Made by a program: the position numbers and the translations under genes
The notes under the pieces: model-generated
Databases searched by the model: none
Told to the model about the DNA's origin: nothing
Seen by the model: the letters and a program-made list of their open reading frames with translations, nothing else
Source of the DNA: Maridesulfovibrio sp.
Lineage (GTDB): Bacteria; Desulfobacterota; Desulfovibrionia; Desulfovibrionales; Desulfovibrionaceae
NCBI RefSeq assembly: GCF_963678865.1
Contig: NZ_OY787459.1
Coordinates: forward strand, 2,570,501-2,634,500
Direction of reading: 5' to 3'
DNA length: 64,000 nt
Shown: piece after piece, positions 1-64,000 of the stretch
Position numbering within the stretch: position 1 is the stretch's first letter
Layout of the letters: every line of letters begins with the position of its first letter

Positions 1-2
1 TC

Positions 3-830
3 AACTCCCGTCCGGTAAAAAAGGTACCTACTCTGAAAGGCCATAGCGTGGTCCTTTTTTTTGCCGAACCAAGCACCCGGACCAAAACTTCCTTTGATAT
101 GGCGGGGAAGCGTCTTTCCTGCGATACCTTCTCCCTTGCCAAAAGCTCCAGCAGCCTGACCAAGGGAGAGACCCTTAAAGATACTGCCCTGACCCTGCAG
201 GCCATGAATCCGGACGGCATAGTCCTGCGCCACTGGGCCAGCGGCGCAGCTCAGTTTCTGGCCGAAAGGCTCGATTGCAGCATAATCAATGCCGGGGACG
301 GGCGCCACGCACATCCGACTCAGGCCCTGCTGGACGGCTTCACCCTCTATCAGGAATGGGGGTCCCTTGCAGGTAAAACAGTACTCATCCTCGGGGACAT
401 AGCCCACAGCCGTGTAGCCCGCTCCAACCTGATCCTGCTCAACCTTATGGGCGCCAAGGTCCGTTTCTGCGGCCCACGCACCCTGCTGCCGCCTCATATC
501 AGAAAGTGGGACGCTGAAGTCTACACCGATATCAACGAGGCCTGCAAAGGAGTTGATGCTGTAATGTGTTTACGGCTGCAGCTGGAACGGCAGCAGGACG
601 GTCTTTTACCCGACCTGCGTGAGTACTCCAACTACTTCGGCCTCGGTCACAAGCAGATTGAACTTGCCAAACCTGATGTAAAAATCCTGCACCCCGGTCC
701 CATGAACCGCGGGGTGGAGATCAACTCCGAACTTGCCGACTGTGAAGCAAGCCTTGTGCTTGATCAGGTTGCATCCGGCGTAGCAACGCGTATGGCTTTG
801 CTTTATTTATATCTGACACGAAAGAAATAA
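3..830 (+). CDS. pyrB: Aspartate carbamoyltransferase catalytic subunit, 5'-truncated by window edge
   Basis: Transfers the carbamoyl group to aspartate in the committed step of cytoplasmic pyrimidine synthesis. The reading frame is open from base 3 and 275 residues are visible; the family is about 305-310, so roughly 35 N-terminal residues lie upstream. Family motifs are the carbamoyl-phosphate loop STRTKTSF, then HPTQALLD in the middle and [11 protein letters not shown] near the C-terminus. A GTG at 48 is only an internal codon, because homology to the RPVKKVPTL-type region continues before it. pyrC follows 112 bases downstream on the same strand, with an interspersed repeat between them, so the two probably form a pyrimidine operon. 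Confidence 0.95.
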
Positions 831-831
831 G

Positions 832-905
832 ATGCCTCCGGCGGCTTAAACCCTTTGGAAAGGGTTTAAGAATCCCAAACTTTTTTAGTAGGGCTTCGCC
901 GCTTT
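832..905 (+). repeat. Intergenic palindromic repeat, copy R1
   Basis: Begins ATGCCTCCGGCGGC right after the pyrB stop and ends AGGGCTTCGCCGC. The centre is a near-perfect palindrome, CTTAAACCCTTT (845-856), GG, AAAGGGTTTAAG (859-870). The outer GCGGC and GCCGC can pair around it. It is the clearest reference copy of the family found at eight further places here. Confidence 0.8.
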
Positions 906-942
906 GAATACATAAATTTCTGTTTTTTTAGGAGACTACAAA

Positions 943-2214
943 ATGTCCCACCCAGAACTGGTTATCCGCAAGGCTGTCTGGAAAGGCGAAGAAGTTGATC
1001 TTCTTGTTGCTGACGGTAAAATTTTGGAAGTAAAACCTTCCTCAGACACCATGTACGAGGGAGCTGAAATAGTAGCTGCAAAGGGTCTGCTGCTCATGCC
1101 TTCCATGACCGATGTGCACACCCACCTGCGCGAACCGGGCTTTGAATACAAAGAAGACATTGCATCCGGCCTGAAAGCGGCCGTACATGGCGGATTTTCC
1201 AACATCATGTGCATGGCTAATACCGATCCGGTCAACGACAATGCGGTTGTAACTGACGACATGCTGCGTAAGGCCAAGGCTGCCTTTCCTGAAGGCGGGC
1301 CGAGACTATTTCCCATCGGCGCCCTGACCAAAGGACTTAAAGGCGAAGAACTGGCCCCCATGCATGAAATGGCTGAAGCCGGCTGTGCCGCATTTTCCAA
1401 TGACGGTCTTCCGGTCAAGGACAGCGAACTTTTCCGCCGGGCCATGGAATACGGTTCCGATACCGGCAGACCCATCATCGACCATTGTGAAGACCCCTAC
1501 CTTGCACCTGCAGCCGGGGTAAACGAAGGAGAGGTTTCCTCCGTACTGGGGCTGGCTGCACAGCCGGATGTAGCCGAGGCCGCACAGGTTGCCCGCGACC
1601 TGCTCATGGCTGAATATCTGGATATGCACATCCATCTGGCCCATATCTCCTGCCGCAAGTCTGTTGACCTTATCGCATGGGCCAAGAAACGCGGGGTGAA
1701 AGTCACCGCTGAGACATGCCCGCACTACCTGCTGCTCACCGAAGAAGCACTAAACGGATACAGCTCGGACACCAAGGTCAACCCGCCCCTGCGTACAGCA
1801 GATGACGTGCAGGCCCTGCTGGCAGGCATCAAGGACGGCACCATTGATATGTTCGCCACCGACCATGCGCCCCATGCGGCTCATGAAAAAGAAGTGGAAT
1901 TCATGTACGCTCCCTGCGGCATCTCCGGCCTTGATTCTGCCCTCTCCCTGACCTGGACGCTGGTAGCTGACGGCAAGATTACCTTTGATGACTTCATCCG
2001 CATGTGGACAACAGCTCCCTGCGAGACTTTCAATCTGCCACTGAACAGCTTTAAAGCCGGTGATCCTGCCGACTTCTTCCTCTTTGATCCCAGTGAAGAA
2101 TGGGTGTTGAATTCCGCCAGCATGCTCTCCAAAGGGAAAAACACTCCTTTTCGCGGACAAACCATGAAAGGACGGGTCATAAGCCATTTCCTTAGTGGCA
2201 AAAAAATAGTATGA
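943..2214 (+). CDS. pyrC: Dihydroorotase
   Basis: Catalyses reversible ring closure of carbamoyl-aspartate to dihydroorotate, the step after PyrB. The 423-residue protein has the class I amidohydrolase layout: metal-binding HTH in DVHTHLREPG at about residues 58-66, KVNPPLR about two thirds along, and TDHAPH at about 306-311. All metal ligands expected of an active enzyme appear present, so it does not look like the inactive PyrC partner that accompanies PyrB in some bacteria. A GGAG sequence precedes the ATG. It follows pyrB on the same strand. A hairpin at 2222-2244 just after the stop lacks a T-run. Confidence 0.95.
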   Translation: MSHPELVIRKAVWKGEEVDLLVADGKILEVKPSSDTMYEGAEIVAAKGLLLMPSMTDVHTHLREPGFEYKEDIASGLKAAVHGGFSNIMCMANTDPVNDNAVVTDDMLRKAKAAFPEGGPRLFPIGALTKGLKGEELAPMHEMAEAGCAAFSNDGLPVKDSELFRRAMEYGSDTGRPIIDHCEDPYLAPAAGVNEGEVSSVLGLAAQPDVAEAAQVARDLLMAEYLDMHIHLAHISCRKSVDLIAWAKKRGVKVTAETCPHYLLLTEEALNGYSSDTKVNPPLRTADDVQALLAGIKDGTIDMFATDHAPHAAHEKEVEFMYAPCGISGLDSALSLTWTLVADGKITFDDFIRMWTTAPCETFNLPLNSFKAGDPADFFLFDPSEEWVLNSASMLSKGKNTPFRGQTMKGRVISHFLSGKKIV

Positions 2215-2221
2215 CCTGTTT

Positions 2222-2244
2222 AACAGGCTGTGCATAAGCCTGTT
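2222..2244 (+). other. Hairpin after pyrC
   Basis: AACAGGCT (2222-2229) pairs perfectly with AGCCTGTT (2237-2244) across a 7-base loop. No T-run follows, so it may stabilise the pyrC 3' end or be a weak terminator rather than a classical intrinsic one. Confidence 0.45.
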
Positions 2245-2333
2245 GCGCAAAGGTAAAAACTAATAATTTTATATAGTTGATCTACATCTGTTGCATTGAT
2301 GACAGGCTGTTTATTTTTGATAAGGAGATTTTA

Positions 2334-3659
2334 ATGAGCGAACCTTTCAAGGACGCGGTAGGAATTTGTAAAACCATCATGCGTAACGGCTATGATGCTT
2401 ACATTATTAACGAAAGACTTCAGAAGCTGACCATTGACGATAAAGGCGATGAAGTTGAACTGGATATTTCCACCGAGCTTGATTTTAAAAGGCTGGCCAA
2501 GCTGTTCCCCAACGTCCAGCCTGCCGGACAGAATGACGTTACCGCTATATTGAAAGAGGGTGGAAACACATTTTATTTCTATCCTTCCGAGACCAGCAAT
2601 TCCGCACATCCTGAAGAAAGCGTCTCGCGGATGACCCCCAGACTGCTCAAGGCTCTGGAGAAAAAACACCAGATTCCCATGTCTCTGGCCTGTCCTTACA
2701 TCCCCAAGGCACAGGACCAGTACGAAGGATTTGCCGAACTTTCCAGCGGAGAAGTCCGCTTGCTGGGTATTCCGGATCAGGCTCTCAAAAGCAACTATCT
2801 TATGGGCATCAGGGCTCTGCGTTTCGCAGCCAACTACAACCTGCCCATTGAAACAAATACCAAAATCGCGATTATCCGCTCCTGCAAGCGTATTCTCGAT
2901 TACGTGCCTGTGCCTGAAATCATGGACGAATGGCGTAAGGTGGAAGCTGAAAACATGTACGTTTTCGTTTCCCTGCTTTTCGAAACCATGCTCCTGCACG
3001 GCCTGATTCCCGAACTTGCCGCTCTTTCACGCCTCACTCAGGTAAAAAACAGCAAGACCGGTGAAACCGAAGACGTTTTTACCCACACTCTTGATGTCAT
3101 GCGTCTCTACCCCGAAGAACTGCCTTACGACTGGTTCGGCGTGGTAGCCTGTATGTTCCATGACGTCGGTAAGCTCTACACTGCAGAAGAAGTGGATGGG
3201 AATTGGCAGTTCCTGCAGCACCACCGCGTGGGTGCGAAAGTTACCAGAAAAATCCTGACCCGCCTCAACTTCCCGCAGGAAGATGTGGACCTGATCTGTG
3301 ATCTGGTACGCAACCATATGCGTTTCCACTTCATGCTCACCGATAAGGGTATCCGCAAATTCAAGGCTCTGGATGAATATCCCCGCCTCATCGAGATGGT
3401 TCGCGCAGACATCAAAGCCCGCGATACCACTTACAAGGAATTCAACCACAACATCAAAATGCTTGAGCGTGCCGATATTCCCGAAGAAGCACTTGATCCG
3501 TTCCTCAACGGTAACGAGATCATGCAGCATACCGGCCTCAACCCCGGTCCCGGCGTAGGTATAATCCGCGAATCCCTGCTCAAAGCACAGATCGCAGGCG
3601 ACGTCACCAACATGGACGAAGCCATCGAATATGTTATTGCACAGGCTAAGCACGCTTAA
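2334..3659 (+). CDS. HD-domain protein with degenerate poly(A) polymerase/CCA-transferase-like N-terminus
   Basis: The start is taken at 2334 because TAAGGAG lies just ahead of it; an in-frame upstream start has no such site. The 441-residue protein has an N-terminal stretch resembling the class II nucleotidyltransferase head (NGYDAYIINERLQ, then ELDISTELDFKRLAKLFP), but the GGxVRD signature is replaced. The middle resembles the RNA-binding head domain (MGIRALRFAANYNLPIE). The C-terminal half is an HD phosphohydrolase with HD at about 276-277 in CMFHDVGKLY and further histidines (HHRVG, NHMRFHF). By sequence it is unlikely to add nucleotides; a metal-dependent phosphohydrolase role is inferred. 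It sits alone between pyrC and a terminator. Confidence 0.8.
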   Translation: MSEPFKDAVGICKTIMRNGYDAYIINERLQKLTIDDKGDEVELDISTELDFKRLAKLFPNVQPAGQNDVTAILKEGGNTFYFYPSETSNSAHPEESVSRMTPRLLKALEKKHQIPMSLACPYIPKAQDQYEGFAELSSGEVRLLGIPDQALKSNYLMGIRALRFAANYNLPIETNTKIAIIRSCKRILDYVPVPEIMDEWRKVEAENMYVFVSLLFETMLLHGLIPELAALSRLTQVKNSKTGETEDVFTHTLDVMRLYPEELPYDWFGVVACMFHDVGKLYTAEEVDGNWQFLQHHRVGAKVTRKILTRLNFPQEDVDLICDLVRNHMRFHFMLTDKGIRKFKALDEYPRLIEMVRADIKARDTTYKEFNHNIKMLERADIPEEALDPFLNGNEIMQHTGLNPGPGVGIIRESLLKAQIAGDVTNMDEAIEYVIAQAKHA

Positions 3660-3682
3660 TTAAGCTACTTACAAAACAGGAA

Positions 3683-3720
3683 AATCCCCGGATCAGCAAT
3701 ATTGATCCGGGGATTTTTTT
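3683..3720 (+). terminator. Intrinsic terminator
   Basis: A 13-base-pair perfect stem, AATCCCCGGATCA (3683-3695) with TGATCCGGGGATT (3703-3715), is followed by a T-run. It ends the HD-protein transcript and may also serve the facing lysE-type gene. Confidence 0.93.
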
Positions 3721-3768
3721 GTCTCGCACCATTTGGTGAAAGACGCGTCTAGCAACATACGGGAAATA

Positions 3769-4401
3769 TCAACTGTCCAAGGCTATACTGACTCCAAGAC
3801 CGAGCATGCAAACCCCGACCCCTTTTTCAATCCATTGTTTACAGCGATTGAAGACCTGCAATGCACCGGGTGCAGTAAGCACAAAAACAACAAATGAAAA
3901 CCAGAGCAGGTGGGTCATGGCAATAAAAAGACCGATGCCGACCTGAACGGACATAGAAGTTTCCGGTCTGACAACCTGTGTAAACAGGGCCATGAAGAAA
4001 CAAACTGTTTTCGGATTCAGAATATTACACATGAAACCGTTTCTAAATGCCGCGCCGGGGGAAACAACTACCCCCCTCTCTCCTTCAGCACACTGCTCTT
4101 CCGCTCCCACCGAAGACCTGAAGGAAGAGATTCCCAGCCAGATCAAATACGCCGCCCCGGTATAGCGGATAAATTCCAGCACCCAGCTGAATGTATTTAC
4201 CACATACCCCAGACCCAGCAGGATGTAGGTGGTATGCACAATTACCCCGCAACCGATACCGGCGGCAGTTGCCAATCCCAGTTTACGACCGTAACGCAAC
4301 CCGTTGCGGACGATAACCGCAAAATCCGGACCGGGGCTGATTACAGCCAGAACAGTAACCACTGCCACCAACATTAAATTTGAATCGATAAAATTATTCA
4401 T
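3769..4401 (-). CDS. LysE/RhtB-family amino-acid exporter
   Basis: A 210-residue inner-membrane protein of the usual family length with about six hydrophobic segments. The signature ISPGPDFAVIVRNGLRYG near residues 22-39 and the glycine-rich GLATAAGIGCGVIVHTTY segment identify the LysE/RhtB efflux family, which exports amino acids such as threonine, homoserine or lysine. The exact substrate cannot be read from sequence. It is divergent from the LysR gene at 4510, with about 100 AT-rich bases between them. That is the classical arrangement in which the regulator controls the exporter. Confidence 0.88.
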   Translation of the reverse strand: MNNFIDSNLMLVAVVTVLAVISPGPDFAVIVRNGLRYGRKLGLATAAGIGCGVIVHTTYILLGLGYVVNTFSWVLEFIRYTGAAYLIWLGISSFRSSVGAEEQCAEGERGVVVSPGAAFRNGFMCNILNPKTVCFFMALFTQVVRPETSMSVQVGIGLFIAMTHLLWFSFVVFVLTAPGALQVFNRCKQWIEKGVGVCMLGLGVSIALDS

Positions 4402-4509
4402 ATGAATTTCCTTCCTTAATCAGTTCAGATATTGTGGTAAAACAATTTCTATGAAATAAATAACGAATATTTTTCAATTCAATTATGAATAAAATTCACA
4501 GGAATGAAG

Positions 4510-5388
4510 ATGGATAAGCTTCCACCACTAGGGCCGCTGATCAGTTTTCGTGCTGCAGCGAAGCATATGAGCTTCACCAAAGCAGCAGCCGACCTGCACC
4601 TGACCCACGGGGCCGTTAGCAAGGCGGTGAAACAGCTTGAGGATTTCTTCGGGTTGCGATTATTTCACAGACGAAACAGGTCCATCTTTCTGACTTCCAA
4701 GGGTAAATTCCTGTATCAGCATGTGGATAAACTGCTTCGCGAGCTTGAAACCGTGAGCGAACAGATGCGTGTTGCGGACAATTCCAAACGTATTTCAGTA
4801 TCTTGCGAACCTTCGCTGAGTATGCGCTGGCTGATGGTCCGGCTGGAACAATTTCATGAAGAATTTCCTGAGACTGAAATCCATATATCCACCGGAGGAG
4901 GGCCTATTGACCTTTCTTCGGAAGGAGTTCATCTGGCTATCCGCCGTTCCGATTTTTCATGGCCCGCAGGCTACCATTCCATGGAACTTGGTATTGAGCA
5001 CATCGGTCCGGTTTGCAGTCCTTCGTACTGGGAAAAAAACATGAATAAGGAACTAAAGATACTTCATACCCGCACCCGCATAGAAGCATGGGCTGATTGG
5101 AAACAATACTCAGGCAGATCAATCAGGACCGGATCGGAACAATTCTACGACCACTTCTATTTCAGCCTGCAGGCCGCCGTAGCCGGACTGGGCATGGCCA
5201 TGGGACCTGAACCACTGGTTACCGATGATCTCGAACGAGGGCTGCTCGTAGCACCCTACGGTTTTGTGGAAACACCCATTTCATATGTAGCTTTAGCTCT
5301 AAATAAGATCGAAGAGGACAAATCACTGCATAATTTTATCCGCTGGGTCAGGGAACATATTCCCCTGCATAAGGCGGGATTGAAATAA
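4510..5388 (+). CDS. LysR-family transcriptional regulator (GcvA-like)
   Basis: The start is placed at 4510 because AGGA at 4500-4503 gives a sensible six-base spacing; an ATG six bases earlier has none. The 292-residue protein starts with a winged HTH (FRAAAKHMSFTKAAADLHLTHGAVSKAVKQLE, here split by family alignment into helix-turn-helix near residues 20-45), followed by a periplasmic-binding-like effector domain. The opening LPPLGPLISFRAAAKHMSF is typical of the GcvA/AmpR branch. Divergent orientation suggests it controls the LysE-type exporter from the shared 4402-4509 region, which is AT-rich (TTTTCAATTCAATTATGAA). The effector is unknown. Confidence 0.9.
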   Translation: MDKLPPLGPLISFRAAAKHMSFTKAAADLHLTHGAVSKAVKQLEDFFGLRLFHRRNRSIFLTSKGKFLYQHVDKLLRELETVSEQMRVADNSKRISVSCEPSLSMRWLMVRLEQFHEEFPETEIHISTGGGPIDLSSEGVHLAIRRSDFSWPAGYHSMELGIEHIGPVCSPSYWEKNMNKELKILHTRTRIEAWADWKQYSGRSIRTGSEQFYDHFYFSLQAAVAGLGMAMGPEPLVTDDLERGLLVAPYGFVETPISYVALALNKIEEDKSLHNFIRWVREHIPLHKAGLK

Positions 5389-5401
5389 ACGTCCGCAACA
5401 A

Positions 5402-5442
5402 AAAATAAACCGGGCCGCCGATGAACTCGACAGCCCGGTTTA
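5402..5442 (-). terminator. Intrinsic terminator, convergent genes
   Basis: TAAACCGGGC (5406-5415) pairs with GCCCGGTTTA (5433-5442). Read on the minus strand the stem is followed by TTTTTGTT, so it mainly ends the phosphofructokinase transcript. It lies between the convergent LysR and kinase genes. Confidence 0.85.
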
Positions 5443-5465
5443 ACTTTAACCGAATTAACACATAC

Positions 5466-6803
5466 CTACATTTCGCAAATACCTTTTTCCATGTCATTGC
5501 GCAGATGGCCCTGACCGGTAGATTCGAGGACTGCGCGCCAGTAGTCGGACTTGATATTCAGCTTCTTGCGTTTAATGGTCACCAGATCAAGCGGCAGATG
5601 CACGTAGCGGGCTTGCAGACGGCTGACCACCATCCCGGTCTTTCCGGCCATGGCCGCGTGTACCGCATGCTGGCCGAGGAAACCGCAGTATACGCAATCA
5701 TTGGCATTGGCAGGAACTGAGCGGATAATATAGCTGGGGTCGATGAACTTTAGTGTGATATCCTTACCCACGTCCTTGAAATATTCTTTGATGCGGCGGA
5801 TGATCAGGGTGCAGACATCGCAGAGTACCGGGTTGCCTGAAGCGTCCTTTTCCCCGGTGTATTCGCATTGTTCCTGCCCGGCACCCTCGGCGCAGACAAT
5901 CACCGCGTGCTGGCGTTCATCCAGACGCTTTTCAAGGGAACGCAGTAAACCGTACTCCCCGTCAAATTCAAAGGGGTGTTCGGGTACAAGCACGAAATTT
6001 ACCTCCTTGAGTGCCAAAGTAGCCTGAGCAGCAATGAAGCCTGATTCACGGCCCATGAGCTTGACCAGCCCGATGCCGTTGACCACGCCCACAGACTCAA
6101 CATGCGCGGACATGATCGCTTCGGTGGCCTTGTCTACTGCAGTATCGAAGCCGAAAGACTTGGTAACGAAGCTGATGTCGTTATCAATGGTTTTCGGAAC
6201 CCCTATGATAGAAATCCTGATCCTGCGTTTTTCAACTTCTTCCACAATCTTCTGAGCCGCGCGCATGGTACCGTCCCCCCCGATCATGAACAGTACGGAG
6301 ATATTCATACGCTCAAGGGCATCCACAACCTCTTCCGGGTCCTGCGGTCCGCGTGATGAACCGAGGATGGTTCCGCCGAACTGATGGATATTTGCGACCT
6401 TCTCGGCTGTAAGTTCCACAACATCATGCCCATACTTGGGAATAAACCCCTGCAGCCCGAACTTGATGCCCAGCACGGAGGGGACCTTGTAAAGATAGTG
6501 AGCCTCCAGAACAATGGAACGGATAACATCGTTCAGGCCGGGGCAAAGCCCGCCGCAGGTGACCACCGCGCATTTGGTTTTTGAAGGATCAAAATATGTA
6601 AAAGCCCGTGGTCCGGCCTTTTCAAACTCCTGATAAACATCGTTAGCAGCAGAAGAATCCATTTCTTCTTCAGCAAGATTGACCAGAGTTCTCTCTTTAT
6701 CCTCAATGAAGACACAGCGTTTAAGCGGAGAAGGAATTTTAGCCTTACCAAGAACCGGAATTTCAGTATTAATCTGCTCTGTTTTATTCGCTTTTTTAAC
6801 CAT
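5466..6803 (-). CDS. pfkA: 6-phosphofructokinase, long PPi-PFK-like clade, predicted ATP-dependent
   Basis: Phosphorylates fructose-6-phosphate at the committed step of glycolysis. The start at 6803 (MVKKANK) is chosen because GCAGGAGG precedes it; an ORF extension of ten residues has no site. The 445-residue protein is longer than the E. coli-type enzyme (about 320). Motifs are TCGGLCPGLNDVIR, GGDGTMRAA at about residues 175-183, and PKTIDND at about 203-209. Family knowledge: the second acid of GGDD marks PPi use, while GGDG with PKTIDND is seen in ATP-using enzymes of plants and trypanosomes. ATP use is therefore inferred. It lies downstream of a secreted-protein gene on the same strand. 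Confidence 0.92.
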   Translation of the reverse strand: MVKKANKTEQINTEIPVLGKAKIPSPLKRCVFIEDKERTLVNLAEEEMDSSAANDVYQEFEKAGPRAFTYFDPSKTKCAVVTCGGLCPGLNDVIRSIVLEAHYLYKVPSVLGIKFGLQGFIPKYGHDVVELTAEKVANIHQFGGTILGSSRGPQDPEEVVDALERMNISVLFMIGGDGTMRAAQKIVEEVEKRRIRISIIGVPKTIDNDISFVTKSFGFDTAVDKATEAIMSAHVESVGVVNGIGLVKLMGRESGFIAAQATLALKEVNFVLVPEHPFEFDGEYGLLRSLEKRLDERQHAVIVCAEGAGQEQCEYTGEKDASGNPVLCDVCTLIIRRIKEYFKDVGKDITLKFIDPSYIIRSVPANANDCVYCGFLGQHAVHAAMAGKTGMVVSRLQARYVHLPLDLVTIKRKKLNIKSDYWRAVLESTGQGHLRNDMEKGICEM

Positions 6804-6850
6804 CTCAAACCTCCTGCGGACCGACCGGTCCAACCAGTAGTAAATAGCTG

Positions 6851-8224
6851 TTATCTTACTTCGCCTTCAACCAGCGGCACCCAGAGAGCCGGGCTGTCCG
6901 CCAGAACGGATTCACGTATGGGCAATTCCATGGGATGGGGATTCAAGCGGTTCGGAGTTCCTGTCTCCTCCCACCAGAGATAAAACCCCTTATCCTTAAT
7001 ATGCCTGCCGTAAAGACGCATTGTCCCTCTCTGGCAAACAAGATCATAGAGACGAAATAATTTTTTCCCAACCTTGTAAACACCTTTGCGTGCTGAAATA
7101 AATTTCCAGTCATCTGCTTCCGATCCGGCAATTTCTTTACCGTCCAATACACTATAGTAACGAGTTTTACGGTCCAGGTCACGAATCCTGAACAACTTTT
7201 CAGTGGCAGAATAAGAAACAATAAACATAGGCATGCCCAGATGCTCAGTTATTTTCCAGCGGTCCACGCCTGTGGAGTATACAAGTCCTCCGTTATGTTT
7301 GTATATCCATGCCGGTTCCTGCTCAAGGGCTTCGGATTTCTTCACTATGGCCCTTTTACGCAGATCCCAGTAGACCTCGCGGCCATTATCAAGAGTCAGG
7401 CAGACCACGTACCCCGCCATTCTGGCATCCACGAAAGGACCTCCGGGAACTTCATCTGAGCCCATGCGGGTATTATTCATCATCCCCTGCTTGATAATCC
7501 TGCCAGAAGCCTCGACCGCCACCAGAACCCCCTGCCCCGGTGTGTAACCGAGGTAAAGAGGAGTTCCCTCAAGAATGGAAACTTCCTGAAGGGGACCGGA
7601 AACAGGTCCGCAAAGCAGGGAGTTAAAGCTGTCAATAACGCTGAGCCAGTCCCCGGTCCGGGAAAGAGCCATCATCTGAACCGGGCCGTGCTCCACGGGA
7701 AGTTCCCCCGGAATCCTTGCACACTGCTCTAAGTTGAAAACATAAATCCGGTCACCTTCACTTCCTGCCGCCGCCAGAGTCGGGCTATCGGGACCATAAG
7801 CGGTCTGCACGGCACCGCCACCACCGGGCAGGCTGAGCTTACGGCATTTGTATTTGCTCCAGACCCTGACCGTGCCATCATAAAGAGCGGCGGCGAGACC
7901 TTCCTCATTTCCTGAATAAGAGGAGACTCCTCCTGCTATAATCGGCAGGGCCTTTTCTCTTTGCACTGAAACATAAAGTTTGTCCTCAAGGCCGGAAAAC
8001 GGAGGCTCATATAATTTGCCTGCACTTACATACTTCTTGTCCAACAGGCGCGATACATAACTTTTCAGAGATTTGGTGGTTCCCTTTTCCAGCTGAGAGG
8101 GTACATCAATATAAGCCTGCCCGACTATTTCCTTGGAGGCCGCGTTTGCATGGACGGGCAGTGCGGCTGTCACAAACAGTAAAGCCAGAGCTGATGCCCC
8201 GGCCTTGATTTTTTTAGAAATCAT
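6851..8224 (-). CDS. Secreted beta-propeller-like protein of unknown function
   Basis: I do not recognise a named family. The 457-residue protein has a clear Sec signal peptide (KKIKAGASALALLFVTAALPVHANA, broken here for length as residues 4-28), with likely cleavage after ANA. The mature part contains repeated WD40-like strands such as AALYDGTVRVWSKYKCRKL and TLAAAGSEGDRIYVFNLEQC, consistent with a periplasmic or surface beta-propeller. Its start overlaps the stop of the DUF1992 gene by four bases, so the two are translationally coupled at the end of the operon that also carries the MCE/Mla genes. The context suggests an envelope role, but none can be proved. Confidence 0.75.
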   Translation of the reverse strand: MISKKIKAGASALALLFVTAALPVHANAASKEIVGQAYIDVPSQLEKGTTKSLKSYVSRLLDKKYVSAGKLYEPPFSGLEDKLYVSVQREKALPIIAGGVSSYSGNEEGLAAALYDGTVRVWSKYKCRKLSLPGGGGAVQTAYGPDSPTLAAAGSEGDRIYVFNLEQCARIPGELPVEHGPVQMMALSRTGDWLSVIDSFNSLLCGPVSGPLQEVSILEGTPLYLGYTPGQGVLVAVEASGRIIKQGMMNNTRMGSDEVPGGPFVDARMAGYVVCLTLDNGREVYWDLRKRAIVKKSEALEQEPAWIYKHNGGLVYSTGVDRWKITEHLGMPMFIVSYSATEKLFRIRDLDRKTRYYSVLDGKEIAGSEADDWKFISARKGVYKVGKKLFRLYDLVCQRGTMRLYGRHIKDKGFYLWWEETGTPNRLNPHPMELPIRESVLADSPALWVPLVEGEVR

Positions 8225-8619
8225 CCCTTGTTTTCCTTGATTTTCCTGCTCTGCAAGGTGATGCGCTCGACTATGCTTTTGTAATATTCATCTTCTTCGC
8301 CTATGGCGATTTCCTTACCGCGCATATTTTTAATACGCTCGAAAAGCAGATTCACCTTCTGCATCTGCGTGTAGCGCTCCTTTTCATCATCCATATATTC
8401 AAGCAAATCAAGAGCAGAATGAATATCTTTCCTCAGTTGCACTTCCGGCGGAAGGTAACCGCCGTTCTTCAAGGCTTTGTATGCCATGCGCAGCTCAGGA
8501 GGGATCATGCTGTCATCTTCCAGATCAAGGGGTTTACCCTTGCCGGGAAGATTATCAAATTCGCCTTTTCGCTCAGATTCCTTGATTCTGGACTCGGCTA
8601 TGGCCGTAATAAAATACAT
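8221..8619 (-). CDS. DUF1992 (DnaJ-homologue subfamily C member 28-like) protein
   Basis: The 132-residue cytoplasmic protein carries the DUF1992 pattern: AESRIKESERKGEFDNLPGKGKPLDLEDD near the N-terminus (given here in family terms; residues 8-36), then PPELRMAYKALKNGGYLPPEVQLRKDI. Members are small, helical and often linked to chaperone-like proteins; the biochemical role is not established. It overlaps the upstream lipoprotein gene by one base and the downstream propeller gene by four, so it is embedded in the operon. Confidence 0.85.
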   Translation of the reverse strand: MYFITAIAESRIKESERKGEFDNLPGKGKPLDLEDDSMIPPELRMAYKALKNGGYLPPEVQLRKDIHSALDLLEYMDDEKERYTQMQKVNLLFERIKNMRGKEIAIGEEDEYYKSIVERITLQSRKIKENKG

Positions 8620-9242
8620 CAGCGCCCCGCATCACGAGAGAGTTCACCACCCAACCCGTCTATCCAGGCAATCGTCCGCTTCATCAATCCATCCACAGCC
8701 AGCTGTGCGGCATCAGCAATAGATTCACCTTGCAAGGACTTGACCGGGGCCTGCGCTTCGATCATTTTCCGGGCCAGCAATTCCTTTCCGCTGCTGTCCC
8801 AGAGGGAATACTGTACCGCGACTTTAAATGCATCCCCTCCCCTGCGCTGAAGTTCAAACGAGGTTATCACTCCTGAAAGAACCATCTCTTTTTCAATGCC
8901 GGGACGGTAAGGAGCAACCACCTCATAACTGTTCATACAGTTCAGGGCCGGTGCAGCAATAAGATCCATAATTTCAGCAGGAGTTCCTTCCCAGCTCCAA
9001 CGGTAATCAGATTTCATGACCGGTCCTTTGGCGATTATCACCATTTCGCGGTCTAGGGCGGGCAGGCAGGTAAATCTTTTCAAAGCGATGCGTGGCATGT
9101 CCGGATTCACCTTTTCACATCTGCTTGCGTATTCATTATTTCCCACCCGTAAATAGGAAGACTGCACGGATTTACCGCCGATGCACCCGGCAGACGATAA
9201 TGCCAGAAGCAAAATTGTTACGGACAAAAATCTATTGATCAT
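8619..9242 (-). CDS. ABC-transport auxiliary lipoprotein (PqiC/MlaD-operon type)
   Basis: The 207-residue protein begins with a lipoprotein signal peptide ending in the lipobox LSSAGC (about residues 15-20), so it should be lipid-anchored in the envelope. The mature region (SYLRVGNNEY, then PRIALKRFTCLPALDREMVIIAK) resembles the ABC_trans_aux/DUF330 family, which partners MCE transporters at the outer membrane. It follows mlaD with an 11-base overlap. This completes a phosphatase-STAS-permease-ATPase-MCE-lipoprotein order and supports a trans-envelope lipid pathway. Confidence 0.8.
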   Translation of the reverse strand: MINRFLSVTILLLALSSAGCIGGKSVQSSYLRVGNNEYASRCEKVNPDMPRIALKRFTCLPALDREMVIIAKGPVMKSDYRWSWEGTPAEIMDLIAAPALNCMNSYEVVAPYRPGIEKEMVLSGVITSFELQRRGGDAFKVAVQYSLWDSSGKELLARKMIEAQAPVKSLQGESIADAAQLAVDGLMKRTIAWIDGLGGELSRDAGR

Positions 9243-10200
9243 TTTCAGCTCCCTGCGGAGGATTCAAAACCTGCCATGGACGTTCGCGCAAAGACCGGGC
9301 CAGACGGTTCATTTCGCGGGAAAGACGATTGATATTCACCAGTATTATTTCCAGCTCTTCCTGATCGTATTCCACATTGCGGCGCAGGTCGACGGTCAAT
9401 CCTTCTATGCCGTCCACCGCCCGGGAGACATCTGACCCTACATCGCCCAATGTAGCACTCATGTCTCCCTGCAATGTTGCGATAGCTGTTTCGACCTTCT
9501 GGAGGGTATCAGTCAGCTCAGCAGTGAGAGCGGTTATATTTTTCGAACCGTTGTTCATGGCCCCTGCACCGGAACGCGCCAGATTTTTCCATTCATCACG
9601 AAAAGAGACCAGAGTAGCATTGGTTTCCGCAAGCACCTCAGGAGCCATTTTCAAACTTTTTCCGATATTTGACATATTCTCAGTCGAAAAAAGCATCTCA
9701 AAGGCATTTACGGCCCTTTCCAGCTGTGGAGTCAATGCGGCTACGGATTTACCCATTTCTGCAGCGACTTCGTTCATACTCATAATCACTGCCGAGGGTA
9801 TGGAATCACCATCTGATAATTTATTTCCGGCATCGCCACGCAACTCCAAAAGAATATAGTTGTCACCAACCAGACCTTTCTGGGTGACCATGGCCACTGT
9901 GCCTCTGTACAGGGGAAAATCGCGGTCCACATTAATGACCACGGAAATACGGCCGGGGTTATCAGTATCCACAGTAATGGAATCCACCTTGCCCACGCTT
10001 AAGCCCGCATATTTAACCGGACGTCCGGGAGTCAAATCCTTAACATTGCGAAAAAGGATTTTGTACTGCGAGTAATCTGAAAAAAAATCATGACCGCCAA
10101 GAAAGACAATAAACAGCCCGAGCACGGTCAGCCCTGCAAGGGCGGCCACTGCGGCCTTGATAATATCGGCAGCAGAACTGCGCGAATTGAGTACCATCAC
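9232..10200 (-). CDS. mlaD: MCE-domain protein (MlaD family)
   Basis: The 322-residue protein is anchored by one N-terminal membrane segment (about residues 14-34). Next comes an MCE domain (YKILFRNVKDLTPGRPVKY then AGLSVGKVDSI, about 42-120) and a long helical C-terminus (about 130-300) rich in heptad-like spacing. MCE proteins form rings that bind lipids and bridge the periplasm. It is longer than E. coli MlaD (about 183), as in the single-MCE proteins that carry helical tails. Tight spacing with the ATPase and permease genes marks an MCE importer or exporter of phospholipid; direction is not decided by sequence. Confidence 0.9.
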   Translation of the reverse strand: MMVLNSRSSAADIIKAAVAALAGLTVLGLFIVFLGGHDFFSDYSQYKILFRNVKDLTPGRPVKYAGLSVGKVDSITVDTDNPGRISVVINVDRDFPLYRGTVAMVTQKGLVGDNYILLELRGDAGNKLSDGDSIPSAVIMSMNEVAAEMGKSVAALTPQLERAVNAFEMLFSTENMSNIGKSLKMAPEVLAETNATLVSFRDEWKNLARSGAGAMNNGSKNITALTAELTDTLQKVETAIATLQGDMSATLGDVGSDVSRAVDGIEGLTVDLRRNVEYDQEELEIILVNINRLSREMNRLARSLRERPWQVLNPPQGAENDQ

Positions 10201-10213
10201 ATATCTCCCGTAA

Positions 10214-11017
10214 TCAGAACCGGCTTCGGAATTTCACTGCCCGTGCCATACCGGGGTCAATCTCCGTTGGCCTGCGCTCCAGAAAGTCGATTATATATTC
10301 ATCTTCGGACTGCTGCAGCCCCGCAATATCGCCCTGATAAAGGCAACAGCCTTTGTGCAGAACCACAACATGGTCGGCAATATTAAACAGGCTGTCGAGG
10401 TCATGGGTAACTACCACTGTAGTAACATTAAAAGTTTCTTTAAGTTTAAGGATCAGCTGGTCAAGATCTGCAGCGGTGATAGGGTCCAGACCGGAGGAGG
10501 GCTCATCGCAAAGCAGGGTTGTAGGGTCCATGACCATCGCCCTTGCCAGCCCGGCCCGTTTTCGCATGCCCCCTGAAAGCTGGTTGGGAAAGTAATGCAT
10601 ATAATCACCCAGCCCGACCATGCGCAGCTTCATCAGGACGACTTCCTCAATTATCGAGTCCGGCAACTCGGTGTGCTCCTGCATGGGCAAAGCCACATTT
10701 TCACCCAGAGTCAACGAACCGAGCATGGCTCCATCCTGAAAAAGGACTCCCATGCGGGTCCTGATCTGCTTGTATTCATCACCGCTGTCCAGAGCAGTCA
10801 GATTGGTGTCTCCCAAAAAAATTTCACCGGAAACAGGAGTATTCAGCCCAAGGATATGACGCAAAAGTGTAGATTTACCGCACCCGGAACCGCCCAGAAT
10901 GACGCTGATCTTACCTGCAGGAAGCACGGCATTAAGATCCTTCATAAGAACTTTGCCCGGATAACCGAGGCTCAAATTCTTAAGCGTAATGTCCTGTGCA
11001 ATCCTTGATAATTTCAT
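10214..11017 (-). CDS. mlaF: ABC transporter ATP-binding protein (MlaF family)
   Basis: Cytoplasmic ATPase that powers the MCE lipid transporter. The 267 residues show Walker A GGSGCGKST at about 42-50, the Q-loop region MGVLFQDGAMLGSLT, the signature LSGGMRKR and Walker B LLCDEPSSGLDP. The last segment keeps the MlaF-like specificity of this clade (GAMLGSLTLGENVALPM). It starts six bases after the mlaE stop and ends 13 bases before mlaD, so the three are one transcription unit. Confidence 0.93.
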   Translation of the reverse strand: MKLSRIAQDITLKNLSLGYPGKVLMKDLNAVLPAGKISVILGGSGCGKSTLLRHILGLNTPVSGEIFLGDTNLTALDSGDEYKQIRTRMGVLFQDGAMLGSLTLGENVALPMQEHTELPDSIIEEVVLMKLRMVGLGDYMHYFPNQLSGGMRKRAGLARAMVMDPTTLLCDEPSSGLDPITAADLDQLILKLKETFNVTTVVVTHDLDSLFNIADHVVVLHKGCCLYQGDIAGLQQSEDEYIIDFLERRPTEIDPGMARAVKFRSRF

Positions 11018-11023
11018 GATCTT

Positions 11024-11782
11024 CTACCGGAATAGGAAATTTAGTGCCGTAAAAAACAAGTCCAGCAATATTATCATAAATATAGAAATAACGACAGAAT
11101 TGGTTGTCTTGCGGCCTACATCGGCAGCTCCTTCACGGGCAAGAAATCCCTGCCAGCAACCGATTATGGTGATCGCCACGGCAAAGCCTCCGGCCTTGAC
11201 CAGACCGGCAAGTACGTCGTGAAGTTTAAGAAATTCAACGGAATTATTGAAATAGGTGACTTTGTTGATTCCGAGGGCAATGGCGGAAAAGGCCCCACCG
11301 GAAAAGATGCCCACAAAATCGGCCCAGACTGTAAGGCAGGGGACCATGATCAACATGGCGATCATCTTGGGAACGACAAGAAACCGAACCGGCTCTATGC
11401 CCATAACTTCGAGGGCGTCAATCTCCTCGGAGATCTGCATGGTTGCAATTTCAGCGGTAAAAGCTGCTCCAGAACGCCCGGTAACGATAATGGCGGTGAG
11501 TAACGGGCCCAGCTCACGAATAATGGTTACCCCTACCAGATTTGCGACGTAACTGATGGCCCCGACTTTTTCCAGCTGTTGCGCAGACTGCAGAGCAAGG
11601 ATGATCCCCGTACAAGCGGAGATAACACTGACAATGGGAATGGAGTCCGCACCGACTGCTGCGAGGTCACGCAGGAGTCTTTTGCGGTAAAATGATTTTT
11701 TCTTTCCGGGCTTAAAACGGAGGCAGCCAAGAAGTCTGGAAACCATCCATGTGAGAACCTGCAATCCATTCATTCCCGACAA
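11024..11782 (-). CDS. mlaE: ABC transporter permease (MlaE family)
   Basis: The 252-residue inner-membrane permease carries the diagnostic MlaE stretch SGAAFTAEIATMQISEEIDALEVMGIEPVRFLVVPK (about residues 105-140, quoted in parts: SGAAFTAEIATM, EEIDALEVMGIEP). About five hydrophobic segments follow. It forms the membrane channel with MlaF and hands lipid to the MCE ring. It lies 30 bases after the STAS gene, so the STAS protein is in position to act as its MlaB-type partner. Confidence 0.93.
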   Translation of the reverse strand: MSGMNGLQVLTWMVSRLLGCLRFKPGKKKSFYRKRLLRDLAAVGADSIPIVSVISACTGIILALQSAQQLEKVGAISYVANLVGVTIIRELGPLLTAIIVTGRSGAAFTAEIATMQISEEIDALEVMGIEPVRFLVVPKMIAMLIMVPCLTVWADFVGIFSGGAFSAIALGINKVTYFNNSVEFLKLHDVLAGLVKAGGFAVAITIIGCWQGFLAREGAADVGRKTTNSVVISIFMIILLDLFFTALNFLFR

Positions 11783-11812
11783 CTCCCTTTACAGCCCGTC
11801 CCGAAACCAGAT

Positions 11813-12121
11813 TTAGACTAGACCGAACAAAGGCTTGACCTGCGTTAGATTTAATAATCTGTCCACCTGATCCGTGACCGCAATGATCTTCACTGTCCGG
11901 TTGTCCTTAACCAGTATCCTGCGCAATTCAATCAATGAAGCAAGACCTGAGCTGTCCAGATAATCCAGCTCGGAAAGATCCACCAGAACTTCGCCGGAAG
12001 TCTGCTTTACAAAGTTATGCATTTTATCCCTGAGTTCGGGTGTCCCGGTAAAATCAACTTCACCGCTGATCTTGATCAGGCCCTCGTCTACCAGGGATTC
12101 GATTTTCCAGCCTGCACTCAT
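11813..12121 (-). CDS. STAS-domain protein (MlaB-like or anti-anti-sigma type)
   Basis: A 102-residue single STAS domain. The loop DLSELDYLDSSGLASLIELRR (about residues 48-68, core LDYLDSSGLAS) has the serine that SpoIIAA/RsbV-type proteins have phosphorylated. In E. coli the Mla complex includes MlaB, also a lone STAS protein that binds MlaF. Here the gene is directly between mlaE and a GAF-SpoIIE phosphatase, so it may be either a Mla subunit, a phospho-switch, or both. No RsbW-type kinase is seen in the window. Confidence 0.88.
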   Translation of the reverse strand: MSAGWKIESLVDEGLIKISGEVDFTGTPELRDKMHNFVKQTSGEVLVDLSELDYLDSSGLASLIELRRILVKDNRTVKIIAVTDQVDRLLNLTQVKPLFGLV

Positions 12122-12159
12122 AAAATATCTCCTTAAAAAAACACCTGCACAGCCCGGTC

Positions 12160-13419
12160 TCAGGCCCTATATATTTCAACCACGGTCGTATCATCATTTG
12201 GAGGGGTCTCCCCTCTCCAATCAGCAACAGCCTTAAGCAAAAACTGTCCGGCGTGCGGAACGCCGCCCTTCCTGAGGACCTCTTCCATACGCTCTTCCCC
12301 GAAAAACTCACCTTCTACATCTCTTGCTTCATCAACACCATCTGAAATTATGACCAGAGACTGCCCCTTTTCAAGCAGAATCTCACTGGTCCCGAAATCC
12401 CCATCCTCAAGGATGCCCAGCGGCAACCCGAAGGTTTTCTCAATTGGGTCGGCCTTCCCTTCTGAGACCAGCAAAGGCGGCGGATGTCCGGCCATAGCAT
12501 ATTCGCATCTGCCGCTCTCAGGGGAATAACGCAGTAGAGCCATGGTAGCAAAAACTTCACCGTTCATGAATTCAAATGCCCCGGCATTAACAGCCTTTAG
12601 CATCTCACCGGGAATTCTTTCATTCAAGGCCTCAGACCTGATTCTGGTCCACAAAGCGGACATGATCAGCGCTGCGGGCAAGCCTTTACCGGAAACGTCT
12701 GCGACATAAATATACCAACTTCCGTCAGAATTAGGTATAAAATCGTAAAGATCACCGCCAACAAACTGAGCCGGTACTGAACTGCCCCATATCAAATTGC
12801 CGCCTTCCAGTTTTGGCTGGCGGGGATTAAACTGCTTCTGGATACGAGAGGCTGCTTCCAGCTGGGTTTCAAACCTCTGCTGGTTAAGACGCTGCAGCAT
12901 CAGTTCTGAGCGGACCAGTGCAACACCGGCCAGATGACCGAAGCTTTCGAGAAGTTCCTCGTCTTCCCGCCCGAAGCACTCTTTATCTTCCGAGTTAAGA
13001 ACCTGCACTACGCCCAGCAGTTCATCCTGATGGATAATCGGGGTGCACAGGATGCATCTGGTCTTAAAACCGGTTTTTTTATCCGCTTCTTTAGAAAAGC
13101 GGTCATCATTCTGGGCGTCGACGACGTTCAGGGCTTCGCGATGCTCCGCCACCCATCCGGCAATGCCCTTCCCCATGGGCAATTCAAATCCGGTTTTCAA
13201 ATTTTTCATGGCCTTTTCACCAAGCACGTCATTCATGGCCCATGCAAAATTGAGAACATTCTTTTCTTTGTTGTAAAGCAGAATCGAGGAAGCCTCAGCC
13301 CCGGTCACATCCTGCGCCAACCTCAAAAGCTGGGGCAGCAGATCAACCAAGGATTCAATATTAGCCAAAACCTGATTGGCCTGAATCAATTTCTTCAACC
13401 TGTTAGCCTGATTATTCAA
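12160..13419 (-). CDS. GAF-domain PP2C-type (SpoIIE/RsbU) serine phosphatase
   Basis: The 419-residue protein has an N-terminal GAF sensor domain (about residues 20-165; GFELPMGKGIAGWVAEH) and a C-terminal PP2C_SIG phosphatase. Metal-binding motifs are GGDLYDFI, VADVSGKGLPAALIMS, GHPPPLLV and ISDGVDEARD. Enzymes of this type dephosphorylate STAS proteins. The STAS gene starts 38 bases downstream, which makes it the obvious substrate. No membrane segment is seen, so it should be cytoplasmic, sensing a small ligand or redox state through GAF. It heads the Mla-type operon. Confidence 0.92.
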   Translation of the reverse strand: MNNQANRLKKLIQANQVLANIESLVDLLPQLLRLAQDVTGAEASSILLYNKEKNVLNFAWAMNDVLGEKAMKNLKTGFELPMGKGIAGWVAEHREALNVVDAQNDDRFSKEADKKTGFKTRCILCTPIIHQDELLGVVQVLNSEDKECFGREDEELLESFGHLAGVALVRSELMLQRLNQQRFETQLEAASRIQKQFNPRQPKLEGGNLIWGSSVPAQFVGGDLYDFIPNSDGSWYIYVADVSGKGLPAALIMSALWTRIRSEALNERIPGEMLKAVNAGAFEFMNGEVFATMALLRYSPESGRCEYAMAGHPPPLLVSEGKADPIEKTFGLPLGILEDGDFGTSEILLEKGQSLVIISDGVDEARDVEGEFFGEERMEEVLRKGGVPHAGQFLLKAVADWRGETPPNDDTTVVEIYRA

Positions 13420-13504
13420 AATCCCCCCCGATTCAACAGCTGTACAAATATATTCTGACGAGACAGTGTACTCTATTTGAATATATTTAGGAATTATTCA
13501 AATA

Positions 13505-14515
13505 TTATTCGCTCCAGACATTCACTTCCGGCTTGGGCCAGTTACGCACCGCTTCGGCAAGTTCTTCAACTGAAGCTGTGGCAGCGCCCACCTGACCGAC
13601 GACAATCCCGGCTGCGTAGTTTGCAAGAACCGCTGAAGTAAGCGGATCCAGTCCGGCAGCAAGGCCCAGCCCCAGAGCGGCGATAACTGTATCACCTGCT
13701 CCGGTTACATCGAAAACCTTGCGCGCAAAAGTAGGCACATGCTTGACCACATCCCTTGATTCAAAAAGAGCCATACCTTCACCACCAAGGGTGATCAACA
13801 GATGGGTGGGATCAATGCGATCAAACAACCTGCGTCCTGCTTCAAGAACATCTTCTCTGGTCTTGACCTGCATATTGGCTCCCTCCCCTGCTTCCTTTGC
13901 ATTCGGAGTGAGCATGGATACCGATTTATAGCGGTCGTAATTAACAGTTTTGGGGTCAACCAGAATATGAGGCTTATGCTTCTTTTTTTCCAGCAATTTC
14001 CAGAACCGCTCAAAAAAAGATTGCGATAACAATCCTTTTCCATAGTCGGAGAGAATCACAACATTATAATCGCAGATCTCTCTCTCCAAGAAGGCAAACA
14101 ATTGATCCATGAGGGAATCAGCAAAATCAACAGTCTTTTCCCTGTCAACGCGAACCATCTGCTGATTATGAGCCATGACCCTTGTTTTCTTGGTAGTCGG
14201 ACGGTCATCTGATTCATAAAGGGAACAGGGAATCCCCGATTCGATACAAAGTTTTTCAAAAACCTGCCCTTCGCCGTCATGCCCCACAAATCCTGTCAAG
14301 TGAGGTTCTCCACCCAGAGCGGAAATATTGCGGGCGACGTTTCCGGCTCCGCCGAGCAGATATTTTTCCTCGGTAACCTGCACAACAGGGACCGGTGCTT
14401 CAGGAGAAATTCGTTCAACCAAACCGATCACATAATGATCAAGCATCACATCGCCGATGATCAGCACCTTACGGTCTTTAAGTTTTGGAAGAACATTTAA
14501 AATCTTATTATCCAT
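13505..14515 (-). CDS. rfaE1: D-glycero-beta-D-manno-heptose-7-phosphate kinase (RfaE domain I)
   Basis: Makes heptose-1,7-bisphosphate for ADP-heptose, the inner-core LPS precursor. The 336 residues form a PfkB-type sugar kinase: GDVMLDHYVIGLVERISPEAP near the N-terminus, GGAGNVARNISALGG at about 55-69, and the anion-hole/catalytic DVTGAGDTVIAALGLGLAAG near 265. E. coli HldE fuses this kinase to an adenylyltransferase; here the second domain is absent, so another gene should supply it. It lies 85 bases upstream of the phosphatase gene on the same strand. Confidence 0.92.
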   Translation of the reverse strand: MDNKILNVLPKLKDRKVLIIGDVMLDHYVIGLVERISPEAPVPVVQVTEEKYLLGGAGNVARNISALGGEPHLTGFVGHDGEGQVFEKLCIESGIPCSLYESDDRPTTKKTRVMAHNQQMVRVDREKTVDFADSLMDQLFAFLEREICDYNVVILSDYGKGLLSQSFFERFWKLLEKKKHKPHILVDPKTVNYDRYKSVSMLTPNAKEAGEGANMQVKTREDVLEAGRRLFDRIDPTHLLITLGGEGMALFESRDVVKHVPTFARKVFDVTGAGDTVIAALGLGLAAGLDPLTSAVLANYAAGIVVGQVGAATASVEELAEAVRNWPKPEVNVWSE

Positions 14516-14603
14516 TAAACTTATCCCTTATCATGAGCGTATCCAAGCTGGATAGGTATACAAAGACATACTATAGCCCTGAGTTACAATGATCTGCAAT
14601 CAA

Positions 14604-15530
14604 TTATGAACGCAGTTCAAGTATCGCCACCAGACGCTCAAGCTCTTCCGGGTTTGCATAGGAGATGGTCAACTTGCCCTTACTCTGGGAACCGCTGAAA
14701 CTGACCCTGGTTTCCAAAGCTGATTCCAAACGTCCTTTTATGCGCTCAAGATTTTCATCAACTTTTTTAGGTTCTTTTTTCTTTTTTCCGGAGGTTTTGG
14801 GTTTGGCAACAACATCCCCTTCCGGCAGTTCGCCATGCTCTTTAAAATATGTAGCTGCGCCTTCACACTGACGCACCGACATGCCGCTGCTCATCAACCT
14901 GTCAAACAACTCATCGCGAGCCCCATCATCAGAAACAGCCATAAGAGCGCGTCCATGACCGGCTGAAATCTTACCGTTACCAATGGCGTCCTGCACGGGT
15001 TCGGAAAGAGTCAACAAACGCATGGAATTTGATAACGCAGATCTGCTTTTGCCAACCTGACCGGCCAACTGCTCCTGACTGAGTCCGAACTTGGTGATCA
15101 ATTCCTGATACCCCTTGGCTTCTTCAATGGGGTTCAAATCTTCTCGCTGCAGGTTCTCGATCAAAGCAATGGCCATGCTTTCAAGATCGGTCATTTCCCG
15201 GACCAAAGCAGGTATTTCTCCAAGCCCGGCCAGCTTGGATGCACGTAAACGCCGCTCACCTGCAACAAGCTCAAAACGATCTCTACGCCCCGGAACAGGA
15301 CGTACCAAAATAGGCTGCAGCACACCCTTGGCGCGAATGGACTCGGAAAGGTCTTTTAAAGCCTCGGGAGAAAATTCCTTGCGCGGCTGATTAGGGTTGG
15401 CAACAACCATATCAATATCGATTTGACGGGCATCAATTGAAGCCTCAGAAACCGACTTTTCATCTACACCTTTGCCGCCTCCCAGAAGGGCATCAAGTCC
15501 CCTTCCTAAACCGCCAGTGACACCTGCCAT
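14604..15530 (-). CDS. parB: Chromosome-partitioning protein ParB
   Basis: The 308-residue protein has the ParB/Noc order. An N-terminal linker (GLGRGLDALLGGG) is followed by the CTPase/ParB box (PNQPRKEFSPEALKDLSESI, VAGERRLRASKLAG). Then comes an HTH (LSQEQLAGQVGKSRSALSNSMRLL) that reads parS, a lysine-rich linker (SGKKKKEPKK) and a C-terminal dimerisation part. It loads at parS and spreads for chromosome segregation with ParA. parA is 600 bases away with a plus-strand gene between them, and a matching parS lies upstream of parA. A hairpin sits in its 5' leader (15551-15572). Confidence 0.95.
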   Translation of the reverse strand: MAGVTGGLGRGLDALLGGGKGVDEKSVSEASIDARQIDIDMVVANPNQPRKEFSPEALKDLSESIRAKGVLQPILVRPVPGRRDRFELVAGERRLRASKLAGLGEIPALVREMTDLESMAIALIENLQREDLNPIEEAKGYQELITKFGLSQEQLAGQVGKSRSALSNSMRLLTLSEPVQDAIGNGKISAGHGRALMAVSDDGARDELFDRLMSSGMSVRQCEGAATYFKEHGELPEGDVVAKPKTSGKKKKEPKKVDENLERIKGRLESALETRVSFSGSQSKGKLTISYANPEELERLVAILELRS

Positions 15531-15550
15531 GGATTTTCTCCTTATTTTTA

Positions 15551-15572
15551 CAGAACCGCAAAAACGGTTCTG
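15551..15572 (-). promoter_or_regulatory. Inverted repeat in the parB leader
   Basis: CAGAACCG (15551-15558) and CGGTTCTG (15565-15572) are perfect inverted arms with a six-base loop. The repeat lies about 20 bases ahead of the parB start, next to its AAGGAG. It could be an operator or an mRNA hairpin affecting translation; the function is unknown. Confidence 0.5.
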
Positions 15573-15650
15573 ACAATATTTCCTTTGACTTGATCGAAAC
15601 CGTGATTATTGTATCCCGAGTTCATCAATAACAATAACGTCGGAGGCTAC

Positions 15651-16076
15651 ATGTCTAAACACGATGATAATCTTACAGAACTTTTCGACAAAAACGGCAA
15701 CCTGATTGGTGCCCTGCTTACTGCTGACCTTTGGGCAAAAGTAAAACCCATGATCAAGGATTTGCTTCCTAAAGAAGCTCCTCAGGAACGTCCTGAGCCT
15801 ATTGGAGAGTGGGAAACTCTAAAAGAGTATTGGGACTTCTCCTACCCGGTAGATACTGATGTACATTGCGAGCTTTGCGGAAGCAGGACCGAAGATTGGG
15901 AAAAAGATGATCCCCGCAAATTCAGGCTTATGTCCTGCAACCTTGGGGGCCTGGTCTCATTTAAATGTACCCAGTGCAATGCACGCATTGTAAAAAAACA
16001 TTTCAAAGACAAAATTAAAGTTGAGTGTACTCCCTACATTGAGGAAAAGAATACGAACTTAGAAGCTCGTTATTAA
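15651..16076 (+). CDS. Hypothetical zinc-ribbon protein between parB and parA
   Basis: Start at 15651 is supported by CGGAGG ahead of ATG. The 141-residue protein has two parts: a helical N-terminus (LTELFDKNGNLIGALLTADLW) and a C-terminal half with CELC at about 77-80 and CTQC near 113-116, plausible zinc ligands. I do not recognise a family. It is plus strand, opposite to parB and parA, with its own terminator. That leaves the two par genes non-contiguous, an arrangement worth noting because parAB are usually adjacent. Confidence 0.75.
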   Translation: MSKHDDNLTELFDKNGNLIGALLTADLWAKVKPMIKDLLPKEAPQERPEPIGEWETLKEYWDFSYPVDTDVHCELCGSRTEDWEKDDPRKFRLMSCNLGGLVSFKCTQCNARIVKKHFKDKIKVECTPYIEEKNTNLEARY

Positions 16077-16099
16077 TTCCCCTCTCCTGATTTCCACAC

Positions 16100-16129
16100 T
16101 GAAAGCCGACATCTCTGTCGGCTTTTTTA
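16100..16129 (+). terminator. Intrinsic terminator
   Basis: AAAGCCGAC (16102-16110), a six-base loop and GTCGGCTTTT (16117-16126) are followed by more T. It ends the zinc-ribbon gene just before the facing parA stop. Confidence 0.9.
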
Positions 16130-16909
16130 TTATCCTTCCTGCTCTGCTTTATGCCGCTTGACCACTTCCTGAGCCAGACTCAAATAAGCCAGAGCGCCAT
16201 TGGATTTAGCATCATAGGAGATCGCAGGCTTACCAAAACTTGGAGCCTCGGAAAGACGTACATTTCGCGGAACAATAGTCTCGAACAGACTGTCCGGAAA
16301 AGCCTTACGCACTTCATTTTTTACCTGTCGGGCAAGTCTATTGCGTTTATCGTACATGGTCAGAACTACACCCAAGACCGTAAGCTCAGGATTCAGCCTT
16401 TTCTTGACCAGTTCGTAAGTCATCAGCAACTGAGCCACTCCCTCAAGAGCATAGTATTCTGTCTGGAGCGGAACCAGCAGTTCTTTCGCTGCACAAAGAG
16501 CGTTTACAGTCAGCAGACCAAGTGACGGAGGACAGTCAAAAATAATATAATCGAACTCATCATCAACTGTTTCCACTAGATCTTTAATATAATATTCCCT
16601 TCCCATCTTATCAATAAGCTCAATCTCTGCACCCACCAAATCCTGGCTGGCCGGCATAAGCGAAAGATAGGGAATGTCTGTTTGATATATTGCTTCCCGG
16701 GATCTTTCCGGCTCAAACAACACAGAGTAAATATTTTCTCTGGAATCACCGGGATAAAATCCAAGTCCGCTTGAACCGTTTCCCTGCGGGTCGCAGTCAA
16801 CAAGCAGAACCTTTTTTTCCATTACTGCCAGGGAAGCTGAAAGATTGATGGAGGTAGTTGTTTTCCCTACTCCACCCTTCTGGTTGGCTACTACAATTCT
16901 TTTTGCCAC
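16130..16909 (-). CDS. parA: Chromosome-partitioning ATPase ParA/Soj
   Basis: The 259-residue deviant-Walker ATPase has KGGVGKTTTSINLSASLA at about residues 11-28, and the conserved IIFDCPPSLGLLTVNAL in the middle. It binds DNA non-specifically as an ATP dimer and is released by ParB to move origins apart. The N-terminus lacks the HTH of plasmid-type ParA, so it is the short chromosomal Soj type. A perfect parS lies 36 bases ahead of its start, as in many chromosomes where parS is inside or next to parAB. Confidence 0.96.
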   Translation of the reverse strand: MAKRIVVANQKGGVGKTTTSINLSASLAVMEKKVLLVDCDPQGNGSSGLGFYPGDSRENIYSVLFEPERSREAIYQTDIPYLSLMPASQDLVGAEIELIDKMGREYYIKDLVETVDDEFDYIIFDCPPSLGLLTVNALCAAKELLVPLQTEYYALEGVAQLLMTYELVKKRLNPELTVLGVVLTMYDKRNRLARQVKNEVRKAFPDSLFETIVPRNVRLSEAPSFGKPAISYDAKSNGALAYLSLAQEVVKRHKAEQEG

Positions 16910-16944
16910 TTGAAACCACCTTGTTCATGAGATTTCAATCTTCA

Positions 16945-16960
16945 TGTTTCACGTGAAACA
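16945..16960. other. parS centromere-like site 1
   Basis: The 16-mer TGTTTCACGTGAAACA is a perfect palindrome matching the known ParB-binding consensus. It is just upstream of parA. ParB is encoded 1.4 kb away. Confidence 0.93.
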
Positions 16961-17140
16961 TATCAATCGAGTTGACACAAAAACAACAGAGCCAAAGCTA
17001 GTCTGAAAAAAGTTTTAAATCAAGAAAAGTGACGCACAAAATGAATAGTTAAAAGCGGAATACAACTGTCAAAACACAATAAAAAAACAAATAAATAAAA
17101 TATTTCAGTAGACTAAAAAAACAGCAAATTATTAATGAAC

Positions 17141-17172
17141 AAAAAAAAAGACCGCTAAGAAAGCGGTCTTTT
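17141..17172 (-). terminator. Intrinsic terminator for the epimerase gene
   Basis: AGACCGCT and AGCGGTCT form the stem (17149-17170) around AAGAA. On the minus strand a long T-run follows. The AT-rich 16961-17140 stretch between parS and here shows no other feature. Confidence 0.9.
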
Positions 17173-17195
17173 AAAAAAGCATTCAGAACTACTAA

Positions 17196-18203
17196 CTATA
17201 CGTTGTAGTAATTTCTATACCACTCAACAAATTTGGCGATGCCTTCTTCTACTGTGGTTTCGGGCTTGAAATTAACATCCCGGACAAGATCATCCACATT
17301 AGCATAGGTTGAAGGAACATCACCCGCCTGCAACGGCATCATGTTCTTCTCGGCCTTCTTACCGATGCAATCTTCAAGAACTTCGATATAGCGCATCAGT
17401 TCGGTGGGCTGGTTGTTACCTATGTTATAAATACGGAAAGGAGCGGGGCTTGTTCCCGGATCGGGAGTATCTCCGGACCAATCAGTATTAGGGGCAGCAG
17501 TGTTCTTCATAACCCTTACCACACCTTCAACGATGTCATCAATAAAGGTAAAATCACGAAGCATCTTGCCGTGGTTGAAAACATTGATGGGCTTGTCTTC
17601 AAAGATGGCTTTAGTGAAAAGGAAAAGAGCCATATCAGGTCTGCCCCAAGGACCGTATACAGTAAAGAAACGCAGCCCGGTGGTGGGAATATTGAACAGA
17701 TGGCTGTAAGAATGTGCCATAAGTTCATTAGACTTTTTGGTAGCAGCATACATGCTTATAGGATGATCAACGTTATCGTGAACACTGAAAGGCATGTTGG
17801 TGTTAAGGCCATATACAGAACTGGAAGAAGCATAAACAAGATGCTCTACTCCGTTATGACGACATCCCTCGAGAATGTTCATGAAACCGACCACATTGGA
17901 ATCAATGTAGGCCTGAGGATTGATCAAGGAATAACGGACACCGGCCTGAGCAGCGAGGTTGACTACGTGAGTGAACTTTTCTTCAGCAAAAAGCTTTTCC
18001 ATGGCTTCACGGTCAGCCATATCCATATAAGCAAAAGTGAACTTTTCGTTATCCTCAATCTGCTTGAGGCGATTTTTTTTGACGTTTACGTCGTAGTAAT
18101 CATTAAGAATATCAAGGCCAACAACTTCGTGACCCTCAGAAAGAAGACGTTTGGAAAGATGGAAACCGATGAACCCGGCAGCTCCAGTAACTAGGACTTT
18201 CAT
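17196..18203 (-). CDS. NAD-dependent epimerase, UDP-glucuronate 4-epimerase-like
   Basis: The 335-residue short-chain dehydrogenase/epimerase has the NAD-binding [14 protein letters not shown] at about residues 7-20, the catalytic serine region YASSSSVYG, and Y-x3-K as [25 protein letters not shown] near the N-terminus and the overall length match UDP-glucuronate/UDP-glucose 4-epimerases used for surface polysaccharide. It converts a UDP-sugar at C4; the exact sugar is an inference from similarity. It lies two bases after the slipin gene stop, suggesting cotranscription. Confidence 0.9.
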
Positions 18204-18205
18204 TA

Positions 18206-18988
18206 TTATTTGCTCTCTTGGTCTTTTTTATTTATTGCCCCTCCCCTGCCGGAAAACGGAGCCAGCATATTCACTAAATCTAGAGGAAGAGGGATTATGG
18301 TAGAAGATTTTCCTTCAGCAGACATCTCGCGCAAAGTCTGCAAGTATCGCAACTGCAAAGCTTCAGGATGAGCGGATATAATTTCAGCAGCTTCTGACAG
18401 CTTGTCTGCGGCCTGAAATTCACCCTGAGCATTGATCACTTTAGCCCGACGTTCGCGCTCGGCCTCAGCCTGCTTGGCCATGGCCCGCTGCATTTCCTGC
18501 GGCAGGTCAATATATTTAAGCTCGACTGTGCTGACCTTGATCCCCCACGGATCAGTGTGCATATCCAGAATTTCCTGAATTTCGCTATTCACTTTTTCGC
18601 GCTGGGCAAGTATCTCATCAAGCTCGACGCCTCCACATACGCTACGGAGGGTGGTTTGTGCAAGCTGAGAAGTGGCAAACATAAAATCCTCAACCTCGAG
18701 AATAGCCTTGATCGGATCCGTAACCCGGAAATAAACAACTGCGTTAACCTTGATACTTACGTTATCACGCGTGATAACATCCTGATTGGGAACATCAAGA
18801 GTCATGATCCTCAGCGATACACGGGTCATACGGTCAACAATAGGAATCAGTATTATGAGTCCGGGACCTTTAGCTTTTATCACCCGGCCCAACCTGAAAA
18901 TCACTCCGCGCTCATACTCATTCAGAACTTTCAGGGCAGTGATCAAAAAGAAAACAACGAACAGAATTACAGGAATAAGAAAAGTCAT
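18206..18988 (-). CDS. Slipin / stomatin-like SPFH membrane protein
   Basis: The 260-residue protein has one N-terminal membrane anchor ([16 protein letters not shown], residues 3-18), then an SPFH/PHB domain with [14 protein letters not shown] and [27 protein letters not shown] (quoted as two family motifs). A coiled coil follows ([16 protein letters not shown]). Slipins make membrane microdomains and are proteolysis partners of NfeD serine proteases. The NfeD gene lies 25 bases upstream, the classic pair. Confidence 0.93.
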
Positions 18989-19013
18989 ACCAACCTCCCA
19001 AAGATTAAAGTGA

Positions 19014-20324
19014 TCATATCTTTTTTAAGACAATCAGGGTTAGACCACGGGAATCGATAACCTTGATCGCAGTTCCGGGTTCATAAAAAATTTTATCATC
19101 TGCTTCAGCATTCCAGATTTCTCCGCGCACGCGAACCTTCATACGCTCACCTCTAAGTTCAATCACCTCACCATCAAGACCAACCATGCCCTGCAACCCC
19201 ACGCCGGACTTGGAAATCTGAGACTTGGCCACAAGATATACTATGATTCCGGCAAATGCTGCGAATGTCAGTACCGTGCCTAAAATTGTACCCAAGGGGA
19301 GACCCGGTGAACCTTCACGAAAAAGGACCAATGATCCGATAAACAGACTGATCACCGCCCCAAGACTGAGCAAGCCGTAACTGACGATAAAAATTTCAAG
19401 AACAAAAAGCACTGCACCAAGCAGAAGTAAAAGCAAACCGGCAGCATTGGTTGGTAAAACGGACATGGCATACAAACCGGTCACAAGACAAAAAGCACCC
19501 AGCACTCCTGGCAAAATCGTTCCGGGATGGGATAATTCAAAAAACAAGCCCAACATCCCACCCAGAATAAAAAAATACGCTATCTGAGGATCAAGTAACC
19601 ATGAAAGAACAAGGTATCTTAGACCGGGCTCATATTTGACGGTTAAAACTTCATCCTTCAAAAATTTAACTTTATTACCTGCTACAAGAAAGCCTCTAGC
19701 GCCAAGTTGCTCCAGAAAATCCTCCACAGACAAGGCCAAAAAATCCACAATATTCAGAGTCACCGCATCTTGAGCGTCCACACTGATTCCATCCTGAACA
19801 GATTTGACGTACCACTCTACGTTTCGTCCCCTCTTGCGGGCGATACCTTTGATCAGGCTGACCATATCTCCAGTCACTTTCCGGCTCATGGTTTCGGGAA
19901 GATCATCACCAGAAGATGAAACCGGGCTGGCCGCACCGATAGATGTTCCGGGCGCCATAGCCGCAACCTGAGCTGACGCAGTAATAAATGTCCCGGCAGA
20001 GGCCGCATGCGCACCCTCGGGACCGACCCATACGCAAACGGGAATATCACTGTTCATGATAAGTTTGACCATCTCACGCATGGAAGTACCAAGACCTCCG
20101 GGAGTATCAAGCTTAAGCAGCAAAAGATCATGATCGTCATCACCTGCTTGCTCAAGAGCATCCTCAAGCAGATGAACCTGAGCAGGGCTTATCCCTCCCT
20201 CAATTTCAAGCAATAATACACTGACTTCTCCAGCTGAAGCAGGTGCAGCAGAGCTGCTGAGAAAAAGCATTGTAGTGATGATCAAACAATAAATGAGACC
20301 TGAACATTTCTTACAATATCGCAC
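19014..20324 (-). CDS. NfeD-family membrane serine protease (ClpP-like domain plus NfeD)
   Basis: The chosen start is a GTG at 20324, because AAGGAGGG lies just ahead; a 14-residue upstream extension has none. The 436-residue precursor has a signal peptide ending SSSAAPASA. Next is a ClpP/SppA-type protease domain with the nucleophile serine in [18 protein letters not shown], and the acid/lysine region after [15 protein letters not shown]. Four to five membrane segments and a C-terminal OB-fold NfeD domain ([20 protein letters not shown]) follow. The family cleaves stomatin-like partners near their C-terminus. The slipin gene is directly downstream. Confidence 0.93.
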
Positions 20325-20393
20325 AGCACCCTCCTTATAAAAAGGACTTGTGAATAATAATGCCAAATCAGCAGAGATAAATAAACTGAATAA

Positions 20394-20427
20394 AAAGAAA
20401 ACCCCGCCTTGAAAAAAGACGGGGTTA
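20394..20427 (-). terminator. Intrinsic terminator
   Basis: AACCCCG (20400-20406) pairs with CGGGGTT (20420-20426). Read on the minus strand it is followed by TTTTCTTTTT, so it ends the coaBC-containing unit at 20448. Confidence 0.85.
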
Positions 20428-20447
20428 AAAAAACATATTTGGAAACA

Positions 20448-21257
20448 TCAGAAAAGCGGCAAGCGCAATAACGAGATACAAAGAAGTTGCTGCTCGTCAG
20501 GAGGAAGGGTCTTCAGAAAGTCAGGGTCCTGAAGCATAAGCATCTGCACCCCGTTGATATGAACTGATGCTGAAGACGCTGGAGCATCAGGGGCAATTAT
20601 AGAGCGGGTCTGATCTCCGAAACTGGCTATGAACTTGACTCCGTAGGACTCTACACCTTTCCAGAAAATTTCGGATTTGTTTTCGAAATCGCTGCCATTC
20701 CAAGAGGTGCAGGGCCAAAATGAAATCGCTCCTTTAGGCAGGCCCATATAACTGATCAGGGACTGAAAGAGCTTACGCCGCTCTGCATCTGCCTGACCGG
20801 AAAGATCCTGACCCAATTGTGCATAAGTCCAAAAAATCTGAACCCGAGGGCTGATGCGGCCCGCAAGAGTGGACCATGGAGCAGGCCAAGACTCAGGATC
20901 AGGGAAATTAACCTTGGGCTGGATCGGTGATTTACGCGTATCAGGGATACGCGACGGCTTTGCCGGAGGGGTACGGTCAAAAGAAGGCCGCTGCTGATTC
21001 TGCGGGGGAGCTGATTGGGTTTTCCTGACCACAGCAGAATGTTGTGCAGGAGATGGTTGCTGCGCTGCTTGTTGCGGATTGCGCTGTACCTGCTGCCTGC
21101 TTTGCGCTGGAGCACCCATACGCTGCCGAGCCGGTTTTTCGAGTTCCTCGATACCGGGCAGTGCATCTTTGAAAACATACTGCAAGCCGTTCTGATACCA
21201 CGGCCTGGCACTTTCAAGTACGTTTAATTCTGCAGAAGGAGATCCCATATACGCCAC
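20448..21257 (-). CDS. Hypothetical protein with Pro/Gln-rich linker
   Basis: I do not recognise it securely. The 269-residue protein starts at a GTG overlapping the end of coaBC by 34 bases (or an internal ATG, nine bases later), so it is translationally linked to coaBC. Residues 1-45 are a short ordered head, residues 46-115 a low-complexity Q/P/R-rich linker (RQQVQRNPQQAAQQPSPAQ), and the last 150 a compact domain with FWTYAQLGQDLSGQADAE and GLPKGAISFWPC. The last part looks enzymatic in style, but no motif is diagnostic. Conservation next to coaBC in relatives would test whether it is functional. Confidence 0.65.
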   Translation of the reverse strand: MAYMGSPSAELNVLESARPWYQNGLQYVFKDALPGIEELEKPARQRMGAPAQSRQQVQRNPQQAAQQPSPAQHSAVVRKTQSAPPQNQQRPSFDRTPPAKPSRIPDTRKSPIQPKVNFPDPESWPAPWSTLAGRISPRVQIFWTYAQLGQDLSGQADAERRKLFQSLISYMGLPKGAISFWPCTSWNGSDFENKSEIFWKGVESYGVKFIASFGDQTRSIIAPDAPASSASVHINGVQMLMLQDPDFLKTLPPDEQQLLCISLLRLPLF

Positions 21258-22435
21258 GCTATTTCAGTTTTAGGTAGATCAGGCCATTCCTCAGACCGCC
21301 CTGCCCTGTCCAGTACATAAACAGAATTGGTGCAAGACTCAAATCCTGCACCGGGCTTATTGATAGGATTAGCACAAATCAGGTCAAGATTCTTGCGTTC
21401 AAGCTTACCCCTGGCTGCTTCCTCAATATTGGAAGTCTCTGCAGCAAACCCGATCAGCTGCTGTCCATCCTTTTTCATGGAACCGATGGTCTTAAGAATG
21501 TCCGGGTTGGTTTCAAACTCAACCCGCAGTGCATCACTTCCTGCCTTTTTAAATTTACTTTCACCATGGGGGATCGGCTTGAAGTCAGCAACCGCAGCGG
21601 TAAAACACCCGGTGGTACAAGAGGGCCAAACCTCTGTGGCGGCATCAAACATCTGCTGAGCAGATTCAACTTTGATCACATTAATATCAGCAGGAAACCA
21701 CCACTTAACCGGCCCGGAGACAACAGTGACCTTGGCACCGCGCAGCCAAGCAGCCATGGCAATACAGGCTCCCATCAGACCGGAAGAAGGATTGGACCAG
21801 AAGCGGACCGCATCCCATTTTTCACGGGTAGGCCCCAGAGTGATCAACACGTGCTTACCGCTCATGTCATTCGGAGAAACAGCACGTAAACATTGGGCAT
21901 AAATGGATTCAAGGGTAGCAAGACGTCCCCGACCATGATCACCACAGGCGACATCGCCGCAATCAGGCCCGATGAATTCAACGCCTCTTTCCGCTAGTAT
22001 GCGGCAATTCTCCCGAGTTGCCGGAGCATCCCACATGGCAGGATTCATGGCCGGGGCCACCAATTTCGGACCTTTGAAAGCCAAGGCCTGACAGGAAAGC
22101 ATGTCATCAGCAAGTCCGTGAGCCATACGGGCAAGAACCGAAGCCGTTGCCGGGGCAACAAGCAGGGCATCTGCGGCCTGTCCCGGCTCAAGATGACCAA
22201 AGGTATCGTCTAATGTAGGAAACATTTTTTCCCAGACCTTGAAAGCACCAAGGGCCTCATAACTGAGGCCCCTGATAAATTCCTGCGCACCGGAAGTAAG
22301 TGTAACACTTACTTCAATCCCGGCCTTTCGAAACATACGCAGTAAGTCCAATGACTTGTAAGCCGCGATGGACCCGCTGACACCGAGATGGATGCGTTTC
22401 CCTAAAAAACAGTCAAAATTCAGATGTTCGTTCAT
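21224..22435 (-). CDS. coaBC: Bifunctional phosphopantothenoylcysteine synthetase/decarboxylase
   Basis: Fuses the two middle steps of coenzyme A synthesis. The 403-residue protein has the flavoprotein decarboxylase half first (GVSGSIAAYKSLDLLRMF, SAQEFI, the PAMNPAMWDAPAT substrate loop) and the synthetase half from about residue 195 (LITLGPTREKWDAVRFWSNPSSGLMG). A family-typical AAVADFK then LIGFAAETSN follow. It overlaps both neighbours: one base with the lipoprotein gene upstream, 34 bases with the unknown gene downstream. Confidence 0.95.
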   Translation of the reverse strand: MNEHLNFDCFLGKRIHLGVSGSIAAYKSLDLLRMFRKAGIEVSVTLTSGAQEFIRGLSYEALGAFKVWEKMFPTLDDTFGHLEPGQAADALLVAPATASVLARMAHGLADDMLSCQALAFKGPKLVAPAMNPAMWDAPATRENCRILAERGVEFIGPDCGDVACGDHGRGRLATLESIYAQCLRAVSPNDMSGKHVLITLGPTREKWDAVRFWSNPSSGLMGACIAMAAWLRGAKVTVVSGPVKWWFPADINVIKVESAQQMFDAATEVWPSCTTGCFTAAVADFKPIPHGESKFKKAGSDALRVEFETNPDILKTIGSMKKDGQQLIGFAAETSNIEEAARGKLERKNLDLICANPINKPGAGFESCTNSVYVLDRAGRSEEWPDLPKTEIAWRIWDLLLQN

Positions 22436-22926
22436 TATTGTATATTGTTTTCCTGAAGCCCACCGGAACTGGGTACGGCATCAGCTTTAAGTTCTACTGC
22501 ATAGATCTCAACTTCAGTATTATAAGAACCGTCCATGATCCTTATGGTACAACTTTTGTAAGGTTTTACAAAAGTCAGCTGGGAAAAAGTCGAGGTAAGT
22601 GCACTTTCAAGATTCCAGTTGTCTTTAGCCATCTGGTTCTTGAAGAAATCAATGAGGGACTGGTTTTCAACGCGGCCCTTAAGAACAATCTTGCCATATT
22701 TAAAATTTTTGCGGTCGGCAACAAAAGACTGATCAGGTTCGCGGCTCAGTTCATTGGGAACGGCAATGTCGTCAAATTCAGTGTAAGGAACAAATTCCTC
22801 ATAACTTTCGGTGGCGCCAGATGTGGCTACGACCGGTTCTTCAGAAGATTTGTTAGTTACGGCCAGACAACCGGTAAGGCCCACAAAGATCATGGAAACA
22901 AGAAACATTTTAAAATAAGTACGCAT
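22435..22926 (-). CDS. Small lipoprotein of unknown function
   Basis: Start at 22926 is supported by CGGAGGAAT before ATG; a ten-residue extension has no site. The 163-residue protein has a lipoprotein signal peptide with the lipobox VGLTGC. After an acidic, low-complexity region comes a conserved-looking fold (KIVLKGRVENQSLIDFFKNQM, NWNLESAL, CTIRIMD). This resembles envelope lipoproteins of sulfate reducers, but I cannot name a family. It overlaps the coaBC start by one base and is separated from the regulator gene downstream of it on the map by about 170 bases. Confidence 0.75.
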   Translation of the reverse strand: MRTYFKMFLVSMIFVGLTGCLAVTNKSSEEPVVATSGATESYEEFVPYTEFDDIAVPNELSREPDQSFVADRKNFKYGKIVLKGRVENQSLIDFFKNQMAKDNWNLESALTSTFSQLTFVKPYKSCTIRIMDGSYNTEVEIYAVELKADAVPSSGGLQENNIQ

Positions 22927-23098
22927 ATCTATTCCTCCGATTTTATGCCGACGCATATTGAAATACAGACCAGCCGGGCTGGACTTGATTTGTCACTCAA
23001 ATCAGACGCAGGTACAATCAACAACAGCAGCCCCCCCGCATCATCTAGACTTTTTCTACAGCCATGAGGGCAAAAAATCAATTCAACTAAAAGTAAAA

Positions 23099-23776
23099 TC
23101 AACCGTTCAGACGTTTAATCTTATCCGTAAAATAATTTTCCATTTCACGACGGTCTTTACGTAAACGAATAAGCTCAGCTTCCATAATCTCAAGCTTATG
23201 CTTCAAGTTAGTGTTTTCCTGAGCTAATTCAGTAGTCGCTTCCTCAAGCTCTATGTCTTTCTGCTCCAGGGCATTGGTGCGTTCACCATATTCTTCAGTG
23301 ATGGATTTGATATCCAGCTGCGGCAAAGCCTTGATTTTTTTTTGACTGCGGGCAAGAAGAACAAAAGCTTTTTTGAGCTTGTAAATATCTTCACGCTGCT
23401 CTTCAATGATTGACTTCTGATCGGCAATCACTTCAAGTGACTTGCTCATCTTGTCCATCATATCGGCAAAAGCTCCGCTCAACTCAGCCTGAATATTCAT
23501 GGCCGGTTGGGCCGGTACGCCGCGCTCAGAGGGGCTGATCTCAATAGTGCGGGGAAATTCGGATCGGAGCTGCTGCTCAATTTCCGTGGTGACCATCCCT
23601 TCATTATATAAGGTGACGATACGCTTGAAGATTTCTACAGCGGATTCGGGGTACTTGGTAACCCGGCCCATTTTTTTACTTGAAAGAAAATCCTTGAACA
23701 GCGAAGCATAGCGCCTCGCAGTGGGAGCAGGGATCATCGTAATCTTGGATATTTCAGCTACTGACAACCATTTCAT
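23099..23776 (-). CDS. MerR-like HTH protein with long coiled coil
   Basis: The 225-residue protein begins with a MerR-type helix-turn-helix (WLSVAEISKITMIPAPTARRYASLF, about residues 2-26) and a wing region (RVTKYPESAVEIFKRIVTLYNEG). About 90 helical residues end in a charged coiled coil (residues 150-225, ELEEATTELAQENTNLKHKLEIMEAEL in part). It has no effector pocket, so it may be a structural or global DNA-binding protein. A distant relative with the same plan is at 61789. An alternate TTG start lies six bases upstream; no strong ribosome site is visible. Confidence 0.8.
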   Translation of the reverse strand: MKWLSVAEISKITMIPAPTARRYASLFKDFLSSKKMGRVTKYPESAVEIFKRIVTLYNEGMVTTEIEQQLRSEFPRTIEISPSERGVPAQPAMNIQAELSGAFADMMDKMSKSLEVIADQKSIIEEQREDIYKLKKAFVLLARSQKKIKALPQLDIKSITEEYGERTNALEQKDIELEEATTELAQENTNLKHKLEIMEAELIRLRKDRREMENYFTDKIKRLNG

Positions 23777-23924
23777 AATCAAATCCGGATTTGGTGATCA
23801 ACGTGACAATCAAACAGGCTTGTTTGACCGGACAATCAAAGAACAAACACAGCATTCATAGACCTTGAAGGTGTCTGCTGTAAAGATTCTTACCAGATTA
23901 TCATCAATAATGAAAACCGAAAAA

Positions 23925-25010
23925 ATGAACATAAACACAGAAGACTTTTTCCTTAAAAGCTACGACTTTGAACTACCTGAACAGCAGATAGCACAATGCC
24001 CCGCAGTAATGCGCCACGGTTCTAAGCTGATGGTCCTTGATCAGAAAAGCGGTGAAACCGAAATAAAAAATTTCACCGACATTGTGGATCTGCTCCCGGA
24101 AGGCGCCCTGCTGGTGGCTAACAATTCTAAAGTCGTCCCGGCACGTATATTCGGCAAAAAACCTACCGGTGGACGGGTGGAATTTCTGCTGCTGACCCCC
24201 CTACCTTTAATAAAAGCCGAAGAGGTACCCGGTGGTTTCAAAGCCCAGGCCCGCGGACTTCTCCGGGCCTCAAAGGGTCCCAAGCCCGGTGACGAAATTT
24301 TCTTTGATGGCGGGCTGAAGCTTAACGTACTGGGCAAAGGTAAATTCGGACTTTCCGAAGTTGAGCTGCAGTGGACGGGTGATCTTAAAAAAATATTTGA
24401 GGAATGCGGTAAGATTCCACTGCCCCCCTATATCAGACGTGCTGCAGATGAAACTGACAATGAACGTTACCAGACACTTTATGCCTGCGATGAAAAAGCC
24501 GGATCAGTGGCTGCTCCTACTGCCGGACTGCATTTCTCCGAGGAAATCAATGAAAAACTGAAAGCCCAAAATATTAAACGGGCTGAAGTTACTTTATACG
24601 TTGGCTACGGAACGTTCAGCCCTGTCCGGGCTGAAGATATACGTGATCATGAAATGCACAGTGAATACATTGAAATCCCTAAAGAAACCGCTGCCGCAGT
24701 AATCAAAGCCAAACAGGAAGGACGCCCGGTTATTGCCGTGGGGACCACCTCCGCACGCACTCTTGAAGGTGCTTTTCAGCAAGCCGGAGAAATCTGCGAA
24801 TTCAAGGGCGAGACCAATATCTTTATCTATCCCGGCTTTGAATTCAAAGTGGTTGATCGCATGATTACCAATTTCCATTTGCCGGAATCGTCTCTTGTCA
24901 TTATGATTTCCGCTCTCGCCGGTAGGGAAAATGTTTTAAAGGCCTACTCTGAAGCGGTTAAAAATGAGTTCAGGTTCTTTTCCTACGGGGATTCAATGTA
25001 TATAAAATAA
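23925..25010 (+). CDS. queA: S-adenosylmethionine:tRNA ribosyltransferase-isomerase
   Basis: Adds the cyclopentene moiety to preQ1 on tRNA, making epoxyqueuosine, in the cytoplasm. The 361 residues from the third in-frame methionine match the family: KSYDFELPEQQIAQCPAVMRHGSKLMVLD (broken here: residues 9-37), GRVEFLLL, GSVAAPTAGLHF and GTTSARTLEG. Starts at 23910 and 23865 remain possible, because none has a clear ribosome site. It is preceded by the divergent MerR-like gene. A hairpin terminator separates it from korD. Confidence 0.95.
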   Translation: MNINTEDFFLKSYDFELPEQQIAQCPAVMRHGSKLMVLDQKSGETEIKNFTDIVDLLPEGALLVANNSKVVPARIFGKKPTGGRVEFLLLTPLPLIKAEEVPGGFKAQARGLLRASKGPKPGDEIFFDGGLKLNVLGKGKFGLSEVELQWTGDLKKIFEECGKIPLPPYIRRAADETDNERYQTLYACDEKAGSVAAPTAGLHFSEEINEKLKAQNIKRAEVTLYVGYGTFSPVRAEDIRDHEMHSEYIEIPKETAAAVIKAKQEGRPVIAVGTTSARTLEGAFQQAGEICEFKGETNIFIYPGFEFKVVDRMITNFHLPESSLVIMISALAGRENVLKAYSEAVKNEFRFFSYGDSMYIK

Positions 25011-25141
25011 GTTACAAATTACATTTGGACGTAGTTTTGACGGAAAAATTTGCACCTCAACGCAAATAATTATACGTTGTTTTACAGCATACACATCTGA
25101 AGGGTGTGTCGTTTTCGAGATAATAAAGACTCTAATGGTCC

Positions 25142-25166
25142 CAGCCCGTTGATATAACGGGCTTTT
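25142..25166 (+). terminator. Intrinsic terminator or attenuator before korD
   Basis: AGCCCGTT, GATAT, AACGGGCT, then TTTT (25143-25165). It stands after queA and only 26 bases before the korD start, so it could end queA or control entry into the kor operon. Confidence 0.75.
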
Positions 25167-25191
25167 CTGTCCACGGTAACAGGAGTTTAGG

Positions 25192-25422
25192 ATGTCACGA
25201 GTAGAATTTTTGGATGAACGGTGCAAGGGCTGTCTGCTCTGTACAACCGTCTGTCCAAAGCAAATCATAAGGCAATCCGACCGATTCAACCAGCACGGTT
25301 ACAAAGTTGCTGAAGTCGCGGCTGAGGATATGGAAAAGTGTACCGGATGTACTTCCTGTGCGCTGATCTGTCCGGATATCGCTATCCGGGTATACAGAAC
25401 CAAAAAGGCCAAAGGAGAATAG
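25192..25422 (+). CDS. korD: 2-oxoacid:ferredoxin oxidoreductase, ferredoxin-like delta subunit
   Basis: The 76-residue protein has two 4Fe-4S binding patterns: CKGCLLCTTVCP at about residues 11-22 and CTGCTSCALICP at about 46-57. It wires electrons from the thiamine active site to ferredoxin. Length and position match the delta subunit of KorDABC-type enzymes. The start is supported by ACAGGAG ahead of ATG. The next gene begins one base after the stop. Confidence 0.92.
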   Translation: MSRVEFLDERCKGCLLCTTVCPKQIIRQSDRFNQHGYKVAEVAAEDMEKCTGCTSCALICPDIAIRVYRTKKAKGE

Positions 25423-25423
25423 T

Positions 25424-26491
25424 ATGGCTAAGAACGGCGAAAAGCTTTTCATCAAAGGCAACGAGGCTATCTCCCGAGGCGCTATTGCAGCCGGACTCAA
25501 GTGCTACTTTGGCTACCCCATCACACCCCAGAACGATATTCCGGAATACATGTCCGCAGAACTGCCCAAAGTCGGCGGTGAATTCGTTCAGGCCGAAAGT
25601 GAAGTTGCCGCAGCAAACATGCTCATAGGTGCAGCTGCTACAGGCACCCGCTGCATGACCTCTTCTTCCAGTCCCGGCATTTCCCTAAAACAGGAAGCAA
25701 TATCCTACCTTGCAGGCAGCCAGCTCCCCGCAGTCATCGTCAACATGAACCGTGGCGGACCGGGACTCGGCGACATCGGTCCCAGTCAGGGCGACTATTT
25801 TCAGGCCACAAAAGGCGGCGGACACGGTGACTACCGCACCCTCGTTCTTGCTCCCGGAACCTGTCAGGAATGCTATGATCTTGTCATCGAGGCATTCGAC
25901 CTCGCGTTCAAGTACCGTAACCCGGTCATGATTCTCGGTGATGCCATCGTCGGACAGATGAAAGAACCGGTCATAACCTGGACCCCGGAATCCAAATCAG
26001 CTGAGGAAGGAGCCGAGTGGCGCATTGAAGGAGCCAAAGGCCGTGATCACCGCATCATCAAGTCACTTTTCCTCACCGAAGGTTCCCTCGCAGAACACAA
26101 CCTGTCTCTGCAGGCCAAATATAACGACATGGCCAAGTTCACCAAGCAGGAACTTTTCGAAACAGAAGATGCAGAACTCATCGTAGTTGCCTACGGTTCC
26201 ATCGGACGTATCGTAAAAAGCACCGTCCGCAAATTGCGTGCACAGGGTCACAAGGTCGGACTGTTCCGTCCCATCACCCTCTACCCTTTCCCTTCAGAAG
26301 AGCTGAATAAGCTTGCCAAGCAGGGTAAGAAATTCCTGACCATTGAACATAACCTCGGTCAGATGGTTGAAGACGTACGTCTTTCCATCCGTACCATTAC
26401 CGACAGTGATTTCTTCGGCTTCATGCCCGGAAACCTGCCCACCCCCGACGATTTCGAGGAACCCATCCTCAAAAGCCTTGGAGGGAAATAG
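25424..26491 (+). CDS. korA: 2-oxoacid:ferredoxin oxidoreductase alpha subunit
   Basis: The 355-residue subunit carries the pyrimidine-binding half. Key stretches are GNEAISRGAIAAGLKCYFGYPITPQNDIPEY (given here in part), GGEFVQAESEVAAANMLIGAAATG with the catalytic glutamate, and NRGGPGLGDIGPSQGDYFQATKGGGHGDYR. These are KorA-like; VorB (branched-chain) proteins are similar, so 2-oxoglutarate versus 2-oxoisovalerate cannot be settled. It is one base from korD and two bases from korB, so it is one operon. Confidence 0.92.
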   Translation: MAKNGEKLFIKGNEAISRGAIAAGLKCYFGYPITPQNDIPEYMSAELPKVGGEFVQAESEVAAANMLIGAAATGTRCMTSSSSPGISLKQEAISYLAGSQLPAVIVNMNRGGPGLGDIGPSQGDYFQATKGGGHGDYRTLVLAPGTCQECYDLVIEAFDLAFKYRNPVMILGDAIVGQMKEPVITWTPESKSAEEGAEWRIEGAKGRDHRIIKSLFLTEGSLAEHNLSLQAKYNDMAKFTKQELFETEDAELIVVAYGSIGRIVKSTVRKLRAQGHKVGLFRPITLYPFPSEELNKLAKQGKKFLTIEHNLGQMVEDVRLSIRTITDSDFFGFMPGNLPTPDDFEEPILKSLGGK

Positions 26492-26493
26492 AT

Positions 26494-27252
26494 ATGAGCG
26501 AACAAGAAATTCTGGCCTTTGACAAGGCCGACGCTATTGTAGACGTTCCCACCCACTACTGTCCCGGCTGCCAGCACGGTATCGCCCACAGACTTGCTGG
26601 TGAACTGCTCTCCGAAATGGGCTTGACCGAAAACACACTTCTGGTCACCTCAATTGGCTGTTCCGTATTCCTCTACAACTACCTGAACGTGGACAGCGTG
26701 GAAGCGCCTCACGGCCGCGCCCCGGCAGTTGCCACAGGAGTCAAAAGAGCCCGCGGTGACAAGTTTGTACTCTCCTATCAGGGTGACGGCGACCTTGCAT
26801 CAATCGGTATGGCTGAAATTATGCACTGCGCAAACCGCGGTGAAAAAGTCTCCATTATCTTCGTAAACAACACTGTTTACGGTATGACAGGCGGACAGAT
26901 GGCCCCCACCACCATGGAAGGCCAGAAAACTACAACCTCTCCTGCCGGGCGTAATCCGGACAAGGAAGGTATGCCCATCAAGATGGCTGAAATCATTGCC
27001 TCTCTTGGTGGTACCGCATATGCCGCACGCGTAGCTCTGAACAATGTGAAGAACATTCGCAACGCCAAGAAAGCAATGAAAAAAGCTTTTGAAGTGCAGC
27101 AGCAGGGACTCGGCTTCGGTTTTATCGAGCTGCTTGCAACCTGTCCCACCAACTGGAGAATGACTCCCATTCAGGCGAATGAAAGGATCGAAAATGAAAT
27201 GATCCCTTACTTCCCTCTGGGTGTATATAAAGATGTAACCGCGGAGGACTAA
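26494..27252 (+). CDS. korB: 2-oxoacid:ferredoxin oxidoreductase beta subunit (TPP-binding)
   Basis: The 252 residues begin with CPGCQHGIAHRL at about 23-34, an iron-sulfur/TPP region of this family, and show the thiamine diphosphate motif GDGDLASIGMAEIMHCANRGEKVSIIFVNN (in parts GDGDLASIGMAEI, NRGEKVSIIF). GMTGGQMAPTT follows. It forms the active site with the alpha subunit. AGAACATGAGC-type spacing to korA and korC is two bases each side. Confidence 0.93.
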   Translation: MSEQEILAFDKADAIVDVPTHYCPGCQHGIAHRLAGELLSEMGLTENTLLVTSIGCSVFLYNYLNVDSVEAPHGRAPAVATGVKRARGDKFVLSYQGDGDLASIGMAEIMHCANRGEKVSIIFVNNTVYGMTGGQMAPTTMEGQKTTTSPAGRNPDKEGMPIKMAEIIASLGGTAYAARVALNNVKNIRNAKKAMKKAFEVQQQGLGFGFIELLATCPTNWRMTPIQANERIENEMIPYFPLGVYKDVTAED

Positions 27253-27253
27253 G

Positions 27254-27796
27254 ATGAGCAAATACCTCGACAGCATCATTGCCGGATTCGGCGGACAGGG
27301 CGTTATGCTCATCGGTAACCTGCTGGCATACTCAGGCATGAATGCCGGACTCAATGTAACCTACATTCCGGTATACGGGCCTGAAATGCGCGGCGGTACC
27401 GCCAACTGCACCGTAGTTCTCTCCGAGGATGAAATCGGTTCACCAATCATCCGCAGTCCGCACAGCCTGATTATCATGAACCGTCCTTCACTGGATAAAT
27501 TCCAACCAATGCTCATGGATGATGGTATCCAGATCGTCAACTCATCACTCATTGATGAAGAACTGGTGGACACCAAACGCATCAAATCTTACATGGTGCC
27601 CTGCAATGATATTGCCGACAAGCTCGGCAATACCCGCATGGCAAACATGGTTGCACTCGGTGCTTTCATCAAAGCAACCGGGATCATGGACCTGCAGGCA
27701 GTCATCGACTCCCTCGAAAACGTGATCTCCGCTCACTACCACCATCTCATCCCCAAAAACGCAGAAGCACTCAAAGAAGGCGCTGCTGCTATTTAA
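27254..27796 (+). CDS. korC: 2-oxoacid:ferredoxin oxidoreductase gamma subunit
   Basis: The 180-residue subunit has [23 protein letters not shown] near the N-terminus (quoted core GFGGQGVML) and the [19 protein letters not shown] stretch. Both are typical of the gamma domain that completes 2-oxoacid oxidoreductases. Together the four subunits make a reversible, CoA-dependent, ferredoxin-linked enzyme suited to an anaerobe with an incomplete TCA cycle. A strong terminator follows. Confidence 0.93.
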
Positions 27797-27807
27797 GTAA
27801 GCACACT

Positions 27808-27850
27808 CTAAATGCCCCCTGCAAATATTCGCAGGGGGCATTTATTTTTG
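27808..27850 (+). terminator. Intrinsic terminator of korDABC
   Basis: AAATGCCCCCTGC (27810-27822) pairs with GCAGGGGGCATTT (27831-27843), followed by TATTTTT. Confidence 0.94.
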
Positions 27851-28147
27851 ATACGCTTCGCACTATTTATTTAAGATATTTTGCCTCCGGCGGCGGGGAC
27901 GGCGGTACCAAGTAACTTTTTGGAAAAAGTTTATCTGGACTCTTCAAAAACATTTATTAAGGCTACGCCGAGTTGAACGGCAAAATGTGCTTGATTCAAT
28001 CAAAGCTTATTTATAATTCTAACTATTCAAACACAAAAATCCTGCCTTTAAATATTTCTTAAAATTTTATCATTAATTTTAAGCATTTTATTTCAAAAAA
28101 ACGACCTATTCTTTACAAAAGACCACAAACGTCTTCAGGAGCGAAAT
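27851..28147. other. Intergenic region with degraded repeat and AT-rich aroE leader
   Basis: After the kor terminator this stretch holds repeat copy R2 and then roughly 170 AT-rich bases (27977-28147) before aroE. Sequence around 28120 (TCTTCAGGAG) supplies the aroE ribosome site. I see no gene here. Confidence 0.6.
27882..27975 (+). repeat. Intergenic palindromic repeat, copy R2 (diverged)
   Basis: Starts TTGCCTCCGGCGGCGGGG and ends AAGGCTACGCCG. The centre AACTTTTT GG AAAAAGTT (27914-27931) is a palindrome distinct from that of R1, so arms have changed together. Confidence 0.65.
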
Positions 28148-28966
28148 ATGGAAGTATTCAAGCCTGAAAAGCTTTTCGGAATAATCGGACACCCACTTGG
28201 ACATACCATGAGTCCCCTTTTGCACAATTGGGGCTTTGCGGAACACAAAATCCCTGCAGTCTACATGGCTTGGCCCACTGAACCTGAGAAGGTTGAAAGT
28301 TTTATGCAGACTTTCAGAAATCTGCCGATTTCAGGGGCAAGTATTACCATTCCTCACAAAATTTCCGTAATGGACTACATTGATCAACTAACCGAACGCG
28401 CAAAATCAGTTGGAGCGGTAAACACCCTCTATTGGGAGGGTGATAAAATAGTGGGCGACAACACTGATGCTGCAGGAGTATCCGAACCGCTCCGCCCATA
28501 TTCTGATCAGGTTCAAAAAGCCCTTTTGATCGGGGCAGGCGGAGCTGCTCGCGCTGCGATCACAGGGTTAAAATCATTGGGCATCAAAGAAATATTTATT
28601 ACCAACCGCACCAAATCCAAAGCAGATGACCTAGCCGCTGAATTCAAAATATCAGCTATTGATTGGGAAGCTCGCGGTGATCAGCACTTCGATCTTATCG
28701 TGAATTCAACTGCGCTGGGCATGTCCGGAAAATTTGAAGAGATCAACCCCATGATCATGGATAATCAGGACGAAAACACCATTGTCTTTGATCTGGTCTA
28801 CAATCCTATGGAGACTGTTTTCATTAAGGAAGCCAAGGCAAAAGGATGTACCGTAATTCACGGAATAGAAATGTTTGTCCATCAAGGATTGGAGCAGTTC
28901 CGTTTGTGGACCGGTGTTAAGCTGGATGAGAAGAAAGCACGAGAATTGCTGCTGCAGAATTTGTAA
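28148..28966 (+). CDS. aroE: Shikimate dehydrogenase
   Basis: Reduces 3-dehydroshikimate with NADPH in aromatic amino-acid synthesis. The 272 residues have the shikimate pocket GHPLGHTMSPLLHNWGF, ITIPHKISVMDYIDQL with the catalytic lysine, and NTDAAG with the catalytic aspartate. The NADP motif GAGGAARAAITGLKSLG and the C-terminal HGIEMFVHQGLEQF are also present. Upstream CAGGAG supports the start. It stands alone with a small basic-protein gene after it. Confidence 0.95.
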   Translation: MEVFKPEKLFGIIGHPLGHTMSPLLHNWGFAEHKIPAVYMAWPTEPEKVESFMQTFRNLPISGASITIPHKISVMDYIDQLTERAKSVGAVNTLYWEGDKIVGDNTDAAGVSEPLRPYSDQVQKALLIGAGGAARAAITGLKSLGIKEIFITNRTKSKADDLAAEFKISAIDWEARGDQHFDLIVNSTALGMSGKFEEINPMIMDNQDENTIVFDLVYNPMETVFIKEAKAKGCTVIHGIEMFVHQGLEQFRLWTGVKLDEKKARELLLQNL

Positions 28967-29075
28967 TCTAAAGACAAAATTTCCGTTTACAGTCACTCCC
29001 CTAAAAAAAACTTTTGTGGAACTATCTCCTCAACACGCCGGAGCAATTATGCCGAAGGCGAAAAAGGAGACAGTC

Positions 29076-29237
29076 ATGGCAAAGAGAACTAAAAAAAAAA
29101 TTAAACCGGTAGATAATGAAGCAAACATGCCTAACCCTAACAAAGGGACAAAGGGAACAAACCGCCAGTATTCCCAAGTTCACGGTAACCGTGGCAAACA
29201 GATGCAACCAGAGAGAAAACAGAAAAAAGAAAAATAA
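29076..29237 (+). CDS. Small, strongly basic protein
   Basis: A 53-residue ORF with a good AAGGAGA site eight bases upstream of ATG. Roughly 40% of residues are K, R, N or Q (KRTKKKIKPVDNE then PERKQKKEK), with no hydrophobic segment. Such composition suits nucleic-acid or ribosome binding, but I recognise no family. The ribosome site and reading frame favour a real gene. It follows aroE with about 110 bases between. Confidence 0.6.
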   Translation: MAKRTKKKIKPVDNEANMPNPNKGTKGTNRQYSQVHGNRGKQMQPERKQKKEK

Positions 29238-29239
29238 AT

Positions 29240-30346
29240 TCAGTTTTGGTGACAAGGCCGATTGCGAACCTTGTCACCAAACCACTTCACATAATTAAGC
29301 TCGTGATAATTCTGCCACTTTGAATATTGACTTTGAAAAACAGTGACAAGCTCGGCATCATTCTCAAATAAACTAGGCACATCCATTTTTCTAATACTGT
29401 CAAAGCAGGTGTGCAAAAAACGTGTGACCCCATAATCAATAAGCAACCTATCGTCTTTACAAAAAAAAGTATCCCTAATCATGATAATTGTCTCCCAAGA
29501 AGGGAACGGATCGCCTTTCATCCAAGCAAAAATCTGTCTTTTTTGACTTGAAATATCTTTTTCGCACTGTAATTTCGTTAGGGAAGGTAAGATACTAGAT
29601 AATTCTCTAATACTGGTAACTTTGAGACAACGCATTATAAATCTGATGTATCGCTTCATGGGCAAATCGACTTTTCCCCCGGAATAATCAGGAAGAAAAT
29701 TATGGAACCACAAAACTGACCGTCCGCCAAGAAGAGGCATATATATTGGGTAGCCACGAACTCTTGCATTACCGTAACCCCATGCAACATCAAAAGCAGA
29801 GAGCAAAAAGAGTGACAAGGATAGGAAAAGGGCAGCAGAATTTGGGTGCAGGAGCAATTTTTTATTTTTAAATATCGGCTTGTTTCCAATTCTTTCCCAC
29901 GCCGGACGATAGTATTCCCCAAAGAAATCATCAGGAAGATCTGACTCACGCAAACAATTCATCCAGTCTTTTTTGCCACGCTCTCTGGCTTCGGCAGCCT
30001 GATAACAAACGTCTTCAACACTGCATATCATTTCGGCAAAATAGTCATAATCGTAAGGATAATTTACCCCATACCCAAGCTTAAATGGGGTGACTACATT
30101 TGCCCACGGCCTGTCTTTTATAGACTCAAATAAATCAAGGGCAGTCTCCTTATCCATCTCAAATGCCGACGACAGTTCGCCCATTACCGAGTCAATGCGT
30201 GCAGGCCTAGGCATAGTTTTGCCGTTGAACCAGTTTCTCAATGTCCTCTCGGAAACAGAGGTAATCACCTCATACAAGTTTGATGGGGAACAAAAAGGGC
30301 CACCGGGTTGAATTATTAACCCTAGAGTATGCGGATCAATCAGCAT
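29240..30346 (-). CDS. Orphan protein with two HTH-like cores
   Basis: I recognise no family. From the in-frame ATG at 30346 the protein has 368 residues; a TTG start at 30397 overlaps the aldehyde dehydrogenase by 13 bases and has no site either. Two separated segments look like the same recognition core: SERTLRNWFNGKTMPRPARI at about 31-50 and SQKRQIFAWMKGDPFPSWET near 285-305. Both have a central W followed by K/G and P. Between them a hydrophobic run (AALFLSLSLFLLSAFDVAW) may be buried or membrane-inserted. Base use looks more AT-rich than neighbours, suggesting recent gain. Confidence 0.6.
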   Translation of the reverse strand: MLIDPHTLGLIIQPGGPFCSPSNLYEVITSVSERTLRNWFNGKTMPRPARIDSVMGELSSAFEMDKETALDLFESIKDRPWANVVTPFKLGYGVNYPYDYDYFAEMICSVEDVCYQAAEARERGKKDWMNCLRESDLPDDFFGEYYRPAWERIGNKPIFKNKKLLLHPNSAALFLSLSLFLLSAFDVAWGYGNARVRGYPIYMPLLGGRSVLWFHNFLPDYSGGKVDLPMKRYIRFIMRCLKVTSIRELSSILPSLTKLQCEKDISSQKRQIFAWMKGDPFPSWETIIMIRDTFFCKDDRLLIDYGVTRFLHTCFDSIRKMDVPSLFENDAELVTVFQSQYSKWQNYHELNYVKWFGDKVRNRPCHQN

Positions 30347-30384
30347 AAAATGACAATCAGAAGATAAGGTAGAACAGAAAAGTA

Positions 30385-31749
30385 TTATCCAATACAAACA
30401 GACTTCACGTTCACAAACTCGCGAATTCCATAAGTGGATAACTCACGCCCGTAACCGGAATTCTTGACCCCCCCGAAGGGAAGCGGCGGGCGGCTGCTGA
30501 CACGTCCATTTACATAGACCAGACCGGCTTCGATCCGACGGGCAAGACGTAGGCCCTTTTCCTCATCACTGGTCCAGACGGAACCACCTAGGCCGAAACT
30601 ACTGTCATTTGCCATCTCCATGGCCTGTTCTTCACTCTCTGCCTTGAAAACAAGAGCCACCGGTCCAAAGAATTCCTCACGTCCTGCTTTGCTTTCAAAA
30701 AGTACACCGGTGATGATGGTCGGGGGATAAAAAGCGCCCTCGCCTTCTGGAATTACTCCTCCGGTTACAATATGCCCACCTGCTTTTATACAAGCATCTA
30801 CCTGAGCTTGCAGATCCTCACGGAACGGGAACGAAGCCATGGGTCCCATGACCGTTTCTTCATCCATAGGATCTCCCAAGGGAACTGCTTCCATGCACTC
30901 TTGGAGTTTAACGATAAATTCATCGTAAACATCACTGTGGACTATGAATCTTTTGGCAGCAATACAGGCCTGCCCGGCGTTGGAGCAGCGAGACTCAGTA
31001 CCGATGGCAGCAGCCTTGGCAAGATCAGCATCAGCAAGGACAACGAAAGCATCGCTTCCGCCAAGTTCCATAACACTTTTCTTGAGCCTGGCCCCGGCTG
31101 CAGCTGCAACCATACGGCCTGCAGCTTCACTTCCTGTCAGGCAGACGCCCACCACGGAATCATCATCAAGAACATGCTCCACCTGTGCAGCACCGATGAG
31201 CAGAGTTCGAAACACGTTGGCAGGAAAAATTGAATCGCGAAATACTTCTTCAAGCGCCAACGCGCACTGAGGTACGTTAGAAGCATGCTTTAACAGTACA
31301 GTATTCCCGGCCATAAGAGTGGGCACAGCAATACGCAAAACCTGCCAGACAGGGTAATTCCAAGGCATAACAGCCAGCACGGTACCCATGGGAGCATACT
31401 CGACATAACACTGCATACCGTCCACGGTCTTTGGTTCCGGCTCCAGCATGGCTGCGCCATTGTCAGCGTAGAAATCACAAACCGTTGCGGACTTTAGTAC
31501 CTCAGCCCTGCCGGACTTGAGGGGTTTACCCATTTCTGCGGCCATAAGCCCGGCAAAATGGTCCGCACGCTCACGTAGAAGTGCAGCAAGATTTCTCAAA
31601 CAATCTGAACGTTGTTCCATGGAACTGAGCTTCCATGTACTGAAAGATTTTTGTACAGCGGAAATTGCAGAGTAAGTCTGCGCGGATATAAACTCATCAA
31701 AATTTTTTTCAACCAGCCCGGTCATGGGGTTGGTACTTTGAATAGCCAT
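30385..31749 (-). CDS. NAD(P)-dependent aldehyde dehydrogenase (succinate-semialdehyde type)
   Basis: The 454-residue enzyme oxidises an aldehyde to the acid. Motifs are MGTVLAVMPWNYPVWQ, the catalytic glutamate in MELGGSDAFVV, and the catalytic cysteine in NAGQACIAAKRF. The lack of extra N-terminal length and the opening MAIQSTNPMTG resemble the bacterial succinate-semialdehyde clade (GabD/Sad). The substrate is inferred only. It is monocistronic, minus strand, about 150 bases from the mltD terminator. No ribosome site better than CAAGGTATTGCC is seen. Confidence 0.9.
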   Translation of the reverse strand: MAIQSTNPMTGLVEKNFDEFISAQTYSAISAVQKSFSTWKLSSMEQRSDCLRNLAALLRERADHFAGLMAAEMGKPLKSGRAEVLKSATVCDFYADNGAAMLEPEPKTVDGMQCYVEYAPMGTVLAVMPWNYPVWQVLRIAVPTLMAGNTVLLKHASNVPQCALALEEVFRDSIFPANVFRTLLIGAAQVEHVLDDDSVVGVCLTGSEAAGRMVAAAAGARLKKSVMELGGSDAFVVLADADLAKAAAIGTESRCSNAGQACIAAKRFIVHSDVYDEFIVKLQECMEAVPLGDPMDEETVMGPMASFPFREDLQAQVDACIKAGGHIVTGGVIPEGEGAFYPPTIITGVLFESKAGREEFFGPVALVFKAESEEQAMEMANDSSFGLGGSVWTSDEEKGLRLARRIEAGLVYVNGRVSSRPPLPFGGVKNSGYGRELSTYGIREFVNVKSVCIG

Positions 31750-31844
31750 CTGGGCAATACCTTGTTTTTACGTATAGTTTAGAGAGTGAGAGATGAATTA
31801 CTCACTGCGTGGAGTGCCTTCTTACCAAGAAAGTCTTTAAATAA

Positions 31845-31878
31845 AAAGGCGGCTGCCCTCTGACAACCGCCTTTATTT
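31845..31878 (-). terminator. Intrinsic terminator of mltD gene
   Basis: AAAGGCGG (31845-31852) pairs with CCGCCTTT (31867-31874). On the minus strand TTTTTATTT follows. Confidence 0.88.
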
Positions 31879-31897
31879 TTATTATAACAAGCGATAT

Positions 31898-33520
31898 CTA
31901 CTGAACATAGACTTTAATCCGATCTCCAGGACGGAGAATAGATTTTGAATTCAAGCGGTTCCATTCCATAAGAGCAGAAACCTTAACCCCGAAACGGCGG
32001 GCAATTTTCCAAAGGTTATCACCCCGGCGTACACAGTATTTGACCATCTGCTGCTTGACGTTCTCAGCCTTGGCAACTGAACGGGCGGAACTGCGGGCAT
32101 TATTATCGGGGATGAACAATTTCTGGCCTATCCTGAGTCTGGATGAATAAAGACCGTTAGACCTTTTAAGCGTTTTAACGCTTACCTGATAGCGGCTGGC
32201 AATGGACCAGAGGGTATCACCCTTACGGACACGGTAGTTGGCACGACTCTGTGCAGTGCGACGGGTCTTGCTGGTACCGGAAGCATAAAGAGACTTGGAA
32301 GAGCCCTTACCCGGAATCATAATGTAATGACCGGGCCTGATCAGATTTGACTTGTGGTTGTTGACTGACTTGAGAACAGCAACTGGAACACCGTAACGTC
32401 GAGCTATGCGGTACCATGAATCGCCATTGCGGATTTTGTAACGTTTATACCCGGCAAAGGGGCGTGAGTTTGGAGATTCAAGATAATCTGCAGCATCAGC
32501 CATAACCCGTTCAGGCAAATAAGCGTTAATTACGGCGTTTGGCGGGCTGACCTGTCTGCGAAAATGAGGATTCAGCTTATGGAATTCACTCCATTTCATG
32601 CCGCAGGCTTTAGCAAGTGCCAGCAGGTCTGTTCCACCAGGGACTTTTACCGTCTCAAACTGGATTCCATTCTCCCAGTTGATATTTGTAAATCCAAGCT
32701 CATCAAGGTTTTTAAAAATTTTGGAAATGGCAATGAATTTGGGAACGTAGTTCTTAGTTTCAGTGCGTAATCTGGCTCTTCTGCTGAGCTTGTGGTTATT
32801 CTTGGTCAGGTCGAAAAAGTCTTTGGAACCTGTCTTTTTCAAAGCACGCCCGATCTTGCCTTCACCGGCGTTATAAGCCGCAAGGGCCAGATACCAGTCA
32901 CCGAACATTTCATGCAGTACGTTAAGGTACTTAACTGCGGCTTTTGTAGACTTATAGGGATCGCGGCGTTCATCAACCCACCAGTCCACGCGCAGGCCGA
33001 ACTTGCGGCCTGTAAACGGCATGAACTGCCACATTCCGGCAGCCCCGGCGCGAGAATAGGCCCAGGCATTGTACCCGCTCTCTGCAAAAGGAAGCATGGC
33101 AAGGTCCTGCGGCATATTATTCTCTGAAAGCACCTGACGCACATAAGGCAGGAAGGGTTCTGAACGCTTCAGCCAACGGTCAAAGGTTTTACGGGCTTTA
33201 TGCGTAAAAAAACCGAAGTACTGCTGTACTTCTTTGGTCTCATGCTCATCAAGGTTAAAAAGAATACCGTTGCTGGAGAGCAAAACCTCTTCTTCTTCAG
33301 GAGTAAGCTGCTCGGCATCCTGCGGAGCGGCTTCCAGTTCGGGATCAAGAGGTTCAATACCTGATTCAGCGACTTCGCCATCAGCGGCAACTTCACTTTC
33401 AAGGACAGCTCCGACTTTCGCGTCAAGCCCGTCTTCATTAACCGGAGCAGTCTTGGCAGTACACCCGGCAAAAAGAGCAAACAAAGCAAGAAGAGCGATT
33501 AACCGAAACGATTTCAGCAT
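31898..33520 (-). CDS. mltD: Membrane-bound lytic murein transglycosylase D-like with three LysM domains
   Basis: Cuts the glycan strand of peptidoglycan. Start at 33520 is supported by AAGGGGTCGAAG; a 16-residue extension has none. The 540-residue lipoprotein has the lipobox LFAGC, an acidic linker, and an SLT domain with the catalytic glutamate in FAESGYNAWAY. AGMWQFMPFTGRKFGL and ALAAYNAGEGKI follow. Three C-terminal LysM repeats start YKIRNGDSWYRIARRYG, YRVRKGDTLWSIASRYQ and YCVRRGDNLWKIARRFG and anchor it to the wall. Three copies match the MltD plan. It is monocistronic. Confidence 0.95.
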   Translation of the reverse strand: MLKSFRLIALLALFALFAGCTAKTAPVNEDGLDAKVGAVLESEVAADGEVAESGIEPLDPELEAAPQDAEQLTPEEEEVLLSSNGILFNLDEHETKEVQQYFGFFTHKARKTFDRWLKRSEPFLPYVRQVLSENNMPQDLAMLPFAESGYNAWAYSRAGAAGMWQFMPFTGRKFGLRVDWWVDERRDPYKSTKAAVKYLNVLHEMFGDWYLALAAYNAGEGKIGRALKKTGSKDFFDLTKNNHKLSRRARLRTETKNYVPKFIAISKIFKNLDELGFTNINWENGIQFETVKVPGGTDLLALAKACGMKWSEFHKLNPHFRRQVSPPNAVINAYLPERVMADAADYLESPNSRPFAGYKRYKIRNGDSWYRIARRYGVPVAVLKSVNNHKSNLIRPGHYIMIPGKGSSKSLYASGTSKTRRTAQSRANYRVRKGDTLWSIASRYQVSVKTLKRSNGLYSSRLRIGQKLFIPDNNARSSARSVAKAENVKQQMVKYCVRRGDNLWKIARRFGVKVSALMEWNRLNSKSILRPGDRIKVYVQ

Positions 33521-33953
33521 CTTCGACCCCTTGTCACAGTGGACGTAATAATTATTAATTTTATCCATATTTTATCTAGAAAAACTATAAAAAAAGCTAG
33601 GTTAGGCGCCAATCTTAAACCCCAAGAGATTAATAAATAAGGCTTTTTCAGCGCAAAAAATTGAGTAGTGCAAACATATGTAGAGCTATACTAAACTGCG
33701 AGTGTTTGCAATAGTAAAACGAAAGGTATAGGTTGCCGGGACCGTTCTGCCGCAAGGGATTGCGCCCTTGACAAAGAGCGGCGGCATCAATCGAGCGACA
33801 AGAAAATGAGAACCGGATTCATCGTAACAAAGTATATTAATTGACCAATCACCGGTCTATATGCCTATTCATTTTTAACGTGATTTCGGGAAAGGATATT
33901 ATCAAAAAATGCTCATGCATTTTTTTGAATTTTAATGATAAGGTAAATTTTCC
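33521..33953. other. Structured intergenic region between mltD and rlmB
   Basis: The 433 bases carry three inverted structures on the plus strand. TGCAAACA (33669-33676) pairs with TGTTTGCA (33703-33710). AAGGG (33754-33758) pairs with CCCTT inside a GCCGC/GCGGC outer stem near 33749-33783. A low-GC mini-hairpin AAAAAATGC/GCATTTTTT lies at 33904-33925. This could be an rlmB leader or an independent RNA; no gene is visible. Confidence 0.45.
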
Positions 33954-34709
33954 ATGAAAAAAAATGACAAAGACAACGACACCACGGTCATAGCCGGCCG
34001 TAAACCGGTTCAGGAGCTGCTTTTAGACTCTCCCGAAAGGATTGACCTGCTATACCTGCAAAAAGGGCGTCAGGACAAGAATTTCGAACGCACCATTCAA
34101 AGGTGTAAAAAACACGGCATCAAATACAAAATCGCCGACAAAACCGAACTTGGAAGAATTTTTCCAGGTAATCATCAGGGGATAATCGCCAGGGTAGCCG
34201 CGCTATCCTTTGCAGATTATGATGAAATACTGGAAAATCTCTCTGAATCACCCTTGCCGTTGCTGATCGTGCTTGATCAGGTACAGGATCCCGGCAATGT
34301 CGGAGTTCTTTCCCGTTCTTTATATGCACTGGGTGGAGCGGGAATCGTAACAGCTAAACACGGTGGTGCCTTTCTCGGTCCTGCAGCGGTAAAGGCCAGT
34401 GCCGGAGCGCTGAACAAGCTTGCCGTGGCGAGGGTAAACAATATTTCCCAGGCCCTCGATAAAGCTATTGATATGGGCATCAATATCTATGGCGCCGGAT
34501 TGGATGTTGATTCTACCTCGGCCTACACTGCTGAAATAAATCTCCCGGCGATCCTTGTGCTGGGCAACGAGGAAAAAGGTATCCGGTTCAACGTGGAAAA
34601 ACGTTGCCAGAAACTGATTCATATCCCCTTCCGTCGCGAATTCGATTCCCTGAACGTTGCTCAGGCCGGGGCGATGCTGATCAGCGAATTTTCCAGACGG
34701 GTAAGCTGA
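33954..34709 (+). CDS. rlmB: 23S rRNA 2'-O-ribose methyltransferase, TrmH/RlmB family
   Basis: The 251-residue SPOUT methyltransferase modifies ribosomal RNA at a guanosine ribose (G2251 in E. coli). It shows the N-terminal substrate-binding half (VIAGRKPVQELLL) and the knotted catalytic half with LDQVQDPGNVGVLSRSLYALG. NEEKGIR and PFRREFDSLNVAQAGAMLISE follow, the S-adenosylmethionine/knot motifs. The length equals family norm (about 245). A leader with several inverted repeats precedes it. It converges on the fliQ gene across a strong terminator. Confidence 0.93.
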   Translation: MKKNDKDNDTTVIAGRKPVQELLLDSPERIDLLYLQKGRQDKNFERTIQRCKKHGIKYKIADKTELGRIFPGNHQGIIARVAALSFADYDEILENLSESPLPLLIVLDQVQDPGNVGVLSRSLYALGGAGIVTAKHGGAFLGPAAVKASAGALNKLAVARVNNISQALDKAIDMGINIYGAGLDVDSTSAYTAEINLPAILVLGNEEKGIRFNVEKRCQKLIHIPFRREFDSLNVAQAGAMLISEFSRRVS

Positions 34710-34740
34710 ATCAACACCTGAAAAACACAACTTAAAAATT

Positions 34741-34781
34741 AGCCCCCTGAAGCATTGAATATCTTCAGGGGGCTTTTTTTA
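34741..34781 (+). terminator. Intrinsic terminator, convergent rlmB/fliQ
   Basis: AGCCCCCTGAAG (34741-34752) pairs with CTTCAGGGGGCT (34763-34774), followed by a T-run. It can act in both directions. Confidence 0.93.
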
Positions 34782-34800
34782 AAAAAATTACAGAACTTTT

Positions 34801-35070
34801 CTATTTTATGTAGTTGGGCAGATTAAGAAAAATATTGCGTGTAAAATCAATCATCTTGTCCATTATCCACGGAAAGGCAAAAAGCAGGGCCAGAAACATG
34901 GACACAATCTTAGGCACAAAGGTCAGGGTCATCTCCTGAATCTGGGTAGCGGCCTGAATGACAGACACGAAAATACCCACCACCAGACCAACCGCCAGCA
35001 TTGGTAGTGCCAGGGTTAAAGCCAGTTCAATAGACTGCTTTGCAAATCCAATAACAAATTCCGGGGTCAT
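34801..35070 (-). CDS. fliQ: Flagellar export protein FliQ
   Basis: The 89-residue protein has two membrane segments (residues 17-38 and 52-74) and the conserved start MTPEFVIGFAKQSIELALTLALP. It is part of the FliPQR export gate of the flagellar basal body. Length is as in the family. It is the last gene of the stator/export block. An interspersed repeat of about 170 bases separates it from fliP, which may alter cotranscription or mRNA stability. Confidence 0.95.
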   Translation of the reverse strand: MTPEFVIGFAKQSIELALTLALPMLAVGLVVGIFVSVIQAATQIQEMTLTFVPKIVSMFLALLFAFPWIMDKMIDFTRNIFLNLPNYIK

Positions 35071-35072
35071 TT

Positions 35073-35170
35073 TTGCCTCCGGCGGCTAAAGGGGAAAACC
35101 TTTTTTGAGAGAAATGGTTTTCAGCTTTGGACAAACCTTTTCCCAAAATACTTTTATTCGGCTTTGCCCT
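35073..35170 (+). repeat. Intergenic repeat, copy R3 between fliP and fliQ
   Basis: Starts TTGCCTCCGGCGGC at about 35073; its central arms GAAAACC and GGTTTTC pair around about 15 bases. It ends ATTCGGCTTTGCCC. It splits two genes normally adjacent, so it lies inside an operon rather than at its end. Confidence 0.65.
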
Positions 35171-35212
35171 GTTAAATTTAAATTCCACTACAAAAGCATG
35201 CAACGTATCAAA

Positions 35213-35242
35213 GCAAGCCCCCGGCAAAATCGCCGGAGGCAT
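35213..35242 (-). repeat. Partial repeat end, copy R3b, reversed
   Basis: AGCCCCCGGCAAAATCGCCGGAGGCATA reads as the conserved repeat end on the opposite strand. With R3 it forms an inverted pair just before the fliP stop. Confidence 0.5.
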
Positions 35243-35245
35243 AAT

Positions 35246-36046
35246 TCACTGAAACGTGTTGACGATAGAGCCCGTTAATAGCGACCAGCCATCAACCATG
35301 ATGAACAGTAAAATCTTGAAGGGCAACGAAACCATTGCCGGAGGCAGCATCATCATACCCATGGCCAGCAGAATACTGGCTATAACCATGTCAAGAATCA
35401 AAAACGGCACATAGATCAGAAAGCCGATGGTAAAACCGGTCTTAAGTTCACTGATCGTATATGCGGCAATGAGGAGCATAGTATTCACATTCTCTTTGGA
35501 TTCAGGCCGATTCTCCCCGGTTATGGCATAAAAAATAGAAAGATCTTTCTCGCGGGTGTGCTTGAATAAAAAAGTCCTGATAGGAACCTGCGCCCGGTCG
35601 ATAGCCTCTGTAAAACCTATTTCTTCGTTAAGATAGGGCTGCAGGGCTGTATCGTTGATAGCTTTGCCGGTAGGCATCATGATGACCACAGTCATGAAAA
35701 TAGCAAGTGAAGCCAGAATCTGGTTGGGTGGCATTTGCTGCGTACCCATGGCCTGACGCAGGAAATGAAAAACAATGATAATCCGCGTAAAGGAGGTCAT
35801 GGTCAGCAGAATGGACGGCGCCATGCCCAGGATGGTCAACAGGAAAAGAATTTCCAGCAGCTTGGCTACCTGTTCCGGCTCTTCCTGACCTGCGGCAAGG
35901 TTGAGGCTAAGGGTCGGAATCGTCTCCTGTGCAAAGGCCGCTGCCGGAATGACCAGCAGAAGGATTGCGCTAAGAGTCAGAAGTGCCGGAATTTTCTTTA
36001 TCAAGGTATCCGGCAAAGTCGGAATCAGTCTTTGCATATCCTTCAT
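35246..36046 (-). CDS. fliP: Flagellar export protein FliP
   Basis: Forms the export gate ring with FliQ and FliR. Start at 36046 (MKDMQRL) or 36037; an extension from 36118 has no site. The 266-residue precursor has an N-terminal hydrophobic signal-like segment (LLTLSAILLLVIPAAAFA) and the family motifs MAPSILLTMTSFTRIIIVFHFLRQAMG, then MMLPPAMVSLPFK, with about four membrane helices. It overlaps the fliO end by about 75 bases, a tight coupling seen in many FliOPQR blocks. Confidence 0.95.
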   Translation of the reverse strand: MKDMQRLIPTLPDTLIKKIPALLTLSAILLLVIPAAAFAQETIPTLSLNLAAGQEEPEQVAKLLEILFLLTILGMAPSILLTMTSFTRIIIVFHFLRQAMGTQQMPPNQILASLAIFMTVVIMMPTGKAINDTALQPYLNEEIGFTEAIDRAQVPIRTFLFKHTREKDLSIFYAITGENRPESKENVNTMLLIAAYTISELKTGFTIGFLIYVPFLILDMVIASILLAMGMMMLPPAMVSLPFKILLFIMVDGWSLLTGSIVNTFQ

Positions 36047-36335
36047 CCCCTGCGTGAAGCAGTGTAATTTTATCGTGGGTAACCCCGACCACCAATTCTT
36101 TATTTCGATACCTGACAACTGTAATATTCTGACGCGGACTGAGCGGAAGGCGTTCCACTATCTCAAGCGTCCCCTTTCTTGCACCGGGGAAAGCCCCGCC
36201 GATATTAAGCCGGCGCATGAAATAATAAGCCAGCAAAAGCATGCCCAGAATAAAAAAAAGGGCTGCGGACATTTTGAGAACAGAGCCCACCCCGGATTCC
36301 GGGACCATGAGCGCGGTGGCAGTTGCGTTAGGCAA
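35970..36335 (-). CDS. fliO: Flagellar biosynthesis protein FliO
   Basis: The 121-residue protein has one membrane segment (VLKMSAALFFILGMLLLAYYFM, residues 19-40) and a cytoplasmic part with GTLEIVERLPLSPRQNITVVRY, the FliO signature. It assists FliP assembly. It overlaps fliN by eight bases and fliP at its end, so it is embedded in the operon. Confidence 0.9.
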   Translation of the reverse strand: MPNATATALMVPESGVGSVLKMSAALFFILGMLLLAYYFMRRLNIGGAFPGARKGTLEIVERLPLSPRQNITVVRYRNKELVVGVTHDKITLLHAGDEGYAKTDSDFAGYLDKENSGTSDS

Positions 36336-37017
36336 GATGCTTCACCCGTTCAATGGGACTGATGATGTCAGTCAGCCTGATGCCGAATTTTTCGTTGATG
36401 ACAACAGCTTCGCCACGGGCAACCAGCTTGCCGTTAACGTAAATCTCAAGAGGCTCACCGGCCAGCTTGGTCAGCTCAACCACCGAACCTGTCCCCAACT
36501 GCAAAAGCTCATTGATAAGCATTCTGGCCCGCCCCAATTCAGCGGAAACATCCAGCGGAATATCAAGAATAAAATCAAGATCACGTCGAGAGCCGTCATG
36601 ACGCGGATTCTTGGCTTCATTGGTCATATCCTTGAAATCGGCATCACGGGTCTGAGTACGCAGAAATTCCTGTTCCTTCTCTTTACGGATATCATCCCCG
36701 GTATCCTCAGCCAGTGCAGCAGCCCATTCATCGGCCAACGCTTCGTCGCCGCCACCTCCGCCACCACCGAGATCGAGACCGCCGCCTTCATCTCCCTGTT
36801 CACCAAGAGCAGCAGCCCACTCATCGGCAAGGGCATCGTCATCAGTAGCGCCTACATCGTCCTGTTCAGCCAGTGCAGCGGCCCATTCATCGGCCAACGC
36901 TTCGTCATTGCCGTCACCGGGGTCACCGCCCAAAGGATCACCGCCATCGGAATCGCCGGTAAGGGCATCCGCCCATTCCTGTGCGAGTTTATCCTGATCA
37001 AGATCATCTGACATCAT
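36328..37017 (-). CDS. fliN: Flagellar switch protein FliN with four tandem N-terminal motifs
   Basis: Part of the C-ring; its C-terminal SpoA domain (about residues 150-229; LDIPLDVSAELGRARMLINELLQLG, VVINEKFGIRLTDI, quoted in part) binds the export apparatus and shares torque switching. Unusual is the N-terminal 110 residues: LAQEWADAL at 11-19, and LADEWAAAL at 41-49, 63-71 and 94-102. These sit on acidic, glycine-rich spacers. FliN usually has a short N-terminus. The repeats may bind several partners. The DNA of the repeats is similar but not identical, arguing for constraint. Confidence 0.94.
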   Translation of the reverse strand: MMSDDLDQDKLAQEWADALTGDSDGGDPLGGDPGDGNDEALADEWAAALAEQDDVGATDDDALADEWAAALGEQGDEGGGLDLGGGGGGGDEALADEWAAALAEDTGDDIRKEKEQEFLRTQTRDADFKDMTNEAKNPRHDGSRRDLDFILDIPLDVSAELGRARMLINELLQLGTGSVVELTKLAGEPLEIYVNGKLVARGEAVVINEKFGIRLTDIISPIERVKHLA

Positions 37018-37109
37018 TACAGCCTACCTCCGGATTTTAATTGGGCATCCTTAAACAATTTCGGTGACATTAATTCGACACACCCTCAAGTGGTCAAGCA
37101 AAAAGCATG

Positions 37110-37613
37110 CTACTGGATAACCATATCCGTAAAATATACTTGTAAAACCTTTGACCCACCCAGAATCTGATTCAAGCGATCCACAATTTCCTTTTTAAGG
37201 AGAATCTTGCTCTCCATTGTGGAAAGATCCTGATATGTCTTGCTGGAAAGCAGCAGGATAAGCGTATCTTTAACCATAGGTTCTTTCTTGGAAAGCTCGG
37301 CCACAGTTTCTTCACTGACAACCTCGACGTCTATTCCAAGCTTAAGATACCTGCGCCCTAGAGGATCGGCAAGGTTGACCACAAAAGTGGGCAGGGTAAC
37401 TGTAAAACCGTCACCGGGCAGAGTACCTGGATCTTCGCCCTCGGCAGCCTGTTCTTCCTTCGGTTCTTCAACGGCGTCATCAGGCTGGGCAGCAAAAAAT
37501 TTCTGGTAAGCGAAAAATCCGCCACCACCGAGTGCGCCCAGAAGCAGGATAAGAATTATCCACTTTATAGCTCCGCCCTTTTTTTTCGGTTCCTGACCAC
37601 TGTCTTCGGCCAT
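37110..37613 (-). CDS. fliL: Flagellar stator-associated protein FliL
   Basis: The 167-residue inner-membrane protein has a single membrane segment (IKWIILILLLGALGGGGFFAY, about residues 16-36), an acidic linker and a periplasmic SPFH-like FliL domain (FVVNLADPLGRRYLKLGIDVEV). FliL supports stators at high load. The gene sits between the second motB and fliN, consistent with a stator/switch operon. The family average is about 165 residues. Confidence 0.9.
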   Translation of the reverse strand: MAEDSGQEPKKKGGAIKWIILILLLGALGGGGFFAYQKFFAAQPDDAVEEPKEEQAAEGEDPGTLPGDGFTVTLPTFVVNLADPLGRRYLKLGIDVEVVSEETVAELSKKEPMVKDTLILLLSSKTYQDLSTMESKILLKKEIVDRLNQILGGSKVLQVYFTDMVIQ

Positions 37614-37630
37614 GACACATCCTTTTTAGC

Positions 37631-38359
37631 TTAATACCCACCCATAGGTGGAGTAGTCTTAATCAAAATTTCAACCCGCCTGTTCTGAGCGCGCCCTTCC
37701 GGTGTTGTATTGCTGAACATGGGAAAAGTAGGCCCGCAGGCGGAAACAGTAAGGCGATTATTCTTTATGCCCTGTTCCACAAAATATGTCAGCACGGACA
37801 TTGCCCGCTCACCGGACAGCTGAAAATTAGACCGGCTCATGCCGCCCACATCATCAGTATAGCCGGCAATGTTTACATCCGCAGCACCAAGATAATCAAG
37901 CACCGGAACGAACTGGTAAAGCAGGATTTTTGCCCTCTCGTCAAGTTCCGACCGACCCATAGGAAACAATAGCTTGTCCGTAAGTACAAGGGCAACCCCC
38001 TCCGGTTTGGCCAGAACTTTCAAGTTTTCATCAAGTGTGGCCCGGTCCATATCCGGGGGGAGGACATCGTCCGGGAAAAGCAGGTCCTTGATACGGTTCT
38101 GCTTTTCCAACACTTCCCAAGGCCTTTCAAGGAACTCACTGACCAGTTTGACCTTGGCAGTAACCCTTCCGGACCCGCGTTTATCAAGGAATCCCAATTC
38201 CGCAGGCATAATGGTTACCCTGGTAATAAAACTCTGGTCCATTGACGCCATACTTAGCAAGAGCACAAAAAAAGTCAAAAGCAGGGTCACCAGATCAGAA
38301 AAAGTGACCAGCCAGCCTCCGCCCGGATCCGGCGGCTTTTTTACTTTATCGCGCCCCAT
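37631..38359 (-). CDS. motB: MotB-like stator protein 2 (OmpA-like domain)
   Basis: The 242-residue protein has a short cytoplasmic tail, one membrane helix (about 17-38) carrying the ion-binding aspartate D22 in FSDLVTLLLTFFVLL, a periplasmic plug, and a C-terminal OmpA-like peptidoglycan-binding fold (GYTDDVGGMSRSNFQLSGERAMSVL). This is the second of two MotB-type genes here. It follows the first with nine bases between, and fliL comes 17 bases after. Both keep D22, so neither is obviously inactive. Confidence 0.92.
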   Translation of the reverse strand: MGRDKVKKPPDPGGGWLVTFSDLVTLLLTFFVLLLSMASMDQSFITRVTIMPAELGFLDKRGSGRVTAKVKLVSEFLERPWEVLEKQNRIKDLLFPDDVLPPDMDRATLDENLKVLAKPEGVALVLTDKLLFPMGRSELDERAKILLYQFVPVLDYLGAADVNIAGYTDDVGGMSRSNFQLSGERAMSVLTYFVEQGIKNNRLTVSACGPTFPMFSNTTPEGRAQNRRVEILIKTTPPMGGY

Positions 38360-38368
38360 AAATAACCA

Positions 38369-39199
38369 TCACTGCCGCTTGGGCGGTTTTTCGGCATCCC
38401 CGATAGGGAAAACAAAATCATCATACTTGAATTTATCATTTTCCTTGCGGGGAGGCTGATATTCCTTGATTTCCTTGGAAACAGCAGCGCTGCGGGTATC
38501 AAGAACAAGATCCACCCTGCGGTTCATCCTGCGTCCTTCAGGTGTGGAATTAGGATGCCGGGGCCTGAATTTACCGAATGCCTCTAGCTTGAGCATATCG
38601 GGATTCATGCCGTTGCTGATCAGGTAACTGTACACAGCAAGCGACCTGTCCAAAGACAGCTTCCAGGAAATATCAGGAGTCAGGTCCCGGTCTTCCACCC
38701 GGTAATCCTCACCCAGTTCATCACGCAGGATGGAAGTATGTCCGGCCACCAGAACAGGATGCTTGACCCGTCTAAGCACCGGCAGCACAGTATCGAGAAT
38801 ACGCGCTCCCTTTATGGATATGTTGGTGCTGTCAGGGGTAAAAAGGACATCGGCACCCACGGAAAGAATCTGTACAAATCTGTTGGATTCAAAACGTAAG
38901 TCCTCTTCCGCGAATTCCCAGAGCAACGGCTTGATGGGCTCAAGATCATCCTGCAGTTCCATGGGACCGATCTGAACAGTCTTTCCCGATGGACCGTCGG
39001 AAAGAACGTCATACCCCTTGGATCCAAAACCGAAAGTACCGATAATGGAACCGAGAACCACCAGCTTGCGACGCTCGTCAACAACCGACATGCTCACCAG
39101 CAAAACAAAAAAGGTGAGCATAAGGGTCATCAAATCACTGAATGTAATCAACCATAACGGTTGGCCTTCAGCTTCTGGCGGCTTCTTCTTCCTACCCAT
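38369..39199 (-). CDS. motB: MotB-like stator protein 1 (OmpA-like domain)
   Basis: The 276-residue protein has the same plan: basic tail, membrane helix with D22 in FSDLMTLMLTFFVLLV, plug, and OmpA-like domain (GHTSILRDELGEDYRVEDR, SLDRSLAVYSYL). It is slightly longer at the C-terminus than its neighbour. It lies 23 bases after motA, the usual A-B pair. FSDL rather than YADF near the aspartate is closer to PomB-like sodium stators, an inference only. Confidence 0.92.
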   Translation of the reverse strand: MGRKKKPPEAEGQPLWLITFSDLMTLMLTFFVLLVSMSVVDERRKLVVLGSIIGTFGFGSKGYDVLSDGPSGKTVQIGPMELQDDLEPIKPLLWEFAEEDLRFESNRFVQILSVGADVLFTPDSTNISIKGARILDTVLPVLRRVKHPVLVAGHTSILRDELGEDYRVEDRDLTPDISWKLSLDRSLAVYSYLISNGMNPDMLKLEAFGKFRPRHPNSTPEGRRMNRRVDLVLDTRSAAVSKEIKEYQPPRKENDKFKYDDFVFPIGDAEKPPKRQ

Positions 39200-39222
39200 T
39201 CATCCCCCGTTTTCAACGACCT

Positions 39223-39984
39223 TTAATCAGTGATCTTACGTATTTTCGGAGGCAAAAAGCTGTTCAGCTTCTCCTCAATAATCTTGGGGTTTTCACCTTT
39301 GGAAATGGAAATAATGCCTTCCATGACCATTTCCCGCAGCAGAATTTCTTCCTTGCTGCGGGTTTTCAGTTTTCCCGACATGGGCGTAAAAACGAGGTTC
39401 GCAAAAATAGCACCATAGAGGGTGGTCAGCAGGGCAACCGCCATAGCCGGGCCGATGGTACTGGGATCACTCATGGTCTGAAGCATCTGCACCAGTCCGA
39501 TAACAGTACCGATCATGCCCATAGCCGGGGCAAAGTCGGCAAAAACCTTCAGGATTTCAGCCCCGGTCTCATGCCTGTTCTCAAGGTACTGGATTTCGGT
39601 TTCCAGAATTTCCTGAATTACCTGCGGCTCAAGGCCGTCAACAGTCAGTTGTAAGCCTTTACGCAGGAAGTCGTCTTCAATTGATTTCAGGGCCGGCTCA
39701 AGGGAAAGGATACCTTCGCGGCGGGCACGGTTGGCGAAATCCATGAACTTATCGATGATCTCCGCCGGGGATTCAAGATTGGAAAAAAAGGTCTTTTTAA
39801 TAATCCCGACAACACCGAGTACATGGCCCATGGGATAGTTGACCAGCGAAGCCCCGATGGTTCCGCCGATAACGATCAGTACGGACGGAACGGAAATAAA
39901 AATCCCAAGCGGACTTCCGACCAGAATAGCCGCAAGAACAAGTCCGAACGAAAGAACTATTCCTATTACTGTACCCAGATCCAT
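39223..39984 (-). CDS. motA: Flagellar motor stator protein MotA
   Basis: Forms the ion channel with MotB and contacts FliG. The 253 residues show four membrane helices and the family stretch FADFAPAMGMIGTVIGLVQML (about 148-168), with charged cytoplasmic loop residues (NRARREGILSLE). It starts this operon, which runs motA-motB-motB-fliL-fliN-fliO-fliP-fliQ. No strong promoter pattern can be set confidently in the 28 bases to yggS, so the operon may begin there or further upstream. Confidence 0.93.
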   Translation of the reverse strand: MDLGTVIGIVLSFGLVLAAILVGSPLGIFISVPSVLIVIGGTIGASLVNYPMGHVLGVVGIIKKTFFSNLESPAEIIDKFMDFANRARREGILSLEPALKSIEDDFLRKGLQLTVDGLEPQVIQEILETEIQYLENRHETGAEILKVFADFAPAMGMIGTVIGLVQMLQTMSDPSTIGPAMAVALLTTLYGAIFANLVFTPMSGKLKTRSKEEILLREMVMEGIISISKGENPKIIEEKLNSFLPPKIRKITD

Positions 39985-40011
39985 TAAATCCGCCTGTGGG
40001 GTGTTTAAATT

Positions 40012-40716
40012 TTAATAACCCGGTCTGGTGCCGAAAATTTTCGTACCAACCCTGATCATGGTCGATCCTTCCTCAATAGCCACCCGGAAATCACCGGTCA
40101 TACCCATAGAGAGTTCCGGAAGCTTGATCCCGAAAAGCTTTTCCATGCCTTCGGAAAGCATACGCAGCCTTGCGAAGTAAGGTCTTGCGCCTTCCGGATC
40201 ACCGAAGAACGGCGGCAGGCACATCAGCCCGGTCAACTTGAGATTTTCATATCCCAAAATCTCTTCAACCAGAGCCGGAAGAGCTTCCTCGCTGACCCCG
40301 CTCTTCTGCTCCTCACCGGCAGTATTGACCTGAATGAGGATGTTCTGGACTACTTCCAGATCTTCAGCCTTCTTGTTCAGCAACCCGGCCAGCTTGGAAG
40401 AATCAACACTGTGGATTGCGCAGAAATTTCCAGCCACCAGCTTAGCTTTTTTCGACTGCAGACCGCCGATAAAATGCCAGTCTATATCCAGCCCGGCCAG
40501 CTCTTCCTGTTTAGCCAAAGCTTCCTGAACATAGGATTCACCAAAGCAACGATGGCCTGCCTTGTACAAAATCTCAATATCAGAAGCTGCATGAAGCTTG
40601 GAGACCGCCATTACTGCCACTTCCCCAAGCTTACGCCCGGACCGCAGGCAGGCCTGAGCCACTTCTTCCTTAACCTCTGAAATATTTTCAATAAGTTCTT
40701 TTTCCCTGTTACTCAT
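40012..40716 (-). CDS. YggS-family pyridoxal-phosphate homeostasis protein
   Basis: The 234-residue protein is a single-domain alanine-racemase-like fold that carries PLP. The lysine lies in MAVSKLH (about residue 38), with CFGESYVQEA, WHFIGGLQSKKAK and SMGMTGDFRVAIEEGSTMIRVGTKIFG typical of the family. It buffers PLP and affects amino-acid pools rather than having a known enzyme activity. It is 28 bases upstream of motA on the same strand. Confidence 0.92.
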   Translation of the reverse strand: MSNREKELIENISEVKEEVAQACLRSGRKLGEVAVMAVSKLHAASDIEILYKAGHRCFGESYVQEALAKQEELAGLDIDWHFIGGLQSKKAKLVAGNFCAIHSVDSSKLAGLLNKKAEDLEVVQNILIQVNTAGEEQKSGVSEEALPALVEEILGYENLKLTGLMCLPPFFGDPEGARPYFARLRMLSEGMEKLFGIKLPELSMGMTGDFRVAIEEGSTMIRVGTKIFGTRPGY

Positions 40717-40819
40717 CTTCTGACTGCCCTTTCATGCAGCTCCATAAAATAAAATTCGGTTGTTTATATAAATTTCTTTAATAAAAAGAAAATAAAAGAA
40801 CAAGATTTCACAGAAATAA

Positions 40820-41734
40820 CTATTCGCCGAGTCCAAGAGAACGCAGAAATCCCACATCCTCGGTCCAACCTTCACGGACTTTAACCCAGAGCTCAAGCAT
40901 TACCTTCATCTCGAGCATTTCTTCCAGCTCACGTCTGGCCTGAGAACCGATTTTTTTCAAATTCTGCCCACCCTTACCGATGATCATGCCTTTATGGTTT
41001 TTCTTGGTGGTGTAAATAATGGCCCCGATATTAACAAGATTGCGCTCCGTTTCTTCGGTCCAGAATTCGATCTCCACCGCAGTGGAATAAGGCAATTCCT
41101 GCTGCAGGCTCATGAAAAGCTTTTCGCGCACGGTTTCTGCAGCCATAAAACGCATGGGAACGGTGGAAACCTGATCTTCCGGAAACATGGGCGGCCCTTC
41201 GGGCAGAGTCTCAATGATCTTTTCCAGCAGTACGTCCGCACCTTCACCCTTTAAAGCAGAAACAGGAATGAATTCAGCTTCAGGCCACATTTCCTGTGCC
41301 TTTTCCATAACCGGGAGCAGCTTGGCCTTGTCTTTGACCTTATCCACTTTATTCACTGCCACAAACAGTTTTTTACGGGACTGGTTTACAGGCTTGACCA
41401 CCGGGGCCAGATCTTTTTCCATCAGGTGAGGCTTGGCCGCATAGAGTGCCGCATCAAAAAGGACCACGATGGCATCGGCGTTACCCAGAGCTTCCCATGC
41501 AGAATCAAGCAGGAAACGGTTCATTTTACCGCGCATGCGGTGGATACCCGGAGTATCCAGAAAAACAACCTGCGAATTTTCATCGCTTAATATACCACTG
41601 ATCCGGTTACGGGTGGTCTGGGGTTTAGGTGAAACAATAGCTACCTTCTGACCAAGATAGTGGTTCATGAGCGTGGATTTACCGGCATTGGGAGGGCCGA
41701 TCAGCGCCACCCAGCCAAATTTATATTCAGACAT
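40820..41734 (-). CDS. era: GTPase Era
   Basis: Assists maturation of the small ribosomal subunit and binds 16S rRNA 3' end. The 304 residues have G1 GPPNAGKST at about 13-21, G3 DTPGIH, G4 NKVD, and a C-terminal KH domain with GMIIGKGGQNLKKIGSQARRELEEML (in parts GKGGQNLKKIG). Length equals family norm. It is 100 bases upstream of yggS on the same strand, with an AT-rich spacer; the long 41735-42028 gap before it carries a parS. Confidence 0.95.
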   Translation of the reverse strand: MSEYKFGWVALIGPPNAGKSTLMNHYLGQKVAIVSPKPQTTRNRISGILSDENSQVVFLDTPGIHRMRGKMNRFLLDSAWEALGNADAIVVLFDAALYAAKPHLMEKDLAPVVKPVNQSRKKLFVAVNKVDKVKDKAKLLPVMEKAQEMWPEAEFIPVSALKGEGADVLLEKIIETLPEGPPMFPEDQVSTVPMRFMAAETVREKLFMSLQQELPYSTAVEIEFWTEETERNLVNIGAIIYTTKKNHKGMIIGKGGQNLKKIGSQARRELEEMLEMKVMLELWVKVREGWTEDVGFLRSLGLGE

Positions 41735-41909
41735 TTTTTTACCTCTTTAAAATGTGCCATTCAGGCCTATGGCGGTTTAAACCTTTTAGTAAGCTGTCGC
41801 TACGGCTTTCGAACATTCATCCGTCAACCGCCGAGAGCAAAATACACGAAAATCGGTTACTAGGCCAATTCCAAAAAAACAGCTCCCTGAAAAGGGCCTG
41901 TTGAACGTT

Positions 41910-41947
41910 AAAAGACCTTTCCAATTAAACCTTGGAAAGGTCTTTTT
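41910..41947 (-). terminator. Intrinsic terminator of topA
   Basis: AAAAGACCTTTCCAA (41910-41924) pairs with TTGGAAAGGTCTTTT (41932-41946), 15 pairs around a seven-base loop. Because the arms end in A and T runs it can work in both directions. It lies beyond topA and the parS site. Confidence 0.93.
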
Positions 41948-41985
41948 GATCTATTACTCAACTAGAAAATGTATAGACTTTTTCT

Positions 41986-42001
41986 AGTTTCACGTGAAAC
42001 C
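41986..42001. other. parS centromere-like site 2
   Basis: AGTTTCACGTGAAACC contains the 14-base palindromic core GTTTCACGTGAAAC identical to site 1, differing only at both outermost bases. It lies between the topA stop and its terminator, 25 kb from site 1. Confidence 0.9.
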
Positions 42002-42028
42002 GGGCAGTTAGCAGAAAAGTATCAAAAA

Positions 42029-44428
42029 CTACTCTTCTTCACCCTGAACATAACCACAGCCTTTCTCCGGACAGGCGATATGTTCGCCCTTGGCGCGGGT
42101 AGTTTTTTTGACCAGTACGGGATGTCCACACTTGGGACATGGTCCCTCGATGGGCGGATACCAGACCGCGTAATCACAATCAGGATACTGGTCGCAGGAA
42201 TAAAAAAGTTTTCCGCGACGAGAGCTTTTTTCCACCAATTCACCTTTGCAGCCTTCCCGGGGGCATTTGACTCCGGTAGAAAAGGGTTTGGCGTGCTTGC
42301 AGTCCGGGTAGTTGGAGCAGGCAATAAAGCGGCTTCCGGTACGGGCATGCTTGATGATCAGGTCACCGTCCTCGCAATCGGGACATTTGCCGACAATTTG
42401 CGCAGAAGGTGTATCAACAACCTTGATTTTACCGTCATCATCGCGCTCGAAATTCTTGATGTTGCGACAATCCGGGTAGCCTGTACAACCGAGGAATTCA
42501 CCGCGACTGGAACGCTTGACAGCCATGGCGCTTCCGCATTTTTCGCAGGTAACCCCGGTCTCTTCCGGAGGCTCTTCCTCAAGAACAACGATCTTGCCTT
42601 TATCATCCCGAGTGAAGTTTACAATATTTTTACAGTCGGGGTAGTTGGAACAGCCCAGAAACTCCCCGGTCCGTCCGAACTTGATGACCATGGGCGAACC
42701 GCACTTATCACAGGTAATCCCGGTATCCTCACCGCCGCGCTTCATTTCTTTGGCAGCGATTTCAAGAGTGGGATAGAAACCGTCCACAAAATTCTTCATC
42801 AGCGAGGTCCACTCGATCTTGCCTTCAGCAACATCATCAAGCTGCTTTTCCATGGCAGCGGTGAAGCCTACATCCATAAGCTCCTTGAAATGCTCTGAAA
42901 GTTGATCGCTGACCACAAAACCAAGTTCAGTGGGGACGAATTTCTTTTCTTCAAGATTCACGTATCCGCGATCCTGAATAGTAGAAATAATGGATGCGTA
43001 GGTTGAAGGACGCCCAATACCCTTTTCTTCCAACTCGCGCACAAGCGAAGCTTCCGAATAGCGGGCAGGCGGCTGGGTAAATTTCTGTTCGCTGTCGATC
43101 TTGTCGACCTTGAGCACTTCACCCTTTTCAAGTTTAGGCAGCTCAATGAGTTTTTCATCGCCTGTCTTTCCGGTTACACGCATAAAACCGGGGAAGAGCA
43201 GACGCTCACCCTTGGAACGCCAAATGGTATTCTTGGCCTGAATGGTAACCACGGTATCCCAGAAACGGGCCGGAGCCATTTGAGATGCGATAAAGCGGTT
43301 CCAGATCAGCTTATAGACTTTAAACTGGTCAGCAGGAAGGAACTGTTTAACGTCTTCAGGCATAATTGAAGCGTCAACCGGACGGATAGCTTCGTGAGCA
43401 TCCTGAGCACCGCCCTTGGATTTGTAGACCATAGGTTTGGCCGGGTAGAATTCCTTCCCGTATTTTTCAAGAATGACTTCTTTTGCAGCATCACGGGCTT
43501 CATTGGCAATACGCACGGAATCGGTACGCATATAGGTAATCAGTGCCGTAGTCCCTTTGTCACCAAGCTCGACACCTTCATAGAGGCGCTGGGCAAGAGT
43601 CATGGTCCGCTTGGCGGAATAACCGAGTCTGCGGTTGGCATCCTGCTGCAAAGTGGAAGTAATGTAAGGCGGCAGCGGATTACGTTTGCGTTCCTTTTCA
43701 GTAAGATCTGTAATCTCAAAAGGCACGCCTTTGACATTGTTCTGAAGAGCCTCGGCTTCATCAGCGGAACCGATCTCAGCCTTCTTACCGTCGACTTTCC
43801 AAAGATCAGCTACAAAGGGAGGAGGATTCTTTCCTTCAACATAGGCCTTAAAAAGCCAGTACTCTTCGGGGATAAAAGCCCGCCGCGCTTTTTCACGCTC
43901 CACTACAAGCTTGAGCGCAACGGATTGTACGCGCCCTGCGGAAATGCCCCTTTTTACTTTTTTCCAAAGTATGGGAGAAATTTTGTAACCCACCAGACGG
44001 TCCAGAATACGGCGGGCCTGCTGTGAATCAAAGAGCTGTTCATTAAGGGGCTTGGGGTGTTCGAGGGCTTCTTTAACGGCCCTTGCAGTAATTTCGTTGA
44101 ACTGGATACGGCTGACGTTATCATTCACTTCTTTGATAATAGCCGCCACATGCCAGCCGATGGCCTCCCCTTCACGGTCGGGGTCAGGTGCCAGGAAGAC
44201 ATGATCGGCTTTTGCCGCAGCCTTCTTCAACTTATTGACCACATCCTCTTTACCGGGAATGACCTGATACTGGGGGGTGAAATCACCATCTTCGTCGACT
44301 CCAAGCTTGTTCTTTGGCAAGTCACGCACGTGACCTACGGAAGCGGCCACCTGATAATTCTTACCAAGGAACTTACTGATAGTCTTCACCTTTGCCGGGG
44401 ACTCAACAACAATCAAATCTTTGCTCAT
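42029..44428 (-). CDS. topA: DNA topoisomerase I with five zinc ribbons
   Basis: Relaxes negative supercoils. The 799-residue enzyme has a TOPRIM domain (ESPAKVKTISKFLG, then DPDREGEAIGWHV) and a catalytic tyrosine in LITYMRTDSVRIANEARD near residue 305. A hinge and four-domain core follow, with five C4 zinc-ribbon repeats at the C-terminus (from about 575: CDKCGSPMVIKFGRTGEF, CEKCGSAMAVKRSSRGEF, CPDCEDGDLI, CPREGCKGEL, CPKCGHPVLV). E. coli has three such ribbons. The parS site after its stop is of interest. Confidence 0.95.
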   Translation of the reverse strand: MSKDLIVVESPAKVKTISKFLGKNYQVAASVGHVRDLPKNKLGVDEDGDFTPQYQVIPGKEDVVNKLKKAAAKADHVFLAPDPDREGEAIGWHVAAIIKEVNDNVSRIQFNEITARAVKEALEHPKPLNEQLFDSQQARRILDRLVGYKISPILWKKVKRGISAGRVQSVALKLVVEREKARRAFIPEEYWLFKAYVEGKNPPPFVADLWKVDGKKAEIGSADEAEALQNNVKGVPFEITDLTEKERKRNPLPPYITSTLQQDANRRLGYSAKRTMTLAQRLYEGVELGDKGTTALITYMRTDSVRIANEARDAAKEVILEKYGKEFYPAKPMVYKSKGGAQDAHEAIRPVDASIMPEDVKQFLPADQFKVYKLIWNRFIASQMAPARFWDTVVTIQAKNTIWRSKGERLLFPGFMRVTGKTGDEKLIELPKLEKGEVLKVDKIDSEQKFTQPPARYSEASLVRELEEKGIGRPSTYASIISTIQDRGYVNLEEKKFVPTELGFVVSDQLSEHFKELMDVGFTAAMEKQLDDVAEGKIEWTSLMKNFVDGFYPTLEIAAKEMKRGGEDTGITCDKCGSPMVIKFGRTGEFLGCSNYPDCKNIVNFTRDDKGKIVVLEEEPPEETGVTCEKCGSAMAVKRSSRGEFLGCTGYPDCRNIKNFERDDDGKIKVVDTPSAQIVGKCPDCEDGDLIIKHARTGSRFIACSNYPDCKHAKPFSTGVKCPREGCKGELVEKSSRRGKLFYSCDQYPDCDYAVWYPPIEGPCPKCGHPVLVKKTTRAKGEHIACPEKGCGYVQGEEE

Positions 44429-44551
44429 AGTTTGCAGCCTATAACCATCAAGTTGACACTATGCAACTATAAAATCCGCCCATCAGAGAGTATTCAAGTT
44501 CTCCGAACGGTATTTCCGTTTATTAAAAATTATTTTTAACCAACCAAAAAA

Positions 44552-44845
44552 TCAGGAAGAAATACACTTCTTCAACGCTGATAATTTATCATATAAAATT
44601 TTTATGTCATTACCGTCGCGAGCAGCCAGTTCCAGCTCCTTGGCCTTGTCCGTAACTTCCGGCAACCCGAAAGTCCGGGCCGAGCCCGCTACAGCGTGGG
44701 CATTCTTGTAAAGCATCTCCAGATCACTTTGCGAACCGTTGTTCTCATAAGCTGCCAGATAACCTTCCAACTCAGCAACACGCCCACCCAATGCGGCAGC
44801 ATACCTCTTATTAAGCTCAGCCAGCTTTTCGTCAAGTGTAGCCAT
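44552..44845 (-). CDS. Single-domain histidine phosphotransfer (Hpt) protein
   Basis: The 97-residue helical protein carries the Hpt motif AHAVAGSARTFGL (phospho-accepting histidine at about residue 50), with flanking YKN and a four-helix plan. It relays phosphate between a hybrid kinase and a response regulator. No partner is adjacent. It is preceded on the map by an interspersed repeat and stands between topA and the permease. Confidence 0.9.
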   Translation of the reverse strand: MATLDEKLAELNKRYAAALGGRVAELEGYLAAYENNGSQSDLEMLYKNAHAVAGSARTFGLPEVTDKAKELELAARDGNDIKILYDKLSALKKCISS

Positions 44846-44849
44846 GTTT

Positions 44850-44944
44850 ATGCCTCCGACTACCTCGCGGGGCGCCCTGCCGGGGACCTTAAATACTTTG
44901 AAAAGGGTTTAAGGATCCCAAACTTTTTTAAAAGGCTTCGCCGC
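44850..44944 (+). repeat. Intergenic repeat, copy R4
   Basis: Begins ATGCCTCCGACTACCTCGCGG just upstream of the Hpt start and ends GGCTTCGCCGC. The centre CCTTAAA...TTTAAGG (44887-44913) has arms with a two-base mismatch. AATCCCAAACTTTTTT-like text follows, as in R1. Confidence 0.75.
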
Positions 44945-45000
44945 TGTTATTTTAAAAATTTAGGTATAATTTAAAATTTTATTCAAGCTTTAAATTTAAA

Positions 45001-45071
45001 AAAGCAAAGCAGAACTAAAACGTCTTTTTGGAAAAGGGTTTCTCCCCTTCCCCATCCGCCGGAGGCATCAA
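45001..45071 (-). repeat. Intergenic repeat, copy R5, reversed
   Basis: Minus-strand copy starting GATGCCTCCGGCGGATGGGG. With R4 it forms an inverted pair about 55 bases apart. Confidence 0.7.
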
Positions 45072-45074
45072 TAA

Positions 45075-45102
45075 CAAAAGCCCGCATAGTGCGGGCTTTT
45101 GT
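45075..45102 (-). terminator. Intrinsic terminator of permease
   Basis: AAAGCCCGCA, TAG, TGCGGGCTTT: a ten-base-pair stem at about 45077-45099, between R5 and the permease stop at 45105. Read on the minus strand it ends the permease transcript with TTTTGTTATT. Confidence 0.85.
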
Positions 45103-45104
45103 CA

Positions 45105-46430
45105 TTATTTTTTGGAGCTGTTCATCAGCATGGCTCCTGCTGCCTGAAAAATCAGGAAGATAATCAGGAAGTGGATGAACATATCCTTCTGGATCGCGCC
45201 CCAGATGATGTAGACCGATCCGCATCCTGCAAGCAATGGACACAGGAAGCGGCTCAAAGGGCCGAGATCGGTAAATGTCTTCATTACCCAGATGTAGATC
45301 GAAATATAGATAACATAAAGAAATGCAATAGGAAGTTCGGAAACATCCATAAACTGACCCCACCAGCCGTGGAAGTTACCATACCAGACAACCAGCCAGA
45401 AACAGGACATAAAGTAGCCGAGAATAGCGGAATGACTGGTGCTGTTGGTAACCGGATTAACCTTTTTAAAAAGGTCGGCTCTTGGACCCAGGTTACGGGA
45501 AGCAATAGAGAACATGCCGCGTGCGGACCCCATGATCAGACCGTTCAGTGTACCGAGGCAGGAAATGATAACAAACACGGTCAGCAGGGTGCCGCCCACG
45601 TTGCCGAAAATCATTTCGATTACCCGGACAGGTGCGGCATCGCCTTCAGCAAGAACCTGATCATTGGTCAGAACACCCGAAATACCGAGATAATAGAGCA
45701 TATAGATGGTCATAACCGCAATGGTACCGACAACCAGTGCTCGAGGCAGGGTTTTCTTGGCATCTCGAAGTTCAGCATTGATAACGGTGGCAATAATCCA
45801 GCCTTCGTAAGCAAAAGCGGTGGAAAGGGTTGCCACAGCAAGGCCTCCTCCGCTTCCGGAAATCTCACTTGCAGTCTGCATGAAATTCTGCATGGTCTGA
45901 CCGCTGGTAAGACCGGCAATACCGCCGACAACAGCAACAAGGCCGAGCGGGATAAGCTTTATTACTGTGGAGGAAACCTGCCATTTACCGGCCAGAACCG
46001 GCGAATAATAGTTGAGCAGAAAAAAAACAGTCAGGTAAACAAAGGAAAGCGGCCAGAGCAAATCCTTCATACCCACGAGACCTACAGTGTAGTTGGCGGA
46101 AACCCAGGCAAGAACCGCAACAAGAGTCGGATAATAAATGAAAGTCATGAACCAGCCGACCATGTAGCCGGCTTTTTCGCCGTAAGCTTCTTCAAAATAA
46201 TCCACCAGACCGTTGACCTTTTCGATACGGGTCGCGATTTTTGAAAAAACATACGCGGTAACAACCATAATTGAACCGCCTATCAGCCAGGCAATCAAGG
46301 CGGTGGGCAGATCACCTCCGGCAGCCTTGAGCACATCGTCGGCTTTAAAGAAAACCCCTGAGCCGATTACAATCCCGACAACCATCGCGGTTGCAGTCCA
46401 GAAACCGTATTTTTTTTGTAAATTATCCAT
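45105..46430 (-). CDS. APC-family amino-acid permease
   Basis: Start at 46430 (MDNLQKKYGF) is favoured over a 15-residue extension. The 441-residue protein has about twelve membrane helices and the APC opening VGIVIGSGVFFKADDVLKAAGG. FAYEGWIIATVINAELRDAKKTLPRAL follows (quoted core FAYEGW, ELRDAKK). It imports amino acids with a cation or as an exchanger; the substrate is unknown. It resembles serine/threonine exchanger (SteT) proteins. It is monocistronic, with a terminator behind it. Confidence 0.9.
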   Translation of the reverse strand: MDNLQKKYGFWTATAMVVGIVIGSGVFFKADDVLKAAGGDLPTALIAWLIGGSIMVVTAYVFSKIATRIEKVNGLVDYFEEAYGEKAGYMVGWFMTFIYYPTLVAVLAWVSANYTVGLVGMKDLLWPLSFVYLTVFFLLNYYSPVLAGKWQVSSTVIKLIPLGLVAVVGGIAGLTSGQTMQNFMQTASEISGSGGGLAVATLSTAFAYEGWIIATVINAELRDAKKTLPRALVVGTIAVMTIYMLYYLGISGVLTNDQVLAEGDAAPVRVIEMIFGNVGGTLLTVFVIISCLGTLNGLIMGSARGMFSIASRNLGPRADLFKKVNPVTNSTSHSAILGYFMSCFWLVVWYGNFHGWWGQFMDVSELPIAFLYVIYISIYIWVMKTFTDLGPLSRFLCPLLAGCGSVYIIWGAIQKDMFIHFLIIFLIFQAAGAMLMNSSKK

Positions 46431-46770
46431 TTTAAACAAACACCCCTTTGTACATCTTCCAAACGGCCTTCCCATTATACAAATAGCAGTCCAGTAACTG
46501 GAAAACAGGAAAGCAAACCTTCCGCATTAAATAAGATCATGAAATACAAACTTGCACGCCCCCTGCTGGAGATACATATAACAAGCGCAGTCTATAATCA
46601 TGATCAGGCACAAACAGATTTATTTGCGCGGATAAGGCTATTCTGTCCAGATTTTTTTACCATTTTTGCAAAAAAATGACGTTTGATATTGTAAAAATTA
46701 AAAATACATCCACAAAGCTTCTTTAATTTTAAAAACCTTAAACCTATTACCGAACACATTAAGTTTGTTA

Positions 46771-46799
46771 TTGACAAATTAATTGAAAAGTGAAAAATG
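46771..46799 (+). promoter_or_regulatory. Weak sigma70-like promoter candidate
   Basis: TTGACA at 46771-46776 matches the -35 consensus. At 17 bases spacing AAAATG is only a poor -10. It lies 32 bases ahead of the leader ORF, so its output would cover it. Confidence 0.35.
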
Positions 46800-46830
46800 A
46801 CCGGAGTTATAAATTTTTAAAGGAGATTTT

Positions 46831-46866
46831 ATGTTTAGCCATGTGAAAAGGGTGTTCCTGTTCTAG
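46831..46866 (+). CDS. 11-codon leader ORF before the RNHCP-rsgA operon
   Basis: ATG TTT AGC CAT GTG AAA AGG GTG TTC CTG TTC TAG encodes MFSHVKRVFLF. AAAGGAG lies six bases ahead, a better ribosome site than many genes here. The ORF is followed by nearly 290 untranslated bases before the next gene. This is the arrangement of a translational-attenuation or ribosome-stalling leader, but a function is not shown. Confidence 0.5.
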   Translation: MFSHVKRVFLF

Positions 46867-47156
46867 GAGTGCACTTTAAGGACATTTAAAACATAGAAAC
46901 TATTTCTATTTTAAGCACCACGCTTAATACTACCCGTCTTTTTGTCATTCCACTCCAGCAGGACAGGGGCATCCCGGCACCTAACTGTTATTACCCGGTT
47001 TAATTCAACTGTAGCTGATTTTAGCTGTTTTTTTGGTTTGTGTTTACGCACAGCAAGGATATCCCATTACCTTCTGCATAAACAATCAACCAAATAAATA
47101 CTAAAAAAACAGCTCACTATAGGTAAATACATTTATGTGTTTGCAGGAGTAGAGTC

Positions 47157-47552
47157 ATGTCCAGACGACAAAAAACCGTCCATATCGATTCCAACCCGTT
47201 CATCTGCGAAAATTGCGGTCTTACAGTACCGTCACTCGAAAGCGGAACCCATAATAGAAACCATTGTCCGCATTGTTTGTTCAGTAAGCATCTGGACATG
47301 AAAATTGGAGACCGCCGCTCAGGATGCCGCGGAGTTATGGAACCCATCGGTTTGTGGATAAAAGAAAACAAAGAGTGTTCGGTTATTCATCGCTGCCGCA
47401 AGTGCGGTTTTATCCGTACCAACCGTATAGCCAGTGACGATAATGAAGTAGTGCTCTTCACGCTGGCTGCACGCCTGATTACCCAATTACCATTTCCGGC
47501 GAATATAGCTCTGGAAAAAATTGAACGTCAGCAGATGGGCGGTGAAATATGA
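47157..47552 (+). CDS. RNHCP-domain zinc protein
   Basis: The 131-residue protein carries the RNHCP signature (RNHCPHC at about residues 34-40) with two CxxC pairs (CENC, CPHC) and a later CRKCGF. The domain is found next to RsgA GTPases in several bacteria. It is probably zinc-binding and RNA- or ribosome-associated, by context only. Its stop overlaps the rsgA start by four bases. Ahead is GCAGGAG at about 47142. Confidence 0.9.
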   Translation: MSRRQKTVHIDSNPFICENCGLTVPSLESGTHNRNHCPHCLFSKHLDMKIGDRRSGCRGVMEPIGLWIKENKECSVIHRCRKCGFIRTNRIASDDNEVVLFTLAARLITQLPFPANIALEKIERQQMGGEI

Positions 47553-48625
47553 TGAATATAAAAGACTTAGGTTGGAATATTTTTTTTGAAGAACAATTTC
47601 AGCCATACAAAATGCAGGGATTTAATATAGGCCGGGTTTCACGGGAAGTACGGGGGCAGTACACCTTACACACACCGCAAGGCACCATTGATGGAGATGT
47701 TTCAGGACATTTTCACTACACTGCCCTGAACCGCTCTGATTATCCCACCGTAGGCGACTGGGTCATATTCCGGCAATGCGCTGATTACGCCCAGATTGAG
47801 CACGTGCTGGACCGGGCAAGTGTGTTTTCCCGCAAAAGCCCCGGAAGCGAAAATCGGGAGCAGGTAGTTGCCGCAAATATTGATTACCTGTGCATAGTCT
47901 GCGGACTGGACGGCGGCAGAAACTTCAACCTCCGTTCCATTGAACGCTACATTGCCATGGCTGTTGAAGGCGGTGCCGAACCGGTACTCGTTCTGAACAA
48001 AATTGATCTCTGTGAAGACCGGGAGCTCGCCATGTTACAGGCTGGGAGTGTTGCAGAAAATATTCCCATCCACATGGTCAGCGCCGCCAGCAAAGAAGGG
48101 TTGAACGACTTTGCAATGAGCTTTGAAAAAGGTTCAACCATGGCTTTCAGCGGTCAGTCAGGGGTAGGGAAATCATCGCTGATCAATTCCCTGCTGGGAA
48201 TGGACAAACTAAAAACAGCAGGCCTGCGCGAAAGCGACCTCAGGGGTAGACATACTACCACGCATAAGGAATTGTTTTTCCTGAAAAACGGGGCCATGGT
48301 CATCGATACCCCCGGTATGCGAGAACTCCAGTTATGGGGAAGACAAAAAAGTCTGGATGATACCTACAGTGAAATCCATGAAGCTGCGCAACGATGCCGT
48401 TTCAGGGATTGCACCCACCAGGACGAACCAGGCTGTGCTGTACGGGAACTCTTGATTGACGGTTCATTGGAGACAGAACGCTACGAAAACTACACTGATA
48501 TGCGGGCTGAACTTTCCTTTATTGAAAGCAAAATAGACGATAAAAAGCGTTATGCAAAAAAAGCAAAGGAAAAGGCACTCTCCAGAATGATCCGACAACA
48601 CCAAAATAACTACAAAAGAAAATAG
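47549..48625 (+). CDS. rsgA: Ribosome small-subunit-dependent GTPase A
   Basis: Late 30S-subunit maturation factor. The 358 residues show an OB-fold N-terminus, then the circularly permuted GTPase: G4 LNKIDLC, G1 GQSGVGKSS at about 205-213, G2 T-rich GRHTTTHKE, G3 DTPGMREL, and a C-terminal zinc knuckle (CRFRDCTHQDEPGC). Translation is coupled to the RNHCP gene. Two adjacent ATG codons start it. A terminator follows on the convergent side of the RND pump. Confidence 0.95.
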   Translation: MMNIKDLGWNIFFEEQFQPYKMQGFNIGRVSREVRGQYTLHTPQGTIDGDVSGHFHYTALNRSDYPTVGDWVIFRQCADYAQIEHVLDRASVFSRKSPGSENREQVVAANIDYLCIVCGLDGGRNFNLRSIERYIAMAVEGGAEPVLVLNKIDLCEDRELAMLQAGSVAENIPIHMVSAASKEGLNDFAMSFEKGSTMAFSGQSGVGKSSLINSLLGMDKLKTAGLRESDLRGRHTTTHKELFFLKNGAMVIDTPGMRELQLWGRQKSLDDTYSEIHEAAQRCRFRDCTHQDEPGCAVRELLIDGSLETERYENYTDMRAELSFIESKIDDKKRYAKKAKEKALSRMIRQHQNNYKRK

Positions 48626-48629
48626 ATAA

Positions 48630-48665
48630 GAACAGGGTGGCCCTAGCAATAGAGCCACCCTGTTC
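48630..48665 (+). terminator. Bidirectional hairpin terminator rsgA/RND
   Basis: GAACAGGGTGGC (48630-48641) pairs with GCCACCCTGTTC (48654-48665). No strong T-run on the plus strand; on the minus side T-rich text follows. It lies between convergent genes. Confidence 0.8.
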
Positions 48666-48670
48666 CTGAA

Positions 48671-51600
48671 CTACCCTTTTCTCTTTTCCCGCCATTCCAT
48701 AAACCCCATCAACAGATCCCACTCAATGGGAATGATGAATAGGGTCAGGAAGGTGGCGGTACAAAGTCCGGTCACAAATGTTGAAGCCATGGCACCCCAT
48801 ACAAGGGAATAGGAAGGAAACCCCACGGCCATAGGCAAAAGCCCGAGGGTGGTAGTCAGGGTGGTCAAAAGGATAGGCCGCAGACGGATGCGTACCCCCT
48901 CTCGCATGGCGGTCTTGCGGTCCATGCCTGACTTATAAAGTTTGTTCATAAAATCAAGCAGCACAAGAGAATCGTTAACCACAACTCCTGTTACCCCCAC
49001 GGTGGCGATAAAACTGTTTACCGTGAAAATTGTCTGGGAAAAAAAAGTCCCTAAAATCACGCCGGTCAGGGAAAATATCACTGCGGAAAGAATAATCACC
49101 GGCTGGACATAAGATTGAAACTGCGTTGCCAGAATCATGTAAATGATCAGGATAGCGGTAATGAACGCATAGATAAGCGAAGTGTATGACTTGCGGGTGG
49201 ATTCATATTCACCGGAAAAATTAACCGTTGCTCCCGGATACTCATCACGAACAGAATCGTAAAATTTCTGGACCATGTTCACTGCAAGCGGCGATGAAAG
49301 CCGTGAACCGGGTTTGATGTTGGCTGTGATGGTCACAGCCCGCTGGCTCATAAAACGGTTGAACTGCCCCGGTTCCATATAAATGGACACATCACAGATG
49401 TCACCGATACGCACCGGACTTTCATTGTGCTCCAGCACAGGTACAGAAAGGGCGTCCTCCGGCGTATTCAGGTAACGGGGGTCTATCTTCAAGCGCAGAT
49501 CAACATCCTCATCTGAAAGACGGAATTCACCTACAAAACGGCCATCGAGTACCGAACCGGACAAACTGGCGACCTGCTTCGGGGTCAGCCCGTACTCAGC
49601 GACCCTTTCGTTAATGGGCTTAAACCTGAAAATGCGGTTAGGCGTACCGTCATCAGTGGCAAGGTTGACCAAGTGCGGTCCCAGCTTATCATTATCCTTA
49701 ATGAATTTCATGATCGTCGCAGTCAGCCCCTTTACTGAATTGTGATCAGCACCCAGTACCCTGATGTTCAAGTCCTTGCCCGCAGGGGGACCGTCCTTTT
49801 CAGGCCGGACCCGAAAAATCCAGCCCGGTTCGGCAAATTTTTCCAACTCCTTACGCATATGTTCCAAATGTGCGCCCGGATCATTTTCCGGAGCATCAGC
49901 AAAAACCTGCTTATCCTTGGACGGAAGCTCCACCACAATATTACCTAGGTTGGAGCCATGGACCATTTCATAATCTTCATTCAGGTAAAATCCGGCAAAG
50001 GCGGTTGCAGACTTGGCCATGCCCGGTCCCATCTTTTCAACAAACACGGATATTCGCTTCAGCTTGTCGGAAGTAAGTTCAATGGGAATCGCGACCGGTC
50101 CTTCCAGTTCAATATAATACAGGGAGTAATCATCTGGAAAAAATTTTATTTTGATCAAAGGCAGCTTACCGGAAACAGAGACTGCGAGAATAATAATGGC
50201 CGAAACAAAAGCACCTAAAACAACTGCCAATGAAATAAACCTGAACCGGACCACAACGGAAAGCAGCCTATCAGTCCAGCGCCGTAAAGGTCGCATGAAA
50301 GCAGGTTCGCGGGTATGCTTTTCCCTGTCTTCCATAAGTCCTTTGGCTCCGGGCCAATCCAGAAAATGGGAAGGAAGAATCAGCAGGCACTCTAGAAGTG
50401 AAGCGACAAGCGCAAAGGTAATCGCCTTGGGAATCTGGGCAAAGAATTCACCGGTTGAACCGGTCATGATCAACATGGGCAGGAAAGCAGCCACTGTTGT
50501 TGCCGTGGCTGAAACAACAGGCATAAAAACTTCTGCAGTCCCGTCTACAACAGCTTCCTCAAGAGGCTTGCCTTCCTGAACATGACGAAAAATATTTTCC
50601 ACCACCACAATGGCGTCATCCACAATAATCCCGCTGACCAGTACAAAAGAGAAAAGCGTAATCTGATTCAGGGAATTTCCGGTCAGCTTCATGATGACCA
50701 TAGTCACCAGAAAGGCAAAAGGTACTCCTATGGTGGTCAGCATGGCATTCCTGAACCCCATGACCAGATAGATAACCACAAAAACAAGCACAATCCCCAC
50801 CAGCAGGTTCATACCCAAAGTGTTGATGGCCTCTTCAATGTGCAGCCTCTGGTCACTGGTCAGTATAATTTCAACACCTTCCTTTTCAAAAGTACCCCTG
50901 AATGAATCAGCGATCCTCTCCACCTCTTCAGCAATAGTCACCGCGTTACCGTCCAATGATTTCACAACATTGAGCGTAACAGCGTTTCGTCCATTAATAG
51001 AAGTGATCACCTGAGGATCACGGTAGGAAACACGGGCGTCACTCAGCACATCGCCTACGGTTACAAACGATCCGTCGCCGTCCATGCGAACGATGGTTTC
51101 AGCTATTTCCTCACGGGTACGAAAGCGCTCATCCACAACGATCACATACTCACCATTCGCTGCTGAAAAATCCCCTGCAGGAATGGAAACATTGGCATCA
51201 GCTAAAGCGCGGGCCACATCATCAAAGGTAAGCTTAAAGCGAACCAGTTTACGGGGATCGAGATTTACATGGAATTCACGGGTATACTCACCTTCTACCT
51301 CTACTTCATTAACGCCCGTAATCTTGCGCAGCTGGACTTTCATTTCATCCGCCATCATAGATAAAGCGCGGTTGGCACGGTCGCCCGCAAGACAAACCCT
51401 GATTACCGGAAGCCATTCATTTACATTAATTTCCGTAAAAGTAGGCGGATCCATTTCCCGAGGCAGGTCGTTCTGGATGGAAAGAACTCGGAATCGAAGT
51501 TCGTCATAGCCTTTGGCATAATCGGTATCATCGAGGAATTTGACCATAATGCTGGTCCGCTCACGAAACGACCTTGAACGGATATATTCCACATTTTCAA

Positions 51601-51823
51601 GGTCATCCAGAGCGTCTTCGATCTTCTTGGTTACCAGTGCTTCCACATCTGACGGTGAAGCGCCGGGCAAAAAACCGGAGATAACAACTTTGCCCATGTG
51701 AACATTGGGATAACGCTCAACAGGCAGATCTACCATGCTGAAGACCCCAACAATCATCAACAATATGAAAATGATGTTGATAAAGACAGTCTGCTTAAGA
51801 GTAAAACGCAATAATTTTTTCAT
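48671..51823 (-). CDS. RND efflux transporter permease (AcrB/HAE1 family)
   Basis: The 1050-residue inner-membrane protein has about twelve membrane helices and two large periplasmic loops, as in AcrB. Recognisable stretches are PVERYPNV, EALVTKKIEDALDDLENVEY, the membrane proton-relay aspartates in SGIIVDDAIVVVENIF, and GVVVNDSLVLLDFMNKL. It should expel drugs or solvents with a periplasmic adaptor, whose gene at 52037 is upstream on the same strand. The gap contains two inverted repeat copies. No outer-membrane factor gene is in the window. Confidence 0.95.
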   Translation of the reverse strand: MKKLLRFTLKQTVFINIIFILLMIVGVFSMVDLPVERYPNVHMGKVVISGFLPGASPSDVEALVTKKIEDALDDLENVEYIRSRSFRERTSIMVKFLDDTDYAKGYDELRFRVLSIQNDLPREMDPPTFTEINVNEWLPVIRVCLAGDRANRALSMMADEMKVQLRKITGVNEVEVEGEYTREFHVNLDPRKLVRFKLTFDDVARALADANVSIPAGDFSAANGEYVIVVDERFRTREEIAETIVRMDGDGSFVTVGDVLSDARVSYRDPQVITSINGRNAVTLNVVKSLDGNAVTIAEEVERIADSFRGTFEKEGVEIILTSDQRLHIEEAINTLGMNLLVGIVLVFVVIYLVMGFRNAMLTTIGVPFAFLVTMVIMKLTGNSLNQITLFSFVLVSGIIVDDAIVVVENIFRHVQEGKPLEEAVVDGTAEVFMPVVSATATTVAAFLPMLIMTGSTGEFFAQIPKAITFALVASLLECLLILPSHFLDWPGAKGLMEDREKHTREPAFMRPLRRWTDRLLSVVVRFRFISLAVVLGAFVSAIIILAVSVSGKLPLIKIKFFPDDYSLYYIELEGPVAIPIELTSDKLKRISVFVEKMGPGMAKSATAFAGFYLNEDYEMVHGSNLGNIVVELPSKDKQVFADAPENDPGAHLEHMRKELEKFAEPGWIFRVRPEKDGPPAGKDLNIRVLGADHNSVKGLTATIMKFIKDNDKLGPHLVNLATDDGTPNRIFRFKPINERVAEYGLTPKQVASLSGSVLDGRFVGEFRLSDEDVDLRLKIDPRYLNTPEDALSVPVLEHNESPVRIGDICDVSIYMEPGQFNRFMSQRAVTITANIKPGSRLSSPLAVNMVQKFYDSVRDEYPGATVNFSGEYESTRKSYTSLIYAFITAILIIYMILATQFQSYVQPVIILSAVIFSLTGVILGTFFSQTIFTVNSFIATVGVTGVVVNDSLVLLDFMNKLYKSGMDRKTAMREGVRIRLRPILLTTLTTTLGLLPMAVGFPSYSLVWGAMASTFVTGLCTATFLTLFIIPIEWDLLMGFMEWREKRKG

Positions 51824-51831
51824 AGTATGTG

Positions 51832-51925
51832 ATGCCTCCGGCGGCTGGGGAAGGGAAACTTTTGCAAAAGTTTCCCTTCCCCAGACCCCATCCCTTCAAA
51901 ACCTTTCAGTAGGCTTCGCCGCTTC
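51832..51925 (+). repeat. Intergenic repeat, copy R6, with perfect 36-base palindrome
   Basis: Starts GATGCCTCCGGCGGC. The centre is a perfect palindrome: GGGGAAGGGAAACTTTTG (51847-51864) and its exact reverse complement (51865-51882). It ends AGTAGGCTTCGCCGC. It lies ahead of the RND pump start. Confidence 0.85.
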
Positions 51926-51949
51926 GCTTTTAGACAATTTTTTTAATAA

Positions 51950-52036
51950 AAGATGCGAAGCATAATTATAACTTTTTGGGATTCTTAAACCCTTTTGGAA
52001 AAAGTGTTTAAAGCCCCCGGCAGGGACACCGGAGGC
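51950..52036 (-). repeat. Intergenic repeat, copy R7, reversed
   Basis: Minus-strand copy starting AAGCCTCCGG and including GTTTAAGAATCCCAAAAAG, the R1 core text. With R6 it makes a head-to-head pair separating the pump and adaptor genes. Confidence 0.75.
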
Positions 52037-53050
52037 TTATGGTTTAAGAAGAAATTCTTCACCAGCTTTGACTGCCCTTGAAGAGACTCGTGCTTTTCCA
52101 TCTTCAGTCTCGCCGAGTACAAGCACTTTCACCCGCACTCCATCGGGACGGACGAGAAAAGTATCGTCATAGGCTTTAAGCAGTGCTGATTTTGGGACTA
52201 CAACCGCCCCGCCGGGATCTGGCATTTGGATATTCAACTCGGTACGCAGGCCGCCGCGGAATTCGAATTTGCCCTTACTGATTTCAAAATCAACTTCCAC
52301 CTTGCGGGTTTCAGGATCAAAATCAGGGGATATACGCTCAAGTTTTGCGGGAACTTCTATGCCTAGATCAGGCAATTTTAGAATAATGCTGTCCTTTGCT
52401 TTACGAACTTTTTTCAATTCGGGGATGGTTAGCGCATAGGGAATAAGCAAGGATTTAAAATTGCCCAGCTCCGCTACTTTTTCACCCATGTTCACCCATT
52501 CCCCCGGCTCTATGTAACGCCTGATGACCCGCCAGCCATCCGGACCGCGCAGGGTATAACGACGCAGGTGCTCACGATCCACATTCAGTTTGAGTTGTGT
52601 TGAATGCAGCAGAGCTTCAGCGGATTCAAAATTACGAATATGCAAATCAAGTTCTGATTGAGCCGCTGTATTTCGCTTAACCAGCTTGGTGTAGCGCTTG
52701 GCTTCCTTATCATAATAAGTAAGATCGGAACGCAGACGTTTTAAATCAGCCTGCAACTGGGCTATTTCCAGTTTTATAAACGTGGGATCAAGCTCAGCAA
52801 AACGCCCACTGTGATCAATAATATCGCCAACATCAGCATAAACATCGGTGCATACTGCAGACTCTTCACTGACGAGGGTCATGGATACCCTTGGACGGGT
52901 AAACCCGGTCAGAGAAATTACCCGTGAGGCCTGTTCAGCTATAAAAGTCCCTGTATTTGAAGCTGCTGCTTCCCCAGAACTGAAACAAAATATTTGCATA
53001 AGCAGCAGGAGAATACCTGTAAACTTAAACATCCTACTGTATTTTTTCAT
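52037..53050 (-). CDS. RND efflux periplasmic adaptor (MFP)
   Basis: The 337-residue protein has a signal peptide (MFKFTGILLLLMQIFCFSSGEAAAS) and the adaptor plan: a barrel/lipoyl part with VSEESAVCTDVYADVGD, a helical hairpin rich in L/K/E (about 95-145), and beta-barrel DFDPETRKVEVDFEI. It links the inner-membrane pump to an outer-membrane channel. The pump gene lies about 210 bases downstream with a pair of repeats between them. Confidence 0.9.
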   Translation of the reverse strand: MKKYSRMFKFTGILLLLMQIFCFSSGEAAASNTGTFIAEQASRVISLTGFTRPRVSMTLVSEESAVCTDVYADVGDIIDHSGRFAELDPTFIKLEIAQLQADLKRLRSDLTYYDKEAKRYTKLVKRNTAAQSELDLHIRNFESAEALLHSTQLKLNVDREHLRRYTLRGPDGWRVIRRYIEPGEWVNMGEKVAELGNFKSLLIPYALTIPELKKVRKAKDSIILKLPDLGIEVPAKLERISPDFDPETRKVEVDFEISKGKFEFRGGLRTELNIQMPDPGGAVVVPKSALLKAYDDTFLVRPDGVRVKVLVLGETEDGKARVSSRAVKAGEEFLLKP

Positions 53051-53165
53051 TTTTCCCCCTAACGATTAAGAGCTGCAGAAACACCGCCGCAGCTTATTAC
53101 CAGCATAACCAAATACTGACAAATATTCTTCACGCAGGTGTTACGTGAATCTTAAATATAGATAA

Positions 53166-53216
53166 AAAGAAAGGCCGACCATGCATTTTTTTGCAAATGC
53201 ACTAAGTCGACCCCAA
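53166..53216 (-). terminator. Intrinsic terminator of the response-regulator gene
   Basis: Minus-strand stem with GGTCGAC and GGTCGGCC as outer arms (one G-T wobble) and TGCATTT/AAATGCA inside, followed by TTTCTTTTT. It lies about 45 bases past the HD-GYP stop. Confidence 0.75.
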
Positions 53217-53257
53217 ACAAAATCATTTTAAGTAGCTATAATCTGGAAATAATTAAT

Positions 53258-54316
53258 TTACTCGCTTCGTGTTTTTTTTACCTTAATGATTTCATCAAGA
53301 TTTTCAAAAAAAACACGTATCAATTCAGGATCAAAATGATTACCACTTCCTTCTTTCATAATTTCGAGCGACTTCTCTATACTGAAAGGTTCCTTGTATG
53401 GCCGCTTGCTGGTAAGGGCATCAAAAACATCTGCAATGGCGCAAATCCTACCGGGTAAAGGAATTTCATCACCAGCAAGAGCATTTGGATAACCGGAACC
53501 GTCCCACTTTTCGTGGTGGCTGAGAGCTATGGATGCTCCCATATTTATATAATCCGAGCTGCCTGTTGACAAAATATTCCCACCGAGAACAGCATGTTTT
53601 TTCATAATACCCCATTCCTCAGCGGTTAATTTCCCAGGTTTAAGCAGAACACTGTCCGGGATGCCGATTTTCCCTATATCATGCATGGGACTGCTGGTAT
53701 GAATCAATTGAACAGTTTTCGAATCAAGGCCGATCTTCTCGGCCAGAATCCTGCTGTATTCAGCCATCCTGATCAAATGGTCGGCGGTATCCTCATCCTT
53801 GTATTCAGCTGCTGCGCATAAATAGTGAATGGTTTCAACATGTGCATCGTCAAGACGGGCCAGCGCTTCGCGCAATTCCATGGTTCTGCTTTCAACCATC
53901 TCATTGAGATCGACCTGAAATGACTTGATTTCGTCCTGCTGGCTCTTCTGCTTGAGCATTGATTCAGTTCGAGTCTTAAGCTCCACAATATCAATAGGTT
54001 TGGTGATAAAATCGTTTGCACCTACTTCCACAGCCTTCAGGCGGTCATCTTTCTGTGAAAGGGTCGTGACCATAATTACCGGAATGTCATATATTTCTGC
54101 ATGTTCCCGAATTTTTGCCACAAATTCAAAACCATCCATTACCGGCATCATCACATCGCTTAAGACAAGATCAAAAGTGCGGTCCAGCTTCTCCAGTGCA
54201 ACCACTGCATTCTCAGCCCCCACTACATCATGTCCCAGCTTAGTCAAAATACCTTCAAGCAGAACTATATTGTGCGGTTCATCATCAACAACTAGTATTT
54301 TACTTCTGCTAGCCAT
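53258..54316 (-). CDS. Response regulator with HD-GYP output (predicted c-di-GMP phosphodiesterase)
   Basis: The 352-residue protein has a receiver domain (VVDDEPHNIVLLEGIL, phospho-acceptor aspartate in DLVLSDVMMPVMDGFEF, about residue 54) and an HD-GYP domain (HDIGKIGIPDSVLLKPGKLT, HHEKWDGSGYPNALAGDEIPLPGR). The GYP motif is intact, so it may hydrolyse cyclic di-GMP. The start at 54316 is preferred; it overlaps the kinase stop by eight bases, making a coupled kinase-regulator pair. Confidence 0.92.
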   Translation of the reverse strand: MASRSKILVVDDEPHNIVLLEGILTKLGHDVVGAENAVVALEKLDRTFDLVLSDVMMPVMDGFEFVAKIREHAEIYDIPVIMVTTLSQKDDRLKAVEVGANDFITKPIDIVELKTRTESMLKQKSQQDEIKSFQVDLNEMVESRTMELREALARLDDAHVETIHYLCAAAEYKDEDTADHLIRMAEYSRILAEKIGLDSKTVQLIHTSSPMHDIGKIGIPDSVLLKPGKLTAEEWGIMKKHAVLGGNILSTGSSDYINMGASIALSHHEKWDGSGYPNALAGDEIPLPGRICAIADVFDALTSKRPYKEPFSIEKSLEIMKEGSGNHFDPELIRVFFENLDEIIKVKKTRSE

Positions 54317-56999
54317 TAAAATCATCCATTCTATCAGGTCGTTCCGTGGGAATTGTTATGATTATTTTTGTTTCGTTGAGCTCGTCGGAAGTCTGCATTT
54401 CAAGACCATAAAACATGGCATCAGCCATCAGCTTAGCGGAATAGGTCCCCAGACCTGTTCCGCTATCTTTACCGAAGGTCACATATTTTTGAAAAAAACT
54501 ATCCCTGACCGACTTCGGAACAACGCCTTTGTTACATATTTCAATGCAAACCCCATCTTCCCGTTTGAATTCAATTAAAACATCCTCACCGGAAGAAGAG
54601 GCCTCGATTGCGTTCGTTAACACACCGGACAACAAAGAATAAATCAGTCTTTCCTCACCCCATACAAATAATTTTTCCACAAAATCATGCTTTCCATCAA
54701 CCAAAATATCAACGTTCACCTTACGGGCGGAAAGATTTGACTTGCTGTTGTCCACAACCTGCCTTGCCACATTCATTACATCAACCTGCAGGGGGTAATA
54801 TTCATACTTACCGGTCTCCATCTTGAACATATCCAGCGACATATCAATCATGTGGAGCATATTCTTACCTGAATTTTCAATGGTCTTAAGCAACTCACGC
54901 TGTTGATCGCTTAAATTATCATCCATAAGCAACAAGCCTGGCAGGCCGATAATTCCATTCAACGGAGTTTTAAGATCATGACGCATAATCAGGTCCACGT
55001 CTGCCTTGAGACGCTCCAGTTCTTTCTGGTCGCTTATGTCCTCTTTTACGGCTACATAACTGACAATTTCCCCTTTTGAACTGTAAACAGGTGAAATTGA
55101 AGCCGATTCCCAATAAAAAGAACCATCTTTCTTTTTATTAATTATCTCTCCGCGCCATGTTTCACCATTGGAGATAGTTCCCCACATATCCTTGTAAAAT
55201 TCACTATCATGTTCACCGGACTCGAGGATCCGTGGATTCTGTCCGATAGCTTCTTCCTTGGCATACCCGGTTTCCTTACAGAAATACGGATTTACATAAG
55301 AAATATCACCATCCATGCCCGTAATGACCACTGAAACCGGAGCGTTTTCAATTGCCCTGGTCAAAATCTTAAGCCTATCCTCACGTTCTTTGCGTTCTGT
55401 AATATCAATGGCAACGCCTTCAAAAATATTTTCCTTGAGCTCAAAATCATAAGCCATATAACCGAACACAGACATACAACGCTCTTCACCGTCCGGAGTT
55501 GTGAACTCAATTTCATATTCTACACTGTTTGCTTCTCCGGATATAACCAGTTGATTCTTCTCCATGGCATTGGACAAAGACTCCGGTTTAAAATCAAAAA
55601 GATCTATCCACCGCTTTCCTATCCCATATTCGGCACTGCCATACCCTAAATACGAAAACCCTTCACTTAAACGCAAAAATTCTCCATTAACAGTGTGGGA
55701 AAAAAATATGAATTTTCTACTAAGCTTTTTGGTGACGTGGTCAAAACGGGTCTTGCTTTCCCTAAGTTCCTGTTCCATCAACTTACGCTCAGTTATATCA
55801 TGAACAGTGCCGTATGAACGGATTGGGTTTCCCTCATCATCATAGGTAAATCTGCCCTGCTCTGATACATAGCGAACCATGCCGTCAGGACGTATTATTC
55901 TGTGATCCAGAGCATAAGCACTGCCTGCTTTCATGGATTTCAAATATATATCTCTTATTTCCTTCCTGTCAGAAGGATGTACCAGCTCGAAAAAACCTTC
56001 TACCGAAGGCTGGTATTCATCATCATGAATCCCGAAAATCCTGTAGGTTTCATCGGACCACCATATTTTCCCACTGGAAAGATCCATAGACCAGTTACCG
56101 AGATGGGCAATCGACTGGGCTTCACTGAGGCTGGATTTAACTATCTCCACCTCATTGCTCTTGGTGATCACTTTATAAATGGAAAATGATATGATCATAA
56201 CAAGCAGCAACATTACTCCGTGCAATAAAAATGAATCCGGAGGAATGACACCCCAACCGCCCTTTGGAATTGCAGCAATCTGCCATGAACCGGAAGAGAG
56301 AATTATCTGCATGGTCACAGCTTTATTATGCTGGTCGAATATATCAGGATTGCCGTAAAAAACAGCACCTCCAGAACCTTTATCGTCAACACCGCGTATG
56401 GCAACGTCAAGATCTGAAATTTTATTGATGCCGTCCTTCTCAAAGAGAAGATCAACATCAATAACCCCGGAAACAATACCCCAGAAATATTCGTTGGATC
56501 GAACATACACAGGAGCCCGGCCTATCAAAGCATTTCCACCCTGCACAAAATCCAGAGGCCCTGACGCGACCAATTGACCGGAATCATGAACCTTTTTTAC
56601 CTGCTCCCATTGTGCTGGGGACAGCCTGTAATCAAGCCCCAATACCGACTCGTTTCCTTCAAGCGGATATACATATTCGACTACATAGTCAGGTGCCACC
56701 TCAATTTTTTTGATCAGCCTCGACCGAAAGAAGATGCCCTGACAATAGCGATCCAATTCGCTTTTACGCAGTTCGGGTCGATATGAAACATAATCAGCCA
56801 AACCTTTAATCAACAAGAGATTGCTGTTCACTTCCTTTTCAAGCTGAGCCCTGATTACCGCAGTCTGGTGGTAGACGGAGAGCATCTGAGCATTTCTGTA
56901 GCGTTGATAGAGCTGGTATTGAATGAAAACATCCATAGCCAGAAATATCAGTACAATTAATGATACGTATTTTAGTATTCGGAATTTTGTTTCTTGCAT
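54309..56999 (-). CDS. CHASE/PAS sensor histidine kinase
   Basis: The 896-residue protein has an N-terminal membrane segment (KYVSLIVLIFLAMDVFIQYQL), a periplasmic CHASE-type sensor (about 60-235), a second membrane segment near 262-282, and three PAS/PAC regions (from about 290, 420 and 545). A HisKA helix pair follows with the phospho-acceptor in IMRHDLKTPLNGIIGLP, then a HATPase domain (GTGLGTYSAKLMADAMF). It should phosphorylate the adjacent HD-GYP regulator. The ligand is unknown. Confidence 0.92.
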   Translation of the reverse strand: MQETKFRILKYVSLIVLIFLAMDVFIQYQLYQRYRNAQMLSVYHQTAVIRAQLEKEVNSNLLLIKGLADYVSYRPELRKSELDRYCQGIFFRSRLIKKIEVAPDYVVEYVYPLEGNESVLGLDYRLSPAQWEQVKKVHDSGQLVASGPLDFVQGGNALIGRAPVYVRSNEYFWGIVSGVIDVDLLFEKDGINKISDLDVAIRGVDDKGSGGAVFYGNPDIFDQHNKAVTMQIILSSGSWQIAAIPKGGWGVIPPDSFLLHGVMLLLVMIISFSIYKVITKSNEVEIVKSSLSEAQSIAHLGNWSMDLSSGKIWWSDETYRIFGIHDDEYQPSVEGFFELVHPSDRKEIRDIYLKSMKAGSAYALDHRIIRPDGMVRYVSEQGRFTYDDEGNPIRSYGTVHDITERKLMEQELRESKTRFDHVTKKLSRKFIFFSHTVNGEFLRLSEGFSYLGYGSAEYGIGKRWIDLFDFKPESLSNAMEKNQLVISGEANSVEYEIEFTTPDGEERCMSVFGYMAYDFELKENIFEGVAIDITERKEREDRLKILTRAIENAPVSVVITGMDGDISYVNPYFCKETGYAKEEAIGQNPRILESGEHDSEFYKDMWGTISNGETWRGEIINKKKDGSFYWESASISPVYSSKGEIVSYVAVKEDISDQKELERLKADVDLIMRHDLKTPLNGIIGLPGLLLMDDNLSDQQRELLKTIENSGKNMLHMIDMSLDMFKMETGKYEYYPLQVDVMNVARQVVDNSKSNLSARKVNVDILVDGKHDFVEKLFVWGEERLIYSLLSGVLTNAIEASSSGEDVLIEFKREDGVCIEICNKGVVPKSVRDSFFQKYVTFGKDSGTGLGTYSAKLMADAMFYGLEMQTSDELNETKIIITIPTERPDRMDDFNG

Positions 57000-57020
57000 G
57001 ACTTCATATGAGCAAAAAGG

Positions 57021-58379
57021 CTACTTTTCACATCCCTGAGCAAGAGGACAGCTTCTCAACACAAGAAATCCAAGAATCCCGGAAACAACAGACGCGGACA
57101 AAATACTGAACTTGGCATCAATAATAAACGGCGACGCTGCATCCCAGGCCAGGGTGGTGATAAAGATGGACATGGTAAAACCGATACCGGCCAACAAAGA
57201 CGCTCCCAAAAAATGTCCGGGCACAAGAGTCCGTGGCATCTCGGCAATACCGCTTTTAACCGCAATCCAGCTTGCAAGGCAGATTCCCGCTACCTTGCCT
57301 ACGATCAGACCGAAAAAAATACCGAAGCTGACAGGATGAAAAACATCCAGCCCACCGCCTTCTGCACTGAAATTTATACCCGCATTGGCAATTGCAAAAA
57401 CAGGCATGATACCGAAGGCGACATAGTAATGAAGGTTATGCTCAATCCTCTTCAAAGGAGGGCTGGCCATAAGCACATCACGGTTCATATTACCCAGAGC
57501 GGAAAGCATCTGTTTATTGGAAAGGGTTACTTTATTTTTATCACCGCCCATCTCGTACTCCATAAGATGGTTACGCATGGGAACCAGAAAATCTGTGCAG
57601 CAGATCCTTGTTGAAGCAGGAATAGTCATAGCCGCAAGAACACCGGCAACAGTGGCATGTACTCCGCTTTTCAGGAACGCCAGCCACATCAGGCAGCCGA
57701 AAAACAGATATGGCAGCGGATGACGTACCCCCAGCCTGTTCAGCACGATCATGCACAGAAAGAGCAGAAAGCCCAAACCGAGAATCCAGAGTGAAATTCC
57801 CGATGAATAAAAGACAGCAATAACAAGGATGGCACCGATATCATCAACAATGGCCACAGCTGTAAGAAAAACCTTAAGACTTAGGGGAACCCGGTCCCCA
57901 AGCATGGAAAGCACCCCCAAAGAAAAAGCAATATCCGTAGCCATGGGAATTCCCCAACCGTCAGCAGAAGGAGTACCGGCATTAAAAAAGGCGTATACAA
58001 TGGCGGGAATGACCATCCCTCCCACTGCCGCAAAAATGGGTAAAGAGGCCTGCCTGATGGAGTTCAACTCGCCGACAAGAATCTCTCGTTTGATTTCAAG
58101 GCCGACCAGAAAAAAGAAAACCGCCATCAATCCGTCATTAATCCAGAGAATGGTCGGTTTTGATAAGACAAAATCACCGGCCCCGACTGTTAAAGGCATA
58201 TTCTTGAAGGCTTCGTAAAAACGGCCCCACGGTGAGTTTGCCCAGATCAGGGCTATGACGGTCGCTATTATCAGGATCAAACCGCCAGAAGATTCAATCT
58301 TCACAAATTCATAAAACGGCTGCAGCATCCTATCAATTCTGGGCTGATTATTATTTGTTACAACTGTTTCCTTGCTCAT
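57021..58379 (-). CDS. nhaA: Na+/H+ antiporter NhaA
   Basis: The 452-residue protein has about twelve membrane helices and the paired aspartates of the ion site in VAIVDDIGAILVIAVFYSSG (D at about residues 180-181). GLMAVFFFLVGLEIKREILVGEL and GIGFTMSIFITTLAW are also typical. It is longer than E. coli NhaA (388), with extra length at both ends. It exports sodium for pH and salt balance, fitting a marine organism. It is monocistronic; the kinase gene is downstream. Confidence 0.94.
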   Translation of the reverse strand: MSKETVVTNNNQPRIDRMLQPFYEFVKIESSGGLILIIATVIALIWANSPWGRFYEAFKNMPLTVGAGDFVLSKPTILWINDGLMAVFFFLVGLEIKREILVGELNSIRQASLPIFAAVGGMVIPAIVYAFFNAGTPSADGWGIPMATDIAFSLGVLSMLGDRVPLSLKVFLTAVAIVDDIGAILVIAVFYSSGISLWILGLGFLLFLCMIVLNRLGVRHPLPYLFFGCLMWLAFLKSGVHATVAGVLAAMTIPASTRICCTDFLVPMRNHLMEYEMGGDKNKVTLSNKQMLSALGNMNRDVLMASPPLKRIEHNLHYYVAFGIMPVFAIANAGINFSAEGGGLDVFHPVSFGIFFGLIVGKVAGICLASWIAVKSGIAEMPRTLVPGHFLGASLLAGIGFTMSIFITTLAWDAASPFIIDAKFSILSASVVSGILGFLVLRSCPLAQGCEK

Positions 58380-58524
58380 GAAAACTCCCTCAAATATTAT
58401 GCGACCGTATCATGTTCATATGGTAGGCGTTGTCTTTATATTATAGAAAATCATAGCAAGAATGTATTATTATGGAAAACGTTTAAAACCGCATTACCAA
58501 ACTGCATATTATTTTTTAAACAAA

Positions 58525-58562
58525 AAAAGTCGGAGTTCAGCAGTGCTGACCCCGACTTTAAA
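58525..58562 (-). terminator. Intrinsic terminator
   Basis: AAAGTCGG (58526-58533) pairs with CCGACTTT (58552-58559), with CAGCA/TGCTG inside. On the minus strand TTTTTTTG follows; it ends the gene at 58580. Confidence 0.88.
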
Positions 58563-58579
58563 ATCATAATATTTATTTA

Positions 58580-58969
58580 TTACTGATTTGAATGAGCTTC
58601 TTTTATCCTCGCAGCAATATATTCCTTGGATTCGGCATCATCGGCATCAAAGCAATGCCCGTCCTGACCGAGAAGACCACCGGGTACAAAATCACCCAGT
58701 TCGTCAGGATCATTGATACAATCCCCGAAAAAGCAGACCGAAAGCCAGCGATTGGAAGGATCATCGTCAATAACATCCACCATAGTAAAAAGGGGCCATT
58801 TGTCCTGTCCCTTTTTAACCCCGCGCATTGAATAAGTAACACCGGGACGGGCATGGAACTCAATCTCAGTATTATCGAGTGATTCCAGAAGTTGCTTGAA
58901 TTCAACAAAAACCTCTTTAACTCCGGCATGGTCATCAGTCCACTCAGAAATAAACTTATCCAGTTCCAT
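58580..58969 (-). CDS. Hypothetical acidic protein
   Basis: I recognise no family. The 129-residue protein has no membrane segment and is rich in D/E with several conserved-looking aromatics (FHARPGVTYSMRGVKKGQDKWPLFTMVDVIDDD given in part; NRWLSVCFFGDCINDPDELGDFVPGG). Its length and internal pattern look like a folded domain. It faces the fur gene and has its own terminator. A role in metal or stress handling is only contextual. Confidence 0.7.
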   Translation of the reverse strand: MELDKFISEWTDDHAGVKEVFVEFKQLLESLDNTEIEFHARPGVTYSMRGVKKGQDKWPLFTMVDVIDDDPSNRWLSVCFFGDCINDPDELGDFVPGGLLGQDGHCFDADDAESKEYIAARIKEAHSNQ

Positions 58970-59118
58970 CTTGAAAAACTCCTTTGTTGAGTAGTATTAA
59001 TTCCCGGTGCGGGACTTTTTAGATGTCCTGAAAAGACAAAATTTTACTCAGGACATAATTTTGTAACTTTTTTGCGATACTCATACTCCTATGCATAAAT
59101 ATGGGCAATGATGATTTG

Positions 59119-59140
59119 ACATTGACATTCAATTCAATGT
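59119..59140. promoter_or_regulatory. Inverted repeat upstream of fur
   Basis: ACATTGA (59119-59125) and TCAATGT (59134-59140) are exact inverted arms with CATTCAAT between, overlapping a doubled TTGACA. The site is 50 bases ahead of the fur start and is a candidate autoregulatory operator. It is not the classical Fur box. Confidence 0.55.
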
Positions 59141-59190
59141 AAGCAAACTGTACTCCTAATAGGTAATCAATAATTTTTGGATACAGTTTA

Positions 59191-59628
59191 ATGAAATCAG
59201 CACAGGATATATTTACTGAATATCTGACCCGGCAGAGACTTAAAATGACCCCCCAGCGCAGGACAATTCTGGAAGTGTTCCTTGCTGAGGAAGGACATAT
59301 CTCTTCTGAAGAACTGTACAACCTTGTCCGCAAGGAAGATTCTTCCATCGGGCAGGCAACTGTATACCGAACCCTCAAGCTTCTTGCTGATTCCGGCATT
59401 GCCAAATCCGTCGATTTCAACGACGGTGTAATCCGCTATGAACATAAGTACGGTCATGAGCATCATGACCATCTTGTCTGTGAGCGTTGCGGTAAGACTA
59501 TCGAAGCTGTAGATAACGAAATTGAACATCTACAGGAAGAACTCGCCAAGAAATACGGTTTCGAACTTACCCATCATGAGATGTACCTTTTCGGCGTATG
59601 CAGGGAGTGCCAGGAAAAAAGCGATTAA
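59191..59628 (+). CDS. fur: Ferric uptake regulator family protein
   Basis: The 145-residue metal-dependent repressor has an N-terminal winged helix (RLKMTPQRRTILEVFLAEEGHISSEELYNLV in parts TPQRRTILEVF, ISSEELYNLV). The metal/zinc residues are in HEHHDHLVCERCGKTIEA and CRECQ near the C-terminus. Fur rather than PerR/Zur is inferred from length and HxHHDH. An inverted repeat and TTGACA sequences lie just upstream. A strong terminator follows. Confidence 0.93.
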   Translation: MKSAQDIFTEYLTRQRLKMTPQRRTILEVFLAEEGHISSEELYNLVRKEDSSIGQATVYRTLKLLADSGIAKSVDFNDGVIRYEHKYGHEHHDHLVCERCGKTIEAVDNEIEHLQEELAKKYGFELTHHEMYLFGVCRECQEKSD

Positions 59629-59656
59629 CACGCAGATAATTTCCTCACACATACTT

Positions 59657-59692
59657 AAAAGCGCCGCCTGACATCAGACGGCGCTTTTTTTT
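59657..59692 (+). terminator. Intrinsic terminator of fur
   Basis: AAAAGCGCCG (59657-59666) pairs with CGGCGCTTTT (59679-59688), then more T. Confidence 0.94.
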
Positions 59693-59793
59693 ACTTTGTT
59701 GGAAGTTTAAATAATTGCAATTGGCCGGATATGACTATCCCTTTTCTTTAATAACTACTTAAGGCTGCCAAGCCCCGCTAAACAGAGGATTGT

Positions 59794-60168
59794 ATGATCA
59801 AGCCTGATTTTAACAAGATGGGTGGTATGATACCTGCCATCGCACAGGATGCCGAAACGGGCGAAATCCTGATGATGGCCTACATGAATGAAGAAGCATG
59901 GAATAAGACGCTTGAAACCGGTGATGCCCATTACTGGAGCAGAAGCCGCAACACCCTCTGGCATAAAGGCGGGACTTCCGGGCATGTGCAGAAAATCAAA
60001 TCTATCAAAATAGATTGTGATGATGACACACTTGTTCTGCTCATCGACCAGATAGGCGGAGCAGCCTGCCACAAAGGATACAGAAGCTGTTTTTACCGTG
60101 AACTCAAGGATGGCGAAGTTATTGAATGCTCGCCCATGATTTTTGACCCCAAGGAGGTATACAAATAA
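59794..60168 (+). CDS. hisI: Phosphoribosyl-AMP cyclohydrolase
   Basis: Third step of histidine synthesis. The 124-residue zinc enzyme has [20 protein letters not shown] at about residues 48-67, [11 protein letters not shown] with the metal aspartates, and [10 protein letters not shown] near 92-101. It is HisI alone, without the HisE pyrophosphohydrolase fusion seen in enterics. hisG overlaps the stop by one base. AACAGAGGATT precedes the start. Confidence 0.95.
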
Positions 60169-61043
60169 TGTCTAAACAATTGAAAATAGGTCTGCCAAAA
60201 GGTTCCCTGCAGGATTCAACAATCAAGCTTTTCGCGAAATCAGGTTGGAAAATCAATCTGCACCACAGAAACTATTTCCCCGACGTTAACGATGATGAAT
60301 TGAATATCTCCATGTGCCGGGTACAGGAAATCTCCCGTTACATCGAAGACGGCATCCTTGACTGCGGACTGGCCGGAAGAGACTGGGTTCTTGAAAACAA
60401 ATCGGATGTTTTAGAAATATCAAGCCTCGTTTACTCCAAAGTAAGCAACCGCCCTGCACGCTGGATCCTCGCAGTTGCCGGAAACTCCCCTTATAAAAAA
60501 CCTGAAGATCTGGCCGGCAAAAAAATTGCCACCGAACTGCTCGGCGCCACAAAAGAATATTTTGAATCCAAAAACATTCCAGTGGACGTATTCTATTCAT
60601 GGGGTGCTACCGAAGCAAAGGTCGTTGAAGGACTTTGCGACGCTATCGTAGAAGTAACTGAAACAGGGACCACCATCAAGGCCCACGGCCTGCGCGTAAT
60701 TGACGAAGTCATGTCTACAAACACAGTCTTTATCGTCAACAAGGACGCATGGAATGATCCTTGGAAACGGAAAAAAATCGAAAATATAAACCTGCTCCTT
60801 CAAGGTGCTCTGCGGGCTGAAAAAATGGTCGGGCTGAAGATGAACATGCCCAAAGCCGCTCTTGAAAAAGCAATGAAAGTAATGCCCAGCCTGAATTCCC
60901 CCACCGTTTCAGATCTCTCTGATCCAGAATGGGTATCTGTTGAAATCATGGTCGAGGAATTGGTTGTACGTGAACTTATCCCCGAGCTCATTGACATGGG
61001 TGCGGAAGGAATCATCGAGTATCCGCTGAATAAAGTTATCTAA
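60168..61043 (+). CDS. hisG: ATP phosphoribosyltransferase, long form
   Basis: First committed step of histidine synthesis, feedback-inhibited. The 291 residues include the long-form HisG_L catalytic domain (IGLPKGSLQDSTIKLF, DCGLAGRDWV) and EVTETGTTIKAHGLRVIDEV for phosphoribosyl binding. A C-terminal ACT-like regulatory domain (about 215-291; GLKMNMPKAALEKAMKVMPSLNSPTVSDL in part) follows. The long form is self-regulated and needs no HisZ. It is coupled to hisI. Confidence 0.95.
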   Translation: MSKQLKIGLPKGSLQDSTIKLFAKSGWKINLHHRNYFPDVNDDELNISMCRVQEISRYIEDGILDCGLAGRDWVLENKSDVLEISSLVYSKVSNRPARWILAVAGNSPYKKPEDLAGKKIATELLGATKEYFESKNIPVDVFYSWGATEAKVVEGLCDAIVEVTETGTTIKAHGLRVIDEVMSTNTVFIVNKDAWNDPWKRKKIENINLLLQGALRAEKMVGLKMNMPKAALEKAMKVMPSLNSPTVSDLSDPEWVSVEIMVEELVVRELIPELIDMGAEGIIEYPLNKVI

Positions 61044-61046
61044 TTT

Positions 61047-61101
61047 ATGCCTCCGGCTACCGGAAAGGCCCCTTTACAAGACAAAGAGGGCCTTTCCGGA
61101 T
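61047..61101 (+). repeat. Truncated repeat R8 with strong hairpin
   Basis: ATGCCTCCGGC follows the hisG stop, then CCGGAAAGGCCC (61060-61071) pairs with GGGCCTTTCCGG (61088-61099) with an inner CTTT/AAAG. It lacks the rest of the family. It may also end the his transcript. Confidence 0.65.
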
Positions 61102-61236
61102 TAAATATCCACATAATAAACAGTTATTTTGCTCTAAATATTCAAAAATTCAACTTTATTAATTTCCACTTCCTTCCACTAAACAAGCTGTTTCCACTTT
61201 GCTTTTTTCTGAAAGACGATTTAATAAATCTTCCTC

Positions 61237-61392
61237 ATGTTCAAACTTCTTCTCTTTATAGCAATCCTGATCCTGATATTTGGATACCGCAAACGTCAAA
61301 AAGCCAAAGGCGGCATCAATATCAATACTATCCTTCTGGCTGCGCTGGTGGTCCTTTTTTTAATATCGCTGCTGACCAGATTTCAAAATTGA
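61237..61392 (+). CDS. Predicted 51-residue membrane protein
   Basis: ATG at 61237 opens MFKLLLFIAILILIFGYRKRQ, then KAKGGININTILLAALVVLFLISLLTRFQN (quoted as its two halves), with TGA at 61390. It has two clear hydrophobic helices (residues 2-16 and 32-46) joined by a basic loop (YRKRQKAKGG), so it should be a hairpin in the inner membrane with the loop inside. No strong ribosome site is visible (TTAATAAATC). I cannot name a family. It is too short for usual gene callers, so it is probably unannotated. Confidence 0.6.
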   Translation: MFKLLLFIAILILIFGYRKRQKAKGGININTILLAALVVLFLISLLTRFQN

Positions 61393-61496
61393 TTATTTTT
61401 AAGAAACTTATCGGTTATATTTCTACAAAAAATATATATATTTGAATACATTAAAACTTATCTATTTATTTTTAATTTCTGATTTAAATTTTAGCA

Positions 61497-61526
61497 TTGA
61501 TATTCAATCCCATCTGATAGTACAAT
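61497..61526 (+). promoter_or_regulatory. Sigma70-type promoter of candidate sRNA
   Basis: TTGATA (61497-61502), 18 bases, TACAAT (61521-61526). Both boxes are one base from consensus. The start, about seven bases on, falls on the first base of the RNA's 5' stem. Confidence 0.7.
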
Positions 61527-61532
61527 ATTAAA

Positions 61533-61641
61533 ACACAGCAATTGCTACTCCACCAAACAATTACTGTGTAACAGGTTATCTCGTGACCTCTGTTGCTTAG
61601 AACGGCTGCTTTTTACCATGATGGCAGCCGTTCTATTTTTT
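61533..61641 (+). ncRNA. Candidate small RNA (about 109 nt)
   Basis: Hairpin 1: ACACAG C AATTG (61533-61544) pairs with CAATT A CTGTGT (61558-61569), eleven pairs and one mismatch. A weaker hairpin AACAGGT ... ACC then TGTT follows near 61570-61594. The end is an intrinsic terminator: AGAACGGCTGC (61599-61609) with GCAGCCGTTCT (61624-61634), eleven perfect pairs, then ATTTTTT. No ORF explains it. It is an independent transcript by these signs; target and role are unknown. Confidence 0.7.
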
Positions 61642-61667
61642 GTGCCTGTTGACCTCGCTGACGATTA

Positions 61668-61683
61668 TAGTTATCGATAACTA
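61668..61683. promoter_or_regulatory. Perfect palindrome upstream of MerR-like gene
   Basis: TAGTTATCGATAACTA is a 16-base perfect palindrome 105 bases ahead of the regulator start. A half-site-like TAATAACTAA follows at about 61695. It is a candidate operator for the HTH protein. Confidence 0.5.
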
Positions 61684-61788
61684 AATTACTTTTTTAATAA
61701 CTAAATATATTGAAATTATATTATGACGATTAATTTAATATGTCTGTCCGCTAATCCGGTTTACAGATAAAAAACAGGATTTCAAAAA

Positions 61789-62739
61789 ATGACTGCCGAA
61801 TCATTCACCCATCGAGACCTATCATCCATAACCGGAGTATCGGTCACGACTATTAAAAGTTATCGCAAAAAATTTCCTGAATTCTTTTTTATTGTCGGAC
61901 ACGGAAAGCCACTGCGCTTCCGCAAAGGAGCTGACAAACTCAGTCTGCGCATTCGCGATCTTTTCAATAAAAATCTATCGGTAAGGCAGATACGAGACAA
62001 GCTTTTAACAGAATTTGAGTCAGTTAAAGATAATAGTCAGTTATCGGAAAGCAAAAATGATTCTCAGGTAAATAGCGAAGAATTTGAAAAGCTGGCTAAA
62101 ACAACCGCGCAGATGATGAATGGACTTGCAGCACTTGTCACAGCTCAAGCCAAAGCAGAACAGCGGTTGGGGCGTATGGAAAAATCATTAAAAGAACTGG
62201 TCGCAGCCCACTCTGAAAGCACGTACGGAACAACTGAACTTCTGCAGGAAATTAAAAATATCCTTGCCAGCTCCGGCGGGTTGCAACAACCGGAAAGGAT
62301 TACGGCCAAAAAAGTTGTAACCATCAAGAAAGACGATGGTGAAGCAGAGTCATATTCCTTCAATGCGGACAGTTCATCCATTTCACCTGAGTCCGACTTT
62401 CTTGATCTTCCTGTTGTTATCCAGTCTGACACCGGGGAATTTCTTGGTATGCCGGGTAAGCCAGGGCATCCCTTCACCCTGCAGGAACTTGTTGATCTGG
62501 TCAGCGTCCACAAAGAAAAAAATGCCTCCAAGATATGGCACAAGCTGGGCCGGGACTGGGTTTTGGCCGTTAAATCACCAGAAGGTCCTCTCTACGAACT
62601 TTTCTTCAGCAGGACTCACACACCTAAAGGAAATATTGTTTCTTTTTTCAAGAGGTTGGATATTAACACCGAATCCAAGAGCCATGCTGAGATTCTTTCC
62701 TTTTTCAGGGAAGTGCGGGACTTAATTGATTCCGATTAG
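61789..62739 (+). CDS. MerR-like HTH regulator with coiled coil and C-terminal domain
   Basis: The 316-residue protein starts with a MerR-type HTH (FTHRDLSSITGVSVTTIKSYRKKF, about 6-29) and a charged wing. A coiled coil follows (residues 100-165; KTTAQMMNGLAALVTAQAKAE). Then comes a C-terminal folded part (about 195-316) with GEFLGMPGKPGHPFTLQELVDLV and HKLGRDWVLAVKSPEGPLYELFF. The same HTH-coiled-coil plan appears at 23099. An upstream palindrome is a possible site. It is followed by glnA with a 230-base gap. Confidence 0.8.
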   Translation: MTAESFTHRDLSSITGVSVTTIKSYRKKFPEFFFIVGHGKPLRFRKGADKLSLRIRDLFNKNLSVRQIRDKLLTEFESVKDNSQLSESKNDSQVNSEEFEKLAKTTAQMMNGLAALVTAQAKAEQRLGRMEKSLKELVAAHSESTYGTTELLQEIKNILASSGGLQQPERITAKKVVTIKKDDGEAESYSFNADSSSISPESDFLDLPVVIQSDTGEFLGMPGKPGHPFTLQELVDLVSVHKEKNASKIWHKLGRDWVLAVKSPEGPLYELFFSRTHTPKGNIVSFFKRLDINTESKSHAEILSFFREVRDLIDSD

Positions 62740-62868
62740 GCTGATGAAAAAATTATGCGGATACCGTTTGCATAAAGAATCCATATTCAGGTATTATCGC
62801 CATGATATTCAATAATTCACCACAACATAAACTAATTATACCAAGCATTTGATTTTAAGACCGTTTGT

Positions 62869-62904
62869 GGACACTGTCCGTGATTTTTGAATGTACACTG
62901 TGCC
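62869..62904 (+). promoter_or_regulatory. Palindrome and direct repeats upstream of glnA
   Basis: GGACACTGTCC (62869-62879) is an odd palindrome. ACACTGT occurs at 62871-62877 and 62895-62901, 24 bases apart, about two helical turns. The pair lies 65-100 bases ahead of the start and is a candidate regulator site. A sigma54 -24/-12 pair was not seen. Confidence 0.4.
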
Positions 62905-62967
62905 GGTTCTATTAAGGGATAACGTATCCTCTGCCGGACAACTTCTTTATCTAAGGAGGAAACAACT

Positions 62968-64000
62968 GTGGCTGCGCCAATTTTTAATTGCAAAAATGCT
63001 GACGATGTTTTGAAGGCCGTTCGAGATTACAATATCAGTTTTGTTCAATTCTGGTTTGTAGACATTCTCGGAACCCTGAAAAGTTTCCAGATAACCCCCA
63101 AAGAACTTGAAGCTTCTTTTGAAGAAGGCATGGGCTTTGACGGATCTTCCATTCTCGGTTTCACCAGAATCGAAGAATCGGACATGATTGCCATTCCCGA
63201 CCCAACCACTTTCCAGCTTTGCTCATGGCGCCCGACAGAACGCCCTGTAGCCCGCATGTTCTGTGATATCCAAAATCCGGACGGCACACCATATGAAGGT
63301 GACAGCCGCTGGGTTCTTAAGAAAACTCTCGATAGAGCAGCCGAACGTGGTTACACCTATTATGTAGGTCCTGAACTTGAATTTTTCCTCTTTCAGGATG
63401 AGAAAAGTACCAAGATAATCGACCGTGGAGGTTACTTTGATGCTCCCCCGCTCGATCTCGGCAACGACGTCCGCCGCGACATCATCTTTTCCCTCGAGCA
63501 GATGGGTTATGATGTAGAATACAGCCATCACGAAGTGGCCCCTAGCCAGCATGAAATCGACCTGCGCTATGCCGAGGGTATGCGCATGGCCGATACCGCC
63601 ATGACTTACAGGGTTATTGTCAAGGAAGTAGCCCGCAAGCACGGTATCTACGCCACCTTCATGCCCAAACCCATCTTCGGTGAAAACGGCTCCGGCATGC
63701 ACGTTCACCAGTCATTGTTTAAAAACGGTCGAAACGTTTTTTTCGATGCCAATGATGAGTACCATCTCAGCTCGGAAGGTAAAAGTTATATCGCCGGAAT
63801 CCTCAAGCACGCCCCTGAAATGACCTGCGTCACCAACCAGTGGGTCAACTCCTACAAGCGTTTGGTACCCGGTTACGAGGCTCCGGTATACGTATCATGG
63901 GCACGGAAAAACCGTTCTACACTTGTCCGTGTTCCCATGTACAAACCGGGCAAGGAAAACGCCACCAGAATGGAGCTGCGCTGCCCGGATCCGGCTGCAA
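62968..64000 (+). CDS. glnA: Glutamine synthetase type I, 3'-truncated by window edge
   Basis: Makes glutamine from glutamate and ammonia with ATP. The GTG start at 62968 is preceded by AAGGAGG. The 344 visible residues (family about 440-470) match the GSI beta-grasp and catalytic domain: FVDILGTLKSFQI, GMGFDGSSILGF, the metal site YVGPELEFFLF, and ATFMPKPIFGENGSGMHVHQSL. NRSTLVRVPMY then MELRCPDPAA follow. The adenylylation loop lies downstream of the window. The start codon is unusual, and the frame was confirmed by translation. Confidence 0.95.
   Translation, partial: MAAPIFNCKNADDVLKAVRDYNISFVQFWFVDILGTLKSFQITPKELEASFEEGMGFDGSSILGFTRIEESDMIAIPDPTTFQLCSWRPTERPVARMFCDIQNPDGTPYEGDSRWVLKKTLDRAAERGYTYYVGPELEFFLFQDEKSTKIIDRGGYFDAPPLDLGNDVRRDIIFSLEQMGYDVEYSHHEVAPSQHEIDLRYAEGMRMADTAMTYRVIVKEVARKHGIYATFMPKPIFGENGSGMHVHQSLFKNGRNVFFDANDEYHLSSEGKSYIAGILKHAPEMTCVTNQWVNSYKRLVPGYEAPVYVSWARKNRSTLVRVPMYKPGKENATRMELRCPDPAA

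Follow-up and report, generated by a model that had tools for sequence, protein, structure and literature searches.

A predicted small RNA gene with a C-rich loop and a conserved promoter in Maridesulfovibrio

Small RNAs (sRNAs) with C-rich loops are known from bacteria of distant phyla, such as Staphylococcus aureus and Helicobacter pylori, where they have known targets and direct a structure-displayed motif against Shine-Dalgarno-like sites in hosts in which Hfq is absent or dispensable. Oleidesulfovibrio alaskensis is a sulfate reducer related to the bacterium treated here. The sRNA sX13 of Xanthomonas is 115 nt long, has stable stems with apical C-rich loops, and is reported to be Hfq-independent; around the start codons of the mRNAs that it represses, G-rich motifs are enriched, and the C-rich-loop sRNAs of S. 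aureus and H. pylori are mentioned in the same text (PMC3771888). For O. alaskensis G20, ncRNA candidates have been computed that, according to the abstract, belong to 18 existing Rfam families (PMC11124144).

Here, we describe a locus in a Maridesulfovibrio genome that, judging from sequence comparison, is very probably a small regulatory RNA gene kept by selection in close relatives. All coordinates refer to the window, i.e. the whole stretch of 64,000 nucleotides that was analysed, and all features lie on its plus strand.

The locus and its parts

The DNA between the open reading frame (ORF) of a small membrane protein and a MerR-like gene reads as a promoter, three hairpins, and a T-run. 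The -35 element TTGATA (61497-61502) and the -10 element TACAAT (61521-61526) are separated by a spacer of 18 nt and precede a predicted transcript of about 109 nt (61533-61641, both ends inferred). Hairpin 1 (61533-61569) consists of arms at 61533-61544 and 61558-61569, with 11 pairs and one C/A mismatch over 12 positions, and its loop carries the motif CUCCAC (CTCCAC in the DNA, 61548-61553), a C-rich putative first seed. Hairpin 2 (61573-61589; 87.3% of cells paired) is weaker and joins AGGUUA to UGACCU (AGGTTA at 61573-61578, TGACCT at 61584-61589); its second arm opens the near-invariant segment TGACCTCTGTT (61584-61594), the putative second seed. The intrinsic terminator (61598-61641; 92.7% of cells paired) has arms at 61599-61609 and 61624-61634 that form 11 perfect pairs, or 12 with the flanking T-A, followed by six T (61636-61641). 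An earlier note, made from the letters of the window, had described the same promoter with its 18-nt spacer, an 11-pair hairpin with one mismatch, a weaker hairpin, and an 11-pair terminator, all of which were recovered where it had placed them; its statement that the region holds no coding sequence agrees with the window's ORF list, in which no ORF of at least 60 aa overlaps 61497-61641.

Taken singly, these parts differ in how far they stand out from chance. A consensus scan of 60-64 kb found five promoter-like sites, compared to 7.5 (sd 3.1) in shuffled sequence, and the promoter by itself is no better than chance. The same scan did not list the terminator because its loop is longer than the scan's 8-nt maximum. 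The fold of the predicted sRNA reaches -37.9 kcal/mol vs -18.9 (sd 3.1) for shuffled sequences (z = -6.15; 0 of 200 shuffles equally low), and z ranges from -4.6 to -8.3 across seven homologues. As inverted repeats do, the minus strand folds equally well (z = -6.12), so that it is the conserved promoter and the T-run that tell the direction of the sRNA. The decisive evidence against chance is conservation, namely a promoter geometry kept in all eight known copies and compensatory changes in hairpin 1 and the terminator.

Conservation and distribution among relatives

A BLAST search of 58 genomes (the window's own and relatives) with a query of 154 bases returned six homologues beside the window itself (E from 6.7e-27 to 2.5e-5), all of the same genus and all upstream of a MerR-like gene. 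A covariance model built from these seven sequences found an eighth copy in G013 (E = 1e-7). Homologues are thus present in 8 of the 17 genus genomes, the window's included (G000, G001, G007, G009, G011, G013, G015, and G016). The same model gave no convincing copy elsewhere among 288 genomes of the family and 199 of the order (overlapping sets, searched with stricter filters that lose weak matches), and its matches outside the genus have E values of 6e-4 to 0.5 only. None of 25 such outside places (L069-L093) has both CTCCAC and TGRCCTCTGT; six places (L069, L070, and L188-L191) look by eye like terminators or the end of a tRNA. A second model (R2), with 150 candidates scored per genome, gave weak matches alone in the nine genus genomes that lack the gene, the best of them (E = 0.0066) beside a tRNA in G012. 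Plasmids and phages gave no match, and viral contigs none by pattern; a pattern search of named bacterial genomes, a collection that may omit records near the window, returned the single record Desulfovibrio sp. UBA2564.

On a FastTree tree of three proteins, the eight carriers fall within a group of ten (support 0.989), two internal nodes of which are poorly supported (0.42 and 0.52). The other two members, G003 and G010, lack the sRNA gene, as do six further genus genomes and the outlier G002; in G003, the gap between the small membrane ORF and merR measures 190 bases, compared to 396 in the window. One gain followed by two losses would be the simplest account of this distribution.

The promoter pattern TTGNNN-18-TANNNT occurs in all eight copies, where it ends 21-23 nt before the loop sequence UCCAC (G015 has a second match at 28), and spacers of 16, 17, or 19 gave no match in the eight genomes. 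Shuffled upstream sequences have an 18-spacer match 22-40 bases before the loop in 0.6-2.1% of cases per genome and in none of 1000 rounds did all eight have one together, with the reservations that the pattern was chosen after the sequences had been seen and that the distance in G013, 21, falls just short of the range scored for shuffled sequence. The homologues being related, the eight matches are not eight independent events; in the distant homologues, the spacer and the flanks of the promoter have diverged. By eye, a dyad, ATTGATATTCAAT (61496-61508), lies over the -35 element; the form ATTGAWATTCAAT is found there in four of the eight carriers (G000, G001, G007, and G009), is partial in G016, and is absent from G011, G013, and G015. 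This dyad is a possible operator, i.e. a site for some regulator.

Between species, most of the hairpin 1 stem has changed, while the loop CTCCAC (ATCCAC in G007) and the segment TGRCCTCTGTT are nearly fixed, and one or the other form of the C-rich loop motif stands between the arms in all eight copies. When arms were exchanged among the eight genomes, the mean energy of hairpin 1 was -11.0 with own arms vs -4.4 with foreign ones, and the native combination was the best of 40,320 permutations, beating all other 40,319; as an exception within the matrix, the 5' arm of G009 pairs more strongly with the 3' arm of G016 (-12.2) than with its own (-10.1). In the model-based alignment, five of the six modelled pairs of hairpin 1 are altered on both sides, as are 3 of the 12 terminator pairs and 8 of 25 pairs overall, a number reached by 2 of 500 shuffles. 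The covariation score is 0.267, compared to 0.123 in shuffled alignments (0 of 500 as high) and 0.02-0.09 in slid registers. That alignment was fitted to the model and favours the model's structure; the arm-swap test is independent of it. Hairpin 2 has no pair with a two-sided change, and its support is hence thermodynamic only. The T-run is strong in G000, G001, G007, G009, and G016 and weak in G011, G013, and G015. The earlier note had proposed conservation of the hairpins with compensatory changes in relatives as a check, which hairpin 1 and the terminator pass, and its reading of an independent sRNA gene gains support from these changes together with the conserved promoter.

That note also knew of no named family for this RNA and suggested a comparison with Rfam. 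The window has no match at the gathering threshold to any of the 4227 families of Rfam 15, and the best weak match over the sRNA is RalA (E = 2.7; 13.5 bits vs 170 needed). Among the papers listed by literature searches on sRNAs, noncoding RNAs, and Hfq of Desulfovibrio, D. salexigens, and Maridesulfovibrio, none concerns such an RNA, going by titles and the openings of abstracts; the one that deals with noncoding RNAs of a related sulfate reducer describes only families already in Rfam (PMC11124144).

Mode of action and rival explanations

In our best reading, which we hold with moderate confidence, the locus encodes an independent, Hfq-free, trans-acting sRNA that pairs with Shine-Dalgarno regions. 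A sigma-70-type promoter would have RNA polymerase start near 61533, and the intrinsic terminator would stop it near 61641; the product would be about 109 nt long and fold into three hairpins. Acting in trans, this RNA would use its CUCCAC loop and the UGACCUCUGUU segment to pair with certain mRNAs at their G-rich Shine-Dalgarno regions, thereby blocking translation; a plausible, weakly indicated target among them may be glnP, the permease gene of a glutamine-type ABC transporter. Rich in C, the conserved bases complement Shine-Dalgarno cores, and ACCUC resembles, and occurs in, the anti-Shine-Dalgarno sequence of 16S rRNA. By analogy with sX13, the predicted sRNA should pair with start regions. 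The action would take place without Hfq, as this protein was not detected in the genus: a search for PF17209 gave no match in 21 genomes, i.e. 13 genus members (G000-G012) and eight others of the same order, with a control that fired for 5 of the 14 known genomes used.

Protein-binding sites, too, combine a fixed loop with a stem that varies freely, and the mRNA targets discussed below are candidates only, so the RNA might instead bind a protein through the displayed loop, as a sponge or scaffold. GGA is the core of CsrA sites, and CsrB-type sponges carry it repeatedly in their loops; the predicted RNA is not CsrB-like, as the G000 transcript lacks GGA and the eight copies have none that is conserved, nor is it 6S RNA by Rfam. 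The C-rich loops of sX13, moreover, act against G-rich mRNA sites (PMC3771888). We consider a protein-binding role unlikely.

The neighbouring genes bear on two further explanations. According to one, the region acts in cis on the MerR-like gene, as its leader or attenuator, with the terminator controlling read-through. That gene indeed lies downstream on the same strand in seven of the eight carriers, and a five-codon frame (NTG ACC TCT GTT GCT TAG) precedes the terminator in G000, G007, G009, and G016 in the manner of a leader peptide. In the exception, G013, the order of genes is hisG, small membrane ORF, sRNA, and then a luxS-like gene (identified by eye) on the opposite strand; the sRNA gene is intact beside this convergent gene, and merR is about 39 kb off. 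(At the locus examined in G003, no hisG was found beside the small membrane ORF.) Elsewhere, the gap between sRNA and merR widens to about 455 nt in G011 and about 500 nt in G015. The stop codon of the five-codon frame is missing from this position in G001, G011, G013, and G015, and the third positions of ACC TCT GTT are invariant, which fits a constraint at the RNA rather than the protein level; the longest frames within the transcript are not the same from species to species. After the terminator, at 61649-61681, stands a separate merR box (TTGACC ... GACGATTA ... GTTATCGATAAC), which a regular expression locates ahead of merR in 16 of the 17 genus genomes and which has one change in the 17th, G012. 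It is conserved even in genomes without the sRNA, suggesting that merR is independent of the sRNA promoter, and is probably merR's own promoter and autoregulatory operator. A leader of merR is accordingly very improbable in our estimate.

The MerR-like regulator itself (61789-62739), which adjoins glnA, scores 17.7 bits against Pfam MerR_1, below the cut-off of 21.6; the genome holds a second, distant relative with 26% identity. The motif TTATCGATAA was tried as the mark of a regulon, with 19 palindromic sites vs 3 for the control; among ten sites inspected, the composite box occurs at merR only, and the idea was dropped. The earlier note had taken the nearness of the MerR-like gene and glnA as a hint of a regulatory role, which the arrangement in G013 does not bear out, and closeness to glnA is no clue to function.

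According to the other explanation, the RNA is the tail of an upstream mRNA, either a 3'UTR-derived sRNA or the terminator of the small membrane ORF. This ORF, in the window a conserved frame of 51 aa (61237-61392) with no Pfam or NCBIfam match above cut-off, precedes the sRNA in seven of the eight carriers. It was not found upstream in the G011 locus, where another coding-looking stretch takes its place, yet promoter and RNA are kept there, and a dedicated promoter is conserved in all eight; we give an origin as an mRNA tail very little credence. As neither neighbour is constant, the sRNA would be neither a leader nor a 3'UTR product, and both are unlikely from the sequence comparison. That the locus is a non-functional relic or a chance arrangement, as its absence from G003 and G010 inside the carrier group and its restriction to one clade might suggest, is hardly credible given the compensatory change and the conservation of promoter and loop across divergent genomes.

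Candidate targets and comparison with known systems

If the RNA is an independent sRNA that pairs with start regions, its two putative seeds should point to target mRNAs. For the hairpin 1 loop, the pattern GAGTGGAGT...ATG has 29 matches in the eight genomes (some of them overlapping, and one the antisense of the G013 sRNA itself) vs 11 for the reversed pattern; since GGAG forms part of the pattern, an excess ahead of start codons is to be expected. The search yielded no shared orthologous start; the sole similarity between frames of different genomes is 33% over 127 aa, and a site common to G009 and G013 opens frames of 8 aa. An MltB-like gene (identified by eye) with 11 pairs to the G000 loop was rejected, as the site is not conserved.

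For the second segment, the pattern AACAGAGGT...ATG shows no overall excess (30 matches vs 38 for the control), and two gene families recur, namely cdr, encoding a CoA-disulfide-reductase-like protein (six genomes; 347.5 bits with a cut-off of 458), and glnP (three genomes), whose product is a permease closest to GlnP (269.9 bits with a cut-off of 303). The cdr leader forms at least 10 pairs in six of seven readable carriers and 9 in G015, the row of G009 having been dropped because its match begins at residue 31. G010, which lacks the sRNA, also has 10, and in G000, 25 of 409 leaders reach as low a duplex energy. Clade-wide conservation of the Shine-Dalgarno region explains the cdr site at least as well.

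In all eight carriers, the genome's own sRNA and the glnP leader form an unbroken run of 10 to 17 pairs, G-U included; five of these carriers played no part in choosing glnP. Against the background of G000, 10 of 409 sampled leaders, among which the glnP and cdr regions themselves are counted, reach at least 10 pairs. Background leaders with runs as long as that of glnP number 0 of 89 in G013 (17 pairs), 0 of 80 in G011 (13), 1 of 88 in G001 (12), and 3 of 93 in G015 (12). Duplex energy does not set glnP apart in G000, where 38 of 409 leaders are as low, or in G015 (8 of 93); glnP does better in G011 (1 of 80), G001 (0 of 88), and G013 (0 of 89). The site is also kept in the two group members without the sRNA (12 pairs in G010, 11 in G003); with the G000 seed, the count is 7-9 pairs in the six sister-group genomes and 5 in G002, so that clade membership accounts for the site as well as the sRNA does. 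Exchanging seeds between species did not worsen the glnP pairing, 13,296 of 40,320 permutations being as good by run length and 21,648 by energy. We therefore treat glnP as a suggestive lead rather than a finding, with no co-variation behind it. Just before the glnP start, a G+C-rich hairpin with a T-run was noticed by eye (L147 and other glnP leaders), which in G016 follows a GlnH-like gene; it resembles a partial terminator within the operon of the glutamine transporter.

A bolder version of the trans-acting sRNA proposal can be put forward, which we regard as doubtful. A single gain within one genus would have given rise to an sRNA peculiar to the clade, which would work without Hfq and, through two seeds resembling the anti-Shine-Dalgarno sequence, would selectively stop translation of GlnP (and perhaps of the CoA-disulfide-reductase-like enzyme), thereby uncoupling the permease from its binding protein GlnH. 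With Hfq, the usual sRNA chaperone, undetected in the genus, the gene could show how sRNAs work without it there: its 5' end is predicted, two seed candidates stand out clearly, and close relatives differ naturally through its gain and loss.

Compared with described RNAs, the predicted sRNA differs from the ncRNAs computed for O. alaskensis G20 (PMC11124144) in matching no Rfam family. With the C-rich-loop sRNAs of S. aureus and H. pylori, its sequence was compared through Rfam only. It departs from sX13 in carrying CUCCAC, whereas two sX13 loops have CCCC (PMC3771888), in having one C-rich apical loop, its second C-rich part lying in and beside hairpin 2, and in its host, as Xanthomonas has Hfq and none was detected here; as there is no Rfam match of any kind, there is no sign of common descent between the two. 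The predicted sRNA is a new family, placed in no Rfam family, of a kind that is already well known: like sX13, to which it is similar in length, it combines stable stems with a C-rich apical loop.
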